Below the pieces are notes generated by a model. That model did not search any database. It was given only the letters and a program-made list of their open reading frames with translations, and was not told the DNA's origin. Positions 1 to 64,000 of a DNA stretch of 64,000 nucleotides are shown here, piece by piece; position 1 is the first letter of the stretch, and every line of letters starts with the position of its first letter. Both the position numbers and the translations under genes were made by a program. This DNA is from Spirochaetota bacterium (lineage in GTDB: Bacteria > Spirochaetota > UBA4802 > JAFGJZ01): the NCBI GenBank assembly GCA_027858855.1, contig JAQIBV010000008.1, forward strand, positions 1 to 64,000. Direction: 5' to 3'.

Positions 1-249
1 AATCATAAATTGAAGCTTAAAAATCTGACTAGTGCATTAGAGGCCGGTGGAACACTTACGGCGCCTCTTATTCCATGGAACAGTAATGCTGTGTTTGTAT
101 TTTTAACCCTTGGAGTCCCAGTAGTAAAGTTTGCTCCATATGCCATATTGTGTTGGCTGACACCAATAATTGTGATAGTGTTTGCATATTTCAACATTAA
201 AATAGCGAGAACAAAAACACCTGATGAAGAACCTGAAGATCAGCAATAG
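1..249 (+). CDS. NhaC-family Na+/H+ antiporter, C-terminal end (5' cut by window edge)
   Basis: The frame is open from the first base and ends at TAG 247-249, so only about 82 C-terminal residues are present. The stretch LEAGGTLTAPLIPWNSNA matches the conserved late region of NhaC-type antiporters (a GTL-T-PLIPWN pattern), followed by two hydrophobic segments and an acidic hydrophilic tail rich in E and D. NhaC proteins exchange Na+ for H+ across the inner membrane, and some relatives exchange amino acids. A TTG at position 10 is in frame but internal to the family motif, so it is not a start. A second antiporter gene lies 1.2 kb downstream. Family assignment is good; substrate is not determinable from this fragment. 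Confidence 0.8.
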   Translation, partial: NHKLKLKNLTSALEAGGTLTAPLIPWNSNAVFVFLTLGVPVVKFAPYAILCWLTPIIVIVFAYFNIKIARTKTPDEEPEDQQ

Positions 250-627
250 CAATAATTACAGGAAATCTTGCAGATCATGTAGGAAGTATTCAAGAAAAAT
301 TTATTCAAGGTGATAATTGGTAAGTCGTAAGAAAACCAACTATTAAAATATGGCAACTTTTAGTTGTATCAATTAAGTATTTCATATAACCCCCGTAATA
401 CCTTGGTCGCAAATCAAAGATTTGCTGCTCGGGTGTGCTGCCTAAGACGGAATGAGTTTTTATACAGTACTAAAGAGGATTATTTACCAGTGTAATCCTC
501 TGGCGCCCGCAGGATTTTTGTGAAACAAAACCTACAAGGGCGTAGTACGGTGATTGATTAAAATTTTCTTGCTAAATAGAGAACCACCTCAATACTGTCT
601 AACAGTTGAACTACATGGAGGTGAGCA
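250..627. other. Intergenic region with two small hairpins
   Basis: I see no gene in these 378 bases. Two perfect inverted repeats are visible: a 7-bp stem with a 3-base loop at 409-425, and a 9-bp stem at 474-482/493-501 with a 10-base loop. Neither is followed by a T-run, so neither is a convincing terminator. They could belong to the leader RNA of the PTS-IIA gene that follows. I do not recognise a known riboswitch. A 24-codon open stretch just after the antiporter stop resembles no family I know. Confidence 0.35.
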
Positions 628-1446
628 ATGAATATTGTCGATGCACTTCACACATCCTGCATAAAAATGAACAGTACCGCAAAGACACGGGACGAGGTCC
701 TGCAAGAGATCGCGGCTCTTGCTGCTAATACAGAACCTCTCTCTTCTGTGTCAGAAAAGAAAGTATACAAGACTCTGCTGGAACGTGAAAAGATAGGAAG
801 CACCGGTTTTGGACGGTCGATTGCACTGCCCCATTGCGCGCTCGACAAGATTGACTCATTTGTTGTTGGAATTTTGACAACAGTTCAAGGTGTTGATTTT
901 GATTCTGTTGATGATGAACCGGTTCGAGTCTTTTTCTTTATAATTGGCCCTTTAAATCAGCGGAATCAGCACATCAGAATACTCAGTGAAATATCGAATG
1001 TGTTGAAAACAGAGAGCTGCTTCGACGAATTCCTTCAGGCGCAGGACGCTGAAGACCTGAGACGCCGATTCTTAAGTCATCTCAATGTAACGAAAAGTGA
1101 CACTGCCTCAGAAACAGCGATGATGTGCCAGTGCATTATTCATATCCAGAACGAAGATTATTTTGATGATATACTCGAACTGCTATCATCTGAAGTTGAG
1201 GGATCACTCACCGTCGTGGATAGCGCAAACGCAGGCTTCTACCTGAACAGAATGCCGCTTTTTTCATCGTATTGGACGGACAATGGAAAACGTTTTTCCC
1301 GTATGCTGATTGCTGTTATCAAGAAGCCGGCCCTTAATGATATAATCCGCCGCATCAGCATGATCGTCCCCGACCTGCAGGAACAAACCGGTGTACTGAT
1401 TACCGTGCAGGACCTTATATACACCACCGGAAGTATCGACTTCTAG
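628..1446 (+). CDS. PTS EIIA (type-2, mannitol/fructose class) domain protein with extra C-terminal domain
   Basis: 272 residues. Residues 1-150 form a type-2 PTS EIIA domain: the motif GSTGFGRSIALPHC places the phospho-accepting histidine at H69. Residues 160-272 form a second region (MMCQCIIHIQN to the end) that is not EIIA and may have an alpha/beta regulatory fold; I cannot name it. The start is fixed by a strong ribosome site (GGAGGTG) 7 bases upstream. The next gene, a cation:proton antiporter, begins 11 bases after the stop, so the two are surely one operon. No sugar permease is present, which points to a regulatory EIIA that adjusts the antiporter in response to PTS phosphorylation state. 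That link is inference from context. Confidence 0.85.
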   Translation: MNIVDALHTSCIKMNSTAKTRDEVLQEIAALAANTEPLSSVSEKKVYKTLLEREKIGSTGFGRSIALPHCALDKIDSFVVGILTTVQGVDFDSVDDEPVRVFFFIIGPLNQRNQHIRILSEISNVLKTESCFDEFLQAQDAEDLRRRFLSHLNVTKSDTASETAMMCQCIIHIQNEDYFDDILELLSSEVEGSLTVVDSANAGFYLNRMPLFSSYWTDNGKRFSRMLIAVIKKPALNDIIRRISMIVPDLQEQTGVLITVQDLIYTTGSIDF

Positions 1447-1457
1447 CAGGAGTACCA

Positions 1458-2702
1458 ATGACACAGATAATTGAAAATATACAAAATCTTCCTATAACCC
1501 CGATACTTGCGGTAGGTATCATTACCTTCGTGGGGTTTTATATTGGAAAGACCACCCAGTTTATTAAGTTACCGTCGATAATCGGTTTCATGGTTGTCGG
1601 TGTCCTCTTTGGACCGTCACTCTTTAACATATTAAACAACTCGATGCGGGACTCTCTCTCGTTTATTACCGATATCGCGCTGGCATTTGTGGCCATCAGT
1701 ATCGGACTGGAACTCAGCTTCTCCTCATTAAAAAAACAGGGTGCCGGTATCATAACCGTCATCTTTACCGAATCATTGCTTGCATTTGCACTGGTAGCAT
1801 CTCTTATCTATCTGCTTACACGGGACCTTCCGCTCTCCTTAATCTTCGGCGCGATCGCACCTGCGAGTGCACCGGCGGGTACCGTTGCCGTCATTCAGGA
1901 ATTCCGAGCAAAAGGCCCTCTTACCAAGGCACTCTACGCCGTTGTGGGTTTTGATGACGGCCTGGGAATCATTATCTTCGGGTTTTGCGCGGCAATCGCA
2001 CGGAGCCTGCTTATTGCCGAAAGCGGCGGTGAGACCCCGGGCTTCCTTAATCTGATGAGTGCACCACTCCTTGAAGTGTTTCTCAGCCTTCTCGTAGGTG
2101 GTGTTATCGGTATTATCTTATGCATCCTTGCCCGGAGAATGTCCGACAACCGGGGTCTCTTTATTCTTGTCTTTTCGCTGGTTATGCTCTCTATCGGCTT
2201 ATGTCATATGTTTCATCTGTCTCTTATTCTTACCAACATGATTATCGGTATGTTTATCGTGAATACACAGGCAAGTTCCCTTACGCACCGAATCACAAAC
2301 GAGCTCTCGCAGATAATGCCGCTTCTCTTCGTTATGTTCTTTGTCCTGGCCGGTGCAAATCTTCATATCTCCGCTCTTCCGGCTCTTGGTGCTGTTGGTA
2401 TTGTGTATGCCGTCGGAAGAAGTACAGGACTTGTGACAGGAGCAGCAATTGGCGCATTTCTGGGAAAACTGAACACAAACATTCGTAAATACATCGGCAT
2501 GGGTATCCTGTCGCAGGCGGGGGTTGCTATCGGACTTGCTCTTATTGTAAAGAAGGAGTTTTCTACACTCGGCAGTCACGGTAGTCAGATAGGCGCAACA
2601 GTATTAACAACCATCACGGCAACATGTATTTTCTTTGAACTTATCGGACCGGTATTAACGAAGATCGGACTTGAGAAAGCAGGAGAGATACAAAAACAGT
2701 AG
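1458..2702 (+). CDS. Cation:proton antiporter (CPA2-like membrane protein)
   Basis: 414 residues with about 12 hydrophobic segments and no soluble tail. The adjacent aspartates D166-D167 in VVGFDDGLG are typical of the ion-binding helix of monovalent cation:proton antiporters (Pfam Na_H_Exchanger), and the glycine-rich LSQAGVAIGL near residue 350 matches the late conserved helix of that family. It would exchange Na+ or K+ for H+ across the inner membrane. It lacks the RCK/TrkA-N domain of KefB/KefC, so control must come from elsewhere; the EIIA protein encoded just upstream in the same operon is the obvious candidate. Ion specificity cannot be read from the sequence. Confidence 0.85.
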   Translation: MTQIIENIQNLPITPILAVGIITFVGFYIGKTTQFIKLPSIIGFMVVGVLFGPSLFNILNNSMRDSLSFITDIALAFVAISIGLELSFSSLKKQGAGIITVIFTESLLAFALVASLIYLLTRDLPLSLIFGAIAPASAPAGTVAVIQEFRAKGPLTKALYAVVGFDDGLGIIIFGFCAAIARSLLIAESGGETPGFLNLMSAPLLEVFLSLLVGGVIGIILCILARRMSDNRGLFILVFSLVMLSIGLCHMFHLSLILTNMIIGMFIVNTQASSLTHRITNELSQIMPLLFVMFFVLAGANLHISALPALGAVGIVYAVGRSTGLVTGAAIGAFLGKLNTNIRKYIGMGILSQAGVAIGLALIVKKEFSTLGSHGSQIGATVLTTITATCIFFELIGPVLTKIGLEKAGEIQKQ

Positions 2703-2964
2703 GCGTGTGTCCTCCTATATTTCATCCTGCATTCTCCATGCAAAGCTTTGCCTTCTTTCATACTGGAGTAAAAATGGAAACGCTTAACTCAGAATTGGAT
2801 ATGTTGTTTTCGCGGGGAGGAATTGAAAATCTCAGGCTTGCTTGAGTCGGTAGGAAGCTTGACTGCCACAGTTATAGGAGCCTCAGTTTTTGAAAATGAT
2901 ACCGTTTGATTAATTATTCGTGGTATATTTTTATGTTCTGGTATTGATGTTTGGCTTTGCCCGT

Positions 2965-3690
2965 TTATTGTACGATCGTCATAAGTTCTTCTTTTTCACC
3001 GTTGAAGACATTGAAGTCGACATATCCCCGGATGCCGGTCACCTTTCCACGGTCTGTATACTGCCAGAAGAGCCATGGACGCCTGTCCGGGAGCTGGGGA
3101 GGGTGGTAGTAATCGCATATCCAGATGGAGCAGTCGGTATAATGACCTTCCAGATATCTCTCATAGAATCTGTAGTTTGTATAGAGGATGGGCTTTACAT
3201 TATACGCCTTTTCGATTTTATCGATATATATATCCAGTTCACGGTGCAGTTTTTCTTTTGAATCCTTTTCATTACTGCGCCCCATATATTCAAGATCAAT
3301 AACCGGCGGCAGCATGCCTGGAAGATTCGGAACTGTTGCGATAAAGTTCTCGGCCTGCTCTTTGCCTGTTCTTTTAAATGAAAAAAAATGATACGCACCC
3401 ACGATGAGCCCGTGCTGCCGGGCCCGACTGAAGTTATAGGCAAATCTTTTATCTACTAAGTCTCCTCCTTCGGTGGCCTTCATAAAAACAAATGTAAATT
3501 TACTGGTGCTCACTTTGGCCCAGTCGATCTCACCCTGATGATGGGAAACATCAAGCCCCTGAACCGGATGCTTTGAGAAGGAGATGTAATTATTCCGGAT
3601 ATTTCTGTAACTGCTGCAAGAGGTAAGCAGTGCCGACAGGAAGAAGAGGTATATGAGGCAATAGATTTTATAAATATATCGATGAATCAT
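2965..3690 (-). CDS. Glycoside hydrolase family 25 (lysozyme-type) lipoprotein
   Basis: 241 residues. The N-terminus is a lipoprotein signal (hydrophobic run followed by LTSC, lipid-modified Cys at 25). The GH25 fold is seen from GLDVSHHQGEIDW (D47 of the DVSHHQG motif) through PPVIDLEYMG (the D132/E134 catalytic pair) to WLFWQYTDRGKV and VDFNVFNG, which are the usual final strands. GH25 enzymes cleave the beta-1,4 bond between N-acetylmuramic acid and N-acetylglucosamine in peptidoglycan. As a lipoprotein it would act in the periplasm or at the outer membrane, in wall remodelling or defence against other bacteria. It stands alone, divergent from the RNase H gene. Confidence 0.88.
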   Translation of the reverse strand: MIHRYIYKIYCLIYLFFLSALLTSCSSYRNIRNNYISFSKHPVQGLDVSHHQGEIDWAKVSTSKFTFVFMKATEGGDLVDKRFAYNFSRARQHGLIVGAYHFFSFKRTGKEQAENFIATVPNLPGMLPPVIDLEYMGRSNEKDSKEKLHRELDIYIDKIEKAYNVKPILYTNYRFYERYLEGHYTDCSIWICDYYHPPQLPDRRPWLFWQYTDRGKVTGIRGYVDFNVFNGEKEELMTIVQ

Positions 3691-3771
3691 TATATTATTT
3701 ATCTCCTTAAAAAACGCTATGAAAGAATTACCTGAAGGGTAAAAAAAATCAATACATATATCAAGCCGTAT

Positions 3772-4278
3772 ATGAGTCTAACTTCCGTCGTGCAGGAGAA
3801 TTTTATTATAGAAATCTATACAGACGGCAGCTGTAATCCTGCCGGGAAGCTCGGTGCCTGGGCTGCAATTATTCTCATGTTTGGAGAGGAGATAGTTTTA
3901 AGTGGAACCGAATCGACCAGTTCACATAATGCTATGGAGCTTCTCGCGGCAATCAAGGCTCTGGAGCATGTTGCGGCAATCAAGGCTCTGGAGCATGTTG
4001 CGAAGATGAGCTCCCTGCATGAAGAAATTGTTCTCTACTCAGACAGTCAGTATGTTGTTGGTGCTGTAACAAGAATGGATGCGCTTATTGCGGATAATTT
4101 CATAACCGGAAAAGGAACAGTGAGAAAGAATAAAGAGCTACTTAAAACCCTTTTTCTGCTGATTCAAAAACTTTCGCCGCACTTTTATAAAGTAGCCGCA
4201 CATCAGAAAAAAACCGCGCAGAGAAATATAAACAGGGAAGTTGATAAACTTGCACGAAAGCTGGTACGAAAATCATGA
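3772..4278 (+). CDS. rnhA: Ribonuclease HI with an internal 9-residue duplication
   Basis: 168 residues. It cleaves the RNA strand of RNA:DNA hybrids. All catalytic positions are present: D18 in IYTDGSCNPAG, E56 in HNAMELLAAI, D91 in LYSDSQYV, and H144/D158 in AAHQKK...NREVDKLA. Immediately after the catalytic Glu the nine residues AAIKALEHV occur twice in tandem (59-67 and 68-76), encoded by a perfect 27-bp direct repeat, which lengthens the first long helix. Normal RNase HI is about 150-155 residues. Whether the enzyme is still active is unclear. The ribosome site is weak. The gene overlaps yaiI by ATGA, so the two are translated together. Confidence 0.9.
   Translation: MSLTSVVQENFIIEIYTDGSCNPAGKLGAWAAIILMFGEEIVLSGTESTSSHNAMELLAAIKALEHVAAIKALEHVAKMSSLHEEIVLYSDSQYVVGAVTRMDALIADNFITGKGTVRKNKELLKTLFLLIQKLSPHFYKVAAHQKKTAQRNINREVDKLARKLVRKS
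3946..3999 (+). repeat. Perfect 27-bp tandem duplication inside rnhA
   Basis: Two identical 27-base units (3946-3972 and 3973-3999) follow each other without spacer, and the next three bases (GCG) begin a third copy. The unit encodes AAIKALEHV. Because 27 is a multiple of three the reading frame is kept. Complete identity of the copies suggests a recent slippage or unequal-recombination event, or an assembly artefact. Confidence 0.97.
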
Positions 4279-4727
4279 CTATCTATGTAGACGCTGACGC
4301 ATGCCCAACCGCAATTAGGGATATACTCCTGCGTGCTGCAGAGCGAAAGAAAATTCCTGTAATTTTTGTTGCCAATTCGACACTGAAACTGCCGCACTCT
4401 GTCTTCGTTTCAATGCACGTGGTTGAAAAGGGACCAGACATTGCAGATGACTGGATTGCCTTTAGAGCCAGCGAGGGTGACCTTGTTATTAGCGAGGATG
4501 TCCCGCTCGCGGACAGGGTGATAGAACATGGTGCTGTTGTTCTATCCAGCAGAGGGGTGTTTTTGGATAAGACTAACATCAAGGCACGCCTTGCTACAAG
4601 AGACCTGCTTTCAGACTTGCGTGACTCGGGTGTGGAAACAGGCGGCCCGCCTCCCTTTGATCAAAGAACAGTGCGTGCTTTTGCAAACGGGCTCGACCGG
4701 TTTTTGCAAAGAAAATGCATGAATTAA
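4275..4727 (+). CDS. YaiI/YqxD family protein (UPF0178, DUF188)
   Basis: 150 residues, the usual length of the family. The start MTIYVDADACPTAIRD is the family hallmark, and NRTVRAF-type conservation is seen near the C-terminus (FDQRTVRAFANGLDRFL). Members have a PIN-like NYN nuclease-type fold, but the biochemical role is not established. The start codon overlaps the stop of rnhA (ATGA), implying co-transcription and translational coupling with an RNA-processing enzyme. Several conserved acidic residues (D6, D8, D57-58 region) could bind metal; that is inference. Confidence 0.9.
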   Translation: MTIYVDADACPTAIRDILLRAAERKKIPVIFVANSTLKLPHSVFVSMHVVEKGPDIADDWIAFRASEGDLVISEDVPLADRVIEHGAVVLSSRGVFLDKTNIKARLATRDLLSDLRDSGVETGGPPPFDQRTVRAFANGLDRFLQRKCMN

Positions 4728-4829
4728 ATTATGAACTAATGAAATTATACCATTACATAAAAGATCCCCCCTAAATAAAGCAGGCACCTCTTGTTTGGTC
4801 TCAAGATAAGAGGTAATTTCAATAGTTCC

Positions 4830-4868
4830 CTTTTGGCGTTCTTTCAGCTGTGCAAAGAACGCCAAAAG
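4830..4868. repeat. Perfect 15-bp stem hairpin downstream of yaiI
   Basis: Arms 4830-4844 and 4854-4868 are exactly complementary (CTTTTGGCGTTCTTT and its complement) around a 9-base loop. A weaker 7-bp hairpin (ACCTCTT/AAGAGGT) lies just before it at 4786-4814. There is no T-tract after the stem on either strand, so a classical intrinsic terminator is not supported. Position between yaiI and the acyl-CoA synthetase gene suggests transcript-end stabilisation or a processing site. Confidence 0.7.
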
Positions 4869-4962
4869 AGATGACCGCGAAATATTTGATTCCCCTTGAC
4901 GTTTCTCATAGTACGAGCCACTGTAGTTATGTTGCTTACATTCTGTATCAATGGAGATCCCG

Positions 4963-6729
4963 ATGCCATCTTCTGTACCGGAAATGTTTTTTGAAACCGT
5001 TCATACCTGTCCCCAAAAAGAAGCCCTTCGAATACAGAGAGACAATTCCCTCCTTTCTTTCAGTTATCAGGAATGCGGAACGAAGGTTGAAAAGCTGGCA
5101 AAAGCACTTTTTGATGCCGGAATAAAACCGGGAGACCGGGTGGCAATACTGTCAGACAATATGCCCGAATGGTCTCTTAGTGACCTGGCATTGCTCTCAA
5201 TTCAGGCTATTGTTGTTCCTGTTTACCAGACACTGCCGTCCCAACAGATTTCTTATATACTGAATGATGCGTCTTGCAAAGCGATCTTTGTGCAAAACAC
5301 CGAACAATATGAGAAGATAGTTGAGATACACGATGCGGTGCCAAGCCTGTCTCTCATTTTCTCTTTTGAAAGGATCAACGCATCCATTTTAACCTTTGAT
5401 GAGCTCATAGCTGGCATACTGGACGATCAGGGTCCCTGGCTATCCGGGCGAATCGCCGGGATAGATCCCCAAAAAACATGTAGTATAGTATATACTTCCG
5501 GAACAACAGGTGATCCAAAGGGAGTAGAACTTAACAATGCCGGTTTTGTGCATGACATAGTCGAATCTGAGCGTGTACTGACTTTGTACCAGGACGATGT
5601 ATTCCTCTCATTTCTGCCCTTGTCGCATCTGTATGAACGCCTTGCAGGTCACTGGTGCCCCATGTATCGGGGGAGCACCATACATTATGCCAGAAGTATT
5701 AAGACTGTTATAGAGGATATATCAATAGCAGCGCCAACAGTTATGGTCTCTGCTCCTCGACTTTTTGAAAAAGTGGCCTCTGCCGTTAAGGACCGGGCAG
5801 CATTAGGAAACATTCCTGCAAGAATGATTTTTTCCTGGGCATTGTCGGTTGGGTTAAGATATCACGAAAAGCGGGTTTCCGGATGCACCATGCTACTGCT
5901 TCCTCTTTTTTATCGGATTGCGTGGAAGCTTGTATTCTCAAAAATAAAAAAGAAGCTGGGAGGACGATTTCGGTGCCCCATCGCGGGGGGAGCACCCCTT
6001 TCTGTTGAAACATTGAAATTTTTTGAAGCAATTGACATGCGTATTATCGAAGGGTATGGAATGACCGAAGCCCATCTTATTATTACACTGACTCCTCCGG
6101 GTAAGACCCGATACGGTTCATGCGGAAAGGCAATAGGTGGTGTATCCCTTAAAATAGCCGATGACGGAGAAGTTCTGGTAAAGGGGCCCACCGTTATGAA
6201 AGGATATTACAATAAACCGGACTTGACATCCGAAATTATTGATGAAGAGGGATGGCTCCATACGGGTGATATCGGATACCTGGATGATGACAACTACCTG
6301 TACCTGGTTGATCGTAAGAAGAATATAATAGTTACCTCAGGTGGAAAAAACGTAGCGCCTGCCCCTATAGAGCATCGCTTAAAAAAGAGCAAATATATAA
6401 ACGACATCTGCCTGGTGGGAAGCCGCAGAAAATTTATCAGCGCTTTGATTATTCCGGAGATAAGTGAACTTCGCAGATGGGCCGAATTACACGGTTTGGC
6501 CGATGCAACAGACAATGAGCTGTGTGAAAATGATTCAGTTTATCTGTTGTATCAGGATGAGATAAACCAGCTTCAGGACGGGCTTGCCCGCTTTGAGACG
6601 GTAAAGAAATTTCAAATAGTCAAGGAACCACTTTCAATCGAAAAGGGAGAGATAACTCCCAGCATGAAAATAAAGAGAACCGTTGTTGAGAAGAATTATA
6701 AAGACCTGATAGACAGAATGTATGAATAA
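4963..6729 (+). CDS. Long-chain fatty-acid--CoA ligase (AMP-forming)
   Basis: 588 residues. It activates fatty acids to acyl-CoA through an acyl-AMP intermediate. Signatures of the adenylate-forming family are YTSGTTGDPKGVE (P-loop, A3), GYGMTEAH (A5), GWLHTGDIGYLDDD (A7) and DRKKNIIVTSGGKNVAP (A8), in the order and spacing of the FadD15/long-chain branch. I chose ATG 4963 because GGAG sits 8 bases upstream; an in-frame ATG 12 bases earlier has no ribosome site. There are no membrane segments. It appears monocistronic, after the 15-bp hairpin and before a 360-base gap. Confidence 0.9.
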   Translation: MPSSVPEMFFETVHTCPQKEALRIQRDNSLLSFSYQECGTKVEKLAKALFDAGIKPGDRVAILSDNMPEWSLSDLALLSIQAIVVPVYQTLPSQQISYILNDASCKAIFVQNTEQYEKIVEIHDAVPSLSLIFSFERINASILTFDELIAGILDDQGPWLSGRIAGIDPQKTCSIVYTSGTTGDPKGVELNNAGFVHDIVESERVLTLYQDDVFLSFLPLSHLYERLAGHWCPMYRGSTIHYARSIKTVIEDISIAAPTVMVSAPRLFEKVASAVKDRAALGNIPARMIFSWALSVGLRYHEKRVSGCTMLLLPLFYRIAWKLVFSKIKKKLGGRFRCPIAGGAPLSVETLKFFEAIDMRIIEGYGMTEAHLIITLTPPGKTRYGSCGKAIGGVSLKIADDGEVLVKGPTVMKGYYNKPDLTSEIIDEEGWLHTGDIGYLDDDNYLYLVDRKKNIIVTSGGKNVAPAPIEHRLKKSKYINDICLVGSRRKFISALIIPEISELRRWAELHGLADATDNELCENDSVYLLYQDEINQLQDGLARFETVKKFQIVKEPLSIEKGEITPSMKIKRTVVEKNYKDLIDRMYE

Positions 6730-7091
6730 ATGACAAAAAAAACTCAGAATAGGCAAATCCCCTGGTAATATTGTGAGTAGTGAACCCGCTTAAATTTAAG
6801 ATAATCAAAGAGTCATGGAACAAAACTGACAAACTGAGTTCCGGTGCGCAGCAAATCATTCACTCGCATTATGTATTTCTGAACTACATCATGAGTTTAA
6901 ATTACCTGTAGTCTATAAGTATTCAATAGATGTACGAGTGTTACAGAGATTGTATTATTGGATAGAATGCACTAAATGATATCAGATGGTTTCAAGAATA
7001 GGGTCATATCGACAACCTGTTCCGGAAAAAAGAGTTGATGTCCATTTAATTTATTATTATATTATAATAAAAGATTAAATGGGGGTTAATC
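6730..7091. other. Intergenic region, nothing recognised
   Basis: 362 AT-rich bases between the acyl-CoA synthetase and rhodanese genes. I see no gene, terminator with a T-run, or known RNA. The last 50 bases are almost pure A/T and may hold the rhodanese promoter; GGGGG directly before ATG 7092 is its ribosome site. Confidence 0.4.
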
Positions 7092-7487
7092 ATGACCAGG
7101 AAGATTTGTTTAATATTTTACATATTGCTTTTTGCAAGCTGCGTGCAGGCTGAAGAGTCGCAGACTGCTGCTAACCCACCTCAGGGCGAATACAGGAAGA
7201 TAACACCGGAAAAAGCGAAGGAGTTGATGGTTGAAGGAAACCTCATACTGGATGTAAGGACACCTGAAGAGTTTGAGCAGGGACATATCCCGGGTGCAGT
7301 TCTTTTGCCTGTTCAGGATATACTTAACAACAAGCTGGATCTTTTGCCTGACAAAGGGCAGATAATACTGGTATATTGCCGAAGCGGAAACCGGAGTGCT
7401 CACGCAACACGTTCACTCATCAGAGAGGGGTATACAAACGTAATTGATTTCGGCGGGATTATTGACTGGCCCTATGAGATTGAATAG
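7092..7487 (+). CDS. Exported single-domain rhodanese
   Basis: 131 residues: a signal peptide (hydrophobic residues 5-20, ending FASCVQA-EE, so either signal peptidase I cleavage or lipidation at C17) and one rhodanese domain. The domain shows DVRTPEEFEQGHIPGAVLLP and the active-site loop VYCRSGNRSA with the catalytic cysteine C96. Rhodaneses carry a persulfide on this cysteine and transfer sulfur, or act as thiol-redox partners. Location outside the cytoplasm suggests sulfide or thiosulfate handling in the periplasm. The start is set by a GGGGG ribosome site. No sulfur-metabolism neighbours help refine the role. Confidence 0.88.
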   Translation: MTRKICLIFYILLFASCVQAEESQTAANPPQGEYRKITPEKAKELMVEGNLILDVRTPEEFEQGHIPGAVLLPVQDILNNKLDLLPDKGQIILVYCRSGNRSAHATRSLIREGYTNVIDFGGIIDWPYEIE

Positions 7488-7678
7488 AAACAACTATTGA
7501 ATCTGTAAACTACTATCACTGAAAGGCAAGGGCGCGCTTCCCGAAAATCGCATAGATATCTATCAGTGAATCCTGAAATGGATGTTCACAAGAATTCCTC
7601 CTGTTAAATGAACTCTTAATTTTATTCCGGAATGTTCATATTGGTAACCAAAAAAATATTCTTCATTATAATGATCAA

Positions 7679-9124
7679 TTAATGCTGTACGGCTGATTCG
7701 GTGCGGTCGCGTCCTTTTCTTTTGGCTTCATAAAGAAGGGCGTCCGCCCGTTTGATTATTACATCTATGTTTTCAGAACCGTTGTTGTTGGTAACTCCTG
7801 CGCTGATGGTTATTGTGATCGGATTATCTTCAAAATAGAAAATTGTTTTGTTTATTGTTGAACGGATTTTATCCATTGTAGCTACTGCATCTACGAGTGG
7901 ACAGTTTTTTAATAGAATTAGAAATTCCTCTCCACCCCAGCGAAACAGAAGGTCACTGTCGCGGATTGAATTTTTTACTATTTCTGTAATTTTGATCAGA
8001 ATCTGGTCGCCAGCAGCGTGGCCATAGGTATCGTTAATTGCTTTAAAAAAATCAAAATCGAAAATTGCCAGTGAAAAAACAAGTTGCGACCGAATACTCT
8101 CTTTTCGCAGTATTTCAATGTACAGGTCAAAGGCTGTTCGGTTGTACGAACCGGTTAATTTGTCTGTTGTGGCAAGTTGCTCCATTCGAGTATTATAGCG
8201 TGAAAGTATATAGAGTAAAATTATCAGAATGCCGATACAGATAATTATGCTCATAGCAATATTTATATAGAGCGCGACACGAATGTTTTCAGTTATTCGT
8301 TGTTCGGTCTGCTCGATTATCATGATCCAGTCCAGTTCCGGGATGAAGCGACTGCTTATGTGAATAGTCTCCATGCCCTGTTCAAAGGAAATAACCTGAG
8401 GGGCCTTTGTTAACAGAATATCCTTTTTATTGTGGAGCCCCGGCAGGTCGGTTATTTGCGATCCCTGCAGTAGGCTTTGGGCACTGTAGAGTATTACTTT
8501 TCCTTTAGCATCTGAGATATAAATATTTTTTTTGTATTTCAGATTGTGATCATCAATAATTTTACGAACTGCTACAACTTCTATACCCACTCCGGTAGAA
8601 CCGATAAAATTATCATCATGGTCAAAAACCTTATAGTTGAAAAAGATGGTTGATTCATCATTATTGGTTGCATCGGCTTCAATGTTCAGCTCGTATAAGC
8701 GGTCTGCTTTTTTCAGGTTATAAAACCAGTTGTCCCGAGTGTCGGCAGGGCTGACCTTTTTAAAGATTCCTTTGGGGTAGTAGTAGTTGCCGGTTTGGTT
8801 GGAAACAAAAAAGGCGGAAGATACGTTATAGTTTTGTTTAATCTGTTTAAGGTAGTTTTTTATCTGATTCTGGTCTTTTTCACCATTTATTATCCATTTA
8901 CGCAGGAATGCGTCATTTGCCATAACTGAGGCAATCAGTTTGGGAGCTAAAAGGTCGGTTTTGATCTTTGAATAGATTGTGCCGCTTGTTAGCGGAATTT
9001 CGCTGGATTTGATTTGTGATCGCAGCGAATGACGTGATACCAAAAAACTGGAAAGGGTTGTTAATATAAACCCAAACAGCAGTAATAAGATTATAAAGAC
9101 TATGTAAAACCGTGTTTTTATCAC
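7679..9124 (-). CDS. Membrane-bound diguanylate cyclase with Cache-type sensor
   Basis: 481 residues. TM1 at about 7-29, a periplasmic Cache-like sensor at 40-280 (conserved DNWFYNLKK and FFNYKVFDHDDNFIG blocks), TM2 at about 284-307, and a GGDEF domain at 315-475. The active-site signature is GGEEF at 397-401, a functional variant, so it should make cyclic di-GMP from two GTP. The product-inhibition I-site RxxD is intact at R388-D391, with correct spacing to GGEEF. It is monocistronic. Together with the HD-GYP phosphodiesterase at 36 kb it forms part of the c-di-GMP network. The ligand of the Cache domain is unknown. Confidence 0.92.
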   Translation of the reverse strand: MIKTRFYIVFIILLLLFGFILTTLSSFLVSRHSLRSQIKSSEIPLTSGTIYSKIKTDLLAPKLIASVMANDAFLRKWIINGEKDQNQIKNYLKQIKQNYNVSSAFFVSNQTGNYYYPKGIFKKVSPADTRDNWFYNLKKADRLYELNIEADATNNDESTIFFNYKVFDHDDNFIGSTGVGIEVVAVRKIIDDHNLKYKKNIYISDAKGKVILYSAQSLLQGSQITDLPGLHNKKDILLTKAPQVISFEQGMETIHISSRFIPELDWIMIIEQTEQRITENIRVALYINIAMSIIICIGILIILLYILSRYNTRMEQLATTDKLTGSYNRTAFDLYIEILRKESIRSQLVFSLAIFDFDFFKAINDTYGHAAGDQILIKITEIVKNSIRDSDLLFRWGGEEFLILLKNCPLVDAVATMDKIRSTINKTIFYFEDNPITITISAGVTNNNGSENIDVIIKRADALLYEAKRKGRDRTESAVQH

Positions 9125-9227
9125 CTGGTGTCTCCGGTTATTATATTAGAATGACCTTTTACCATGTAGCTATTAAGCTGCAAAGTAAAATTTCTTGCAG
9201 CACAGAATATGAGACAGGGGCAGTCGC

Positions 9228-9253
9228 TTTAAGGTTATAATTATAACCTTAAA
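9228..9253. repeat. 26-bp perfect palindrome upstream of valS
   Basis: Bases 9228-9253 are an uninterrupted perfect palindrome with its axis between 9240 and 9241; the core is AAGGTTATAATTATAACCTT. It sits in the 465-base gap between the divergent diguanylate cyclase and valS genes, about 100 bases from the former and 340 from the latter. With no loop it cannot be a good terminator. A homodimeric regulator operator or a cruciform-forming site is more likely. I see no other gene or known RNA in 9125-9589, and no T-box elements before valS. Confidence 0.75.
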
Positions 9254-9589
9254 CTATTACCAGTGTAAACCATGGTTTTTAAAAGTCTTCATTATTTATT
9301 GCTTTGAATAAATAAAAATGGAATTTATAGGGTTACCCAAAACGAATTCTTTACAAATTACCGGTTGGGTTGCAATTTTAACCAGTTAGGAAAGTCTTTT
9401 TTTAGAAAATTTTATTGTCTAAAAACAGGCTTATGTGAAATTGTAACACTGTTTGACTGTTTCGAACTGGAAATTTAATCAGCATGAATTTTTCAAAAGC
9501 TATGAAGAGAGTGATGTTGAATTGCCTGGTTTTAAGCTCTCTTTAAAAAATAATTGATTTACCAAATAAATATTATCAGGACTGTATAC

Positions 9590-12505
9590 ATGAAAGAAAA
9601 TCTCGCTACCGTTTATAACTCTTCAGAAATTGAGAGTGAAGCGCTCGATCTTTGGACAAAGACAAAAAGTTTTGCTGCAGACCCGTCGCAGCCAGGTGAG
9701 TCTTTTGCTGTGGTTATCCCCCCTCCAAATGTTACTGCGGCACTTCACTTGGGTCACGCATTGAATAACACCCTTCAGGATATTATGATCCGAAAAAGCC
9801 GTATGCAGGGAAAAAACACTCTCTGGATGCCGGGAACTGATCATGCCGGAATTGCGACACAAACAGTAGTCGAAAAGCGGATTTTAGCAGAAGAGGGTAA
9901 GCGCCGGACAGATTTTGAACGATCGGAATTTGTTGGCCGTGTTCAGGACTGGAAGGATGAGTATGAGGCGCGCATCATTAACCAGCTTAAGGTTATGGGG
10001 TGCAGTTGCGATTGGGATCGAACCCGTTTTACTATGGATGAGGTTTGTGCTAAGGCCGTTCGTGAAATATTCTTTCGTCTGTATGATGACGGCTTGATAT
10101 ATCGGGGTAAAAGACTGGTTAACTGGGATCCGGCAACACAGACGGTTCTGGCGGATGATGAGGTTGAGCATGAAACCATAGAGGGATTTTTCTGGTATTT
10201 ACAATATCCGCTTGTTGAACCTGTGGATATTGATGGAGAGAAGGTTACACATATAACAGTCGCTACAACACGTCCCGAAACGATGTTGGGTGATACGGGC
10301 ATTGCCATGAATCCATCGGACCCCCGGGCAGATAAGCTTGTGGGGAAAAAGGTCCGCCTGCCACTTATTGGCCGCGAAATTCCTATTGTAGCTGACCTGC
10401 ATGTTGTGCTGCCCGATCCGGAAAGTGCTGATGAGAAGGCAAAATTTAGTACAGGATTTTTAAAGGTAACTCCCGCTCACGACCCCTATGACTGGGAAAT
10501 CGGTATACGCCATGAGTTGCAGGTTATAAATATTATGGCTCCTGATGGTTCGATAAGTGATTCGCATGGCTGGGAAGATGCTGTTGGAACTGAAGGTGAA
10601 CAGTTTGTTGGAATGGATCGTTTCGAGGCTCGTAATGCAATTGTGGAGTGGTTCCGTAGTGAGAATCTTCTTGAGCAGGTTCGGGAATATGCCCATGATG
10701 TGGGGCATAGTTATCGTAGTCATGTTCCGATAGAGCCCTATCTTTCGGATCAGTGGTACATATCGGTCAAGAAACCAATTGACCGTTTGGCGAAAGATTT
10801 TGGAACAGATATTATGCCCGATACCGATATTCCTCAGAACTCTCTTGCTGGCATGGCATTGAAACCTTTGATGGACGAGAAACTTACGATTATTCCGGAC
10901 CGGTATAATAAGAATTACCGTGTATGGCTTGAGAATTTGCGTGACTGGCCGATAAGCCGCCAGCTTTGGTGGGGGCACCAGATTCCAGTTTGGAGCAAGG
11001 CTGGTGATCATAAAAACAGCTATGGAGATGCGGTTCGAGTTCTTGTATTTGAAGGTAGTGACGGACCGGTCAGTTATATATGCGTTAAACCCGAAATGGC
11101 AGATGTCGAGAAGACAATAGAGGCCGACGGTTGGGTTCGTGATAATGATGTTCTGGATACCTGGTTCAGCTCGGCACTGTGGCCGTTTAGTACACTTGGA
11201 TGGCCTGACGATAATGAGGCGTTGCGCCGTTATTACCCGGGGTCGGTGCTGTGTACGGCACGCGAGATAATTACCCTGTGGGTTTCACGAATGGTGATGA
11301 TGGGCCAGTATGTGCTGGGAGATATTCCGTTCAGCGATGTGTTCATTCATGCCATGATTCAGGATGGAGAGGGTCGCAAGATGTCAAAGTCTCTGGGTAA
11401 CGGTATTGACCCGCTCGAGATAATTGACAGCCATGGAGCCGATGCCATGCGTTTTGCCCTGGCTTCGATGACGACCATGACTCAGGATGTGCGCATGCCT
11501 ATTGAGAAGATGACTCTTCCGGATGGCCGGGAGGTTAACAGTTCTCCGAAATTTGATATCGGGCGTAATTTTTGTAACAAGATGTGGAATGCATCACGAT
11601 TCGCTATGACAAATCTGGAAGATATTTCAGAGATAAAAGATATAAAGCTTGAAATAGAGGATGTCTGGATACTGTCCCGACTGCACAAGACAATAGCCGC
11701 TGTAACATCCCAGATTGATGAATACAGATTCAGCGATCCGATTAACGGACTGTACAGATTTTTCTGGAACGAAGTCTGTGACTGGTATCTGGAACTGATA
11801 AAGCCGCGAATGTGGGACGATGCACGCAAGGGTAGCGCTCAGCGAGTTTTGGCCTATGTTCTTGACTGCTCTCTTCGCCTGCTTCATCCTTTTCTGCCCT
11901 ACATAACTGAGGGTATTTATCAGAAGTTAAACGGTTTTATGAGTGACCGGTCGATACCGAAAGTTGCAGAGCTACAACCAGCGGAGGTATTGATTAAGGC
12001 TGCATGGCCCGAGTCTGTTATAGAACTTTATAACGATGAAGCTGAAAAGAATATGGAGATAATTCAAAACGTTATCAAGATGATTCGTGAAATTAGAACC
12101 AAGTATCAGGTGAAGCCTAAGGATAAGGTTGATGTCACAATAAAGACAACCGGAACACGGGAAACGGTTTTAACAGAAGAGTCGCGGCTTGTATGTAATA
12201 TTGCCGGTTTACAGAATTTAACAATTACAAATGCTGTAGATCAAAAACCAGAACGCTCGGCTGTTGCTGTTGGCGAGGGTATAGAGCTGTTTGTTCATGA
12301 TGTTGTTGATACCGAAGCCGAGCTTGCGCGGTTGAACAAACAGAAAAACACTCTGTTGCAGGATATTGAGCGTGCCGAAAAAAAATTGAACAATGAAAAC
12401 TTTATTGCTCGTGCGAATCCTGATGTTGTAGAGAAGGAGCGGTCGAAGCTGGCTGCCCTGCAGGATCAGTATGCAGATATTGAAAAGAACCTTAAGCTGT
12501 TGTAA
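9590..12505 (+). CDS. valS: Valyl-tRNA synthetase
   Basis: 971 residues, class I aminoacyl-tRNA synthetase charging tRNA-Val. The Rossmann signatures are HLGHA (HIGH, 53-56) and KMSKS (597-601); the motifs PPNVTAALH and GCSCDWDRTRFTMD are those of ValRS, and NVTAALH distinguishes it from IleRS. The editing domain is present (TTRPETMLGDTGIAM). The C-terminal 60 residues form the ValRS-specific coiled coil (AELARLNKQKNTLLQDIERA onward). I placed the start at ATG 9590 because AGGA lies 8 bases upstream; an earlier in-frame TTG has none. msrB follows after 12 bases and is probably co-transcribed. Confidence 0.97.
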   Translation: MKENLATVYNSSEIESEALDLWTKTKSFAADPSQPGESFAVVIPPPNVTAALHLGHALNNTLQDIMIRKSRMQGKNTLWMPGTDHAGIATQTVVEKRILAEEGKRRTDFERSEFVGRVQDWKDEYEARIINQLKVMGCSCDWDRTRFTMDEVCAKAVREIFFRLYDDGLIYRGKRLVNWDPATQTVLADDEVEHETIEGFFWYLQYPLVEPVDIDGEKVTHITVATTRPETMLGDTGIAMNPSDPRADKLVGKKVRLPLIGREIPIVADLHVVLPDPESADEKAKFSTGFLKVTPAHDPYDWEIGIRHELQVINIMAPDGSISDSHGWEDAVGTEGEQFVGMDRFEARNAIVEWFRSENLLEQVREYAHDVGHSYRSHVPIEPYLSDQWYISVKKPIDRLAKDFGTDIMPDTDIPQNSLAGMALKPLMDEKLTIIPDRYNKNYRVWLENLRDWPISRQLWWGHQIPVWSKAGDHKNSYGDAVRVLVFEGSDGPVSYICVKPEMADVEKTIEADGWVRDNDVLDTWFSSALWPFSTLGWPDDNEALRRYYPGSVLCTAREIITLWVSRMVMMGQYVLGDIPFSDVFIHAMIQDGEGRKMSKSLGNGIDPLEIIDSHGADAMRFALASMTTMTQDVRMPIEKMTLPDGREVNSSPKFDIGRNFCNKMWNASRFAMTNLEDISEIKDIKLEIEDVWILSRLHKTIAAVTSQIDEYRFSDPINGLYRFFWNEVCDWYLELIKPRMWDDARKGSAQRVLAYVLDCSLRLLHPFLPYITEGIYQKLNGFMSDRSIPKVAELQPAEVLIKAAWPESVIELYNDEAEKNMEIIQNVIKMIREIRTKYQVKPKDKVDVTIKTTGTRETVLTEESRLVCNIAGLQNLTITNAVDQKPERSAVAVGEGIELFVHDVVDTEAELARLNKQKNTLLQDIERAEKKLNNENFIARANPDVVEKERSKLAALQDQYADIEKNLKLL

Positions 12506-12517
12506 CGGGGGTGTGCC

Positions 12518-12877
12518 GTGAAGAAAAACAGTCTTACTACGGAAGAGAAGAGGGTAATAAACGATAAGGGCACAGAGGCGCCCTTTATCGGAATCTATAC
12601 CGACTTTGACGAACCTGGAACATATTTGTGCAAACAGTGCGACGCCCCTTTATACCGTTCGACCGATAAGTTCCATTCCGGTTGTGGATGGCCGGCATTT
12701 GATGATGCCATAGAGGGCGCCGTTACCGAACAGCTCGATGCGGATGGATCGCGAACTGAAATAGTCTGTTCGAGCTGTGGTGCACATTTGGGTCATATTT
12801 TTCACGGCGAGAGATTGACACCAAAAAACAGAAGACATTGTGTTAATTCCATTTCCATGAACTTCGAAGAGCAGTAG
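12518..12877 (+). CDS. msrB: Peptide-methionine (R)-S-oxide reductase MsrB
   Basis: 119 residues. It reduces the R epimer of methionine sulfoxide in proteins. The zinc site is the two CxxC pairs C38/C41 and C84/C87; the catalytic cysteine is C108 in NRRHCVNS; the [10 protein letters not shown] block carries C56. Length and order are typical for a single-domain cytoplasmic MsrB. The start is GTG 12518, with GGGGG 6-11 bases upstream. It follows valS closely. No msrA is present in the window. Confidence 0.93.
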
Positions 12878-12993
12878 GATGTAGAGTAAATCTGAAAATG
12901 TAAAATATCTAACAATGTATTGTTTCTTCTGTTAGTATGTGATAGAGTAAAATAATTTATACGGCGGTAAGAAATTATGAATTCAAGTAACAA

Positions 12994-13890
12994 GTGTTTA
13001 TTGTTTTTAATGCTGATGAATTTCAAACAGAGATTAACTCGCGCGTTGACCGATATCAGGCCGACAAAAAAGTACTGCTCTCGGTCTCTCCCTTAAATAT
13101 GGGGCGTGATGGTATGGCGCTCTATAGGGGATCTTCCGAGAGTATGGACTTGCCTTCACCCTGGGATAGTTACGAGTTAAACAGCATTCAGGTGAAAACT
13201 GCCTTTTTAAACTATACCGAAAGCATGATAATGTTGTTTGAGCCGGATTATCTTATTATCGGTGTAGAGGTAAATCTGCTTATTCGCAATAATCCTGATC
13301 TTTGGGAATCCTATCTCGAACTGCATGATTATGTATATAGTAATTTAAAAGAAGAATATCCTGATTTGCCAATTGGTGTATCTGTCTTCTGTGTGCCCTA
13401 TTTCCCTGACTGGTCGCCGACGGATAATCTTGAAGAGCAACTCGCCGGACTTAAAGAGCTTGAGGACTCATCAGATTTTATATCATTTTCTGTACATCCC
13501 TTTATGAGTGCATTAACCGCTGAAACATTCCCCGATGATTATCTGAGAAAATTATTCGAAATGACAGACAATCCCGTTGCCATCTCAGAAAGCAGTTATC
13601 CGGCACAGTACTGGCAGACAATAACTGAACCTGTAATTGACTTTAACGGAACACCTGAAAAGCAGAGTAACTTTCTTTCGGGTCTGCTTGGTGAATCAAA
13701 CACCTTTGAAGCGCTGTTTGTAATCTGGTTTTCGATACATGATTATGATGCTCTCTGGGAAGGCGCTCTTAACAGGGATCCGATTGGCCTTGTATGGCGC
13801 GACACCGGACTGTTTGATGAAACTGGTAAAAGCCGAGAAGCCTTTGATCTATGGCAATCCTGGTATAAGAAAGAATATAAACAAGAGTAG
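12994..13890 (+). CDS. Glycosidase-like TIM-barrel protein, probably 5'-truncated
   Basis: Open frame of about 298 residues from GTG 12994. The content is a (beta/alpha)8-type glycosidase-like domain: VLLSVSPLNMGRDGMALY, YLIIGVEVNLLI, LPIGVSVFCVPYFPDW, FISFSVHPFM, PVAISESSYPAQYW and the late FVIWFSIHDYDALWEG. The E in IGVEVN and the E in ISESSYP are well placed as acid/base and nucleophile. The N-terminus is wrong: no signal peptide, no ribosome site, and only 116 bases to msrB. An ATG at 12977 in another frame starts a hydrophobic leader (CLLFLML) that dies after about 38 codons. The gene has probably lost its 5' end, or has a frameshift near the T-run at 13003-13007. Exact family not assigned; distantly GH53-like. 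Confidence 0.6.
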   Translation: MFIVFNADEFQTEINSRVDRYQADKKVLLSVSPLNMGRDGMALYRGSSESMDLPSPWDSYELNSIQVKTAFLNYTESMIMLFEPDYLIIGVEVNLLIRNNPDLWESYLELHDYVYSNLKEEYPDLPIGVSVFCVPYFPDWSPTDNLEEQLAGLKELEDSSDFISFSVHPFMSALTAETFPDDYLRKLFEMTDNPVAISESSYPAQYWQTITEPVIDFNGTPEKQSNFLSGLLGESNTFEALFVIWFSIHDYDALWEGALNRDPIGLVWRDTGLFDETGKSREAFDLWQSWYKKEYKQE

Positions 13891-14020
13891 AATGGTCCAG
13901 TTTCTTTCCCTTATTAAGACTGGAATTAGAAAATTCAGGGGTTGCTGTCACAAAACTTTTCAAAAAGTAATTTTTTTAGTATCTTGAGACTGCCTATATT
14001 GTCAGAAGTAGGGGGTAAAG

Positions 14021-14938
14021 ATGAATAAAATAATAACAAGAAAAGAGTTCATACAAAAATGCATGTCGATATCTGTGATTTCGTCAGCTGCGTTACACGG
14101 ATTGGTTCCTAAAGATTTATTTGGTTCGACCAGCAGTACTTTGGTTGCTGTTAGGGGAGGAGAGCCGGATAAACTCTTTGATAAGGGCATAAAGGCCCTG
14201 GGTGGAATGTCCAACTTTGTGAAAAAGGGGCAAACAGTTTTGATAAAGCCCAATATAGGTTGGGATAAGGATCCAGTTTCTGGTGCGAATACCAATCCAC
14301 TGCTGGTCAGACGCGTGGCTGAGCACTGCATAAATGCAGGCGCAAAAAAGGTTTATGTATACGATCATTCCTGTAACCACTGGGTTGGAGCCTACAAAAA
14401 CAGTGGTATTGAGCAGGCTGCGAAAGATGGTGGTGCGGAGGTTCCGCATATGCAGGGTGCCCGATATTTTAACAAAGTTAAGGTACCAAAAGGGAAAACC
14501 CTTAAAGAGGTAGAAGTTCACTCTTTGGTTCAGGAGGCGGATGTTTTTATAAATATTCCAATTCTTAAGCATCATGGTGGGGCTAAGATGACATCTGCAA
14601 TGAAAAATTTGATGGGTGCTGTTTGGGATCGATCACACTACCACAGAAGCGGGTTGCATCAATGCATTGCTGATTTTTGCACATATAGAGTGCCAGATTT
14701 GAATATTATCGATGCATACACGGTAATGCACAGTAATGGACCACGGGGTTACAGCAAAAAAGATCTGGTTATAAAAAAAATGCAGCTCTTATCGACTGAT
14801 ATAGTTGCTGCAGATGCAGCCTCGGCTGCGATAATAGGCTTCCCTCTGTCACAAATTCACTATATAGCCCATGCCAATAATCTAGGGTTGGGTGAAAGTG
14901 ATTTGAATAAAGTTAAATCAATAAAATTAGCTTTATGA
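14021..14938 (+). CDS. DUF362 domain protein
   Basis: 305 residues. The family is recognised from VLIKPNIGWDKDPVSGANTNP, the block AGAKKVYVYDHSCN, the block VFINIPILKHHGGAKMTSAMKNLMG and the final IVAADAASAAIIGF. The N-terminus has a Tat-like motif TRKEFIQK (residues 6-13, RK instead of RR) and a short hydrophobic stretch, so export is possible. DUF362 proteins have no settled function but recur next to iron-sulfur proteins. Here the stop overlaps the start of a membrane polyferredoxin gene by ATGA, implying tight coupling. Ribosome site GGGGG lies 9 bases before the ATG. Confidence 0.88.
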   Translation: MNKIITRKEFIQKCMSISVISSAALHGLVPKDLFGSTSSTLVAVRGGEPDKLFDKGIKALGGMSNFVKKGQTVLIKPNIGWDKDPVSGANTNPLLVRRVAEHCINAGAKKVYVYDHSCNHWVGAYKNSGIEQAAKDGGAEVPHMQGARYFNKVKVPKGKTLKEVEVHSLVQEADVFINIPILKHHGGAKMTSAMKNLMGAVWDRSHYHRSGLHQCIADFCTYRVPDLNIIDAYTVMHSNGPRGYSKKDLVIKKMQLLSTDIVAADAASAAIIGFPLSQIHYIAHANNLGLGESDLNKVKSIKLAL

Positions 14939-16488
14939 AAAAAAGATATTTCAGAACAGCCATAGCAACTGCAGTTTTTCTTCTCTTTCTGATGGCATTC
15001 ATTAATCCCGGAGGCATTTTTGTTGCAATAGGATCCCTGTTAGAGGGATTTCAAATTGGCCCGCTGCTTCTTAAGCTCCTCTATTCCATTTCTTTAATGG
15101 CTCTTATTCAGTTAGTGCTGCTCATTATTTTGACACTGCTTTTCGGAAGAGTCTACTGCTCATTTTTATGTCCACTGGGCATATTGCAGGATATAATGTC
15201 AAGAATCCGTAAACCCTTTACTGTATCATACCGAAGTATATCTCCATTTATCCGCTATTCGATATTAGCAGTAGTAATCGGTTCCATTATTCTTGGCACA
15301 AGGGCTTTGTCAGTTTTTACGGATCCCTATGCAAACTTCGGAAGGATAGCAACCGCAATATTCAGAAATGGGTATGTCTTTGTTAGAAATAGTTTTGTTT
15401 ATATTCTTAACTTTTTTAATAACTATTCGATTGCGGCTGAACAGTATAGTGTTGTTACTCTCAATTCCTTTTTTGCGGTATCAACTCTATTTATTCTCCT
15501 TCTGGTTCTTGCTTACAGGTATAGAAGGCTGTACTGTAATATATTGTGTCCGGTTGGAGCTTTGCTGGGACTAGTCTCCAGATTTTCACTATTTAAAATC
15601 AGGTTTTCCGAGTCGTGCATCCACTGCAAAAAATGTGAGCAGGTTTGTAAATCAGAATGTATAAAGATTACAGAAAACAGCTCGTTTGTTGATGATGAAA
15701 GATGTATCCGCTGTTTTAATTGTGGGTCTGTTTGCCCAGTTGATGCTGTCAGCTTAAGCCATATAAAACCGCTTCAAATTATAAAAAAGAAAGAGAGAGA
15801 GGATGCTGATCCGGTTTCCCGAAAAGAATTTATAACCAAAGGTGTGTTTATTTCGCTTTCGATAGGTGCGCTTTCAACAATTCCGATACGTAGCCTTCTT
15901 AAAAAAGGAAAAATCTTTCCAGTGCTGAACAACAGGTCTATTATTCCACCGGGAGCGGTATCTGTTGAGCGTTTTATTGATAGTTGTATCGGGTGTCATC
16001 TTTGTACTGCGGCATGCCCGACTAAGATTTTACGGCCTTCAACTACTGAATATGGTTTTAGAGGAATTTTACAACCGGTTATAGACTACAAAAATGGATT
16101 CTGTGAATATACATGCATTAGTTGTTCACAGGTGTGTCCAACCGATGCGATCCGTCCGATAACTGTTAAAGATAAACAGAAGGTTAGAATAGGTAATGCC
16201 CGATTAGCGCCTGATGAGTGCATTGTTTATAAAGATTCAATAGCATGTGGCGCTTGTGCAGAGCATTGTCCAACCGGAGCTCTTAAAATGGATAAAAAAG
16301 AAGGGCTTTCTTATCCAGCTCCAGCTATTGATGATCAGCTTTGTATTGGTTGCGGCGCCTGTGAATATGTTTGTCCGGCTGCTCCCAAGGCTTTTAAAAT
16401 AGAGCCGCTTTCAGTACATGAAAGGCGTAAAACTCGTGATGATAAGGGTGTCGAGATTGAAGTTGATGAGACAGAATTTCCATTTTAA
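14935..16488 (+). CDS. Membrane polyferredoxin (NapH/NosR-like front, multi-[4Fe-4S] back)
   Basis: 517 residues. The first 220 residues hold about five membrane helices with the two CxxxCP motifs of the NapH/NosR/RnfC-type quinol-linked electron carriers (C75/C79, C201/C205). From 228 onward come [4Fe-4S] ferredoxin motifs at about 228-238, 257-267, 351-361, 390-401, 438-445 and 470-480. Between the second and third lies SRKEFITKGVFISLSIGA (295-312), resembling a Tat signal plus a hydrophobic span, as if a NapG-like ferredoxin were fused to NapH. It should move electrons between the membrane and DUF362 or another partner. Direction and donor are unknown. Confidence 0.88.
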   Translation: MKKRYFRTAIATAVFLLFLMAFINPGGIFVAIGSLLEGFQIGPLLLKLLYSISLMALIQLVLLIILTLLFGRVYCSFLCPLGILQDIMSRIRKPFTVSYRSISPFIRYSILAVVIGSIILGTRALSVFTDPYANFGRIATAIFRNGYVFVRNSFVYILNFFNNYSIAAEQYSVVTLNSFFAVSTLFILLLVLAYRYRRLYCNILCPVGALLGLVSRFSLFKIRFSESCIHCKKCEQVCKSECIKITENSSFVDDERCIRCFNCGSVCPVDAVSLSHIKPLQIIKKKEREDADPVSRKEFITKGVFISLSIGALSTIPIRSLLKKGKIFPVLNNRSIIPPGAVSVERFIDSCIGCHLCTAACPTKILRPSTTEYGFRGILQPVIDYKNGFCEYTCISCSQVCPTDAIRPITVKDKQKVRIGNARLAPDECIVYKDSIACGACAEHCPTGALKMDKKEGLSYPAPAIDDQLCIGCGACEYVCPAAPKAFKIEPLSVHERRKTRDDKGVEIEVDETEFPF

Positions 16489-16576
16489 GGTATGGACTAC
16501 TTCCAAAAACCCGATTAGAGATGATTACACAAGGTCAAATTCAGATTTTTGGATGTGCCCCTGATGAGGTTATGTT

Positions 16577-17443
16577 CTATACTTTAAGTGACTGATAAAT
16601 GTTAAGAGTTGCTTCTGAATGGTTTAACGTATAGAAGTGAACTCCGTGAACTCCATGTTCAATCAGATCCTGAACCTGGTCGATTGCCCACTTAACACCC
16701 GTGCTTTTAACAGAATCGTCATCTTCAGCTTCGGTTATAGAACGAAGCAGGGGAGCCGGAAACCTTGAACCAGCTGATAGTTCGGCCATGCGCTTCATGC
16801 CTTTATGAGTTGTTATGGGCATTATTCCTGCAATTATTGGAATATCAATTCCTGATATTTTGCAACGATCAGAAAAATCATAAAGATCCCGATTCTCGAA
16901 GAAGAGTTGAGTACAGATATAGTCGGCTCCGGCATCGACCTTCTGCTTAAGATATTCCATTTCCAGCAGTCGGTTTGGTGTTAGAGGATGACCCTCTGGA
17001 AACGCAGCAATGCCGATTCCCATTGATGGAAAATTCTCTTTTATAAAGCTAACAAGATCCGATGCATAGTTAAATCCGTCTTTAACCGGTATGAAATTCT
17101 CATAACCTTCAGGAGGGTCACCACGAAGAGCCAGAATATTGCTGATTCCGTTTTTGTGGTATTCGGTAATAATTGTTTTAATTTCGTCACGGGTAGCGCC
17201 AACACATGTTAAATGGGGTATAACCGTTAAATCAGTCTCATTATGCAGCTTCATAACCAGATCATGTGTCTTTTGTCGTGTAGATCCACCGGCACCATAG
17301 GTTACACTAACAAAAGCTGGTTTCAGGGGAATCAGTTCTTTTATTGTAGAGTATAGTTTTTCAAAGCCCGCGTCTGTTTTAGGTGGGAAAAACTCGAAAC
17401 TGAAAGTTGGTTTATTCTGTGCTAATATTTCACGTATATGCAT
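16577..17443 (-). CDS. metF: Methylenetetrahydrofolate reductase
   Basis: 288 residues, FAD-dependent TIM barrel reducing 5,10-methylene-THF to 5-methyl-THF for methionine synthesis or one-carbon flow. Signatures: FSFEFFPPKTDAGFEKL at the start, VSVTYGAGGSTRQKT, VIPHLTCVG, ILALRGDPPEGYE, GIGIAAFPEGHP and ADYICTQLFFENRDLYDF. I placed the start at 17443 since GGAG lies 9-6 bases before that ATG; an upstream in-frame extension of 28 residues has no family similarity. Minus-strand, monocistronic. The upstream region contains two GTTGATC repeats but no recognised riboswitch. Confidence 0.95.
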   Translation of the reverse strand: MHIREILAQNKPTFSFEFFPPKTDAGFEKLYSTIKELIPLKPAFVSVTYGAGGSTRQKTHDLVMKLHNETDLTVIPHLTCVGATRDEIKTIITEYHKNGISNILALRGDPPEGYENFIPVKDGFNYASDLVSFIKENFPSMGIGIAAFPEGHPLTPNRLLEMEYLKQKVDAGADYICTQLFFENRDLYDFSDRCKISGIDIPIIAGIMPITTHKGMKRMAELSAGSRFPAPLLRSITEAEDDDSVKSTGVKWAIDQVQDLIEHGVHGVHFYTLNHSEATLNIYQSLKV

Positions 17444-17712
17444 ATCTACTCCGCTATTTTGAATCGGTTTGCACTCTTTTGAATTGATTTTAATGATCAA
17501 CCTATTAAAACTGTTGAATTTGATCAACTCATTTTGATTCTTTTGAGGATTCGGGCTGTACTGGTGAAAAATCTGGTTGCGTAAAATAAAATATTATCTA
17601 CTCTTAGAGGTGATCTAAAAACTTGGATATTTACTTACCTTTAGAAGTTTTCCGTTATTAGCTCTCAGAAATCCTAATGGAAAATCCGATATTTGTTTCA
17701 GATGGAGGCTTT

Positions 17713-18507
17713 ATGCGGACTGTTATGGCGCTGATTGTTCTTATTATGATAAATCCCCTGTTTGCTGAGAGTCTTATGTTTAAAAGGCTGAAAACGGGAA
17801 CTATTGAGCAAAAAACTGAGGCTATGTACCATCTGGGATATGCCCGTAACCGTAAGGCGTTCTGGTTATATGTTAAGTACCTCAGTTTTACTCCACTTGG
17901 TGTTGACGGGTTGCCGGCAATACAGTGCCGTGAGGCTGCTGCTGATGCTCTGGGGCGAATTCGCGATCCTCGAGCGGCTAAATATCTGTTGGAACGCTGG
18001 AAAATAGAGAAGCAGCCTTCTGTACGCCGAAAAATAATCCATTCTTTGCGAAATTATCAGGACGAAGAGATTGCTGATGTAATTCGAGCCGGTATGAAAG
18101 ATGAAGATGAGCGTATTGTCTTCGAATCAATTGTAAGCTCTGCATATTATAAAAATGATGCACTTAGTGCCGATCTGAAAAGCTATTTTGATTCAACCGA
18201 AAGTACTACATTAAAGCTGGCATGTGCTTTTGCTCAGGTTATGCTCAACAGTAATGCTGATGATAACGCCCTGTTTTTAAGAAAATCATTAACAAATAAC
18301 GACCCCGAGGTTCGCTACTGGTCGGCCTTTTTTTTAGCAGAAGCTGATCGGGTCGAAGCAATCCGGGATATAGAGCGCGCGTTAGAGATAGAGTACCGTT
18401 ATTATGTTGCACGTGAGCTCGATATGGCTCTTACCAGGTTAAGGTTTTCTGTGAAGGCGAAAAGGCAATTGCGGGAATACAATGAATATGAGAGAATTAT
18501 AAAGTGA
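17713..18507 (+). CDS. Exported HEAT-repeat protein
   Basis: 264 residues. A short signal peptide (RTVMALIVLIMINPLFA-ES) is followed by alpha-helical HEAT/PBS-lyase-type repeats: AADALGRIRDPRAAKYL, RRKIIHSLRNYQDEEIADV and VRYWSAFFLAEADRVEAI are the clearest. Such repeats form protein-binding solenoids; no catalytic residues are visible. The start at 17713 is supported by GGAGG 5-9 bases upstream. The 3' end overlaps the 3' end of the convergent minus-strand gene by 11 bases. HEAT proteins with signal peptides are common in spirochaetes, where they are thought to act as envelope scaffolds; that role is inference. Confidence 0.78.
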   Translation: MRTVMALIVLIMINPLFAESLMFKRLKTGTIEQKTEAMYHLGYARNRKAFWLYVKYLSFTPLGVDGLPAIQCREAAADALGRIRDPRAAKYLLERWKIEKQPSVRRKIIHSLRNYQDEEIADVIRAGMKDEDERIVFESIVSSAYYKNDALSADLKSYFDSTESTTLKLACAFAQVMLNSNADDNALFLRKSLTNNDPEVRYWSAFFLAEADRVEAIRDIERALEIEYRYYVARELDMALTRLRFSVKAKRQLREYNEYERIIK

Positions 18508-19459
18508 CTGTAAACTTTTCTGCGATTTTTTTTAATCTTTCGAGATAGAGACCGTCTGCGTTCCGAGGGGCAATAATCTGTAAAAGAGCACCCTTCTTTT
18601 TTCCGTTCATTATAACTTCAAATCCAAAATAGTTCTTTTCATCTGCTTCGGATTCGACTTTTTTCTCTCCATTGAATACTGGTGCGTCTTTCATGGATGT
18701 CGGTGGTGATTTAGAAGCCGAGCTTGAAAATTCAAAAGACGAGAGGAGATAGTTTTCACGTTCGGTTATAACTGTTCGCTCAAATTTATCCGCTCCCTTC
18801 CGCTGGTTAAGATGCTTTTGAAAATCGGTGACGTTTTTATAGTTTGCGTATTTGTGTTCCATAGATGAAACAAGAAGAATGGCGTCGTATCCTTTTTTTG
18901 AAGTATCAAACCTGATACCTGCGGTAAAGCTGTCACTGCCTGTTTGCTCTGCTTTTCGTACGGCACGCTTCAGAATTGAAATTTCGGCGTTATCAATAGT
19001 TACACTATACTGAAGATAATCACTGTAAACTGTGATTCTGTTATTGTATTTGTACATAAGCAGAGAGGCATTGCTGTTAAGCCTGCTGAACCGGTCTCCC
19101 TCGCGCATTCGAAGTCGGTCAATCAGGGCCGAAGCTCTTGCTCCTTCAACTGAAACACGTTCATCTACAGAAGATAGCAGACGAACTGATTTTAAAAGCA
19201 GTAATCCCTCCATCTTGTTAAACTTTTCAGAAAGAATAATTCCCTGTTGCAGGTAGTAGTCTATTCCTTCGAACGAGACGGGTTTATAGGTGAAGTCGGG
19301 TGATTCGGTTGTTATAATTTTTCCGGTTGGTGTAACAAGGTAACGGTTATTGCTTTTGTCGGTAATTGAAAGCCAGCCCGGCATTTGAGCATTAAGAGAA
19401 GTCGGTATGTAAAAAAGATAAAATATTAGTAAAAACAGAATTGCATTAAAACGAATCAT
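18497..19459 (-). CDS. Exported protein of unknown function
   Basis: 320 residues with a signal peptide (RFNAILFLLIFYLFYIPTSLNA-Q). The start at 19459 is set by GAGG 6-9 bases upstream, inside the 3' end of the preceding gene. The mature part has an N-terminal sheet-like region (RYLVTPTGKIITTESPDF) and a charged middle with serine-rich linker (SSSASKSPPTS, about residue 250). I do not recognise a family. It is the last gene of the five-gene minus-strand operon headed by the STAS/HATPase protein and lies 7 bases from its neighbour, so it probably acts at the envelope end of that pathway. It converges on the HEAT gene with an 11-base overlap. Confidence 0.6.
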   Translation of the reverse strand: MIRFNAILFLLIFYLFYIPTSLNAQMPGWLSITDKSNNRYLVTPTGKIITTESPDFTYKPVSFEGIDYYLQQGIILSEKFNKMEGLLLLKSVRLLSSVDERVSVEGARASALIDRLRMREGDRFSRLNSNASLLMYKYNNRITVYSDYLQYSVTIDNAEISILKRAVRKAEQTGSDSFTAGIRFDTSKKGYDAILLVSSMEHKYANYKNVTDFQKHLNQRKGADKFERTVITERENYLLSSFEFSSSASKSPPTSMKDAPVFNGEKKVESEADEKNYFGFEVIMNGKKKGALLQIIAPRNADGLYLERLKKIAEKFTVTL

Positions 19460-19466
19460 GATAACC

Positions 19467-20450
19467 TCAAAGTAGCACAACAAGTACTACCAGTGCGATT
19501 ATTACAACTAAACTCAACAGAGCAATAAGGCCTAAATGCCTAAAGCTATTGTCTCCCTTTCCTTTTGTAACTTTCGAGAAGTCCCACATTTCTGCTTTGA
19601 TGTTCTCTTCTTCAATTATTCTTGCTAGAATGTTCTTTGCAATCAGGCAATAGATACGGAAGCCTCCTGATTGCAGAGGTGTTATTTCCTTAACGCGACC
19701 ACGAATCGGTAAAAAATTGTTGTTGGTATCATAGGCATTCAGAGCAGTAATAATTTTTTTTGAGATGTCATCATGACTAATTAGTGAGACTTTGATAATG
19801 TCGCCGATTTTTATGTCATTGATATAGGTGCCGCGAACTGGCGCGATGATCAGAGCTCCTTCTACTGTATGTGCAGCAAGTTTTTCTATTTCCGGGCGCT
19901 CCTGTGCTACTTCCTGTTTCTGGTCGCTGGCCAGTTTCAATGGAATGCCCAAGTCGACCATCTCAAGAGTCGAAAGGTCAGAAAAGTCGATGGTACATTC
20001 TGCGCCTGGTAAACCATATGACTTTTCGATAATTTCGGTTAGGGTTTCGGTTATGTGTTCCTGGTCGTTATCAACGACATCGTAAACAAGTTGATAACCG
20101 TCAATGGAATCAGTCAGAAGGGTTAAGAAATCATCGGAATCGGTTAAAGACGGTGTCTGTTGCAACTGGCTTAATACTGTAAAGAAGAGTTTCCAGTTAT
20201 CAGTCAGTTTTACCTTATCGTATTCGGCTTGATCTGAAAAGGTAAGAAGTGCAACGTGCAGAAGATTTTCGTCTTCAAGATGAAAGAAAAGCTGAAACAA
20301 GCCGTATATTTCGGCGGCTTCTATCGAAAATTTACCGTAAACAACCCGGACATCCTTCAAATCGCCTGAAACCAGGCGACGAGCTTTATCAGCATCGTTA
20401 CCGGCAAGTTTAAGGGCTAATATCATTTTGTTTGCGCTGTCTATTGCCAT
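19467..20450 (-). CDS. C-terminally anchored cytoplasmic protein of unknown function
   Basis: 327 residues. There is no signal peptide; the last 20 residues (LIALLSLVVIIALVVLVVLL) form one membrane span with nothing after it, so the body should face the cytoplasm as a tail-anchored protein. The central part (EGALIIAPVRGTYINDIKIG and RGRVKEITPLQSGGFRIYCLI) looks beta-rich and could be PilZ-like or an OB/SH3 barrel, but no RxxxR c-di-GMP motif is visible. The N-terminal half is helical. Ribosome site GAGG before ATG 20450. It is followed after 7 bases by the exported protein gene. Function unknown; membership in the signalling operon is the best clue. Confidence 0.62.
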   Translation of the reverse strand: MAIDSANKMILALKLAGNDADKARRLVSGDLKDVRVVYGKFSIEAAEIYGLFQLFFHLEDENLLHVALLTFSDQAEYDKVKLTDNWKLFFTVLSQLQQTPSLTDSDDFLTLLTDSIDGYQLVYDVVDNDQEHITETLTEIIEKSYGLPGAECTIDFSDLSTLEMVDLGIPLKLASDQKQEVAQERPEIEKLAAHTVEGALIIAPVRGTYINDIKIGDIIKVSLISHDDISKKIITALNAYDTNNNFLPIRGRVKEITPLQSGGFRIYCLIAKNILARIIEEENIKAEMWDFSKVTKGKGDNSFRHLGLIALLSLVVIIALVVLVVLL

Positions 20451-20526
20451 AATACCTCAGTATAGAGTAATGGTGCTTCTTTAAGAAAACTTCTAAGCTG
20501 TTGTATTCATTTTGTAATGATTTTAT

Positions 20527-20994
20527 TTATTGATCAAGCAAAAATTTTTCTACAAATTCATATTTAAGTTGAGGTGGCATGTCTAGAATTTTTTTTACGG
20601 CCTGAATTACGTCCGGTAAATAGCGAATTGGCGCCTTAAGCAGATAAAAATTCTGATTATCGATGTTCAGATTGTTATATACTTCGATCTGTTTTAATGG
20701 GAAATTTATACCCAGAGTAGATCCATAGGCAAAAAGAATGTGTTCTGGTGCGATATAGGCGGTGTATAATGTTTTTACATTCATCTCAACTCTTTTCATG
20801 CCTCTGTAGTTAGCAAGAGTCTCTTCTGGTATTTTCGTGAAGTATTTTGGGTTATCAGTCATGACAAGTACTAACAGTTTGTCTTTCCGGTTAACAAAAA
20901 TTTCAAAATATGTGTTAAAATGTTTGTAAGCAAGCAGTAAATCGTTTAATGATTCACGACCCCGGTCATAATCCCTTATCAGCTGCTTATTCAT
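20527..20994 (-). CDS. Hypothetical cytoplasmic protein in signalling operon
   Basis: 155 residues from ATG 20994; an in-frame TTG 12 bases earlier is also possible. No signal peptide, no membrane span. Sequence features are FNTYFEIFVNRKDKLLVLVM near the start and a C-terminal YLPDVIQAVKKILDMPPQLK. I do not recognise a family. It starts 4 bases after the stop of the DUF4325 gene and therefore is co-translated with it. A role as an effector or regulator of the STAS-like pair is plausible but unproven. 76 bases separate it from the next operon gene. Confidence 0.55.
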   Translation of the reverse strand: MNKQLIRDYDRGRESLNDLLLAYKHFNTYFEIFVNRKDKLLVLVMTDNPKYFTKIPEETLANYRGMKRVEMNVKTLYTAYIAPEHILFAYGSTLGINFPLKQIEVYNNLNIDNQNFYLLKAPIRYLPDVIQAVKKILDMPPQLKYEFVEKFLLDQ

Positions 20995-20998
20995 TTTT

Positions 20999-21547
20999 TT
21001 ATACAATTGTAAACCTGCTGTTATCTTTTTTTATTAGTCTGTCTGAATACATCTCTTCAAGAATTAATTCTGTTTCCGGTTTTTCTCGATGCAAATATTC
21101 AGACAACGCTATGCTCGACATAGTACCATTAATGCGAATTATTTCAACTATATCGCGCTCTACTTCTGAAATAATCCCAATGACATGACTATTGTCGATA
21201 GTGATATCTTCAGTAATTACTGAAAACTTTTTATTCGAAAATTCACAGTATGATTGGAAAACAGATCGAATATTATCCTCAACCATATGTGAAAAGTTTT
21301 TCAACCGGATAAAAAAAGGTTTCTCGCCTGTTTTAGAAAATTTGATGAGTTTAACTATGAACTCATCTACAAAAGAGGGATCAATGACCTCGACTCCCGA
21401 AAAATCACATAAAACAGTTTCGTCGGCTGAGACATTCACAAGTTTTTTTATAGCGTTTTCGTAAAACCTGCGACCTGTTGGCCTTGTTATAAGATCTGGT
21501 AAGTCGACCTTCATGCTCTTAGCCATTTTTTCTATTGATAATAACAT
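20999..21547 (-). CDS. STAS-like DUF4325 protein with C-terminal winged-helix-like region
   Basis: 182 residues. Residues 1-105 match the STAS-like DUF4325 pattern: RPTGRRFYENAIKKL, VLCDFSGVEVIDPSFVDEF (a possible regulated Ser in the DPSF loop) and GEKPFFIRLKNF. The C-terminal 70 residues (VERDIVEIIRINGTMSSIAL to the end) look like a small winged helix of the type seen in transcription factors. It begins 3 bases after the stop of a HATPase gene. STAS/anti-sigma-type ATPase pairs work as partner switches; here the DNA-binding-like tail suggests that the switch output may be direct. That reading is inference. Confidence 0.72.
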   Translation of the reverse strand: MLLSIEKMAKSMKVDLPDLITRPTGRRFYENAIKKLVNVSADETVLCDFSGVEVIDPSFVDEFIVKLIKFSKTGEKPFFIRLKNFSHMVEDNIRSVFQSYCEFSNKKFSVITEDITIDNSHVIGIISEVERDIVEIIRINGTMSSIALSEYLHREKPETELILEEMYSDRLIKKDNSRFTIV

Positions 21548-21550
21548 GGT

Positions 21551-22444
21551 TTACCCGTAAAGTGAAATAGAAATCTGAGTTCCGTTAAACTGTTCCAGAT
21601 CATTTTTTAAAAATGAGTAGGCTCCTTCAGAGTAGCCTTTGTTATAAACAAAAGCCACCGAGCTCTTCTGTGAACGGATAAAAAGATTTCCCTTCATCTC
21701 CTTTATAATCGAATTTACACGGCACAATCCGTACCCGAATTCCCGCTTGCCTGAAATAGGCGATGTTAAGGCGTTTTTTATCAGTTCGGCACCTGTACCG
21801 TATTGCTCTTTCTGCTCTTTTGAAAAGCTCTCTTCAATGCCTATTCCCGAATCAGCAATTACAAGCCGGATAACATTTTCGCGATTATAGGTATATGTCT
21901 GTAAGGCCAGAAACCCGGAATCCATGCTGTGCTCAAAAACATTCTGGCAAATTTCTGAAATTACAGTCACAAAGTAGTTAACCGTGTCGGGGGAGAACCA
22001 GTGCTTTAAAATAAAAGAGCCGCGTTTTCGGAAGGTGGCAACTGACTGTGAAATCACCCTTACGCTTTCACGCTCTACACTTGGTATCTCGGTAATTTCG
22101 AGTACACGTCTGCTGAAAGCGCTTCTGCTCAGCTGTTTTTTTGCATCAAGTGCAATTGGTGTTTCAAAGAGGGGAAAGCTGAAAAAGTTCATTCGTAACA
22201 GATATTGATGAATTGGTAGCGGAATATGTATCAGCTGTAGCCTGTTGCCGGTATTTTTTAAATATCTACGGGCGATCAACAGAAGGTTCGTCATGGAATA
22301 GGGTTCAACAAAACTAATCGTCCCCATATCGAGGGCACGAATATTTGAACTGTATATTTTTTTTTCCAATGCGATGATTGAATCAAAAGAATATATATCA
22401 TTTAGTTTGTCCGGAAGTGTCAGTACTCCCTCTTGTTCTTCCAT
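21551..22444 (-). CDS. STAS-like / HATPase_c fusion (anti-sigma-type ATP-binding protein)
   Basis: 297 residues. The first 100 residues resemble a STAS-like domain (ALDMGTISFVEPYSMTNLLL). The rest is a GHKL ATPase: N-box SEICQNVFEHS with N168, G1 box ADSGIGI (D198-G202) and G2 box FGYGLCRV (236-243). There is no phospho-accepting His domain, no membrane span and no receiver, so it resembles an RsbT/SpoIIAB-type protein kinase or switch rather than a two-component kinase. It is the first gene of a five-gene minus-strand operon. Likely substrate: the DUF4325 protein encoded 3 bases downstream. The ribosome site before ATG 22444 is weak. Confidence 0.75.
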   Translation of the reverse strand: MEEQEGVLTLPDKLNDIYSFDSIIALEKKIYSSNIRALDMGTISFVEPYSMTNLLLIARRYLKNTGNRLQLIHIPLPIHQYLLRMNFFSFPLFETPIALDAKKQLSRSAFSRRVLEITEIPSVERESVRVISQSVATFRKRGSFILKHWFSPDTVNYFVTVISEICQNVFEHSMDSGFLALQTYTYNRENVIRLVIADSGIGIEESFSKEQKEQYGTGAELIKNALTSPISGKREFGYGLCRVNSIIKEMKGNLFIRSQKSSVAFVYNKGYSEGAYSFLKNDLEQFNGTQISISLYG

Positions 22445-22552
22445 AACCAGTTTAATTACTCTCTAATCAGGCTTTAAATTCGGAGTTATTAGCAATCCCC
22501 GTGTTAATTATCGGCATCTTTATGGTTATGGTAAAGTATTGAATATGGAGGG

Positions 22553-23680
22553 TTACTGGTTTGCAGCAATGACTAATTCTTTGTCGTAGGTGTCAATCAG
22601 GTGATTCCAGCTGTATTGTAGGGCGTGTTCATGTAGTCTGTCTCTTAAAACTGTCGAATCTGAACTGTGAAGTTTTATTAAAAGATCTGCCATACCGATA
22701 TAGTCGCCGGGGCGATACAGAAGATCGCTAAATGGTTTATATAGGGTCGGGTAAACTAGGTGCTCAGGAAGCAGAGGGATAACTCCGCAGAAAACCGCCT
22801 CCATAACGCTTATTCCAAAAAATTCATGATTTGATGTCACAGGTAAAAAATCTGCCTGCTGTATCATTTCACTGTATTCATCGCCAGCTTTTGCATATCC
22901 GTTAAAAAGTATGTTTCTGGCAAACTGTTCTTCTATTGTTGTAAAAACTCCGCCTGCCCGGTCATGCGTGTCCCCTAAAAGTAACAGATTAAATTCGAAC
23001 TCTCTTTTTTGTAGCTCTAGCAACAGTTGCAGAAAACCTTCAGGGTTTTTATCATATTCCCGTCTATGACTCCACAAAAGTTTTGGGGGAGAGCCCGATA
23101 AAACTTGCCGGTGACTGGTACGTTTGGAAGAAAAAGAGTCAGTATCAATTCCAATAGGCAAAACCCGGCTTTTATCGGTTAAATCTGTTATTGGCAGGTC
23201 ATTATAATCGGGGAATTTTTTCATAAAAAGGGGTAATGCCTGAAAGAAGCTTTCGTAATGGTAAGTTGAATTGAAGAAAACTATATCTGCACTCAGTGCG
23301 GATGCAATGTTAATAAAGCCATAAGAGAAATCGTTTTTACGGGCACGGGCCTTTTCGTGGTCAGAAAGCGGATAGCAGATCTGATTTTCGTGAAAATAGA
23401 TGGCCGTTGCGGCACATGCTGCTTTTTTTTTCCGAATTAGTGAGAGGTAAAGCGGCAGATTCAACATGGATGATGCCAGAATAAGATCGAACTGTTCGTC
23501 TGGAGTTGCCTCTGCCAAGTAGATAGCTCCGGCCTGCATTCGCCATTTCCAGAAACGTGATGGCATCTGCAACAGAGTGAAGCTGTGACTGCTGTGGCAG
23601 ATGAGCTGATCGATCCACTGTTTATGGGATCCGCCATAGTAGGGCTCTAAAATCACAATTTTCAGTTGATTCTTAATCAA
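22553..23680 (-). CDS. DUF3524 glycosyltransferase, tRNA-queuosine alpha-mannosyltransferase-like
   Basis: 375 residues. The N-terminal DUF3524 block is clear: VILEPYYGGSHKQWIDQL and MPSRFWKWRMQAGAIYLA. Then come FFNSTYHYESF, PIGIDTD, LWSHRREYDKNPEGFLQLL and a GT-B C-terminal half with NHEFFGISVMEAVFCGVIPLLP, the family-4-type nucleotide-sugar site (E in FFGISVMEA). The animal member GTDC1/QTMAN adds mannose to queuosine in tRNA-Asp; bacterial members are annotated by similarity only. Start is a TTG at 23680 without a good ribosome site; a GTG nine codons downstream is an alternative. Monocistronic, divergent from glycerate kinase. Confidence 0.85.
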   Translation of the reverse strand: MIKNQLKIVILEPYYGGSHKQWIDQLICHSSHSFTLLQMPSRFWKWRMQAGAIYLAEATPDEQFDLILASSMLNLPLYLSLIRKKKAACAATAIYFHENQICYPLSDHEKARARKNDFSYGFINIASALSADIVFFNSTYHYESFFQALPLFMKKFPDYNDLPITDLTDKSRVLPIGIDTDSFSSKRTSHRQVLSGSPPKLLWSHRREYDKNPEGFLQLLLELQKREFEFNLLLLGDTHDRAGGVFTTIEEQFARNILFNGYAKAGDEYSEMIQQADFLPVTSNHEFFGISVMEAVFCGVIPLLPEHLVYPTLYKPFSDLLYRPGDYIGMADLLIKLHSSDSTVLRDRLHEHALQYSWNHLIDTYDKELVIAANQ

Positions 23681-23889
23681 ACAGATGGCTCCGTTAGAAA
23701 TTATGGATATTATGTATGCTTTGTTGATATTTACTGCGATTCAGGGTATTCTTTAAGAAACCTGTTTTCAGATGATATGTTCCACAGTTAATATCAGGGT
23801 CGCACTGAAAATTGGTGTCAAATACAAAAATTGTTGTGAGTCAGTAGCTTTTAGTGATGTTGTGCTGATGTTTTTTAAGAGGAGAGCAA

Positions 23890-25221
23890 TTGCAAAAAGA
23901 TACTCTTGTAGATATTTGGAAAATATATACGCGTGCAATTGAAGCGGTTGATCCATATATTGCCTGCAAGAATAAAATTTCCGTATGTGACGGGAAATTA
24001 CGTATTGATGGGACTGATAGAGTTTATAATCTCTCAAAATACAATCGGGTTTTCGTGGTTGGCGCTGGAAAAGCGACAGCATCGATGGCTCGGGCCGTTG
24101 AAGAGATTCTGGGGAAACGGATCAGTTCCGGTTGTATTTCTGTTAAACACGGCTATACAGAAAAATTGAGGCGTATAACGCAGTTTGAGGCGGCGCACCC
24201 CGTACCTGATGAAAATGGTATGAAAGCGGCACGGACTATTTATGAATGTGTGAAAGAGGCTGATGAAAATGATCTGGTAATCTCGCTTATATCGGGAGGG
24301 GGTTCTGCACTGCTTCCTCTGCCTGCCGTAGGTATTGATCTAAAAGAAATGAATAAGCTTACTCAGCTATTGCTGGCGAGTGGTGCTCCGATAGATAAGG
24401 TTAACTGTGTAAGGAAGCATATCTCGATGATAAAAGGCGGTAATCTTGCCCGTGCTGCTTTTCCTGCAACGGTATTGAATCTGATGATCTCGGATGTGGT
24501 TGGTGACGATTTGGATGTTATTGCTTCCGGGCCGTTTGTGCCAGATTCATCATCATTTTCCATGGCTCGAAATATTATACAGGATTACGGATTGACCGAG
24601 TCTGTTCCTGATTCGGTTAGTTCCCGCATACTTGATGGTTGTGCGGGGCGTCTTGATGAAAATCCTGGAATAAATGACCTAGTATTTAAAAAGGTTGATA
24701 ATGTTGTGCTTCTTTCAAACAGAACTGCATTGAAGGCTGCTAAAAAGTGTGCCTCTGATCTGGGATACAACAGTCTGATCCTAAGCTCTTCGATAGAAGG
24801 TGATGCTAAAAATGCAGTAGATTTTCATGTAGCGTTGGCCAAAGAGGTGATGGTCTCTGGTAATCCTGTAAAGAGGCCGGCCTGTCTGTTAAGTGGTGGA
24901 GAAAGTGGGGTTGTTGTAACAGGAGAAGGGCGAGGTGGAAGAAACACCGAATTCACTCTTCGAGCTATGGAGCGAATCTCAAACCTGGAGGGTGTGTGGG
25001 CGATGAGTCTTGCTACTGATGGAACTGATGGCCCGACTGATGCTGCAGGAGCTATTGTTAACTGGAAAAGTCTGTCTAAATCGATAAGTATAGGGCTGGA
25101 TGTTCAGCACTATCTGAGTGAAAATGATTCATATGGTTTTTTTGAACAAACAGGAGAGTTACTTAAGATCGGGCCCACAAACACAAATGTTATGGATATG
25201 CATATTTTCATTGTTTGCTAA
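23890..25221 (+). CDS. Glycerate 2-kinase (MOFRL family)
   Basis: 443 residues. It phosphorylates D-glycerate, giving 2-phosphoglycerate in this class. Family signatures: VVGAGKATASMARAVEE, GHPVPDENG-type AHPVPDENGMKAA, SLISGGGSALLPLP (phosphate-binding loop), VRKHISMIKGGNLA, ISDVVGDDLDVIASGP, and in the C-terminal MOFRL domain LLSGGESGVVVTGEGRGGRN plus SLATDGTDGPTDAAGA. The start is TTG 23890, directed by GAGGAGAG 4-11 bases upstream; no ATG fits the family. Cytoplasmic, single gene. Confidence 0.93.
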   Translation: MQKDTLVDIWKIYTRAIEAVDPYIACKNKISVCDGKLRIDGTDRVYNLSKYNRVFVVGAGKATASMARAVEEILGKRISSGCISVKHGYTEKLRRITQFEAAHPVPDENGMKAARTIYECVKEADENDLVISLISGGGSALLPLPAVGIDLKEMNKLTQLLLASGAPIDKVNCVRKHISMIKGGNLARAAFPATVLNLMISDVVGDDLDVIASGPFVPDSSSFSMARNIIQDYGLTESVPDSVSSRILDGCAGRLDENPGINDLVFKKVDNVVLLSNRTALKAAKKCASDLGYNSLILSSSIEGDAKNAVDFHVALAKEVMVSGNPVKRPACLLSGGESGVVVTGEGRGGRNTEFTLRAMERISNLEGVWAMSLATDGTDGPTDAAGAIVNWKSLSKSISIGLDVQHYLSENDSYGFFEQTGELLKIGPTNTNVMDMHIFIVC

Positions 25222-25655
25222 ATCCCTGTAATCAGATCAGGAAAAGTAAGTGTCTGAGTCTTAAAAATAGACATTTTGAAGGGGTGTCTGATCAAATGCA
25301 TGAGTTTATGCAGACAACTGAGAGTTTATTTCAAAAAAAAAGGATATTTTTTCGTGGGTGTTGATATTTTTTGTTTATTGAGCTAAGTTTAGTATGGTAG
25401 TTTTTCGAAAATAGATATAGTGGTTGGTTTAACTTTTTTAATTGTAATGCTGCGTTTATGGATAAAGACCGTTGTTATGTCGTATTACGATGATAACTGA
25501 CATTGTAGATGTCAGGAGGGAAATAAATGTGAATTAATAGCTTAAAACAAAAAAAATTCTTGCCTGAAATAAATTCATTAATTATAATCAACTCATACCT
25601 ATATTCGGGCATGGACGCCGTACTGCACATATAATAGTTTACAGGAGTTAAGATT
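25222..25655. other. AT-rich intergenic region, nothing recognised
   Basis: 434 bases between glycerate kinase and a secreted-protein gene. No open frame of note, no hairpin with T-run and no known RNA. The long leader before the secreted-protein gene (ribosome site GGAG at about 25643) could carry its promoter. Confidence 0.4.
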
Positions 25656-26483
25656 ATGATCAGATCATTATCGAAATTATTAGCCGTTTCATTAATCATC
25701 ATTTCAACAATAAGCATTATTGCACAGGAAGCCGATGCGCCAGCCGCAACAACACCTGCACCTGACGGTGTGGACAAGTACGCGCTTGATCCTGCTTCTG
25801 AATATTCGACAGCTGACAGGCCGGAAGATAACTACCTTGCCCGTTTTCACGCTTTGGATAAAATAGAAAGACTACAGAAAGCAAATCTTGATCAGATTTT
25901 TGTCCTTAATGTCATTAAAGAGAACTTTAAGGACAAAGGTTGGGGTGGAGATTATGATAAGGTCTATGAAGGTTACAAAAAGGCAATGGATCTCTATTAC
26001 CGTCGTGAGCCTATCTATTCTGCAGTAAAACTGGAAGAGAATAAAAAACACATCAACCAGTTGTATCAGAAGGTTTCTAATGAGTACAAAAAAGAGACTA
26101 TTGAGATGCTTAATCTTTGTGCAACGCATATTCTTGAGTTGACTCTTCAGGCCAATACAGCTTCAAACCCTAACAGCAATCGTCGCCTGTTTGACCAGAT
26201 TCTTCGTCTTCGTGTTGCATATGGAGAAGTTGATAATGCCGAGGAAGCTCGTGTAAAGCGTCAATATCACACTTCGGTATTATATTACCGTATTGCCAAG
26301 AAATATGCAATAGCAATACTTGAAGATGTTAAACCTGATGAATACATCGGAAAATATCAGGTGCACAAGGCCGATAATAAAAACCGTATTCTTGAAGGCG
26401 AAACAACTGCATCTGAAGTTATTGACCGTAAAGAAGATGCAAAAAAAGATATCGACGAAAGTTCGCGACCTGAATCGTATTAA
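25656..26483 (+). CDS. Exported helical protein of unknown function
   Basis: 275 residues with a clean signal peptide (RSLSKLLAVSLIIISTISIIA-Q), then an Ala/Pro/Thr-rich linker (EADAPAATTPAPDG) and a mostly helical charged body from about residue 60. Aromatic/charged repeats such as YKKAMDLYYRREPIYSAVKL and YHTSVLYYRIAKKYAIAIL suggest helix-pair (TPR-like) packing, although no TPR consensus is met. I do not recognise a family. It has a good ribosome site and is followed 28 bases later by a strong intrinsic terminator, so it is monocistronic and likely well expressed. Confidence 0.72.
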   Translation: MIRSLSKLLAVSLIIISTISIIAQEADAPAATTPAPDGVDKYALDPASEYSTADRPEDNYLARFHALDKIERLQKANLDQIFVLNVIKENFKDKGWGGDYDKVYEGYKKAMDLYYRREPIYSAVKLEENKKHINQLYQKVSNEYKKETIEMLNLCATHILELTLQANTASNPNSNRRLFDQILRLRVAYGEVDNAEEARVKRQYHTSVLYYRIAKKYAIAILEDVKPDEYIGKYQVHKADNKNRILEGETTASEVIDRKEDAKKDIDESSRPESY

Positions 26484-26510
26484 TCATTGACATAGCATAA
26501 ACCGATAAAA

Positions 26511-26540
26511 TAAGGAAGGGGTAGCCCTTCCTTATTTATT
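26511..26540 (+). terminator. Intrinsic terminator after the secreted-protein gene
   Basis: A perfect 10-bp stem (TAAGGAAGGG at 26511-26520, complement at 26525-26534) closes a 4-base loop and is followed by TTTATT. It ends the upstream transcription unit and separates it from the HtrA-type gene 20 bases later. Confidence 0.85.
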
Positions 26541-26560
26541 ATCTGGTAAAGAATGCAATT

Positions 26561-27820
26561 ATGAAATGGATCCTGCTTAACATAGTTTTTTTTTCTTCAA
26601 TGCTCCTTTTTGCACAACTGGAGACTCCAGGTTTTGTGCAGGCTGCTAAAAAAGTCCGCCCTTCTGTTGTATACATAGCATCGTTTACTTCTGTTTCTGG
26701 TGAAAAAAAACAGACCAGTTTTGGCTCGGGAACAATTTTCTCGGAATCGGGACATCTTATTACCAATTATCATGTAATTAAGGATGCTGATTATTATGAA
26801 GCAGTTTTGTCTGATGGCACACGCTGTTCGTTTAAACGGTTTCGTAATAATTTATATCACATCTCAGATCAAGAGACAGATATAGCCCTTTTGCAGCTGA
26901 ATTGTGCTGATATGAATAGTTTAACCGCAGTTGAACGGGGTAGCTCAATAGAGCTTAATGACGGTGATTGGGTGATTGCGGTTGGTAATCCATATGGCTT
27001 GTCGAACAGTGTGACAAAAGGGATTGTATCTTCCACTAATCGATCTGATGTAGGTTTTTCCAGCATTGAAGATTTTATTCAAACTGATGTCCCTATCAAT
27101 CCGGGAAATTCTGGTGGGCCTCTTGTTAATACAAGAGGTGAAATGATTGGTCTTAATACGGCTATTCGTACAGTTTCGGGAGGCTTCCAGGGGATCTCTT
27201 TCTCCATTCCTGTGGAAATAGTTGAATCTGTTTACACCGATTTAATTAGTTATGGGCGGGTTAGACGGGGGTGGATAGGAGTTATGGTTGCCGAAAAAGA
27301 GGCGAAAAACAGTAACCAGAAAAGTGTAGTTGTGGTATCGACACTTGAAAATTCACCGGCTCAACTTGTAGGTATAAGTAGGGGCGATATTGTAATTATG
27401 ATAGATAATATACAGGTACGTTCTACAAGCGAGATGACAAAACTTGTTAAAAACAGGCCGGTTGGTTCCAGAATTCAGATTGTTGTTAAACGTAATGGTG
27501 TGTTAAAACGGTTTTCAATAGTTATGAACGAAAAAGAATATTTTATGAAAGTAGGTATGGCTCTTAACAGGCTTTATGCACGTTATGGTATAAAATTAGA
27601 TTTAAATGCCGCCACTGACACTGTTGTCATTTCAGATCTCTCGTTACAACGAGTGGCTCGGAAGAATCTGTTTCAGGGAGATGTTGTTACAATGTTAAAT
27701 GGCCGCAATATCGAAAATCTGAGCGATTTCGCTTCTGTTTTCAGACGCTCCTCTTATCGGGTTTCTGTTTTGAAGGTGAAACGGTCCAATGAAATTATAA
27801 CTATCCGGATTGATGACTGA
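26561..27820 (+). CDS. HtrA/DegP-type serine protease with PDZ domain(s)
   Basis: 419 residues. A signal peptide (KWILLNIVFFSSMLLFA-Q) precedes a trypsin-like domain with an intact triad: H71 in ITNYHVI, D107 in ETDIALL, S184 in NPGNSGGPL. A PDZ domain follows at about 240-340 (GWIGVMV, LVGISRGDIVIMIDNIQVRS) and a second, more divergent PDZ-like part ends the protein (LFQGDVVTMLNGRNIENL). It would act in the periplasm in protein quality control. The next gene starts 1-2 bases after or within its 3' end, so this is the first gene of an operon with 27822-28250 and perhaps the long HEAT gene. Confidence 0.9.
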   Translation: MKWILLNIVFFSSMLLFAQLETPGFVQAAKKVRPSVVYIASFTSVSGEKKQTSFGSGTIFSESGHLITNYHVIKDADYYEAVLSDGTRCSFKRFRNNLYHISDQETDIALLQLNCADMNSLTAVERGSSIELNDGDWVIAVGNPYGLSNSVTKGIVSSTNRSDVGFSSIEDFIQTDVPINPGNSGGPLVNTRGEMIGLNTAIRTVSGGFQGISFSIPVEIVESVYTDLISYGRVRRGWIGVMVAEKEAKNSNQKSVVVVSTLENSPAQLVGISRGDIVIMIDNIQVRSTSEMTKLVKNRPVGSRIQIVVKRNGVLKRFSIVMNEKEYFMKVGMALNRLYARYGIKLDLNAATDTVVISDLSLQRVARKNLFQGDVVTMLNGRNIENLSDFASVFRRSSYRVSVLKVKRSNEIITIRIDD

Positions 27821-27821
27821 T

Positions 27822-28250
27822 ATGCGTAAAATATTATTGTTCATAGTGATTTTGTTTAGTTCGGGCTTGATTGCAGAAGGTGAGACTTCTGCAGTTGTAA
27901 CTATTAATGAGTTTCACGAGGCAGTTTCGAAGGAGCCGGCAATATCACGAATGAATTATTTTAACTCATTTGTCGGCTCGAGAGTTCGTGGTCATGGAGT
28001 TGTTGTCACAAGCAAAACAGCGAACCGGTATAATAGTCATTATCAGATATCTGTTCGTTCTCTTGATACTAAAAGTCGGATAACTATTATTTGTAATTTA
28101 TACAGTTCTAACAGCCTTATTCAATCCGGAATTGTCGGGAAAAAGCTCACCTTTTCCGGGCGCTTGCTTTTAGTTACCCCTGTTGACAGCAGCCGACAAA
28201 CATTTATTCTGGATATTCTTCTTGATGAAGCTGCAATTCGTATTGAATAA
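27822..28250 (+). CDS. Small exported protein, possibly OB-fold
   Basis: 142 residues from ATG 27822, directly after the protease stop; ATG 27813 would add three residues. Signal peptide RKILLFIVILFSSGLIA. The mature part alternates beta-strand-like segments (GSRVRGHGVVVTSKTANRY, YQISVRSLDTKSRITIICNL, GKKLTFSGRLLLVTPVD), a pattern expected of an OB-fold such as those in periplasmic nucleic-acid or calcium-binding BOF-like proteins. No family named. Co-transcribed with the protease. Confidence 0.65.
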   Translation: MRKILLFIVILFSSGLIAEGETSAVVTINEFHEAVSKEPAISRMNYFNSFVGSRVRGHGVVVTSKTANRYNSHYQISVRSLDTKSRITIICNLYSSNSLIQSGIVGKKLTFSGRLLLVTPVDSSRQTFILDILLDEAAIRIE

Positions 28251-28315
28251 GCATATAGGCTGATTGCTATTAATTAATTTTCGAAGCCCCCTTAAATTTA
28301 AAAGAGAGGATCCGT

Positions 28316-31300
28316 ATGGAAAAAGATTTTTTACAGTCCATAAAATTGGAAATAAGCCGGAATTTCTCTCTTACAGCTTATGAGCGTATTGCCTTTCATA
28401 AACTGCTGAATATATCAAAGAGTGATAATGGAGCTGAGATTTTACTTCGTGATATTAGCAAACCCGGCGCTATCAGGTTAAGTGCTCTTTCAACATTGGT
28501 TAATTTTGATTATGAAAAAGCCTGTCCAGTAATGCAGGAAATTTTGAATAATAGCGAAAAAAAGGAAGAACTTTTACGGGTATTTGAGTTTATTGAGCGA
28601 CATGGAGCCCCCATGTTTATACCCGATCTTTTAAAATTTGTTACCACTCGTGGTGCGAATATTTTTGCAACAGAAATAAACCGGGCTCTATTTTTAATTG
28701 GTCATCTTGTTAAGCAGATCGATCCCGAGCAGCAGTCGGTGCCTGGAATCTCGTTGTCTGAGGGTGAAGAAGACGATGAGAATGTGACGCCCAAAACAGC
28801 TGTTGAATTGATTTCTGAATACACGCAGTTTTTGATTGATACAGCTACCAATACAGAAAACCCTCTGAAGTTGCGCTCAACCGCAATTACCGCTTTAGAT
28901 AACTATACAGAGCTTTCTTTTTATCAGTCGATGCTTGAAGAGGGTGTTGACGGGATTTCTTTTGCTGTGTTTCAGACTATTGCAGCATTTTCACATCGTG
29001 AGATGAAGATGTATCAGGACATGAATCAACGTGATATATTTACACATGTTCCTCCCAAAGAAGATACTTTTTTGTTGAACGTTCGGGTTTTACTCAGCAC
29101 TTTCAGCAGTCGTTTTGATTCATTTTCTAATGAGACCAAAGTTGCTTTTATCAAAGCTCTTTTAGCCTGTAACCACCGTGAATATCTGGTTTACATAATG
29201 AAAACCTTAACCTCCGGTGATGCTAACCTGATTGATATGACTTTGTATGTAATTCTTGCCACCATTGACTACCTGAACAATCCGGATAAACTTTTCAGAA
29301 ATTTGATAGCAATTCCTTCTTTAACGGATCGGGATAATCAGATAATTGTAGAAACATTTGTGAAATATTTTAAAAATGCCGATCGAAATCAAAGTGCTAA
29401 CCTTATACGCGATAAATTGTTTAATTACATAATCGTAATGCTGGATAACTTTTTTCAGAATTATTGTGAAAACTATATTGTTCCTGAAATAAAAGAGAAA
29501 GATCATATCGATGAGTTTCAACAAATTCGCAGATTCATTCTTGAACGTTGTGATCCGTTTTTAAAAAGACGTATAATGAAGTATCTGACAACTGAGGATA
29601 TCGAATTAAAGACACTTCTGATAGAGATGGCCGAGCGAATTACATATATTCATGAAAAAGAGGAGAAGGCACTAGCAATATTATTAGAAGTGCTTCATGA
29701 CCCTGACCCTAAAGCTCGCGAAATCAGTGCACAAAGATTAAACGATATCGATTTTGAAAAAAAATACCTAAAACTCAGACTTATAAGATTGTGTCATATT
29801 ATTGGTCAGCTGCATATCAAGGATGCATCAAACTCTTTGGGAAAGATGTTCGACTATATAAAAAAGTTTTATGACGAAGAGTTGTTTCTTGCAATTACTT
29901 ATAGTCTTTCACAGTTAAATTATCCCTACATGCTGGGAGAGTTAGAGTACCTCTTTTTAAACAGTGAATCTGATGAAGAGGCTGTTAAAATTCTACATTA
30001 TTTGTCGCAGTTTTCAGAGCAACGTGCGACTATTATTCTTCTGGATTTTTTAAAGACTAGGTTTGATGAGCCATCGACGATTGTTTTACGGGTATTGCAG
30101 GTCCTTGCTAAAAAAGATATAAAAAGTGATAAATCGGTTAATGAGTTTTCTAAAATAATTATCGATAAAAATCGTAATGCAGATATTCGCGCTGCTGCTG
30201 TTCACTTAATTGGAAAAACCGGTTTTGAAAGGGATGTACTCTATCTTCATGAATTATTCGTAGAGTCTCAGGAAAATGTTGTGAAAGAGGCTATAGTTCA
30301 AGCTCATGATTTTATTGGAAATATTAATCCGCAGATTCGTAAGAAACAGATCGTTCCGTTTTTAAAGGGATACCTCAAAGATTCGTCTATTAAGGTGCGT
30401 ATTTTTTCATGTATTATTCTATTACAAATGGGAGATCTGGGGGCGCTTTCCCTGCTTAAGGATATGATGATTATTCGCAATAAGGATATTCAGCGGGAAA
30501 TTTTGCTAACTCTTGGCAGTTACATTACAATAGAGCTCGCATTTTTTCTATTGTCTCTTTTAAGCTCGGATTATGCAATTACTGAAGATATAATTCCACT
30601 TTTTAATTATCTTACTCCGGATGATAAGCGAGAAATCGACCACTTTATTGTAAACATTTTCAAGAAACATGAGGGAACACGGGTCGATTTTGCTGAAAAG
30701 AGTCAGCTTGAATCAAATCAGAAATACAATGAGCAGCTATCGGCCTTTGTGGTAGATTCACGCCCGGTAGTTTATATAGTAATTAATAATTATGATACGA
30801 TTTTAACCAGGTACCAATCTACCGAGTTGTCGCTTTTTATTAAAACAGTTCTAATGAAGCTGTTTGAGGTGATCAAAACTAATGAGGGAACTCTGATACA
30901 GGTTACTAATGGATGTATCTCTGCATATTTTAAAACTCTTCCTGACAGTGCCCTGACTGCGTTGGAAGTTCAGTCGTTGGAAAAAGATCTTAATTATACG
31001 ATTGCCGAGGATGAACATATCAGTTTTTTTATTTATACAGAGTATTCGGAACTCTGCATGAATGGAAGTGAACTTTTGCTTTATGATGATACTAATCTTC
31101 AGACGGTCAGACAGAGTGGGGTGCTGAACAGGGTGTTCGTTAATCGTAAAACAGCAGAAGGTATAAACCTTGCTTTTAAATGTGAAAACTATCCCGAGAC
31201 CCCTTTCGCCCCACGTGGACGGGATATTCATTTTAGAGAGCTTTTGAATACGTTAAACTTTACGGTTATTGTTGATGGAATGATATCGCGTATTCGACGC

Positions 31301-31561
31301 GAGATGAATGAAAGAAAAGAGCGCAAGAAAGAGCTGGAAAGAAGTTCTGTTAAACATAAGGTCTATCTTTCAAAAGAGGCCCAAGAGATATCAGACTCTA
31401 TTAATGAGCTGGGCAAAATATTGAAGCGTGACATGAGCGATATTTTAATATATGTTAAAAAAAGATCAACCGATCGCGAATTAATAAAACAGGTAGACTC
31501 CATGCTTTCTGATGCCTATAAGCGTTTTACGCTCGAAAAAAATAAGATTAATCTGGAATAG
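28316..31561 (+). CDS. Large HEAT-repeat protein with degenerate class III cyclase-like C-terminal domain
   Basis: 1081 residues, no signal peptide or membrane span. Residues 1-800 are helical HEAT-type repeats (for example RISALSTLVNFD-like blocks, VLLEVLHDPDPKAREISAQR near 460 and LKGYLKDSSIKVRIFSCIIL near 690). Residues about 808-985 resemble a class III nucleotidyl cyclase domain: RPVVYIVINNYDTIL stands for the first metal-binding strand and NEGTLIQVTNGCISAYFKT for the GG-x-x-x-x-x-x-GD loop. Both metal aspartates are replaced (N at the first, none at the second), so catalysis is unlikely. A charged coiled coil ends the protein. Ribosome site AGAGGA upstream. Role unknown; a scaffold with a ligand or dimer domain is plausible. 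Confidence 0.75.
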   Translation: MEKDFLQSIKLEISRNFSLTAYERIAFHKLLNISKSDNGAEILLRDISKPGAIRLSALSTLVNFDYEKACPVMQEILNNSEKKEELLRVFEFIERHGAPMFIPDLLKFVTTRGANIFATEINRALFLIGHLVKQIDPEQQSVPGISLSEGEEDDENVTPKTAVELISEYTQFLIDTATNTENPLKLRSTAITALDNYTELSFYQSMLEEGVDGISFAVFQTIAAFSHREMKMYQDMNQRDIFTHVPPKEDTFLLNVRVLLSTFSSRFDSFSNETKVAFIKALLACNHREYLVYIMKTLTSGDANLIDMTLYVILATIDYLNNPDKLFRNLIAIPSLTDRDNQIIVETFVKYFKNADRNQSANLIRDKLFNYIIVMLDNFFQNYCENYIVPEIKEKDHIDEFQQIRRFILERCDPFLKRRIMKYLTTEDIELKTLLIEMAERITYIHEKEEKALAILLEVLHDPDPKAREISAQRLNDIDFEKKYLKLRLIRLCHIIGQLHIKDASNSLGKMFDYIKKFYDEELFLAITYSLSQLNYPYMLGELEYLFLNSESDEEAVKILHYLSQFSEQRATIILLDFLKTRFDEPSTIVLRVLQVLAKKDIKSDKSVNEFSKIIIDKNRNADIRAAAVHLIGKTGFERDVLYLHELFVESQENVVKEAIVQAHDFIGNINPQIRKKQIVPFLKGYLKDSSIKVRIFSCIILLQMGDLGALSLLKDMMIIRNKDIQREILLTLGSYITIELAFFLLSLLSSDYAITEDIIPLFNYLTPDDKREIDHFIVNIFKKHEGTRVDFAEKSQLESNQKYNEQLSAFVVDSRPVVYIVINNYDTILTRYQSTELSLFIKTVLMKLFEVIKTNEGTLIQVTNGCISAYFKTLPDSALTALEVQSLEKDLNYTIAEDEHISFFIYTEYSELCMNGSELLLYDDTNLQTVRQSGVLNRVFVNRKTAEGINLAFKCENYPETPFAPRGRDIHFRELLNTLNFTVIVDGMISRIRREMNERKERKKELERSSVKHKVYLSKEAQEISDSINELGKILKRDMSDILIYVKKRSTDRELIKQVDSMLSDAYKRFTLEKNKINLE

Positions 31562-31595
31562 CGGTAGTAGTCTCTGATAGTTGTAATAAGGTTCT

Positions 31596-33293
31596 TTAAC
31601 GTTTTTCTATCAGCTCCTGAGCCTGTTTGAGTGTAGTTTCGGTGATGTTATTGCCTGCAAGCATACGGGCAACCTCCCGTATCTTCTCTTTCGCAGAGAG
31701 TTTTATTACGGTTGTTCGGGTTCTCTCCTCTTTTTCTGATTTTTGCACAATATAATGAGAGTCACTCATCGCTGCAATTTGAGCCAGGTGAGTGATTACA
31801 AAAACCTGGCGACGCTCGGCAAGGGAGTGCAGTTTGCGGCCGACTATGTCAGCAGTCTGCCCGCTGATTCCGGTATCAACCTCGTCAAATATAAGTGAAT
31901 CCACAATGTCCGCATCAAGCAAAACTTTTTTAATAGCGAGCATTATGCGTGACATCTCTCCACCGGATGCTGCTTTGCGCAGTTGTGTTAGGGCCTCACC
32001 CTTATTGGCGGCAAGCATAAACTCGATCTTGTCAAGCCCATGCGGATAGAGCATATAGGTTTTCCCACCAACTTCGATCTCGCCCTTGCCGGATGTCTCT
32101 TGCTCGATAAGAACCTTAAACTGAGCACCCTTCATATTAAGATCATTAAGCTCGGATATTACTTTTTGTTCGAGCTCGAGTGCTGATTTTTGACGTGCGC
32201 GTGAAAGTTTAAGTGCTGCATCACGTGTTCTAGCGACTGTTTCGCGGTATATCTCTTTTAGTTTTTCCTGCTCGTAATCGTAGTTGCTGATCATGTCAAG
32301 CTCGTTGCGACAGCTGTCTGCGAATGAGAGGATTTCGTCAGTAGACTTCCCATACTTTTTTTTAAGCCCAGAGATAAGAGCCAGTCGCTCTTCGATCTCG
32401 TTTAGTCTTTCTGGAGAAAAATCTATTGAGTCGCTATAACCTCTGAAAAAAGTAGCCGAGTCTTCGAGCTGGTAAAGTGCAGTGCGAATATTTTCGAGCT
32501 CGGATGCTATGTTAGGATCAATTTGAGAAACAGAGCTGAGAGAGCTTTCGATAGATTCGAGTTTATGTAAAACCCCCTGATCCCCTTTTAGAGAGTCTAG
32601 TGACCCCGCAACTTCTGAACAGAGCTTTTCGGCATGTGACAGCAGTGATGATTCGTCCTTGAGCTCCTCTTCTTCATTTAAAGACAAATTAGCCTCTTCG
32701 ATCTCTTCGAGGGCGAAGGTCAGATAGTCAATGCGCTTGTTGCGTTCCTGTTCATCCATTTCGGAGGAGGATATTTTTTCTTTAAGATCGTGGAGTTCGT
32801 TATAAAATGCTCTGACCTGGTCGAGCAGCTCGCCATTGCAGGCGTAGCTGTCCAGTAGCTCTCGGTGTGTCGATGTTTTGGTCATTGACACGTGCTCGTT
32901 TTGTCCGTGGATAACAATCAGATAGTCAGAAAGATCTTTAAGAAGTGCTATCGGAATCTGTGTTCCGTTTGCAAAGCAGCGTCCCTTTCCACCCGAATAG
33001 ATCTCGCGTTTGATTACAAGAAAATCATCTTCGGTGTCAATACCCGAGTTATCCAGAATCTCTTTTAAAAGAGGAAGTGTCGTTATATCAAAAGTTCCTT
33101 CAAGAATGGCGCGATCGCATCCGGTTCGGATTGAGCCGACGGTGACTTTTCCTCCAAGAATTGCCGAAATGGCATCAATGAGTATCGATTTACCGGCACC
33201 TGTTTCACCTGTTAGTATATTGAGGCCTTCGCTAAACTCGATAGTCAGCTCTTCGATAAGGATAAAGTTTTTAATATGAAGTTTCTGGAGCAT
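31596..33293 (-). CDS. recN: DNA repair protein RecN
   Basis: 565 residues, SMC-like ATPase acting in double-strand break repair. Walker A GETGAGKSIL at residues 29-38, long coiled-coil arms in the middle (EEIEEANLSLNEEEELKDES and onward), signature SGGEMSRIMLAIK, Walker B SLIFDEVDTGISGQTA, and the D-loop/H region VFVITHLAQIAAMSD. Length matches the family. It converges with the HEAT gene, with 34 bases between stops and no obvious terminator. Start ATG 33293 has AGG upstream. Confidence 0.96.
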   Translation of the reverse strand: MLQKLHIKNFILIEELTIEFSEGLNILTGETGAGKSILIDAISAILGGKVTVGSIRTGCDRAILEGTFDITTLPLLKEILDNSGIDTEDDFLVIKREIYSGGKGRCFANGTQIPIALLKDLSDYLIVIHGQNEHVSMTKTSTHRELLDSYACNGELLDQVRAFYNELHDLKEKISSSEMDEQERNKRIDYLTFALEEIEEANLSLNEEEELKDESSLLSHAEKLCSEVAGSLDSLKGDQGVLHKLESIESSLSSVSQIDPNIASELENIRTALYQLEDSATFFRGYSDSIDFSPERLNEIEERLALISGLKKKYGKSTDEILSFADSCRNELDMISNYDYEQEKLKEIYRETVARTRDAALKLSRARQKSALELEQKVISELNDLNMKGAQFKVLIEQETSGKGEIEVGGKTYMLYPHGLDKIEFMLAANKGEALTQLRKAASGGEMSRIMLAIKKVLLDADIVDSLIFDEVDTGISGQTADIVGRKLHSLAERRQVFVITHLAQIAAMSDSHYIVQKSEKEERTRTTVIKLSAKEKIREVARMLAGNNITETTLKQAQELIEKR

Positions 33294-33643
33294 AATAACC
33301 TGCTTGTTTAAAGACTTTCACGGTCTGTTTACATGGCTATCCGTTAGGGTCAGATTAGAGGTGGTGGAAGAATGTTCAACCAAAATTTTGTGGTACTGTA
33401 TAGCATTAATACGTAAAAAAGTGAAGATTTGTAAAAATAATTCTTTAAAAAGGAGGTAATTTTGTTCGATTGCATGGAGATTGATTCAAAAAAGTACAAA
33501 TTCAGGTTTGGTTAGCTTTTTAGCGGCTATTGTACTTTAAATGTTGAATTAATGTATATTATGGATTGTTTTTGTCCGATATTTGCAGATTTCTATTGCT
33601 TTGGTATTTAGCGCAGCTTAATAAAACGTTTAAGGAGAATTTT
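33294..33643. other. Intergenic region, nothing recognised
   Basis: 350 AT-rich bases between divergent recN and a small membrane-protein gene. No repeat, hairpin with T-run or LexA-type box that I can support. An AAGGAGG-like stretch at about 33450 precedes no useful frame. Confidence 0.4.
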
Positions 33644-33961
33644 ATGAGGATACTATTTATTTCCATGGTTATTGGGATTGTCGCAGGAGCTATCGATGTC
33701 TTGCCAATGATAATTCAAAAATTGGATAAACGATCTATTTTGTCTGCTTTTTTGCAGTACTTCTTTGTGTCTATAGTTATCATCGGTATTGATCTGCCCG
33801 GTGTTGTCTGGTGGCTACAAGGAAGCATAATCGCACTAGCGTTAGCGACTCCGATTTTGATCATAGTCTCTGAAAAAGATAAAAAAGCAGTACCGATTAT
33901 AGCACCCATGTCGATAATTCTTGGAGCACTGATTGGCATCGCTGGACATTTTTTAAGATAG
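33644..33961 (+). CDS. Small integral membrane protein
   Basis: 105 residues from ATG 33644, which has AAGGAG 7 bases upstream; the open frame continues upstream by 26 codons without a ribosome site. Three to four membrane helices (RILFISMVIGIVAGAIDVLP, FLQYFFVSIVIIGIDLP, IIALALATPILIIV and PMSIILGALIGIAGHF) with short loops and a basic patch SEKDKKA. The pattern suits small conserved bacterial membrane proteins of unknown function. No operon partners. Confidence 0.72.
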   Translation: MRILFISMVIGIVAGAIDVLPMIIQKLDKRSILSAFLQYFFVSIVIIGIDLPGVVWWLQGSIIALALATPILIIVSEKDKKAVPIIAPMSIILGALIGIAGHFLR

Positions 33962-34361
33962 GTACTGACTTTAAAAAACTTAGATTCAAGTATTAAGTGC
34001 AACTTTTATTCTTAAAAATGATATTAATGAATATTCGAAAAATATTTTTAGTGATGAATACTTAAAGCAGTATTATTGCGTAAAATTTAATTAGTGGTAA
34101 AGTATTGAGGTATAGGGCACGAGCCACGGCTATGTGGAGTCTGTTGAGGACGTTAACAATAGTAGAATCTTAAATATTAAACATGATAATAAATAGCAGT
34201 TGTTGAGTTAAGCACTGGAATTAAAGTCGCGAAATTACAGCAACCAGCATAAAAAGAATATGACATCTATGTCTTAATCGAATATAAGCCGACAAGCCGT
34301 TAGGAGCAATAATGAAGTTCATTAAAATGATAGATGTGGTTAAAACAACACCGTCCCTGAA
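33962..34361. other. AT-rich intergenic region with one tiny frame
   Basis: 400 bases between the small membrane protein and the AAA ATPase stop. A 39-codon frame starts at ATG 34312 with TAGGAGC upstream but runs antisense into the 3' end of the ATPase gene. I do not claim it as a gene. Otherwise nothing is recognised. Confidence 0.35.
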
Positions 34362-35657
34362 TTATTCACTATTCATTGCTTTATCAGTTGTATCGCTAAA
34401 GTTGTCTCCCATCCAGGAGTTGATGCTGTAACGGTAATAGTCGGGAGATGGTGCGCAGGGATCGGCTTTTTTAATAATCAGTTTGCGCGCCCATCTTCGC
34501 TCGGTGTATTCGCAGATGTCTTTTATAGAGCGTCCCGAAAGGCCGGGAGTTAGTTCTCCGAATGTCAGAAGATCCTCTTCCCCAATATGGCGGGCGTACC
34601 CACTGAAAATTGCCGCCCGCTCTTTGTCGTTGGGAAGCGGAAAGCTGATAGTCTGGTCGAATCGGCTAATAAGGGCAGGGTCAAGGTCGCCACGTCTGTT
34701 TGTGGCGCCGATAGTTATCGTGTTGCTTATGCTGTCGATTCCGTCAAGACGCCGTAACAGTACGCTTAATATGCGTCTGGTCGCCTCGAACATATTTGAA
34801 TTTCGTGATCCGGCTAGCGAGTCTATTTCATCAAGAAACAGGATAGCACTACCTAGGAATTCGGTATTGTCAAAAATTGCGGAGAGGTTTTGTGAAGACT
34901 GGCCGTACCATTTAGACATAATCGATTCGACAGGAACATAAACCAGCGGAATTTTTACTTCTCCGGCGATGATACGTGCAATTGTTGTTTTACCGACTCC
35001 TGGAGGGCCGTCAAACAGGATAGCGCTAGGACGGTTTGTTTCAAATGATCGTCTTGTTAACTGTGCAATTGAGTCATAAATATCAGGGTTTTGAAGAGGC
35101 ATTATTATTGATTCGCGGATTTTGCGTTTCACATCTTCATAACCGGCAATGTAGTTCCAGTCAAGAGCACCATGGTCATGATAAACCGAAGCTCCCAGTC
35201 TGCGTAGGGCTGTTTCGGGGTTATCCTGTTCAACCTCATACAATTCTTTAAAGATCTCTATTGTAAAATTGACCTCTTCCTGAGTCAGGTTTCCTTTTTT
35301 CGAAATTTCGGTGCGGCTTCCTGAGCTTAAACCGAAGATTTCGACCTTAAGATTATCCAGCAGACCTTCTGTGTGAAAGAGGTTTCTGTTCATCATCTGA
35401 AAAGCGTAGTAACCGTCGCCGAATGAGTGTATCCGTACATTTTCGATATGAGTCTTAATAATCGAGATTATTGTGAAAATAGTCATCTCGTTGAAATAGG
35501 GCAACGGAAAGGAAACTGTGCTGACGCCCTTTTCATAGGTAATTTTCGGTAGCTCAAGACATTCTGAGCTCTGTGAAATATAGGTGGTCAGGTTTTTTTC
35601 GACCTGTTCTCTCATTCTGTCAAAAGGTATCAGTTCCGGCTGAACAGTCTCTTTCAT
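34362..35657 (-). CDS. AAA+ ATPase of katanin/spastin/Vps4-like type
   Basis: 431 residues, cytoplasmic. The C-terminal AAA module (170-410) has Walker A GPPGVGKTT (217-225), pore-loop SKWYGQS (248-254), Walker B AILFLDEIDS (271-280), sensor-1 N320 in GATNRRGDLDPAL and an arginine finger region SRFD (331-334). The pore loop with K-W-x-G is the signature of the meiotic clade (katanin, spastin, Vps4), which thread protein tails. The N-terminal 160 residues are specific to this protein and may bind substrate. GAGG ribosome site before ATG 35657. Target unknown; no protease partner nearby. Confidence 0.85.
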   Translation of the reverse strand: MKETVQPELIPFDRMREQVEKNLTTYISQSSECLELPKITYEKGVSTVSFPLPYFNEMTIFTIISIIKTHIENVRIHSFGDGYYAFQMMNRNLFHTEGLLDNLKVEIFGLSSGSRTEISKKGNLTQEEVNFTIEIFKELYEVEQDNPETALRRLGASVYHDHGALDWNYIAGYEDVKRKIRESIIMPLQNPDIYDSIAQLTRRSFETNRPSAILFDGPPGVGKTTIARIIAGEVKIPLVYVPVESIMSKWYGQSSQNLSAIFDNTEFLGSAILFLDEIDSLAGSRNSNMFEATRRILSVLLRRLDGIDSISNTITIGATNRRGDLDPALISRFDQTISFPLPNDKERAAIFSGYARHIGEEDLLTFGELTPGLSGRSIKDICEYTERRWARKLIIKKADPCAPSPDYYRYSINSWMGDNFSDTTDKAMNSE

Positions 35658-35928
35658 ACTCGCCTCTCGGTTTAGGTAATGGAAATGCTAAATAATTGGT
35701 TTATAAAAACGCTTAGTTAAAACCATATTATAGGGGGCTAAAACGGTATAGCCATTTTGAATATATAGAATATATTCAAAATTCTTTGGTAATTTTTCAA
35801 AGTTTCTATATGTCAAATATAGATTGCAATGGGCATGCACCTGAAAATGCTTGTTTTATAGAGTCGAACTCTGCCATTTGCATTATGTCTCTTTAGAGAA
35901 CAGAAACAGCCGTTTTGTCAAACTGTTT

Positions 35929-37104
35929 CTAATCAGGATATCGTTTTCCAACAGCTTTAAGAACTTCATGTACATCAAAAAAGGCTTCGACAACTTCCGG
36001 ATCAAAGTGGATACCTGATTGATCCGTTATATATTTTAGAACTTCTTCGTCAGGCCACTCCTCTTTATAAACCCTTTTGGAGATCAACGCGTCATAGACG
36101 TCGGCTAAAGCGACTATTCTTCCCGGAAGAGGAATCTGACCACCTTCAAGTGCATTCGGGTAACCTGACCCGTCAAATTTTTCGTGATGGGTCAATGCTA
36201 TCCTGGCAGAAAGCAGATCAAGTTCCGAAACATTACCATCAAAGAGATCTGCTCCGCTGGCGCAATGTGTCTGCATTATGGTAAACTCGTCATCATCAAG
36301 TCGTGCAGGTTTTTTTAGTATTGAATCTGAAATGGCAACTTTCCCGACATCATGCAGCATTGCGGCAATTCGCAGGTGGTCTTTGGTGTGACGTATAGTT
36401 TCGGGAGAATCGCCTCTTTTTTGGGCAATCCGCTGGTAAATTTCAATGGAATAGGCGCCTACGCGGTTAACATGTGCGCCTGTCTCTTTCGGGTCACGAA
36501 GCTCGGCCATGCGTATCATACGCAGTATTATTTCGCGTGTCATCTGAGCTCGTTCGATTGCTACTGAGGCGTTATTGGCTAAAAAAGTCACATATTGGCT
36601 GTGTAGGTCAGTAAAAATAGTAACATCGTCGCCTAATTGTGGGTTAATAATCTGTATTACACCGGTAATGTTATCACGGCTTGTAATGAGCGGAATTGTG
36701 AGTATAGATTTTGTCCGGTACGAGCTCATCTCATCAAAGGAGGAGTTAAAACTGTAGGGGACAGTGTCGTTAATAATGTAGACGTCGTCTATTTTTAGGG
36801 CTTTTCCGGTATCTGCGACATATCCAGCTATGGATTCGCGATTAATAGGTATGGTAAATTTATCGTATATTCTTTTATTATAATTTTTTTCGCGTTTGAC
36901 CAGCATATCGTTTTGAACATAGCTGAATATGAGATGGTCTTTTTCCCTTAAAAAAATTGATCCGGCTTCTGCTTTGCAGAACTGGCGGGCATTATGCAAA
37001 ATATGATCCAGAAGCGAATCGATATCTTTTATATGGTTAAGCTCTTCTGTAATGCCCAGAAGATTTTCGAGATCAAGGCATTCGGGTGATTTGCTTTTTG
37101 ACAT
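35929..37104 (-). CDS. GAF plus HD-GYP cyclic di-GMP phosphodiesterase
   Basis: 391 residues from ATG 37104, preceded by AGGA. GAF sensor at about 10-185 (FCKAEAGSIFL, SILTIPLITSRDNITGVIQI), short helix, then an HD-GYP domain at 195-385. The metal site HD is H251-D252 in LHDVGKVAISDSILKKPARL, and the HHEKFDGSGYP block carries GYP at 314-316. It hydrolyses c-di-GMP to GMP or pGpG. Cytoplasmic, with no receiver domain, so the input must be the GAF ligand. Opposite partner in the window: the GGEEF cyclase at 7.7-9.1 kb. Confidence 0.92.
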   Translation of the reverse strand: MSKSKSPECLDLENLLGITEELNHIKDIDSLLDHILHNARQFCKAEAGSIFLREKDHLIFSYVQNDMLVKREKNYNKRIYDKFTIPINRESIAGYVADTGKALKIDDVYIINDTVPYSFNSSFDEMSSYRTKSILTIPLITSRDNITGVIQIINPQLGDDVTIFTDLHSQYVTFLANNASVAIERAQMTREIILRMIRMAELRDPKETGAHVNRVGAYSIEIYQRIAQKRGDSPETIRHTKDHLRIAAMLHDVGKVAISDSILKKPARLDDDEFTIMQTHCASGADLFDGNVSELDLLSARIALTHHEKFDGSGYPNALEGGQIPLPGRIVALADVYDALISKRVYKEEWPDEEVLKYITDQSGIHFDPEVVEAFFDVHEVLKAVGKRYPD

Positions 37105-37446
37105 ATTATTATCCTGGATCCGTATATTTGTTAAAAGTATCAATCAGTTTACGATAACCATTTTGATGATTTTAGTATATTGTTTATTTGCAGTCAACGA
37201 TAAATAGTATTGTCTTGTAAAGAGGTTAAAATTTACGAAATCAGAAGGAGTTTTCCAAAAAATTTCTTATTCTAAATGTTGGACAGAATACAGCATTGTT
37301 ATCTGGTTGTTTAGGTGAATCCTTTTGGATTATTCTCAATTAGAAATGGCTGTTTGTTTTATTTGTTATTAGTACGCCAGGATGACCTAACAATGAGTTT
37401 ATCAAGATTATCCTGGTGTAATTGGAAGTGACGACAGTAGAGTTGA
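37105..37446. other. Intergenic region, nothing recognised
   Basis: 342 AT-rich bases between the HD-GYP and GH30 genes, both on the minus strand. I see no gene, terminator with T-run or known RNA. Confidence 0.4.
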
Positions 37447-38943
37447 TTATATATCCAAAGATGGCTCTATGATTGCTGTTGTAAATGAGCGAGCAGGAAG
37501 TTCTGCCGAAAAACTGTGTTCTCCGAATTGTACAGTTACTTCCTTAATTTTGTTTTCTGTATTTTTCATGACGACTATGATTGATCCGTCAGGATTAAGA
37601 AATGCCGCGGCAAAATTATCTTTGGATTGTGAAGGAAGATAATGGGCACCTTTTTTAATATAACGGCTAAACTGGCGGAATGCGTAATACATAGGAGTCA
37701 GGATGGCTTTTTTTGACAGAGTGTCTACAACAACTGCGGCGTTTTGTGGCCAGGGCGTCTCTTCGTTATTATTTAGACCCTTTTCGTCAAGTACCATGTT
37801 CCATAATAGATACGAGTTTGCTCCTTCTCGAAAATATTCAAGAATCCGGTTAAAGGTGTAAACGGCATAGCTATAATCATTTTGTGGTTTCTGACGGTCA
37901 TAAACAAAATCGGGTATTTCTTCATTCCATTTTCCAGGCCAGCTCCAGTTTCCGCACTCTGTTTCGGTTTGAACATATCGCTTGTCGGAAAACTCCTGTT
38001 TTGTATCATAGAGAATATCGATTCCGTTCCATTGAAAGCCCACCGAACTTATATAGCTGTTGCAGTCTGGGTCGTTAAGTATAGGGCGTATATAGTTCTG
38101 CAGAGCTTTGGCGTCGCTAAAGGTTCCCAGCATGATTCCGGCTTTGATTTCTTTACGTTTAAAAAGAGGTCCAAGGTGATTTTTTATAAAAGTATGGAAT
38201 TGGTTGCCATCCCAGCCGCAGGTCGGATATGGTCTTAGCACTTCCGGTTCATTTTGCACGGCAACTTCTATAAGGTTTATTCCTTCCTCACGATATGCTT
38301 CTATAAATTTTGCAAGATAGAGAGCATAGGCCTCGTATATTTTGGGGTTATCAATTATTTTGCCGCTATTAAAACTCTTGTTATCTTTCATCCATGTTGG
38401 CGGAGTCCAGGCTGAACCCCATACAGCAAGATCGGGTTGAAATTTTAAGGCCGCTTTTATATAGGGTAATAAATATTTATGGTCGCGTTCGATTGAGAAA
38501 TTATTCATCTGATAATCGTTCGGTGTTTCGTTATGGCTGTAGCGTTTTAGCGCGTAATCACTGGATCCGATGGGCACTCGGCAAAGGTCAAATGCAGCTC
38601 CCTGTGTTTCGTCAAAAAGTTGTTTGATTACGGTATCGCGGCCGGCCTGGTCCAGAATTTGAAGAGCCTCCCATCCGGCTTCGTTAAAAGCTCCGCCGAA
38701 TCCGTCGATATACTGGGCGGGGATGCCAGTTTCAATTACAAGATCGGGCGAGCCATGTTTTTTGATATGATACTTAAAACTGTTTTTTAGTTCTTTTCCG
38801 TCTTTATCAGTACTAAATTGATTGACGGTTCCGCCTTTTCCAGATGTACATGAAACAGTAAAAAATGCCGTCAGGATCAGGACTGACAGCATTAATAAAT
38901 GGTAACCGCCTTTACGTCTTTTGGCTTTGGAATTAATGTTCAT
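37447..38943 (-). CDS. GH30 glycosidase lipoprotein
   Basis: 498 residues from ATG 38943 with GGAG upstream. Lipoprotein signal with Cys in FFTVSCTSG. Domain: QYIDGFGGAFNEAGWEAL, CRVPIGSSDYAL, WGSAWTPPTWMKDN, the acid/base Glu in LIEVAVQNEPEV, and the nucleophile Glu in YVQTETECGNW; a C-terminal beta domain follows (ALTPMYYAFRQFSRYIKKGA to the end). GH30 members cleave beta-1,6-glucan, glucosylceramide or related beta-glycosides. It would sit on the envelope and face the periplasm or outside, for use of plant or algal polysaccharide. Exact substrate cannot be read. Confidence 0.92.
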   Translation of the reverse strand: MNINSKAKRRKGGYHLLMLSVLILTAFFTVSCTSGKGGTVNQFSTDKDGKELKNSFKYHIKKHGSPDLVIETGIPAQYIDGFGGAFNEAGWEALQILDQAGRDTVIKQLFDETQGAAFDLCRVPIGSSDYALKRYSHNETPNDYQMNNFSIERDHKYLLPYIKAALKFQPDLAVWGSAWTPPTWMKDNKSFNSGKIIDNPKIYEAYALYLAKFIEAYREEGINLIEVAVQNEPEVLRPYPTCGWDGNQFHTFIKNHLGPLFKRKEIKAGIMLGTFSDAKALQNYIRPILNDPDCNSYISSVGFQWNGIDILYDTKQEFSDKRYVQTETECGNWSWPGKWNEEIPDFVYDRQKPQNDYSYAVYTFNRILEYFREGANSYLLWNMVLDEKGLNNNEETPWPQNAAVVVDTLSKKAILTPMYYAFRQFSRYIKKGAHYLPSQSKDNFAAAFLNPDGSIIVVMKNTENKIKEVTVQFGEHSFSAELPARSFTTAIIEPSLDI

Positions 38944-39184
38944 ATAATACTCCTGCAAAAATTTATTTATCAATTTTCAAATTATTGCATAATTGTTTGT
39001 TATGTAAATCGATATCGGAATCAGGCATCTAAGACTTTTGGTTAAAACGTTGTTTAGTACTTAAGTTTGAGCTATTATGGATGTTTTTACAATTTCGGTT
39101 AAAGTTATAATGGTTTTATATGTACTATTAATGGATTCAGTATTTGCGGTTATTATAATTCGTTTGTGAATATCGGGGAATATT

Positions 39185-40117
39185 ATGAAAAAGGTTATTT
39201 TGTCTCTGTTTCTTGTTGTCTGTTTGTCAGGTTCGGGTTGTGACGCATCAGGTTCGGGTAGCACGCCTTCGGATTTGGCTGAAGGTATACGCGGTGCGCT
39301 TCGCTGGTGTGTTGAGCAGGCTACTGGTAGCCTTGGTGCAGCTTCCGGATTTTTGCTGGATGAGGTATGCAAGATAATTTTGCCCGAACCGGCACAGGAG
39401 ACACTTGCATATATAGAGTCAAATACTTTTGCCCTAACTGCTTTAAATGCCGCCATTTCGGTTGCTTTTTCAGATACCGATATCGAAGATATTAGCTCTT
39501 TCGAAGGCGCGGTGGTCGCATCCATGAATGCTGCTGCCGAAGCGGCGGTTGCCGATACCGAAACATATCAGGCGTTTTCCAATGTTATTTCGTCTCTTTC
39601 TATCGATAATACCTTTGATATTCTGGGCGGAACAGTTCCTGCACTATCGAGAGTGGATGGCGAGGAGCTTGTGACCGACACACCATATGCCGCTACAATT
39701 TATCTTAAAGAGATGACATACGATCCTCTCTTAACAGCTTTCTCTGATATTATAAATCCACTGTTTGATGACGAGCTTGGAAGAGCTTCTTATCGTAGTC
39801 GCTCGGGAGTTTCGTTTAGCCTTAATGAGCTTTGGGGATATTATAAAACAGCAGTAACGACATACAACAAAGGGGCGGGTTTTTTTTATGATGAAGTAGA
39901 TGTTCCGGCTGATACAATAGGCTCGCATGTTACCCTAAAAGCGCTGGATGGGCTCTTTTACAAGGTCGGCGGGTTTGAACTCGAGATGCGTGAAAAGTAT
40001 GCTACACTTTTTGACGCAGCCGGAGATATATATGCCGCATTCAAGTGGGCAGATGATAATGCTCCTGAGGGACTGACTGATCTTGTCTCGAGCGGTCTTG
40101 ATTATCTGTTGCCTTGA
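39185..40117 (+). CDS. DUF4197 family lipoprotein
   Basis: 310 residues. Lipoprotein signal with lipobox SGSGC (Cys19). The mature sequence fits the DUF4197 pattern: EGIRGALRWCVEQATG, GFLLDEVCKIILPEPAQETL and the second half with AAEAAVADTETYQAFS and YFKE-type YLKEMTYDPLLTAFSDIINP. Members are periplasmic helical lipoproteins of unknown function. It is rich in Ala and Ser. Monocistronic; the next gene downstream has its own promoter-like sequence. Confidence 0.75.
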   Translation: MKKVILSLFLVVCLSGSGCDASGSGSTPSDLAEGIRGALRWCVEQATGSLGAASGFLLDEVCKIILPEPAQETLAYIESNTFALTALNAAISVAFSDTDIEDISSFEGAVVASMNAAAEAAVADTETYQAFSNVISSLSIDNTFDILGGTVPALSRVDGEELVTDTPYAATIYLKEMTYDPLLTAFSDIINPLFDDELGRASYRSRSGVSFSLNELWGYYKTAVTTYNKGAGFFYDEVDVPADTIGSHVTLKALDGLFYKVGGFELEMREKYATLFDAAGDIYAAFKWADDNAPEGLTDLVSSGLDYLLP

Positions 40118-40162
40118 TTTGTTTTTAAGCTTAGGGGCAATTTTTATCAATTTTATTTATTG

Positions 40163-40191
40163 TTGACTTGCCTTGGTTGCTATCATAATAT
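40163..40191 (+). promoter_or_regulatory. Sigma-70-type promoter before the AT-rich lipoprotein gene
   Basis: TTGACT (40163-40168) and TAATAT (40186-40191) with a 17-base spacer: 5 of 6 and 4 of 6 consensus positions. The -10 element lies inside the left arm of the 20-bp inverted repeat, so a protein bound there would block it. Confidence 0.5.
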
Positions 40192-40232
40192 GTTTATATT
40201 AATAATTCCATCAATATAAACATATTATGATA
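40181..40232. repeat. 20-bp perfect inverted repeat overlapping the promoter
   Basis: Arms 40181-40200 (begins TATCATAATATG) and 40213-40232 are exactly complementary over 20 bases with a 12-base spacer. The repeat begins in the -10 region and ends 15 bases before the start codon of the lipoprotein gene, just ahead of GGAG. It may be an operator or an mRNA hairpin shielding the ribosome site. There is no T-run, so it is not a terminator. Confidence 0.85.
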
Positions 40233-40247
40233 TACTGGAGCAGTAAA

Positions 40248-40898
40248 ATGAACTTTAAAATTAAAAATATTATCTTATTCATATTCTTTTTATCAGTGCT
40301 CTTTGCATCATGTTCTACTGCATCTAACCATAGAGTTTCTTTTAAGGGTGGGAAACCGGTCTTTGACAAAGAACTATGTACAATGTTTATGAGTGATGAT
40401 GATAAAAAATATTTGGTAATAACAAATCCTTGTTCGCATTTTGCTTTTATTCTACCATTTGAAACCAATTGGACTTTTTCAAAAAGTGGACGATATGCAT
40501 TATTCGGTACTAATGGGTACAAAAATATTTCGATCGATATTATTAATAATATAAATAAAACTGATATTAATTATCTGGAAACAAGGAAAAATAATTTTGA
40601 AAAAAATTCAGACAGATATGGGGTTGAAAAAACAAAGTTTATCAAAACATATTCTATACCAGTTTTGAAAACTGAAGTAAATATTGAAAAAGTAATGAAG
40701 AATCTTGGTAAAGATTTTCCAAAAAAAAATTTAAAACAATATAACTATTTTGTAACAAGAGTTTATGATAAAACACGTTATACCCTTCATTTTTCCGTAT
40801 TGGCTTCTGGTAATAAAGATAATGGCTTTAATGAATCATACTATCTGAAGACCATAACAAAAAGTTTTGATGTAAACTTTAAAAGAGATGGGAAGTAA
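40248..40898 (+). CDS. AT-rich lipoprotein of unknown function
   Basis: 216 residues from ATG 40248 (GGAG 7-10 bases upstream). Lipoprotein signal with FASC lipobox (Cys at about 22). The mature part is rich in Lys, Asn, Ile and Tyr with AT-rich codons, clearly different from the DUF4197 gene next to it, which suggests recent acquisition. I see no known domain; residues 70-100 (CSHFAFILPFETNWTFSKSG) look strand-like. It sits at the left edge of the accessory zone and is followed tail to tail by the toxin remnant. Confidence 0.7.
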   Translation: MNFKIKNIILFIFFLSVLFASCSTASNHRVSFKGGKPVFDKELCTMFMSDDDKKYLVITNPCSHFAFILPFETNWTFSKSGRYALFGTNGYKNISIDIINNINKTDINYLETRKNNFEKNSDRYGVEKTKFIKTYSIPVLKTEVNIEKVMKNLGKDFPKKNLKQYNYFVTRVYDKTRYTLHFSVLASGNKDNGFNESYYLKTITKSFDVNFKRDGK

Positions 40899-40904
40899 AT
40901 CTGA

Positions 40905-41115
40905 TCATTCTTTATCATGTAGACAATTCGGTGTTCATGATTTATTGGTTTGGACCAAAAGCCTTTTAATGTATATTTCAATGGTTCCGGTTTTCCTTTG
41001 CTTCAAAAGGCGTACAGTCTATTTCTTTGATTAGATCATTAATTTTTTTGAGCATCTTTTTGTCGGTTTCAGATCAACAAAGATAATCTTTCCATGCTTC
41101 ATCTGTAAAAAGCTT
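40905..41115 (-). pseudogene. YoeB/Txe-type toxin remnant
   Basis: Read on the minus strand right after the antitoxin stop: KLFTDEAWKDYLC, then a TGA where the family has Trp, then SETDKKMLKKINDLIKEIDC-TPFEA, then a one-base shift, then GKPEPLKYTLKGFWSKP and INHEHRIVYMIKND. These are the YoeB blocks in order (YLYWQ, DPFEGIGKPEPLK, HRLVY). The gene has no start codon, one nonsense codon, one frameshift and no normal C-terminal catalytic end. YoeB proteins cut mRNA on the ribosome. The gene is dead. Confidence 0.82.
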
Positions 41116-41254
41116 ATTCTTCTTCTATTAAAACTCGTTCTTGTGCTTTACCGGTTTTTAGCTGTTCTATGGATTTTTGAAGGTGACTGGCGTTTGCTTC
41201 GTTGCTTAGCAAATAGTTTGTTTCGAGCAGGGTGTTGTATTCATCTGTGATCAT
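41114..41254 (-). pseudogene. YefM/Axe-type antitoxin remnant, 5'-truncated
   Basis: The frame from ATG 41254 reads MITDEYNTLLETNYLLSNEA and SIEQLKTGKAQERVLIEEE, which is the C-terminal half of YefM (DEYNSLxETxYLL then the toxin-binding SIEQLRxGK). The N-terminal DNA-binding half is missing: the sequence merges into the 3' end of the lipocalin gene. Next to the dead yoeB remnant it identifies a former toxin-antitoxin locus. A short peptide could still be made but would not repress. Confidence 0.8.
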
Positions 41255-41261
41255 TGTTGCC

Positions 41262-41825
41262 CTATTTCTGCTCCACCTTTTCAAGCAGTGATGTGTCGTA
41301 GCCTCTCTCTTTTGCGCGTTTAACAAGCCGCTCATACACATCATCATCCATTTGCGGTGTTCGCGAGAGTATCCACAGATAGTTTTCCGACGAGCTTCCG
41401 ATCAATGCATGTGTATAGTTTTCATCCAGTTCGAGAATGTTGTAGTCCGAATAGAAAAAGAGAAAGAATGAGACTTCAAGTTCGCCTTTGTTGCTGTTTT
41501 TGTCTCTAGGACGGGCTTTGCCTTCTGCTTTTTTAAGCTCACCCGACAATGTGTTTTTATAACCCTGATTGATTACAGAGACTGTGCCGCTTGAGTCAAG
41601 TTTATATGTTGCTGTAACTCCGACCAGATCCTTTTCAAACCGGTGGGGAAAGCGGGCTATTTCGTACCAGACGCCCATGAATTTTTTCTGATCGAAGTTG
41701 TCCACCGTCGATCTGTCGATAGTTGCTTTGCTGCAAAGTGAAAGTGCAGAGGGTAAAAGTATAATGCAGATAGCTGCCATTATGATGCGAACGATCTGAG
41801 GAAATCTGTCGGAATATATTTGCAT
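41262..41825 (-). CDS. Lipocalin of Blc type
   Basis: 187 residues. N-terminal hydrophobic signal, possibly lipidated at the Cys of LSLC. Lipocalin motifs: FMGVWYEIARFPHRFE (GxW), YKLDSSGTVSVINQGY, KGELEVSFFLFFYSDYNI and THALIGSSSENYLWILSRTP, then a C-terminal helix. Blc-type lipocalins bind lysophospholipids or fatty acids at the outer membrane and are often stress-induced. The ribosome site is AGGAG. The gene's 3' end borders the antitoxin remnant, so a deletion or insertion end lies about there. Confidence 0.88.
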   Translation of the reverse strand: MQIYSDRFPQIVRIIMAAICIILLPSALSLCSKATIDRSTVDNFDQKKFMGVWYEIARFPHRFEKDLVGVTATYKLDSSGTVSVINQGYKNTLSGELKKAEGKARPRDKNSNKGELEVSFFLFFYSDYNILELDENYTHALIGSSSENYLWILSRTPQMDDDVYERLVKRAKERGYDTSLLEKVEQK

Positions 41826-42204
41826 AACGTCTCCTTGAGTTATTTATGGAGGTTTGCCTGGAAATAATTTCTGATAAACTCTATTGATTAAGTTTCCTTC
41901 TGATAACAGGCGCAGGCCCTGAAATTTGCAGATCCACGGATTATCCCTGGTAAGTAGTACGGTATACAAACAGAAGGCGATGCCTTAAAAAGAATGTACA
42001 ACAGGCATTTGCGGATGTCCACAAAGAAACAGTCCTTATGTCTGGAGTTTTCAATTATGCTGTTGACACTATATACAGTATAAGTTTTTATAAAAATCAT
42101 GATTGCACTTTTCATAAAGTGCAATCATGATTTTTAAAGCTTGGGTTTAAAACCTGGGTTCTGAAAGTTAATATGCTACCAATATATTACTAACAGGAGA
42201 TTAT
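41826..42204. other. Intergenic region between divergent lipocalin and EFR1 genes
   Basis: 379 bases. The only clear structure is the long hairpin at 42091-42136, listed separately. No gene is supported. Confidence 0.4.
42091..42136. repeat. 21-bp perfect stem hairpin between divergent genes
   Basis: Arms 42091-42111 and 42116-42136 are exactly complementary around a TCAT loop; the stem ends in five A and five T. It looks like an intrinsic terminator working in both directions, but the neighbouring genes point away from it, so it terminates neither. It may be a relic of an element, an operator, or the end of a lost gene. Confidence 0.8.
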
Positions 42205-42984
42205 ATGAATACTATATATTATTTCACGGGTACCGGTAATACATTATGTATTGCCAACAGAATTGCTGCTGCGGATAAGAAGACAAAGATTGCACGTATT
42301 ACCAAAAAGTCTTTTTCAAAACCGGCTCTCCTGAAAGGCAAGGTGGGAATAATTTTTCCAGTATATGCCTGGGGAGCTCCGGGAATGGTGGAAAAGTTTT
42401 TAGAGGCAGCCGACTACAGTAAGGTTGAGTTTCTCTATATTTTTGGAACCTTTGCCGGAAGTGACCGTAATGCTATGCATAGCTGTGCAACTATTATTAA
42501 AAAATCTGGTGGTAGGGTTAATGCTGCTTTCTCGATAAAAATGGGCAACAATTACATAATAGCTTCTAATACGGCATCTCCGGCTTTGGCCGAACGAATG
42601 ATGGAGAAGCGTGAGGATCAGCTGACGGCGATGATTGAGTCGGTTGTTGAAAAGCGGGATGTGCCGGTAAAAAAATCGTACTTTCCGTTGACGCTGCTGG
42701 CAAGCGGGTTGGTTCATTCTCTGTTTCTTAAGTATTCAGGTAAAAACGTTTCACAGCAATTTACGGCAACTGATAAGTGTAACGGCTGTAAAATCTGTGT
42801 GAAGGTTTGTCCATCTGAAAATGTAGAGCTTGCCGATAAAAAACCGGTCTGGGGAACAGACTGCGAGGTATGTCTTGCCTGTATTAATCTTTGTCCTCAA
42901 GAGGCGATTCTTTACAAGAAATCACATCCTGAACGAATTCGGTACCGTAACCCGGAAATAAAGACCTCTGATCTGATAATCTGA
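42205..42984 (+). CDS. EFR1-type flavodoxin-ferredoxin
   Basis: 259 residues. Flavodoxin-like N-terminal half (IYYFTGTGNTLCIANRI, phosphate loop at about 6-13; IIFPVYAWGAPGMVEKF) and two C-terminal [4Fe-4S] motifs (CNGCKICVKVCP and CEVCLACINLCP). Family EFR1 is common in anaerobes and transfers electrons between small carriers. Presence of such a protein supports an anaerobic lifestyle. Ribosome site AGGAG 9 bases before ATG. Single gene; ssrA lies 190 bases further. Confidence 0.9.
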   Translation: MNTIYYFTGTGNTLCIANRIAAADKKTKIARITKKSFSKPALLKGKVGIIFPVYAWGAPGMVEKFLEAADYSKVEFLYIFGTFAGSDRNAMHSCATIIKKSGGRVNAAFSIKMGNNYIIASNTASPALAERMMEKREDQLTAMIESVVEKRDVPVKKSYFPLTLLASGLVHSLFLKYSGKNVSQQFTATDKCNGCKICVKVCPSENVELADKKPVWGTDCEVCLACINLCPQEAILYKKSHPERIRYRNPEIKTSDLII

Positions 42985-43129
42985 GGGGGCGTGACTTACT
43001 TTAACCCCTGGTGAGGGTCTTTTCAATTAGCACTGATGTTTTTTATATGTTGGCTTCCAAAAAGTTGTTCAGGGTCTAATTTTAGTTTTAAATTCGGGGC
43101 TTGATAGAGTTAGATTGCGGTTTTTTCGC

Positions 43130-43157
43130 TTGACCCTAAACATAGTTTTAGTATATT
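43130..43157 (+). promoter_or_regulatory. ssrA promoter
   Basis: TTGACC (43130-43135), 16-base spacer, TATATT (43152-43157). Transcription would start near 43164, leaving a short leader that RNase P removes at 43176. Confidence 0.6.
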
Positions 43158-43175
43158 TGATTTAGATCTTTGAAA

Positions 43176-43527
43176 GGGGACGCCTTGGTTTCGACTGCTC
43201 TGTTGTTGTTGTAATTGCATGCCGATTGCGCTGGCACATCGTAAAAATGTCAGACCTAATTGTAATTGCAGATGAAAATCTAGCATTAGCTGCCTAATAG
43301 TGTAGCTACGTCACATAGATTGCCCTCCTTCGGCGGTTTATTTGACGACATTGATGAAGGATAGTTTGTCTCATCTTCACTCGTGAGGCAGGCGAAATAA
43401 CAGAGTGACAGGTTTCAGGTAGGGTCTTCTGTTCTCCGGCCTGTAACTTAAATTAAATGAATGGAATAAGCATGTAGACGTTGCTTCAATGAATTGCAGG
43501 ACGCGGGTTCGATCCCCGCCGTCTCCA
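43176..43527 (+). ncRNA. ssrA: tmRNA
   Basis: About 352 bases, one-piece tmRNA that rescues stalled ribosomes. The 5' end GGGGACGCCTTGGTTTCGAC is the conserved tRNA-like start and pairs (GGGGACG/CGTCTCC) with the 3' end GGTTCGATCCCCGCCGTCTC, which contains the T-loop. CCA is not encoded (CACAG follows). The tag frame starts at the resume codon GCA 43268: ADENLALAA, 9 residues, followed by TAA TAG. An A four bases before the resume codon fits the rule. The 3' end of ssrA is a common integration site, and the accessory remnants start about 100 bases downstream. Confidence 0.97.
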
Positions 43528-43630
43528 CAGATTTTTTAACAATCCGATCACGGTTTTTGGCTGATTTCTACTTGGTCAAGGATGGTGGTTTTTTTGTTAA
43601 AAATATATCTGAACTAAGAAAGGTATAACA

Positions 43631-43761
43631 ATGCGCTTTGATTGGCATCTGTCAAAAAATGAATTAAATCAAAAAAACATGATAAAAATATTAATAGAAT
43701 TATTTCTGCGAGAAGAGCGACAAAAAATGAAATAAAGCAGTATTATGGCGTATCAAGGTGA
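43631..43761 (+). pseudogene. BrnT-type toxin remnant with internal deletion
   Basis: ATG 43631 starts MRFDWHLSKNELNQKN, the BrnT N-terminus (FDWD-x-K-x-x-N-x-x-KH). About 46 bases later, in another frame, the BrnT C-terminus NRIISARRATKNEIKQYYG runs to TGA 43759-43761. The middle (about 50 residues) is missing. The first frame ends at TAA 43733. Both ends in one locus, with an antitoxin start behind, show a once complete toxin gene. Confidence 0.78.
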
Positions 43762-43766
43762 GGAGT

Positions 43767-43850
43767 ATGAAAAATGAATATGATTTCTCAAAAGCTATTC
43801 GTGCAAAATTTTATGTCTCTGCGGACGAAATTGAAACTCCGATCTATTAA
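43767..43850 (+). pseudogene. Antitoxin N-terminal fragment
   Basis: 27 codons, ATG 43767 with a strong AGGTGAGGAG ribosome site: MKNEYDFSKAIRAKFYVSAD and then TAA. The start is typical of small antitoxins that follow BrnT-type toxins (KNEYDFSxAxRxKFY). It is normally about 80-90 residues, so the C-terminal two thirds are lost. Confidence 0.7.
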
Positions 43851-43866
43851 TGATTTCTGATTATTT

Positions 43867-44193
43867 TTATGTATCAACCCATTTTACTCTGTTCAGGTTT
43901 GCCACTGTTCCGCCACATTTACAAATCATCATGTTTTCAGCTTTTACGTTCCTCTTGCTTCTGTATACCTTCTCACATTTAATATATATCGAATAATCGG
44001 ATAAATCATGTTTCATAATATGTGACCTGTAAAGATATGTCGCTACGGAAGCGGCTATTGAAAGGAATGCTAAAAGAGGAATGCATTTATAAAGTTCTGT
44101 CCATGTTATAGGGTTATAATTTGATGAACTGTGCTTGTCGATTCCAAGTTTTGTATCGATAATTCCAACCAGAAATACAAAAATCCCTATCAA
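43867..44193 (-). CDS. Small membrane protein of unknown function, start uncertain
   Basis: Frame of about 108 residues from TTG 44193, without ribosome site and without an ATG upstream. Two hydrophobic segments (IGIFVFLVGIIDTKLG and CIPLLAFLSIAASVATYLY) and a C-terminal cytoplasmic tail with three cysteines (CEKV and CKCGG). No family recognised. The gene may be 5'-truncated, which fits the decayed surroundings. It converges with the antitoxin fragment. Confidence 0.42.
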   Translation of the reverse strand: MIGIFVFLVGIIDTKLGIDKHSSSNYNPITWTELYKCIPLLAFLSIAASVATYLYRSHIMKHDLSDYSIYIKCEKVYRSKRNVKAENMMICKCGGTVANLNRVKWVDT

Positions 44194-44728
44194 AACCGGT
44201 ACTGTTTTGTTTTTTATCTTTAATAATACCTTCTTTGATTTCGGCTATGTTTTTGTTGATCCACATGGTTTATACTGTGCAAGTTTAAGTATGATAAATT
44301 TTTTTATTGTTTTCTTATATGAAAATTGTTTGTCGTTGTCTGAGCGATTTGTCAAATTATAAAAATTATTTCGAGTGAATAATATTCACTCGGGTTTTAC
44401 AACGTCTTAAAGACCGGTTTTAAGTCAATTTCAAGGTCAGAAAAAGTTGATACGCTTATTTTATCTTCTTCTGAATACATTTCAGGTCTGCCATAGCGAT
44501 TATTTGGCTGTAATACAAAGACGCTTGCCAGTTTTTAAATATTCTTAAGAGTTATTTTGTCTCTACTTTATTCTTCTGTCAACGAATCTTTCTTTTTAGA
44601 TTGAGCTAATCAATGGATTTTGCCGATACTTCGGCCGGGGTTATTTGCACTGTTCGAATTTCTTGAACTGAACACAGTTTTCCGGTATACTGCAATAGTA
44701 AAACTTTTAATAAAATGGAGAATTAATT
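44194..44728. other. Intergenic region with a 21-base palindrome
   Basis: 535 bases without a supported gene. At 44372-44392 lies CGAGTGAATA, one base, and the complement: a perfect 10-bp stem followed by GGGTTTT, possibly a weak terminator on the plus strand. A short imperfect repeat (CTTAAAGACCGGTTTTAAG) follows at about 44407. Between them and gpx nothing is recognised. Confidence 0.45.
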
Positions 44729-45208
44729 ATGTCATTATATGATCTGGAGTTTAATGATTCAAGAGGGAACAGGGTTAAAATGAAACAATTTGAAGGAAAA
44801 GTTCTTTTAATTGTTAATACGGCGACAAAATGCGGCCTTGCCCCGCAATTTGAAGAACTTGAAAAAATTTACCAAAAGTACATAAATAAAGAATTCACTG
44901 TTATAGGTTTTCCCAGTAATCAATTTGCAAATCAGGAGCCTGAAGCTAACGAAACCATGGCCGAAACCTGCAAGATTAATTATGGTGTTACTTTTCTTTT
45001 GTCAGAAAAAATATTTGTTAATGGAAAAGATACGCATCCGGTTTTTGCTTACTTAATAGATAATTCAAAAAGCGGAATTTTTGGCAAAAAAATAAAATGG
45101 AACTTCACAAAATTTCTGGTCTCTTCGAACGGCAAAATAATTAAAAGATATTCTCCAACTACAAGGCCATCCAGAATTGAAAAGGATATTATCAGTTTTT
45201 TATCCTGA
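44729..45208 (+). CDS. Glutathione peroxidase family protein
   Basis: 159 residues, thioredoxin fold. Catalytic set: C35 in NTATKCGLAPQ, Q65 in FPSNQFANQEP and W124 in IKWNFTKFLV. C35 is a normal Cys codon, not selenocysteine. A second Cys is seen at residue 81, so reduction by thioredoxin is likely, as in most bacterial members. It removes H2O2 and organic hydroperoxides. Ribosome site GGAG 10 bases before ATG. The gene looks intact and isolated between degraded loci. Confidence 0.95.
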   Translation: MSLYDLEFNDSRGNRVKMKQFEGKVLLIVNTATKCGLAPQFEELEKIYQKYINKEFTVIGFPSNQFANQEPEANETMAETCKINYGVTFLLSEKIFVNGKDTHPVFAYLIDNSKSGIFGKKIKWNFTKFLVSSNGKIIKRYSPTTRPSRIEKDIISFLS

Positions 45209-45336
45209 TATGTTTCAGAATTGTTCATATAATATATTGGTTTTTAATTAATACAAGAGATGGTTGCACAAATCGTTTACTGGAGCAGCTTCAGTAATGT
45301 CACAGGTTTTTATCATGACAAATAAAATTATTATCT

Positions 45337-45594
45337 TTGATTTCTTTACATATTAGTTTATTGTTTATAGCCATTATTGTTAAGATTAACAACGACATTT
45401 CGCAACAATATTTGCAAAGTAATGGCGAAAAAAATCTGGAAATTAATCGAGGTGTGATTCAGGAATGGCATCACGCGTTAAATTGGTTAACAAAACGTGA
45501 TGATGAAAAACGTCTCTACCGATACACGATTGTTGTGCAGCATTCGCCTGTCATTGTATCTGCGTTTACCGCTCCGAAAAAACTTGATCATTGA
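45337..45594 (+). pseudogene. Possible fragment of a DUF4272-like protein
   Basis: Open frame without good start or ribosome site. The segment EINRGVIQEWHHALNWLTKRDD is like the late part of DUF4272 proteins (V-x-E-x-H-x-ALNWL). No upstream continuation is found, and the sequence after it has no similarity. I take it as a remnant; it may be chance. The remaining intergenic bases 45209-45819 hold only the terminator described separately. Confidence 0.25.
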
Positions 45595-45730
45595 ATCTTT
45601 TGATTATCACAAATTAAGCATCCCTTAAGATGGTTTTACTATTGCGCCTGGGATTTTTTTACAGATGTCAATTATCATTGACGGTATTCTGCTGGTAACG
45701 GCTGTATACGAACTAATGTGTGTAAAAGGT

Positions 45731-45766
45731 GTAAAAAAAACCCTGTCAGGTATTTGACAGGGTTTT
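45731..45766 (-). terminator. Intrinsic terminator of the LRR lipoprotein gene
   Basis: A 12-bp perfect stem (45737-45748 and 45755-45766) with a 6-base loop; read on the minus strand the stem is followed by eight T. It lies 54 bases past the stop of the BspA-type gene. On the plus strand it has only TTTTA and could weakly end gpx. Confidence 0.85.
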
Positions 45767-45819
45767 ATAGGTGAACAGTTGCTGAAGTAAAAATTTATCT
45801 GTAAAAAGTTTTTGCTGGC

Positions 45820-48186
45820 TTACAGGTCGTATATCACTTCTGTAAAAATATCGGTATCATTCCAGGGCTCAACATCATAGCCGCTTGCCCCGGTCACTAG
45901 ATGCAGGGTACAGTCTGATACTTTGTTAAAACTAAGACTATCAACATTAGGTGCGTTCTCTGCATATATACTGAATGATGTCAGAGACTCGCACGCATAA
46001 AATGCTTTGTAACCGATGTTTGTTACAGAATCTGGTATGTTGATGGATGTCAGAGACTCGCAACCAAAAAAGGCGTAGTCACCGATGTTTGTTACAGAAT
46101 CTGGTATGGTGTAGGATACGTTACTGATCTTTGCTGGATAAGTAATAAGCTTAGTCATATTCTTGTTAAAGAGAATTCCATTTTTCGATTTGTAGTAACT
46201 ATTGTTGTCAGCAACAACAATTTCAGTTAAACTTTCGCAGTAAATGAACGTACAAACTCCGATGCTTGTTACGGAATCTGGTATGTTGATGGATGTCAGA
46301 TCGAAGCAACGAGAAAATGCACCATTACCGATGCTTGTTACAGAATCTGGTATGTTTATGGATGTCAGAGACGTGCAATAAAGAAATGCTTCGTTACCGA
46401 TGCTTGTTACAGAATCTGGTATGTTTATGGATGTCAGATACAGACAGGAAAGAAATGCTTTGTTACCGATGCTTGTTACAGAATCTGGTATGTTTATGGA
46501 TATCAGAGACTCGCAACCATAAAAGGCGTAGTCACCGATGCTTGTTACAGAATCTGGTATGGTGTAGGATTCGTTATTTCTTCCCGCTGTATAAGCAATA
46601 AGCTTAGTCATATCCTTGTTGAAGAGAATTCCATTTTTTGATGTGTAGTAACTGTTGGTTTCTGCAACTACAATTTCAGTTAATTTACTGCATTCAACAA
46701 ACGGGTTAGCAACGATGCTTGTTACAGAATCTGGTATGTTTATGGATGTCAGATACAGACAGGAAAGAAATGCTTTGTTACCGATGCTTGTTACGGAATC
46801 TGGTATGTTGATGGATGTCAGAGATTCGCAATAAGAAAATGCTTTGTTACCGATGCTTGTTACAGACTCTGGTATGTTGATGGATGTTAGATCATAGCAA
46901 TGAGAAAATGCTTCATTACCGATGCTTGTTACAGAATCTGGTATGTTGATGGATGTCAGATCGTAGCAACCGTAAAATGCACCATCACCGATGCTTGCTA
47001 CAGAATCTGGTATGTTGATGGATGTCAGATAGTCGCAACAAGAAAATGCGTAGTCAACGATGCTTGTTACAGAATCTGGTATGGTGTAGGTTGCGTTACT
47101 AATCTTTGCTGGATAAGCAATAAGTTTCGTTATATCCTTGCTGAAGAGAATTCCATTTATCGATGTGTAGTAACTGTTGGTTTCTGCAACTACAATTTCA
47201 GTTAATTTATTGCATTTAACAAACGGGTTAGCAACGATGCTTGTTACAGAATCTGGTATGCTGATGGATGTCAGAGACACGCAATCAGAAAATGCTTCAT
47301 TACCGATGCTTGTTACAGACTCTGGTATGTTGATGGATGTTAGATGGTAGCAACAAGAAAATGCTTCGTTACCGATGCTTGTTACAGAATCTGGTATGGT
47401 GTAGGATTCGTTATTTCTTCCTGCTGGATAAGCAATAAGTTTAGTTATATCCTTGCTGAAGAGAATTCCATTTTTCGATGTGTAGTAGCTATGGCTGCCA
47501 GCAACAATAATTTCAGTTAAACTTGTGCAGAAACTGAACGGATTAGAAATGATGCTTGTTACGGAATCTGGTATGTTGATGGATGTCAGATCATAGCAAT
47601 TGTAAAATGCACCATTACCGATGCTGGTGACAGTAAAGCCATTAACTTCTCCCGGGATAGTGAGTTCTGATGCAGATCTGAAATAATCAGTTACCTGCAG
47701 TATATCTCCATGATATGTCCAGATTGGGGTGTACTCTATGTTATTACCATCCCTAAATGAAGAACCGGTTAATTTTGGGTAGACGGTGATATCTTCTGTG
47801 AGAGTTGTACTGGTGGTAAACTCTGTGCCACAGCCCGCTTCTTGGGTGTACCAACCGTGAAAGCTGTAGCCGCTTAGTGTCGGGTTGTCAGGAAAATCAT
47901 CGGAATCAAAGGTTGTATCCGGTGCTGTTATTGTAACAGTCGTTGTATCGCTGGCCTCCGGGAACTCAAAGGTAACGGTGAAGCTTGTTGTTGCGTTACT
48001 TTCGCCTGTATTGCTGGTGGTTTCATCCCCATTTGTAACGTTTTCTTCATCGTTTGAATCGTCATCATTTAGTTCAACACCTGTACTTGGTTCTTCAGGC
48101 TTTTCATCGTCAGTAGAACCGGAAGAACCGCCGCATGCGTAAAAGAAAAACATGCATAGCATTAGTAATGCCAATATTTTTTTCAT
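45820..48186 (-). CDS. BspA-type leucine-rich-repeat surface lipoprotein
   Basis: 788 residues. Lipoprotein signal (FFFYACGG, Cys18), then an acidic Ser/Thr/Asp-rich linker (20-70), one InlB B-type repeat (FTVTFEFPEASDTTTVTI to GYSFHGWYTQEAGCG, 70-140), then 16 or more LRR_5 (Treponema pallidum-type) repeats of 23 residues with the core LTSINIPDSVTSIGNEAF. Four longer inserts with LTEIVVAETNSYYTSKNGIL break the ladder. A non-repeat end (ENAPNVDSLSFNKVSDCTLH) caps it. BspA proteins bind host or matrix molecules or partner bacteria. AGGAG ribosome site. Terminator on the far side. Confidence 0.93.
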   Translation of the reverse strand: MKKILALLMLCMFFFYACGGSSGSTDDEKPEEPSTGVELNDDDSNDEENVTNGDETTSNTGESNATTSFTVTFEFPEASDTTTVTITAPDTTFDSDDFPDNPTLSGYSFHGWYTQEAGCGTEFTTSTTLTEDITVYPKLTGSSFRDGNNIEYTPIWTYHGDILQVTDYFRSASELTIPGEVNGFTVTSIGNGAFYNCYDLTSINIPDSVTSIISNPFSFCTSLTEIIVAGSHSYYTSKNGILFSKDITKLIAYPAGRNNESYTIPDSVTSIGNEAFSCCYHLTSINIPESVTSIGNEAFSDCVSLTSISIPDSVTSIVANPFVKCNKLTEIVVAETNSYYTSINGILFSKDITKLIAYPAKISNATYTIPDSVTSIVDYAFSCCDYLTSINIPDSVASIGDGAFYGCYDLTSINIPDSVTSIGNEAFSHCYDLTSINIPESVTSIGNKAFSYCESLTSINIPDSVTSIGNKAFLSCLYLTSINIPDSVTSIVANPFVECSKLTEIVVAETNSYYTSKNGILFNKDMTKLIAYTAGRNNESYTIPDSVTSIGDYAFYGCESLISINIPDSVTSIGNKAFLSCLYLTSINIPDSVTSIGNEAFLYCTSLTSINIPDSVTSIGNGAFSRCFDLTSINIPDSVTSIGVCTFIYCESLTEIVVADNNSYYKSKNGILFNKNMTKLITYPAKISNVSYTIPDSVTNIGDYAFFGCESLTSINIPDSVTNIGYKAFYACESLTSFSIYAENAPNVDSLSFNKVSDCTLHLVTGASGYDVEPWNDTDIFTEVIYDL
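46000..47640 (-). repeat. Coding repeat array of the LRR gene
   Basis: 69-base units encoding LTSINIPDSVTSIGNxAFxxC, many identical over most of their length, interrupted by four modules with NSYYTSxNGILFxKDxTKLI. In protein order the modules carry GRNNES, KISNAT, GRNNES and KISNVS, so a block of two modules plus repeats has been duplicated as a whole. Confidence 0.9.
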
Positions 48187-48321
48187 AGTATTCTCCTTGC
48201 GTATTTTTATTTAAAAGGATTATGTGGACTGTTGGGATTTATTAAATAACACTTAAATTCTAAGGAAAAAATTTATCTGTCAAGAATAAATATTATTAAA
48301 TATTGAACACTTTGTCTAAAT

Positions 48322-48717
48322 TTGTTTAGGTATTTATCTTATACAGTTTTTAATAATTGTAAAGGTTTAATTGTATACCCCCCCCTGTTTTTTCTTAATG
48401 TAATTTATGTGTATTGCAGACGCAGCCCGCATTCTTTGGATGGTACGTGCCGGCATGTGCTGTTTGGTCTTATTATTGCGCGGCTCTTCAAACCAACACC
48501 TCCAAAGCCATATACATCAAATGAAATCCTGATTGCCCTGGTACCACTCGTGATACTGATCGCGCTTCCTTTGTACTGGTTATGGCAAATGCCTGTTTTG
48601 TTTTTCTCGTTCTTGTTGCTGCTTGCCGTCGCTGGCGTGATTGTGGTAAAAGCTGTCTGCCCGGGATGCAAAAACAGCAGTTGCGCGATGTGCCCTGCAA
48701 CTTGCAGGAGGCCATAA
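48322..48717 (+). CDS. Membrane protein with Cys-rich tail, start uncertain
   Basis: The frame reads 131 residues, but the first 40 have no ribosome site and include an eight-C tract (48378-48385) prone to slippage. The convincing part begins about GLIIARLFKPTPPKPYTS: two membrane helices (ILIALVPLVILIALPLYWLW, VLFFSFLLLLAVAGVIVV) and a tail with CPGCKNSSCAMCPATC, a possible metal or Fe-S site. The stop is followed after two bases by the tetR start, so the two genes are an operon. The protein may be 5'-truncated. No family named. Confidence 0.5.
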   Translation: MFRYLSYTVFNNCKGLIVYPPLFFLNVIYVYCRRSPHSLDGTCRHVLFGLIIARLFKPTPPKPYTSNEILIALVPLVILIALPLYWLWQMPVLFFSFLLLLAVAGVIVVKAVCPGCKNSSCAMCPATCRRP

Positions 48718-48719
48718 TT

Positions 48720-49199
48720 ATGCGTGACTCAAAAAAAGCAGACCGAAAAATTGCTATTCAAAACGCGGCGCTGGAACTTTTCAGCCAACTTGGATTTATG
48801 AAAACAACGATCTCTCTAATCGCCGAACGCGCGGGGCTTGGCACAGGAACACTGTATAACTACTTTAAAACAAAGGGTGACATACTGTTCTCAATTATTA
48901 AGAAACGTTCCTGTGGATATGTTGAAGAGCTGGATCATATTATTGATGAAAATGTTGGTTTGATTGAGTCATTAATGCTCTTTCATGATGCCTATCTCAA
49001 TAGCCTTTCGCTTTATAATAAAGTAATCTTGCGCGAGTGCACGGCGAGTATTTTCTCGGGTGATGTGGAACTTATGAAGAGCATTAATGAAATTGACCAT
49101 CCCTATCTGGAAAGACACAATACCTTATTCTTGAAGTTTCAGAAAACTGGAGTTATTAGCGAAACTGCTGATATTGAAAGCATGATCTCTACTTTATAG
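48720..49199 (+). CDS. TetR-family regulator with premature in-frame stop
   Basis: 159 residues from ATG 48720, GGAGG 9-13 bases upstream. The TetR helix-turn-helix is intact: ALELFSQLGFMKTTISLIAE and RAGLGTGTLYNYFKTKGDIL. The frame stops at TAG 49197, but the same frame continues for 34 codons to TAA 49302 with DADMYAILTYITDEDMSLKT, which is just the last two helices of a TetR ligand domain. A nonsense mutation therefore removed the dimerisation end. Likely inactive, or active without ligand response. Target possibly the upstream membrane gene. Confidence 0.8.
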   Translation: MRDSKKADRKIAIQNAALELFSQLGFMKTTISLIAERAGLGTGTLYNYFKTKGDILFSIIKKRSCGYVEELDHIIDENVGLIESLMLFHDAYLNSLSLYNKVILRECTASIFSGDVELMKSINEIDHPYLERHNTLFLKFQKTGVISETADIESMISTL

Positions 49200-49526
49200 G
49201 ATGCCGATATGTATGCCATTCTAACATACATTACAGACGAAGATATGTCGCTAAAGACTCTCAAAAGCCGGCTAACAATGCACGCCAAAGTGATAACATT
49301 ATAAGAATAATTGTGGAAACTATGGTTCAAGTCGTATTTGATATGATGAAGAAAATTACTCGGATTGCGCAAGAGACCCGGAAATCCGACAATTTGTCAA
49401 AGAGTGGGAGGACAGATAATTGTAAAGCAAAGCAAAATAATTGTTATTTGATCTGTTAATTATTTCATATCTTTTATTAGTTTAATCCGTGTCGTTTTTC
49501 ATAACAGAATATAGCCCTCTCTTCAA

Positions 49527-49799
49527 TTATTTTACATTCTCCTTCTTAACACGTTCTGATAAATATATTTTTATCAACGACTGATAGGGAACATCGTTTT
49601 TGTTCGCAATTATTTTAATTCTTTCCAGCAATGATTCCGGCAAGCGGATAGAGATGCTTTTTGTTGATGGCTTAAGGTTTTTGAAATGCAGTTTTTTCGC
49701 TTCCTTAAGATTCAAGAATTCCGTTGAGTCATTATTGGCCCAAAATTCAAACTCTTCTGTTTCATTCATGAATTTCGGTATTTTTTTTAAGGTTTTCAT
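49527..49799 (-). CDS. brnA: BrnA-type antitoxin (CopG-like)
   Basis: 90 residues. The N-terminal KKIPKFMNETEEFEFW-ANNDSTEF and the C-terminal ribbon-helix-helix part KPSTKSISIRLPESLLERIK, IIANKNDVPYQSLIKIYLSERV are the BrnA/CopG pattern. It binds the toxin and represses the operon. It overlaps the toxin gene by 38 bases, with AGGAG 9 bases before its ATG, so it is translated on its own. The gene appears intact. Confidence 0.88.
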   Translation of the reverse strand: MKTLKKIPKFMNETEEFEFWANNDSTEFLNLKEAKKLHFKNLKPSTKSISIRLPESLLERIKIIANKNDVPYQSLIKIYLSERVKKENVK

Positions 49800-50088
49800 A
49801 AACAGTTTTCTCCTTTCTGTTCATATCTCTGGATGATATTATCCGAATTCTGCTTTTTCTTATTGTAAAAACAATGAACAAATACCTTGATTTGTTTGTT
49901 TCCCCCAGCACATAATATCTGCTTTCAGAATTAGAATGTTTTTCATCATCAAAAATATAGAACGGTTCATTAAAAAAGACCTCTTCAGATTCTCCAATTG
50001 ATACTTGATGTCGCTCCCAACTCTTTTGAATATTACCCTTGTCCCAGTCAAAGCCGATTATATGACTTATATCAAATTCTGAATTCAT
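49762..50088 (-). CDS. brnT: BrnT-type toxin
   Basis: 108 residues from ATG 50088; an earlier in-frame start (50109) would add seven residues and neither has a good ribosome site. BrnT features: GFDWDKGNIQKSWERHQVSI, EEVFFNEPFYIFDDEKH, RYYVLGETNKSRYLFIVFTI and the catalytic-end block RIRIISSRDMNRKEKTVYE. BrnT is a RelE-fold ribonuclease that halts translation when free. Order toxin-antitoxin with overlap is usual for brnTA. This is the only complete toxin-antitoxin pair in the window. Confidence 0.86.
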   Translation of the reverse strand: MNSEFDISHIIGFDWDKGNIQKSWERHQVSIGESEEVFFNEPFYIFDDEKHSNSESRYYVLGETNKSRYLFIVFTIRKSRIRIISSRDMNRKEKTVYENLKKNTEIHE

Positions 50089-50503
50089 GTATATTAAGAT
50101 AATATACAATACGGCGAAGTCAAGAATTATTAATTACCGATTACTTGTACTGCTATTTGACAATATTATCGTACCCGGATAACTATATACTAACAACTGA
50201 TATATGTAATAAAAAGAAATGGTTAATCCTGTTAGCATATACGTTACATGAGTTTAAAAACCCAGATTATTCTCTTACATGTAATCACCATGTAAACTTT
50301 TCTTTAAATAACTGTACATAAATCGAAATGCGTGAAATTTTCTTGACTGATAGTCATCATTATTTAATCACCATACAACAGTTTAATTCGCATTATTCTA
50401 AAGACTGTTTCTTTTAAGCATTAGGCTTTTAATAGAGGTTTTCGATATAGGATATCTCCTATATCAACAATTTATAAATAAACATAAAGATGAGGAGTAA
50501 AAA
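50089..50503. other. AT-rich intergenic region with small inverted repeats
   Basis: 415 bases. TTACATG/CATGTAA at 50275-50295 (7-bp arms, 7-base spacer), with a further TTACATG at 50244, could be a regulator site. A 9-bp hairpin (GATATAGGA) lies at 50444-50465, inside the hppA leader. No gene is supported. Confidence 0.45.
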
Positions 50504-52549
50504 ATGGATTCTCTCTTATTATATTTTCCCCTGGGAGCGGGGGTTCTTTCCCTTTTATTTGCTTTTTACAGGGTACTCTGGGTTGGCAAACAGAACCCGG
50601 GCAGCGAAACTCTTAAAGAAATAAGTCATGCAATACGATCAGGGGCCTTTGCGTTCTTAAAACGAGAATACAAGGTTCTAGCCATCATTGTAGCCTGTGT
50701 CGCGATACTGCTTGTTATCGGTGAACACGGAGCCACAAGACTTGTTGCTGTTTCATTTATTGTAGGTGCTCTTTTGTCTGGAACTGCTGGATTGATCGGT
50801 ATGCATGCCGCAACTCTTGCAAACAGTCGAACAGCCCACAGTGCTAAAACAGGCCTTGCAAGCGCTCTTACAGTTGCTTTCACCGGTGGAAGTGTTATGG
50901 GTTTGAGTGTTGTAGGGCTCAGTATTATCGGGCTCTCTGGACTTCTTCTTATTTACACAGCTATATTCGGTTTCGAGATCATGACTTTGAAAGACACAGT
51001 TCTGCCAATTATTAACGGTTATTCTTTGGGCGCAAGTTCTGTTGCTCTTTTTGCCCGTGTAGGTGGTGGAATATTTACTAAGGCTGCCGATGTTGGTGCC
51101 GATCTTGTTGGAAAAGTTGAAGCTGGTATTCCGGAAGATGATCCACGGAATCCCGCTGTTATCGCCGATAATGTTGGTGATAACGTAGGGGATGTAGCCG
51201 GGCTTGGTTCCGACCTTTGTGAATCGTATATTGGTTCAATTATTGGAGCAATGGTTCTTGGCGGAGCGGCTCTCTCGGTTCGTCTTGTGGTGTTACCTCT
51301 TATAATTGCTGCTATCGGCATTATAATGTCAATAATTGGAATGTTTTTTGTCCGTACAAAGGAGGGGGGGAATCCGCAGAACGCCCTGAATTTCGGTACC
51401 ATCGGAGCCAGTGTTTTGATGCTTATCTTTACCTTTCCGGCAGTCTGGTATCTTGCCCCTCGTACTTTTTCTTACGAGAATATCTCTTATTCAAGTATGG
51501 GGATAATTATCGCGATTATAGCCGGATTGATATGTGGCGTGTTAATTGGTATGGTTACTGAATACTACACAGCTGATAACCGCAAGCCGGTAATAAATAT
51601 CGCGCGTGCCAGTACAACAGGCGCAGCCACTAATATCCTCGGTGGGTTACAAGTTGGAATGGTTGCTACAGGGATGCCAGTAATTCTTCTTGCAGCGGCT
51701 ATTATGGTTGCCTACCAGGCGGCAGGTCTTTATGGTATAGCCATCGCCTCTATGGGAATGCTTGCCACTACAGGAATTCAGCTTGCTGTCGATGCTTACG
51801 GACCAATTGCTGATAATGCCGGTGGTATTGCCGAAATGGCCGCTATGGAGCCAGAAGTTCGCGAGCGGACAGATAAACTTGATGCTGTAGGAAATACAAC
51901 CGCCGCGATTGGAAAAGGATTCGCTATCGGTTCCGCTACGTTAACCGCGTTGGCCCTTTTTGTTGCCTATAAAGAGACTGTCGGTCTTACAATGATTGAC
52001 GCGACTCGGCCAAGAGTACTTGTGGGTCTTCTTATGGGCGGTATGCTTCCATATGTGTTCTCTTCGTTTTTAATCGGATCGGTTGGAAAAGCCGCATTCA
52101 GCATGATCGAAGAGGTGCGCCGCCAGTTTCGAACAATTGAAGGTTTGCTTGCCGGCAAGGCGAAACCTGATTATGTTAAATGTGTAGATATCGCGACCAA
52201 GGCTGCAATTAGAGAGATGATTGTTCCGGGTGTTCTTGCTGTACTGGTACCTGTTGTGGTCGGTTTTTTTGGTGGTGCTGAGATGCTCGGTGGTGTTCTT
52301 GTAGGAGTAATGATTTCGGGTGTTATGCTTGCTCTTTTTATGGCAAATTCTGGCGGTGCATGGGATAATGCTAAGAAGCATATTGAAGGTGGAGCTTTCG
52401 GTGGAAAAGGGTCTGATGCCCATAAGGCGTCTGTTATCGGCGATACAGTGGGTGATCCTTTCAAGGATACAGCGGGTCCATCCATGGACATACTTATTAA
52501 ACTGATGAGTGTGGTATCTCTGGTTATTGCCCCCATCATTTCACGATAA
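50504..52549 (+). CDS. hppA: Membrane-bound ion-pumping pyrophosphatase, K+-dependent type
   Basis: 681 residues, about 16 membrane helices. It couples PPi hydrolysis to H+ or Na+ export. Active-site blocks: [52 protein letters not shown] and [16 protein letters not shown] near the end, followed by [15 protein letters not shown]. In [10 protein letters not shown] the position that is Lys in K+-independent enzymes is Ala, so this is the K+-dependent subfamily, which includes the Na+ pumps. Na+ versus H+ cannot be told with certainty. It starts an operon with the next gene (10 bases after the stop). Confidence 0.96.
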
Positions 52550-52559
52550 GGAGAAGGAT

Positions 52560-53330
52560 ATGAAAATTTACTACTACCTCACTGTTTTCCCGACTGAGGG
52601 ACTTATAGCTTCACAGCTTAATCCAGAAGATTTTGGCGCGTATATGGCAACCGGATCAAAGAAGGGAATAGCAGAGCATCTGATTTTTATAGAAGTAATC
52701 GGCGAATTCGGTTCATATTTTGACTGGAACTATGCCCATCAAAACTGTGTGCAGCATTCAGACGGAAGGCCGAAAAACTCGAAATATCTGGCTGTTTACC
52801 GCGCGTTGGAAAATACTCCTCTTGATAAACTGGGAGCCATGTATCTGACAACCCGTGACGGCAGAAGCGTTAAGCTTGAAAAGAGTGCTTACAAGGAATC
52901 GGAAAGCCCGGCTGAATTTCATCTTTATCAGGAGTTGTGCCCAGTTTATCCTCTGGTTGTAAGTAAACTAAATGCAGGTAATTTCGCAAAACACCTGACG
53001 TCTGATTCAAACAAGGTCTTTGTTCCGCAGATTGTCTTTGCCGATCTAAAACTGGTTAATGTGGATGATCCGGAGCATACCGGAAATATCGGAACCTTGT
53101 ACAGCCGAAATATTCAGCATCTTAAAGGATGTATTGCCGAGCTAAGAGCATCCAACGAAAAACAGAATAAAACGCTGGACCGTACGCATGTCGAGTCGTT
53201 CGGATTTCAGCATATTGGCAAGGCGATATATATCGCTAACTCGAAAGAGGCAGTCTCGTATAACATGCTAACAATGGACGAGCTTCAACGGGATCACTTT
53301 CCCTGGGCAAAATCGGCCAACATTCTGTAA
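52560..53330 (+). CDS. Conserved cytoplasmic protein of unknown function, in operon with hppA
   Basis: 256 residues from ATG 52560, AAGGAG upstream. It begins [20 protein letters not shown] and has [20 protein letters not shown] in the middle and a final helix with [13 protein letters not shown]. No signal peptide, membrane span or known motif. It lies 10 bases after hppA and ends before an intrinsic terminator, so the two form a bicistronic unit. A regulator of, or an enzyme related to, pyrophosphate metabolism is possible; no evidence in the sequence itself. Confidence 0.7.
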
Positions 53331-53355
53331 CAGACAGGATAATGATTTTATAGAT

Positions 53356-53386
53356 AAAGGGCTGCTCGGTAAACGGGCAGCCTTTT
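53356..53386 (+). terminator. Intrinsic terminator of the hppA operon
   Basis: Stem AAAGGGCTGC (53356-53365) pairs with GCAGCCTTTT (53377-53386), with one G-U pair, closing an 11-base loop and ending in four T. It lies 26 bases after the stop of the second gene. Confidence 0.8.
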
Positions 53387-53433
53387 GTAAACAGTACTCA
53401 AATGTCACGCAAGCATACAAATAATTATTGCCC

Positions 53434-53630
53434 TCAGAATCCCATTCCAAGTAGCCACATAGGTATTGAGTTGCCGGCTGGATAATCAATGCCGTCCTGG
53501 ATAACGAAATCCGCTTTTTTAACAGATTTGGTTTTTTCGCCAACTTCAATCAAAATTCTCTTTTTTGTAAAAGCCATATTTTCAGATGTCAAAATAAAAT
53601 CACCAGGTTCCTCATTTTTTTGGCAATCTT
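53434..53630 (-). pseudogene. C-terminal stub of an AAA ATPase (DUF4143-type)
   Basis: On the minus strand a frame reads EEPGDFILTSENMAFTKK, RILIEVGEKTKSVKKADFV and IQDGIDYPAGNSIPMWLLGM before TGA 53434-53436. The pattern (x)FEIGGKxKS-x-KQ...IPLWLFGFLY is the very end of the ATPase family with AAA_14 and DUF4143 domains. Nothing upstream continues it; the GNAT gene begins right behind. The remaining 60-65 codons are a leftover of a lost 400-residue gene. Confidence 0.7.
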
Positions 53631-53644
53631 AAATAATTGAACCT

Positions 53645-54145
53645 CTAAAAATTAATTCGATAAACATGGTGCATCTGCCCGTGAAACATTGATTTCTTTT
53701 GCAGTGTTAATCCGTTTTTTTCGGCAACACGTATAGATTGTATGTTTTCTGGTAAAATAAGACTAATTACCGATGATATTTTCAACTTCTCTTTTGCAAA
53801 TTTCAAACAACCTTTTGCGGCTTCTGTACCGTACCCTTTGCCCCAAAAAAGATCATCGATTCTGTATCCAACTTCAATCTCATCTTTGCCATCAATACTT
53901 TGCACAAGCAATCCACAAATGCCAAGAAATTTTGAGTCATCTTTTCGGATTACAGCCCAAAAGGAGATGCCGTCGTTTTTTTGTCTTTTCTTGATTATCT
54001 CCAGGTACTCCCCGGATTCTTCCCTGTTTAAGGTCTTGGGAAAAAAAGTATGTACTTTTTCGTTTACCAAGAGATTCGCCAAATCTTCAAACCTGTCTTC
54101 TTTAAGTTCTTCGAGAACCAATCGTTCAGTTTCCAATATTTTCAT
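53645..54145 (-). CDS. GNAT N-acetyltransferase (RimJ/RimL-like)
   Basis: 166 residues. ILETERLVLEELKEDRFEDL at the start is typical of RimL-type acetyltransferases; the acetyl-CoA site is IEVGYRIDDLFWGKGYGTEA (Q/RxxGxG/A-like WGKGYGTEA) and the end ENIQSIRVAEKNGLTL is the usual N-x-x-S-x-x-V-x-E-K-x-G motif. It transfers acetyl to an amine of a small molecule or protein N-terminus; the target is unknown. Weak ribosome site. The gene looks complete. Confidence 0.9.
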   Translation of the reverse strand: MKILETERLVLEELKEDRFEDLANLLVNEKVHTFFPKTLNREESGEYLEIIKKRQKNDGISFWAVIRKDDSKFLGICGLLVQSIDGKDEIEVGYRIDDLFWGKGYGTEAAKGCLKFAKEKLKISSVISLILPENIQSIRVAEKNGLTLQKKSMFHGQMHHVYRINF

Positions 54146-54650
54146 TTTTTTTCAATTGTTATGGTGTTTATCTTAAAAGCAAAAGCGATTTTCTGTTTAA
54201 GGTGATTTATTTGCAATTGCTAATTTCAATTATTACCAAAAAAGATAGGATTGAAATCGAAAAAAAATTAAACGAACTTCCTTAACAGAATTAGTGTCAC
54301 TTGTAATTATAATCTTGTATTTTGTTGCCCAAAAGACCTATTTGTGATATTCTAATAATAGTGAACTTCGAAAAAATTTTGGTTTACGCTATTTGCAATC
54401 GTTTTGCTGTTTCAGGTCTGTATTCGTGCGATGATTACTTGTCAGATATCAAAGCAGCAGCATCGCAGAGTCAACCGGAGCTTGTAGATTCCATTTCTGG
54501 TGACACCTGCACATTCCAGACAACAAATATTGGGGATGTAGATAGTTCGCATGGTTCGCCCATTTTTACACCTGTTATTATGTGGAAGGCGCACCTACCA
54601 GTGTTTAAAAGGATGTAACCGGTTCATTTGAAGTTTTAAATTGACCGGCT
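54146..54650. other. Degenerate region, no intact gene
   Basis: 505 bases. An open stretch ending at TAA 54616-54618 includes SGDTCTFQTTNIGDVDSSHG and SPIFTPVIMWKAHLPVFKRM. It is protein-like in composition but has no start signal and no family that I recognise; it may be part of the same dead gene as the GH5 stub that follows. Confidence 0.35.
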
Positions 54651-54866
54651 ACCGGTGAGTTTGGCAGCATTATTGATTCATTTAAAAAAGACAGAGGCGG
54701 CTTATTATGGATTGAGAATATGCTTGATATCTGTCTTGAAAATAGGATTCACTATAACTATCATACATGGCACGAGACTGCGTTCGGAATTTTTACTAAT
54801 AGCCCAACATTGCCTCCGGCTGATCCAAACGAAGAGCTTATTGAGTTGTTTAAAAGCAAGCAGTGA
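54651..54866 (+). pseudogene. C-terminal stub of a GH5-type cellulase
   Basis: Frame from 54651 to TGA 54864-54866 (71 codons): TGEFGSIIDSFKKDRGGLLW, IENMLDICLENRIHYNYHTW, HETAFGIFTNSPTLPPADPN and EELIELFKSKQ. This is the usual end of GH5 endoglucanase-like domains (GxxWxxDMxxLCxxxxxHxNYHxxHExxFGIY). There is no start, no catalytic Glu block and no signal upstream, so the rest has been lost. Confidence 0.65.
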
Positions 54867-54977
54867 CTATTTGAATTGAGGCTAATAAAATGATCGATTG
54901 TTATTGAGGCCATCAAAGTAGTTTATTATAAAGTCTTGATGTTATAGCAAGCCTTTTGCTTTTAGTAGGGAGGAACC

Positions 54978-55862
54978 ATGCCTAAAAGAACGTGTCAAAG
55001 TGTAGTTAGGGGAAAGAATGCTGTCGATGGCGCGGGGGTGCATCTGCGACGAGTTTTGGGATATAATACGATAAAGGATTTTGATCCGTTTCTGATGCTG
55101 GATGGATTCGATTCGAATGACCCTGAAGACTATATTAAGGGCTTTCCTTGGCATCCTCACCGGGGTATTGAAACTGTGACCTATCTACTCGATGGAAAGA
55201 TCGAACATGGGGATTCGCTGGGTAATGAGGGCTCTATAAACGAGCTTCAATGCCAATGGATGACTGCCGGTTCCGGAATCATTCACCAGGAGATGCCGCA
55301 AGCATCAGAAAGGATGTTAGGTTGTCAGCTATGGGTCAACCTTCCCAAAAGCGACAAGATGACAGAACCGGCCTATCGGGACATAAAGAAAGAGGATGTT
55401 AAAGCTATTGCGGATCAGTCTGCACTGGTTAGGGTTCTCTCGGGCACCTACCAGGGGGTGTCCGGTGCCGTTAAAGGAGAGTATATTCCGGTACAGTATC
55501 TTGATATAGATCTGCAACCCGATAGTGTCTGGAGTTATAACGAGACACCAAATGATCATACTCTGTTTATCTATCTTATTGACGGAACGCTTGCAGCGGA
55601 TGATTCTCTGTGTGATTACCAGGAGAAAGGGTGTGCCATCTTGATGTCGGCATCATCGAATGATGATTCCGGTTATGATGAGGTTATTGTGAAGTCGCAA
55701 GACAAGGGAGCCCGCTTTTTTATTATTGCAGCTAAGCCATTAAAAGAGCCAGTAGCCTGGGGCGGGCCAATTGTCATGAACAGCAAAGAAGAGTTAGATC
55801 AGGCCTTTAAAGATCTGGATAACAATACATTTATAAAACACTCCCACCCTAAAAAATTATAA
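54978..55862 (+). CDS. Pirin-family protein
   Basis: 294 residues, double cupin. Metal ligands are in the first cupin: GFPWHPHRGIETVTYLLDGK with E in the following HGDSLGNEGSINELQCQWM and GSGIIHQEMP. The second half (VQYLDIDLQPDSVWSY, LIDGTLAADDSLCDYQEKGC) is the second cupin. Pirins act as quercetin dioxygenases, regulators or stress proteins; function here is open. GGAGG ribosome site 6 bases upstream. A terminator-type repeat closes the unit 24 bases after the stop. Confidence 0.93.
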   Translation: MPKRTCQSVVRGKNAVDGAGVHLRRVLGYNTIKDFDPFLMLDGFDSNDPEDYIKGFPWHPHRGIETVTYLLDGKIEHGDSLGNEGSINELQCQWMTAGSGIIHQEMPQASERMLGCQLWVNLPKSDKMTEPAYRDIKKEDVKAIADQSALVRVLSGTYQGVSGAVKGEYIPVQYLDIDLQPDSVWSYNETPNDHTLFIYLIDGTLAADDSLCDYQEKGCAILMSASSNDDSGYDEVIVKSQDKGARFFIIAAKPLKEPVAWGGPIVMNSKEELDQAFKDLDNNTFIKHSHPKKL

Positions 55863-55885
55863 GCTAAAATATTTGCGCTTATAAA

Positions 55886-55928
55886 GCAGACATTGAGCTG
55901 TCCTTAAAGATCAATGTCTGCGTTTTTT
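55886..55928 (+). terminator. Terminator of the pirin gene, part of repeat copy 1
   Basis: GCAGACATTGA (55886-55896) pairs exactly with TCAATGTCTGC (55911-55921) over a 14-base loop, and is followed by G and six T. The same layout recurs at 60593-60640. Confidence 0.8.
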
Positions 55929-56020
55929 CGAGCTTTACGAGAAAAATTATCCTATAAAGCTAAAAGAAATCGCTGTCCTCAAAGCGACATTTAGCGTTTT
56001 TTCGAGCCTCGCGAGAAAGG
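55886..56020. repeat. Structured repeat family, copies 1 and 2
   Basis: Copy 1 spans 55886-55953 and copy 2 spans about 55968-56020. Shared parts, in order: a stem with TCCTTAAAG (copy 2 TCCTCAAAG) in its loop, GCGTTTTTTCGAGC, a short spacer, and CGAGAAA. The last part can fold as TTTC-GA-GC / GC-GA-GAAA, with two facing GA/GA mismatches. The rest of 55863-56227 has no gene. Confidence 0.75.
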
Positions 56021-56227
56021 TTCGAGTAATTAATAGAAGTTTTCAATAGACTGAATTTTTACAAATGCTTGGCATTGACGAATAAGTCTCAGAAGATTTT
56101 TATTGGATTAAGGTCTTGCAAAAATTTCCATAATAATTATCACGGAATAGTCGCTTCTCGGGTATAAATGCATTGTCGTTGTATTGTAAAAATTATGGAA
56201 TTACTCTAAAAAAGGTTAGGTGTATCA

Positions 56228-56821
56228 ATGAAATTATTACTGAACGAGAACAACTATGGAAGAAGATATCGTATGTTTCTATATCAATTTCCATTGCTAT
56301 TAATTGTAGTTTCAATCCTCATTGCATTCGGGTATCACAGTCTGGGTGTTGTTCATGCAAACGGCGATCTGACTACAATTCTCGGTGCTGACTTGCTTAC
56401 GACATCTTTTTTTCAGGGTTCCATAACAGCTGTGATTCTCTATTTCGGTAAGAGTAGAGCTATGGAAAGAATCTTCAAACAAAATCCTTCCGATTTTTCA
56501 GAAGAAGAGGTTCTGGGGTTTATGCCATGTGTATATGGTGTCTGGCCCTATCAATATCATGGCGGCTTTTTGACAGTCGAAGGTACTGCTTTAAGATTGT
56601 ATCTTAAAAAAGTTGGTGGTTTTGTAATGGCTCATGAATGGAAGAACTGTTCCATGGTAAAATTTGAGGCAGTCAGGGAGCCAATGAATCCTTTTCTTCC
56701 TTTGATCTTTAATATCACAAAAAGTATTAGGATTTCGGATGGTCAAAAATCAAAAAAAATACTGTTTTCAGAACCGGAAGAGACGGTTATAGAGTTAAAT
56801 CGTTTTGTGAAGAGCATTTAA
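56228..56821 (+). CDS. Membrane protein with two N-terminal spans, unknown function
   Basis: 197 residues. Two membrane helices (FPLLLIVVSILIAFGYHSLG and LLTTSFFQGSITAVILYFGK) are followed by a soluble domain (100-197) with strand-like segments YHGGFLTVEGTALRLYLKKV and ITKSIRISDGQKSKKILFSE, consistent with a PH/GRAM-like fold. No family assigned. AGG-type ribosome site (TTAGG). It stands alone between the repeat copies and the DinB gene. Confidence 0.62.
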   Translation: MKLLLNENNYGRRYRMFLYQFPLLLIVVSILIAFGYHSLGVVHANGDLTTILGADLLTTSFFQGSITAVILYFGKSRAMERIFKQNPSDFSEEEVLGFMPCVYGVWPYQYHGGFLTVEGTALRLYLKKVGGFVMAHEWKNCSMVKFEAVREPMNPFLPLIFNITKSIRISDGQKSKKILFSEPEETVIELNRFVKSI

Positions 56822-56948
56822 AGAGTATTTAGAAGAGTAGAATAGGTACTAAAACGATGATACTCTCCGAAATTTAGAAATTTTTTCAAAATTCTCTTCT
56901 ATCGGTTCATAATTATAGGGATCTGTCTATTGATCAATATAGTTGCAG

Positions 56949-57473
56949 TTAAATATGGAACCCTGAATATTCAGGAGTGAAGGGGGCAGACCATTTGTTC
57001 AAGATATCCCAGTTTAGTAATGACATTTGCCTGATGTGAAATAGGTCATGACCAATCCATGATGCGATGAGATCACCTGCATGCATCTCAATATTTTTTA
57101 ATCCATTACCTAAGTGCATCGAATAAAGGTCTGGATTCTTCAAATCTTTCAATAAGTTAATTGATGCGGTTCTCTCTTTTTCAAAATTTTGAAGAGAAGC
57201 TTTCACATCTCTTTCATTATATTTTCGTGATGTTATCCATTCCATTTCATTAAATGAGGGCCAATCTTTGCTGGGTTCAAATAAAATAAGATTAAAATTA
57301 TATCGAAAGTCCTCAGTTTCTATGTCAGTAAGATGATTCAAAACTTCAAGCAAAGACCATCTGTCTTTTTTCGGTTTCCAGGCAGCTTGTTCCTGGCTTA
57401 CATTTTTTAACAGATTTTTGACTATGTTTTTATTTGCCTCTAATTGTAGAATACTCATTTGAAGTTCAATCAT
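56949..57473 (-). CDS. DinB-family protein
   Basis: 174 residues from ATG 57473, with AGGA upstream. Four-helix bundle metalloprotein family: WKPKKDRWSLLEVLNHLTDI carries the first His, and HAGDLIASWIGHDLFHIRQM the last two, the usual three-His metal site (H-x47-H-x3-H style). DinB/YfiT proteins act in thiol or glutathione-like transfer reactions or stress response; this one is not further assignable. An in-frame extension of 31 codons upstream lacks a ribosome site. Confidence 0.88.
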   Translation of the reverse strand: MIELQMSILQLEANKNIVKNLLKNVSQEQAAWKPKKDRWSLLEVLNHLTDIETEDFRYNFNLILFEPSKDWPSFNEMEWITSRKYNERDVKASLQNFEKERTASINLLKDLKNPDLYSMHLGNGLKNIEMHAGDLIASWIGHDLFHIRQMSLLNWDILNKWSAPFTPEYSGFHI

Positions 57474-58275
57474 TTTCTGTCCTTTGTTTAAGCGTTTTGT
57501 ATATTGCGTTCTCGCTATCAGATGTCTTTCCTTTTGTTCGTCGGTCTGCTCATCCTGTGAAAACATCCCATCCCATCTTGATTTAGATCATATTTTTTTA
57601 AATCTTTTTCATATTTATAATCATCTCGCAAGAGAATATTATCAAATTAGCAAATTCTACTAATGTTCCGGCAAGATTCTGATATAATTAGAACCTACGC
57701 AACAAAATATTTTAACCTTACCGCGAAATCAGGATATTATGTCGCATCAAACCGCAAAAAACCTCAGGAAGTCTATAAAAAACGTCACCGTCCCCAATAA
57801 GGCTCCATAAGGCTCCAAGTTTATAAAGAAATATTCGATGCTGATGGTTATTTGATCTCATCTGAAGGTGAGGGCGGTAATTTCTATTATGACACTTATT
57901 GCGATTATGACTATTCCGCGTCTATTAACGCATTAATACAGGTGACAGATGCTACTCTTGCCTTGAAATAAATTAAAACTCCTCTATAAATATATTTGTA
58001 GAAACTCTAAATTGTTGCATCACCACCTTGTCAGAGCTGATGATTAGCTTAAGTTTCTATCTGTTTTAATAAAACTTTTGTAACTTCCTGAAGTGATTTG
58101 AAAAAGATGTAAAATGTTTTGTAGTGAAGTCTCCCTTGTTCGCAAAACAGTCCTCTATTTCTGGACATCGACCGGGAATGTGGTATTATATAATATGTAG
58201 AACTATTTCTTGACAGAAATTGATATTTCAAAAGATGCTTCGATAAGAATTACTGTTTTAGATAGTGGGTGTTAT
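57474..58275. other. Long region with gene debris, no intact gene
   Basis: 802 bases between the DinB and chemoreceptor genes. A frame 57822-57971 reads YKEIFDADGYLISSEGEGGN and FYYDTYCDYDYSASINALIQ, like the end of a secreted protein; in front of it the ten bases TAAGGCTCCA occur twice in tandem (57798-57817), introducing stops. A TATAAT at 58189-58194 could be the -10 of the chemoreceptor promoter, but TGGACA lies 21 bases before it, which is too far. Confidence 0.4.
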
Positions 58276-60381
58276 ATGAAAAAAATGAAGTCTATAAAAT
58301 CGCGTTACATTTCAATTGCGTACATTGTTACAGCACTTCTTATATGTGTATCTGTAGTTAGTGCGGGTTCCGTTGGTTTTATAATATCCAACTATCTTTT
58401 ACAGAACATAACAGACAATGCTGTCAATGGTGCAAAAACTGTTATTGAAAAGATAGAGCAGAACCATACTACTCAGGTTTCCATGATAACAACTCTTGGT
58501 TCTTCAATTGCACGCATGGTCGAAGTCGAACATAAAAAACCTGCCCCTTCGGAAAACAGTGCTGATTATTATCAGAATGTTCTTGAGAAGTATGAAAAGG
58601 AATTTCAGATTTATCTTGAGAATTCGCCTGGGTTTATTCACAGCATCTATTTATACTACGATGTTGAATATACTAATTATACCCATAATCTGAAACTGTT
58701 TCGCCGTGATGATGAGATAGTAGTACAGTATAATGAAAGCAGGGCGAATTATGATGCAATATCCGGAGCAGAGGGAAGTCGTAACTGGTATCACACTGTT
58801 AAGATGGAAACTCATGGACCTACCTGGATTACCGGTTCATATGACAGGCAGGAGAATCTTATATCCCCCTTTCTTGTTCCTGTGTACGATGGAGATGAGC
58901 TTGTCTGTATTGTAGGGATTGACCTGAATTTGAATGCTTTTACAAAGATGGTCGGTGAGCAGACCCTGTTTGAAACTGGATATGTCTTTCTTCTTGATAA
59001 TGAGGGAGTTGTTGTAATACACAAACAGGCTCCCATGCTGGATACGCTTGGCGCAACAGTGCATGCCGCCGAAGGTAATCTTGATGAGATAATTGCCAAT
59101 AATGATAGTGGCGAGGTAATTAATGTAGCCTCGAGTGTTAAGGGGGAGTATTTCCTTTTTAAACGCCTTAGCAACGGCTGGACTGTCGGCGGTACCTATT
59201 ATATGAACGAGGTCACCTCAAGTTATGATACTGTTAAGATCTTTATTCTGGTTGTAATAGCCTCTGTTATTGGGCTTATCTTTCTGCTTTCAATATTTCT
59301 GCAGCGTCTGATTAAGAAAAAAATGGATATGGTTCTCGATGTCCTTGACTCTGTAAAAAGAGGTGATTTCACCAAGCGGGTGGACATTAAAACCAATAAC
59401 GAGATTGGTATACTCAGTGAAGGTATTAACCGTATGATCGAAGAGATTAGGGTTCTTGTTTCCAACGTTAGTACAGTAAGTAACTATGTTGCTGAAACGT
59501 CCGAAAGTCTTGGAGAATCCATGAATCAGACAGATGAAGTTTTTAAACGGATTCAGGGTTCTGTTCAAAAAATTAATGACGATATTATGGCTCAGGCAAC
59601 ATCAACGGAAGAGATTTCGGCTTCCATGGATAACTTTCGCATCAGTTTTCGTCATCTGAATACAATTAGCAATGCTGTTGCGTCAGAGGCTGATGATGCT
59701 GTTAAGAAAAATGATCAGTGGATGCAAAATATTCAAGTTCTTGGCGAGACCTCTCAAAAGCGGATATCCTCAACCGAGGATGTTGAAACTTCCATCAATC
59801 AGCTTGGGCAACGTGCCCGTGAAATTAATGCTATAGTCGGTATCATTTCTGATATTGTTGAACAGACAAATCTTCTTGCCTTAAATGCCAGCATTGAGGC
59901 CGCCCGTGCCGGAGAGACTGGAAAGGGCTTTGCCGTTGTAGCCGAAGAGGTTAGATCTCTTGCCGAGCAGTCACAAAAAGAGGCTTCAAATATTCAGCAG
60001 ATTGTGAATAATATTAATGACGAGACAACAAATACTGCGACTTATTTAAGCTATCTTCGAGAAAACACACGAAAAGAGAAAGAAGCTTTAATAAATGCCG
60101 ATCTGATTTTTAAAGAGATTTATAGTTCTTTTGATCTTATTACACAGAAAATTCAGGATCTTAATGCAAAAATAGATGATATGAATCGAATACAAGAGAA
60201 CGTTTCCCGAGGGGTTTCGGGAATATCCGATTCTGCTGATCAGAATGCATTATCGGTTGAAAGTATTTCAGCTTCGGTAAATGACGAGGGTGAAATAATA
60301 AAGCAGATATCCGATAATGCCAGCGAACTGAAAAAACTATCGGTCGAGCTTCGTGATGTTATAGGTCGATTTGTTATGTAG
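58276..60381 (+). CDS. Methyl-accepting chemotaxis protein with dCache sensor
   Basis: 701 residues from ATG 58276. TM1 at about 10-40, double Cache sensor at 45-325 ([55 protein letters not shown]), TM2 ([20 protein letters not shown]), HAMP ([20 protein letters not shown] region) and a signalling domain with the hairpin tip [30 protein letters not shown]. It reports an external ligand, likely a small organic or amino acid as in other dCache receptors, to CheA/CheW. An in-frame extension to TTG 58210 lacks a ribosome site. There is no pentapeptide tether for CheR at the end. Confidence 0.95.
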
Positions 60382-60441
60382 GTGCTGATTTCTTACTATA
60401 GATTTTTCTTTCATTGAGACCTCATCCCAGGCTTTCGCCGC

Positions 60442-60464
60442 CCCTTCTCCTCAAAGGAGAAGGG
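60442..60464. repeat. GC-rich hairpin of the CCCTTCTCC/GGAGAAGGG type
   Basis: CCCTTCTCC, TCAAA, GGAGAAGGG: a perfect 9-bp stem preceded by CTCATCCCAGG. Such hairpins with this flank occur as dispersed repeats in many bacterial genomes. No T-run on the plus strand. Confidence 0.6.
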
Positions 60465-60522
60465 TGCTCAAATCTTATTTGAAACCTTACCCGGGCTCTG
60501 TTGCGTTTTTCTCCAATTTAAC

Positions 60523-60556
60523 CCGACCAACCGGCCACCTGCTGGTCGGTTTTTTG
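60523..60556 (+). terminator. Intrinsic terminator after the chemoreceptor gene
   Basis: CCGACCA (60523-60529) pairs with TGGTCGG (60543-60549); seven T follow. The 13-base loop contains CCGGCCACC. It lies 142 bases behind the chemoreceptor stop. Confidence 0.75.
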
Positions 60557-60592
60557 TGCTTTTCGAGCGTTAATGAAAAAAATTATCAATAA

Positions 60593-60666
60593 GCAGAAAC
60601 ATTTGCGCTATCCTTAAAGCGAAAGATTTCTGCGTTTTTTCGAGCCCTGCGAGAAAAATTATCCTT
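60593..60666. repeat. Structured repeat family, copy 3
   Basis: GCAGAAA (60593-60599) pairs with TTTCTGC (60627-60633); TCCTTAAAG in the loop, then G, six T, CGAGC, CCT, GCGAGAAAAATTATCC. It agrees with copy 1 in all shared segments although the stem sequence differs, so the pairing is kept by compensating change. A broken copy lies just before (about 60557-60590). No gene is seen in 60382-60742. Confidence 0.75.
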
Positions 60667-60742
60667 ATACAGGCACTTAAAACTGGGTGATCATCTGAAG
60701 CATTATAGTTTTTCGAGGTTTACGGATGTAAACTGCTGTCGC

Positions 60743-61186
60743 TTACAGCCAAAAAGATAATACAGCGAGAGTTGTCCCTAGTGCAATTCCAGCAGCGACT
60801 TCGGGAATCGAGTGCCCCAGGCTTGTTTTAAGTTTCAGTGGTAGCGAATCCCATTTTTCACTGATTTTACTCGTAATCTCGTTTATTTGATGGGCATTGT
60901 TACCGGCTGCACGACGTAGTGTTGCAGCATCATAGATGACAATTGAGCTGAAAACACATGAAATTGCAAAGGATACACTGCCCCAACCTGTAGTAATTCC
61001 AATAGTTGTTGAAAGAGCTGAAACAGTTGCCGAGTGTGAAGATGGCATTCCGCCGGTACCGAAGAATTCATGAATCTCTTTTTTTTGCCCTTCGCATAAA
61101 GAGAATAAGAATTTTATCAACTGGCTAAGCAAAAACGCTACCGTCGCGTTTAAAAGAGGTTTATTTCCTATTAATTCAAAAAACAT
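60743..61186 (-). CDS. Divergent PAP2-family (DUF212) membrane protein
   Basis: 147 residues, about four membrane helices. The family marks are GTGGMPSSHSATVSALSTTI (the phosphatase-like PSSH motif), YDAATLRRAAGNNAHQIN and the end LGHSIPEVAAGIALGTTLAV with the second His motif. These proteins resemble acid phosphatase/PAP2 enzymes, but their substrate is not established. GGAG ribosome site. Single gene on the minus strand. Confidence 0.92.
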   Translation of the reverse strand: MFFELIGNKPLLNATVAFLLSQLIKFLFSLCEGQKKEIHEFFGTGGMPSSHSATVSALSTTIGITTGWGSVSFAISCVFSSIVIYDAATLRRAAGNNAHQINEITSKISEKWDSLPLKLKTSLGHSIPEVAAGIALGTTLAVLSFWL

Positions 61187-61322
61187 GTCGTTTAATTCTC
61201 CAGGGCGATAATTATTTTGGGAAATTATCGCGGAACTCTACATTCAATTATAGTGCTTCTAATAAAGGTGGTGGTTTATATATTTTTCGTCATACCGCAA
61301 AGTAAACATCATGACTCTGTTA

Positions 61323-62276
61323 TCAGAGTGATTTCTGTTTAAGTTCATCAATTATATCATTTGCTTCAGAAACAGACGACAACTGTTCTTCGTCATTTTT
61401 TGCTTTTTTAACAAAGGTTGTTAGCCGTTTCAGCGATAACTCTTTCTTGTTAAGAGAGTAATAAACCTTGCCAGCAAAAAAGTAATTTTCTTTTATGTCG
61501 GGATATTTTGCAATAGAATTTTCAAAGAGTACCAGGGCTTTTTCAGCATCTCCCCTGTTTAGCAGATTCAAAGCAAGACTTTGAACTAATTCTGGTCGCT
61601 CGCCATAGTATTCAATTGCTGTTTCAAGAAGCGGGATAAGCTTCTTTTCCAGATTCAATTCGGTGTAAACAGTAATCAGTGATTCTATACTTGCTTTATG
61701 TGCCGGATGTATCAAAAGGGCTTTTTCAAAATAGTCGATGGCTTTTTTTGAGTTTTTTTCAGAAACCGCTCTTCCAGTATTATGCAGCAGTTCAACATTA
61801 TATGGAAATTTCGCTAAAAGAGTCTCAAAAATTATCATAGCATCGTTGTTTTTATTTTTATCGAGCAGATTTACACCTCGTTCAAATTCAGCCTCTACAG
61901 TTTCGTCACTAAAGTAACCAGTTATTGAGTCAATTTCAGAAATTAATCTCTCTTTTTCTGCAAGAGTCGAACGTTTTAGAGCCTTTTCAAACTGTTTTCC
62001 AGCCTTCAGTGGTTTATTTCTATGGCTGAGCATCATTCCCTGCATGTAATAGGCCATCGGAAGCCCGGGAGAGAGTGATGCTGCGCGTTCTATTAGTTTT
62101 TCCGCCTCATCATAGTCGGAATTTTGAAATGCGCGTGTAGCCCTATCTAAAGTATTGTAATAGATTTCAGACTCTTTTCCTGAGCTTACGCCCTTACTTG
62201 GCTGCGGGTCGTCTTTAGAGCAGGCGGTTAAAGCTATAATAGCTGTTAAGGCGAATAGCAGAGTTTTTAATTTCAT
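61323..62276 (-). CDS. TPR-repeat lipoprotein
   Basis: 317 residues from ATG 62276. Lipoprotein signal LLFALTAIIALTACSKDD (Cys at about 19). Several TPR units: TRAFQNSDYDEAEKLIERAA, GMMLSHRNKPLKAGKQFEKA, AVSEKNSKKAIDYFEKALLI and SLALNLLNRGDAEKALVLFE. TPR lipoproteins act as scaffolds in outer-membrane assembly or pilus systems; none of these is encoded nearby. No strong ribosome site. The gene is divergent from the XRE-cupin regulator. Confidence 0.85.
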   Translation of the reverse strand: MKLKTLLFALTAIIALTACSKDDPQPSKGVSSGKESEIYYNTLDRATRAFQNSDYDEAEKLIERAASLSPGLPMAYYMQGMMLSHRNKPLKAGKQFEKALKRSTLAEKERLISEIDSITGYFSDETVEAEFERGVNLLDKNKNNDAMIIFETLLAKFPYNVELLHNTGRAVSEKNSKKAIDYFEKALLIHPAHKASIESLITVYTELNLEKKLIPLLETAIEYYGERPELVQSLALNLLNRGDAEKALVLFENSIAKYPDIKENYFFAGKVYYSLNKKELSLKRLTTFVKKAKNDEEQLSSVSEANDIIDELKQKSL

Positions 62277-62406
62277 CAGTACATCCAAGAATATGATTGT
62301 TTTAAGGCTCTATATCATTAAAGTAAATTCATAGAGCCAACAGCTAATAAATCAACCAATAAAATACGAATGGTAATACTTTTCGAAGCGTTCTCATCTT
62401 TTTTTC

Positions 62407-62435
62407 TTGACAGTTAATGCCGATGTTTATATATA
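62407..62435 (+). promoter_or_regulatory. Promoter of the XRE-cupin gene
   Basis: TTGACA at 62407-62412, perfect -35, with TATATA at 62430-62435 after 17 bases (or TATACT at 62432-62437 after 19). Transcription would begin about 62442, leaving a 25-base leader. Confidence 0.65.
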
Positions 62436-62467
62436 CTGAAGTATCTTAAATATATATAAAGTGTGTT

Positions 62468-63025
62468 ATGAAATACAAATTCGGTGAAAAAATCCGTGCT
62501 ATACGCGAAAAGAAAAAGATTACAATGAGAGAGGTTGCCGAAAAGGCCTCTGTCAGTGAAAGTCTGATGTCTCAAATTGAACGTAATAAGATTTCGCCGG
62601 CTATTGATACTCTATTGCGTATTGCAGATGTTCTTGATATCGATCTGGAATATCTCTTCATCGATTATAAGAAGAATCGGTGTGTTAACATTGTTCGTTC
62701 GCAGCAACGCGATGTGTATAAGGTCAAGGATGTTTTATACGAACAGTTGTGCCGTACACCGGGTAAAACCGAGTATGGTATTGAGGCCTACATGATGCAA
62801 ATTGAAGTGGGTGGAGAGAGTAAGAGTGAGGAGTATGGTCATCCCGGTAAAGAGCTGGGTGTGATTATTGAAGGGCAGGGTGTTTTTAAAATTGGTAGCG
62901 AATCATATGTAATTGAAGAGGGTGATAGTATCTCTTTTGATTCGGATATTCCTCACAGACTTATAAATGACGGTAAAAAACCACTGAAGGCATTTTGGGT
63001 TATAACTCCGCCACGAATGTTTTAG
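62468..63025 (+). CDS. XRE-family regulator with cupin domain
   Basis: 185 residues. Helix-turn-helix at 5-60 (KIRAIREKKKITMREVAEKA, SVSESLMSQIERNKISPAID) and a cupin at 105-180 (GHPGKELGVIIEGQGVFKIG, YVIEEGDSISFDSDIPHRLI). Such regulators (PuuR/SutR-like) bind a small molecule in the cupin and control nearby catabolic genes. The dehydratase gene 118 bases downstream is the likely target. Leader short, weak ribosome site, strong promoter (separate entry). Confidence 0.92.
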   Translation: MKYKFGEKIRAIREKKKITMREVAEKASVSESLMSQIERNKISPAIDTLLRIADVLDIDLEYLFIDYKKNRCVNIVRSQQRDVYKVKDVLYEQLCRTPGKTEYGIEAYMMQIEVGGESKSEEYGHPGKELGVIIEGQGVFKIGSESYVIEEGDSISFDSDIPHRLINDGKKPLKAFWVITPPRMF

Positions 63026-63143
63026 AAGTTACTATAAAGGGGCTAGTTAAGACCATTAAATAATAATAACAAGGCGCTTATAAAATACGAGCTTTGGAAT
63101 TACAGTTTTAAAATGAACCAACATTTTTGTTAAGGAGGCAGCT

Positions 63144-64000
63144 ATGGGAAAGACTATTGCAGAGAAAATTTTTGATGCGCATTTGGTTGATCAACCGTAT
63201 GAAGGAGTCAATGTTCTTCGTCTTGACGCCGTCTTTTGTCATGAAATAACAACTCCGATTGCCATAACCGATCTTATGGCACGGGGAAAGGACAGGGTTT
63301 TTGACCCGTCTAAAATAAAAGCGGTCATTGATCATGTTACGCCGGCAAAAGACTCTAAAACTGCGGAACAGGGAAAGATATTACGAGATTGGGCTCGTCG
63401 TCATGATATTAAGGATTTCTTTGATATCGGAAGAAATGGCGTCTGTCATGCAATTTTTCCAGAGAAAGGTTTTGCTCGTCCCGGGTATACCATAATTATG
63501 GGAGATTCTCATACCTGTACGCATGGTGCGTTCGGGGCTTTCGCTGCTGGCGTAGGTACTACCGATCTTGAGGTTGGTATACTCAAAGGGGTCTGTGCAT
63601 TCAAAAAACCAGAGACTATTAAGTTTGTTCTTAATGGATCTCTTCCCGAAGGCGTGTATGCCAAGGATGCTATACTCTATATCATTTCTCAGCTTGGGGT
63701 GAACGGCGCAACAAACCGTGTGATGGAATTTACTGGCCCAGTAATAGACGCAATGAGCATGGAGTCACGCATGACTCTCTGTAACATGGCAATTGAAGCA
63801 GGTGGAACAGTCGGCATCTGTTACCCTGATATGGTAACTGTTGAATATCTATGGCCGTTTATTAAAGATCAGTTTGCAGATAAGGCCGCGGCTCTGAAAG
63901 AATACTCAAAGTGGATATCTGATAGCGATGCTCAGTTTGAGCAGGTTATAGAGTATGATCTTTCGGCACTTGTTCCAAAGGCTACGTTCGGGTATAAACC
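63144..64000 (+). CDS. 3-isopropylmalate dehydratase large subunit family (LeuC/HacA-type), 3' cut by window edge
   Basis: 286 residues up to the window end, no stop. Start at ATG 63144 with AAGGAGG 8 bases upstream. Family blocks: TIAEKIFDAHLVD, FCHEITTPIAITDLMARGKD, IDHVTPAKDSKTAEQGKILR, GVCHAIFPEKGFARPGYTII and GDSHTCTHGAFGAFAAGVGT. It is an aconitase-family [4Fe-4S] enzyme; the last two cluster cysteines lie outside the window. It may be leucine LeuC, homoaconitase or 2,3-dimethylmalate dehydratase type; the short LeuC/HacA class (about 420 residues) fits the ATG-GDSHT distance. The XRE-cupin gene upstream suggests catabolic rather than leucine control. Confidence 0.9.
   Translation, partial: MGKTIAEKIFDAHLVDQPYEGVNVLRLDAVFCHEITTPIAITDLMARGKDRVFDPSKIKAVIDHVTPAKDSKTAEQGKILRDWARRHDIKDFFDIGRNGVCHAIFPEKGFARPGYTIIMGDSHTCTHGAFGAFAAGVGTTDLEVGILKGVCAFKKPETIKFVLNGSLPEGVYAKDAILYIISQLGVNGATNRVMEFTGPVIDAMSMESRMTLCNMAIEAGGTVGICYPDMVTVEYLWPFIKDQFADKAAALKEYSKWISDSDAQFEQVIEYDLSALVPKATFGYK

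Follow-up and report, generated by a model that had tools for sequence, protein, structure and literature searches.

A terminator-like repeat with a tandem-GA tail hairpin, probably a genus-specific amplified cassette, in a Spirochaetota genome

Three times between positions 55,886 and 60,666 of the 64,000-nucleotide stretch of Spirochaetota DNA analysed here (hereafter the window), a terminator-like stem is joined to a motif in which GA can face GA, raising the question of what kind of element this is and how it came to be repeated. Our analysis favours the reading that these repeats, to which we give the family name TERM, constitute a genus-specific, amplified cassette resembling an intrinsic terminator, and that the pneumococcal SPRITE and BOX repeats are its closest counterparts. 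In a TERM unit, a first hairpin, H1, whose stem varies and whose loop (RUCYUYAA) is conserved, is followed by about six T and then by another hairpin, H2. With ~100 units in two species, the family offers a terminator-like RNA structure that can be traced in two roles, as cargo of a mobile element and as a gene end that seems to be inherited, and so opens the question of whether new gene boundaries can come from small mobile repeats.

The copies that a first-pass annotation of the window had reported at 55886-55953, about 55968-56020 and 60593-60666 are all present, their core, GCGTTTTTTCGAGC-NNNN-CGAGAAA, occurring without mismatch at 55920, 55994 and 60632; when 3 mismatches are tolerated, this pattern has no match in 100 shuffled windows. 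A shorter pattern confined to H2 is less telling, even though the three matches in the window are exact, with at least three matches arising in 6 of 100 shuffles when 3 mismatches are allowed. The shared loop claimed in that annotation exists as well, but its sequence is TCCTYAAAG rather than TCCTTAAAG, since copy 2 reads TCCTCAAAG. All features lie on the forward strand. Copy 1, directly after a pirin gene, comprises H1 at 55886..55921 (stem GCAGACATTGA, loop with GTCCTTAA), a T6 tract at 55923..55928 and H2 at 55924..55946; in copy 2 the same parts occupy 55959..55995, 55997..56002 and 55998..56018 (H2 closing as GC-CTC-GC), and in copy 3, which has a chemotaxis-receptor gene on one side and a convergent DUF212 gene on the other, 60593..60633, 60635..60640 and 60636..60658 (GC-CCT-GC). 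Just upstream of copy 3, a fourth, decayed unit lacking H1 can be delimited by eye at ~60551..60587, within a BLAST match (60551-60681, 92%) to a complete element. The stems of the three copies differ in sequence and stay paired, as had been proposed: copies 1 and 3 fold far better than their shuffles (z -5.56 and -3.12), and copy 2, taken with its full 5' arm, folds as H1 plus H2 at z -1.07, a value not clearly better than its shuffles, 34 of 200 of which fold as well. GA can be placed opposite GA in all three copies, the inner pairs of copy 1 being a G-C and a C.A mismatch.

The repeats are not confined to the window. A covariance-model search of 59 related genomes, the source genome counted among them, of the kind the first-pass annotation had called for, returned 68 matches in the source genome and 32 in a second genome of the same genus at E<=0.01, and none in the other 57 (78 candidates scored per genome); the second genome is the sole congener among the relatives compared. 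Model R1, built from 27 TERM units, places 76 sites in the source genome at E<=0.1 among the best 150 of 2551 candidates scored. Because the RNAalifold consensus underlying R1 pairs H1 improperly with itself, a further model, R2, was built with a hand-specified structure; with 150 candidates scored in each genome, it yields 77 matches in the source genome and 48 in the same-genus genome at E<=0.05, and none in two genomes of the same family. When 392 genomes of the phylum were searched less deeply, TERM appeared in the same two only, the 390 negatives being weak at 13 candidates scored per genome. Independently of the models, a degenerate TERM pattern with up to 2 mismatches matches 40 times in the source genome versus 5 times for the reversed pattern. 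Rfam holds no family that the TERM copies match at the gathering threshold; the only Rfam match in the window, located elsewhere, is tmRNA. The typical order within a unit is AATAAGC, H1, GC, T6, H2 and TTATC, and some units lie in tandem, at a spacing of ~76 bp that falls to 36 bp for units without H1.

Compensatory changes support the TERM structure. In 26 diverse units, 92.3% of the cells of the whole structure are paired, compared with 76.8% in shuffles (0 of 500 reach the observed value), and 65 cells are changed on both sides versus 23.4 in shuffles (0 of 500 as high), with slid partners scoring far lower; in the H1 stem, 9 of 11 pairs are changed on both sides. The H1 loop, by comparison, is conserved over unrelated stems in both species, reading mostly G/A-T-C-C/T-T-T/C-A-A over 75 distinct arm pairs (99 rows, a few of which are misplaced loops). 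Among 61 units scored, the median H1 energy is -16.1 kcal/mol, and 50 carry five or more T among the eight bases that follow the H1 stem, a count to be read with the selecting pattern already demanding TTT. The family thus has the hairpin-then-U-tract form of an intrinsic terminator in these 61 units, and the covarying hairpins and U tract would bear out, as regards form, the earlier description of a terminator-type RNA with a structured 3' tail. Not every unit is intact: several no longer have H1, and some H1 stems borne by the miniature element (MITE) described below are chimeric and pair poorly. By eye, short direct repeats (GCGCT; RTCCTTAA) mark the units that lack H1 or in which the loop is joined to the tail, an indication that these forms arose by slippage.

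H2 typically takes the form UUUC-GA-GC-loop-GC-GA-GAAA, and its 5' arm is the U tract itself. Among 55 distinct H2 sequences, drawn from both species, 40 have GA/GA at the GA positions, nine have Watson-Crick pairs there (GG/CC in six, and one each of GA/TC, GC/GC and TC/GA) and six have something else. Of the innermost pairs, 37 are C-G and eight U-A, and the loops measure 2 to 5 nt in 48 of the 55 and 13 nt in five. Standard pairs occupy 104 of 110 inner positions (shuffled mean 92.7), and the GA positions are tandem GA or standard in 50 of 55 (shuffled mean 37.9), neither value being reached in 5000 shuffles; the segments had been picked by a score favouring the GA register, and the register test leans that way. 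For copies 1 and 3 and full-length copy 2, the best RNAfold structure instead adopts another register, two positions off (UUUUUUCG/CGAGAAAA, including one U.G). We rejected that register for the family, whose variation favours the GA register: over the 55 sequences its pairing barely exceeds shuffles, 217 of 5000 being as high. In a second test the shifted register does exceed shuffles by score (0 of 500), an excess that we attribute to three rows with GG/CC or GA/TC stems misregistered by MAFFT. We conclude that the facing GA/GA arrangement is conserved, that ordinary pairs can take its place and that it has no kink-turn bulge. Several units of the same-genus genome, all inside the same MITE, carry an H2 version of their own, GAGU-GAUA-ACGA.

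Tandem sheared G.A pairs, possible in H2, recall the kink-turn, and the first-pass annotation had linked the motif to L7Ae-type proteins. A kink-turn has a three-base bulge between its C stem and the tandem GA; in H2, by contrast, the GA pairs (40 of 55 distinct sequences) stand in a symmetric 2x2 internal loop and no three-base bulge adjoins them, and this assignment was dropped. A tandem-GA tail hairpin conserved by compensatory changes beyond the U tract is not explained by termination alone.

Many TERM units are cargo of a modular miniature element (MITE) with a 108-bp core, of which at least 28 matches occur in the source genome and at least 24 in the same-genus genome; among 39 genomes, the core was not found beyond these two, save for one 31-base match. 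The elements are short (102-396 bp) and non-coding, with imperfectly inverted ends, GGGNACCTCTAATAATTA / TTTTTCGAAGTTCCC, that with up to 3 mismatches occur 52 (left; control 1) and 93 (right; control 6) times in the source genome. In the loci analysed, 23 of 34 two-ended elements are flanked by exact 4-bp target duplications (one compared over 3 bases at a contig end), against a shuffled mean of 3.8 and maximum of 9 in 2000 shuffles, and 31 of the 34 are so flanked with at most one mismatch. H2 is carried by 11 of the 34, and TERM occupies, by eye, one place in the core. Other cargo includes a 43-bp hairpin module, present four or five times in tandem in one element, a module able to fold as a three-way junction and a 23-bp module. 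Searches for a transposase covered PF01609, with no match in the source genome and one fragment in the same-genus genome, and Y1_Tnp, considered below. Among 42 distinct left ends, ten have no right end within 450 bp (four of them at contig ends), and beside these no transposase-like open frame was apparent by eye; a parent insertion sequence was thus sought through PF01609 and beside the orphan left ends and not found.

This MITE, with many TERM copies as its cargo, had gone unnoticed in the first-pass annotation. Copy 3 retains a decayed right end of the core at 60671..60720 on the forward strand, where the local alignment scores 44, a value that none of 300 shuffles attains. Alongside copies 1 and 2, local alignment against shuffles detects no MITE end. 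The forward-strand sequence preceding copy 1 (55853..55885, AAAAATTATAAGCTAAAATATTTGCGCT..) resembles, by eye comparison with MITE-borne copies, the stretch linking the MITE core to its first TERM unit. The pirin gene takes its final codons and its stop from this remnant, which has no significant match to the core itself.

At least three TERM positions look common to both species, to judge from matches between neighbouring genes that have similar units beside them. One follows a gene of ~500 residues without a Pfam match (67% identity; three units in one species versus two in the other), another lies upstream of a gene whose MutS_V match is weak and falls below the cut-off (61%), and the remaining one lies near a nitroreductase gene (79%); two further neighbour-gene matches (83% and 78%) were left out, the units of the 83% pair being different. 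At the nitroreductase site, both species have a reading frame of 32 residues whose end lies in TERM, and the stretch after the element encodes, in the source genome, the second half of a GNAT domain (Acetyltransf_1, 7.6e-12); Pfam gave no match for the short first pieces or for the downstream piece of the same-genus genome. We read this site as a probable old insertion into an acetyltransferase gene, the case in the same-genus genome resting on resemblance. TERM is identical there at 84 of 85 positions between the species, versus 76 of 93 in the adjacent coding piece, which means selection or recent exchange. The suggestion that the repeat is a mobile or amplified element is largely borne out, given dozens of copies in two genomes, tandem arrays, MITE-borne copies with target duplications and one copy in an apparently broken gene; an absence of other copies from the genome, which the first-pass annotation had named as speaking against it, is not what was observed.

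In their placement relative to genes, the arrays show a modest bias. Of 74 arrays, 11 overlap a same-strand stop codon or start no more than 20 nt from one, versus three in the reverse orientation; within 60 nt the numbers are 15 versus 11, and arrays without such a stop number 26 versus 28. This bias would support use as a terminator for some units only, and because it is weak beyond 20 nt, we lowered our confidence in the main reading slightly and raised that in a parasitic origin, set out below, by as much. A terminator scan flagged none of the three window copies on the forward strand, its loop and stem limits excluding the full H1 shape, and flagged the inner H1 of copy 2 on the minus strand (55988-55969).

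Transcription termination is established for structures that combine a long hairpin with a U tract, and in the reading that we prefer H1, with its fixed apical loop, and the U tract behind it would stop RNA polymerase. Amplification within the one genus would have taken two routes, as cargo of the MITE, presumably moved by a transposase acting in trans, and by multiplication in place, where units seem to multiply and shrink via slippage between short repeats; some units stand at gene ends, and a few would have been inherited at the sites that look shared. The position of H2, with its usually tandem-GA middle, beyond the U tract means that efficiently terminated RNA would be without it. Because H2 can form in RNA only when the polymerase passes that tract, it more likely acts on read-through RNA, as a second 3'-end barrier, or on DNA.

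The same observations might be produced by a parasitic, BOX-like composite MITE whose hairpins serve transposition or merely persist, the likeness to a terminator being incidental, which we consider a possibility worth keeping in view if an unlikely one. The modular build, tandem expansion, target duplications and occurrence in one genus among the genomes searched all fit it, as does the lack of a clear gene orientation among MITE-linked arrays (4 of 36 have a same-strand stop no more than 20 nt away, versus 2 of 36 reversed), and BOX, RUP and SPRITE are themselves judged likely parasitic in PMC3049150. It accounts less well for the 38 of 74 arrays that have no MITE end by the patterns used, for an H1 loop that stays fixed while the stems change with compensation, and for the one orthologous-looking unit that is far better conserved than its surroundings.

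We are doubtful that TERM is mainly a regulatory or protective RNA of 3' untranslated regions, in which the loop RUCYUYAA would be bound by a protein or pair with Shine-Dalgarno-like AAGGA, and H1 and H2 would protect or process mRNA ends. The loop, which may resemble an anti-Shine-Dalgarno sequence, is indeed kept over unrelated stems in both species, RTCCTTAA recurs (by eye) right after H2 in many copies, and the H2 geometry is conserved where a terminator needs none; yet our analysis identified no partner, and loop conservation could stem in part from the shared ancestry of young copies. Movement of a REP-type element by a RAYT (Y1) transposase through its hairpins is highly improbable. REP/BIME sequences are hairpin repeats clustered between genes, a habit that TERM shares, and Y1_Tnp genes are present in both genomes (two matches in the source genome, three in the same-genus genome), but none of these five loci, each taken with ~1.5 kb of flank on either side or less near a contig end, has a TERM unit beside the gene or a match to the H1 loop or MITE end, and three loose H2-like matches found there lack the H2 arms. 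The 4-bp target duplications and inverted ends of the TERM carrier point, moreover, to another type of transposase.

Among known repeats, SPRITE is described in PMC3049150 as an interspersed repeat with one 18-bp duplex and a U-rich tract longer than usual, and resembles TERM in its narrow host range and in a long hairpin followed by a U-rich tract; set against that description, TERM differs in its fixed apical loop, short T6, tandem-GA second hairpin and place as a module in a MITE. BOX (boxA-boxB(n)-boxC), in which end modules enclose a variable number of tandem internal modules (PMC3049150), is comparable by architecture alone, in its composite modular build, whereas in the TERM-bearing MITE one internal module is terminator-like and is also found without MITE ends. 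In Neisseria and Pasteurellaceae (PMC1852404), a repeated uptake-signal motif forms the stem of many terminator hairpins of one lineage; in TERM, conversely, the constant parts are the loop and tail, and the stems differ from unit to unit. Taken together, SPRITE and BOX cover most of TERM's behaviour, that of a terminator-like interspersed repeat and of a modular composite with tandem inner modules. As far as our searches show, three features are new: an H1 loop that stays fixed, a tandem-GA hairpin that covaries behind the U tract, and the union of the two kinds of repeat within a single element; no title or abstract opening that we found in the open-access literature describes TERM.

A bolder interpretation would make TERM the founding case of a two-part RNA 3'-end element, with the H1 loop as a recognition site and the tandem-GA hairpin as a 3' module used independently across many bacterial and archaeal phyla, spread here by the MITE as a portable transcription insulator; we think it improbable. 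In other genomes, the exact H2 pattern has 35 matches, seven of them from one MAG, and 24 of the 35 also close with GC-NNN-GC.

The pattern of the GA/GA hairpin, TTTTTCGAGC-N4-CGAGAAAAA, has a single match in each of 35 stretches from other genomes (L074-L108), which lie on named contigs from many phyla, with seven of the 35 coming from a single metagenome-assembled genome, Co_bin.216. In 24 of these stretches G occupies the fourth N, so that the hairpin reads GC-NNN-GC and GA faces GA. Two Clostridia loci (L086 and L098) contain four additional GA/GA hairpins with different stems or loops, and, with the seeds left out, such hairpins (n = 4) outnumber every other double mismatch.

Within the source genome (G000) and the one same-genus relative that carries TERM, the repeat family of two hairpins and a T tract (G001), several contigs terminate within or near TERM or MITE, the modular mobile element that carries many TERM units as cargo (C1, C36, C53, C62 and C63 in G000; C10 and C84 in G001), and the copy numbers are therefore lower bounds. 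At L207 and L235, a TERM unit appears to interrupt an acetyltransferase (GNAT) gene, a reading supported by Pfam in G000 and by resemblance only in G001.

The window holds four matches to the MITE right end with at most two mismatches, versus 1.0 expected. One sequence, TTTTTCGAAGTTCA (54362-54375, minus strand), differs from the right end by one mismatch and lies at a distance from the TERM copies. Another hairpin resembling a terminator, with its own T run (60529-60551), is located just upstream of the decayed unit preceding the third TERM copy. The window also includes a tmRNA gene (43176-43530) encoding the tag peptide ADENLALAA.

Other hairpins accompany TERM or form modules of MITE. At L213 (G000 C4), an array of hairpins of the GTGCGATTYTCGAGCGNNAGCTCGAAATCGCAC form is interspersed with TERM units and precedes a gene that matches MutS_V weakly. 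A 43-bp MITE hairpin module is present as four or five tandem repeats at G000 C31:20122-20379 (L228, L115). Judged by eye from the sequence, a further MITE module (L029, L023, L016 and L133) may form a three-way junction, the candidate at L029 comprising ACCCGTGGG / CCCACGGGT plus two inner hairpins.
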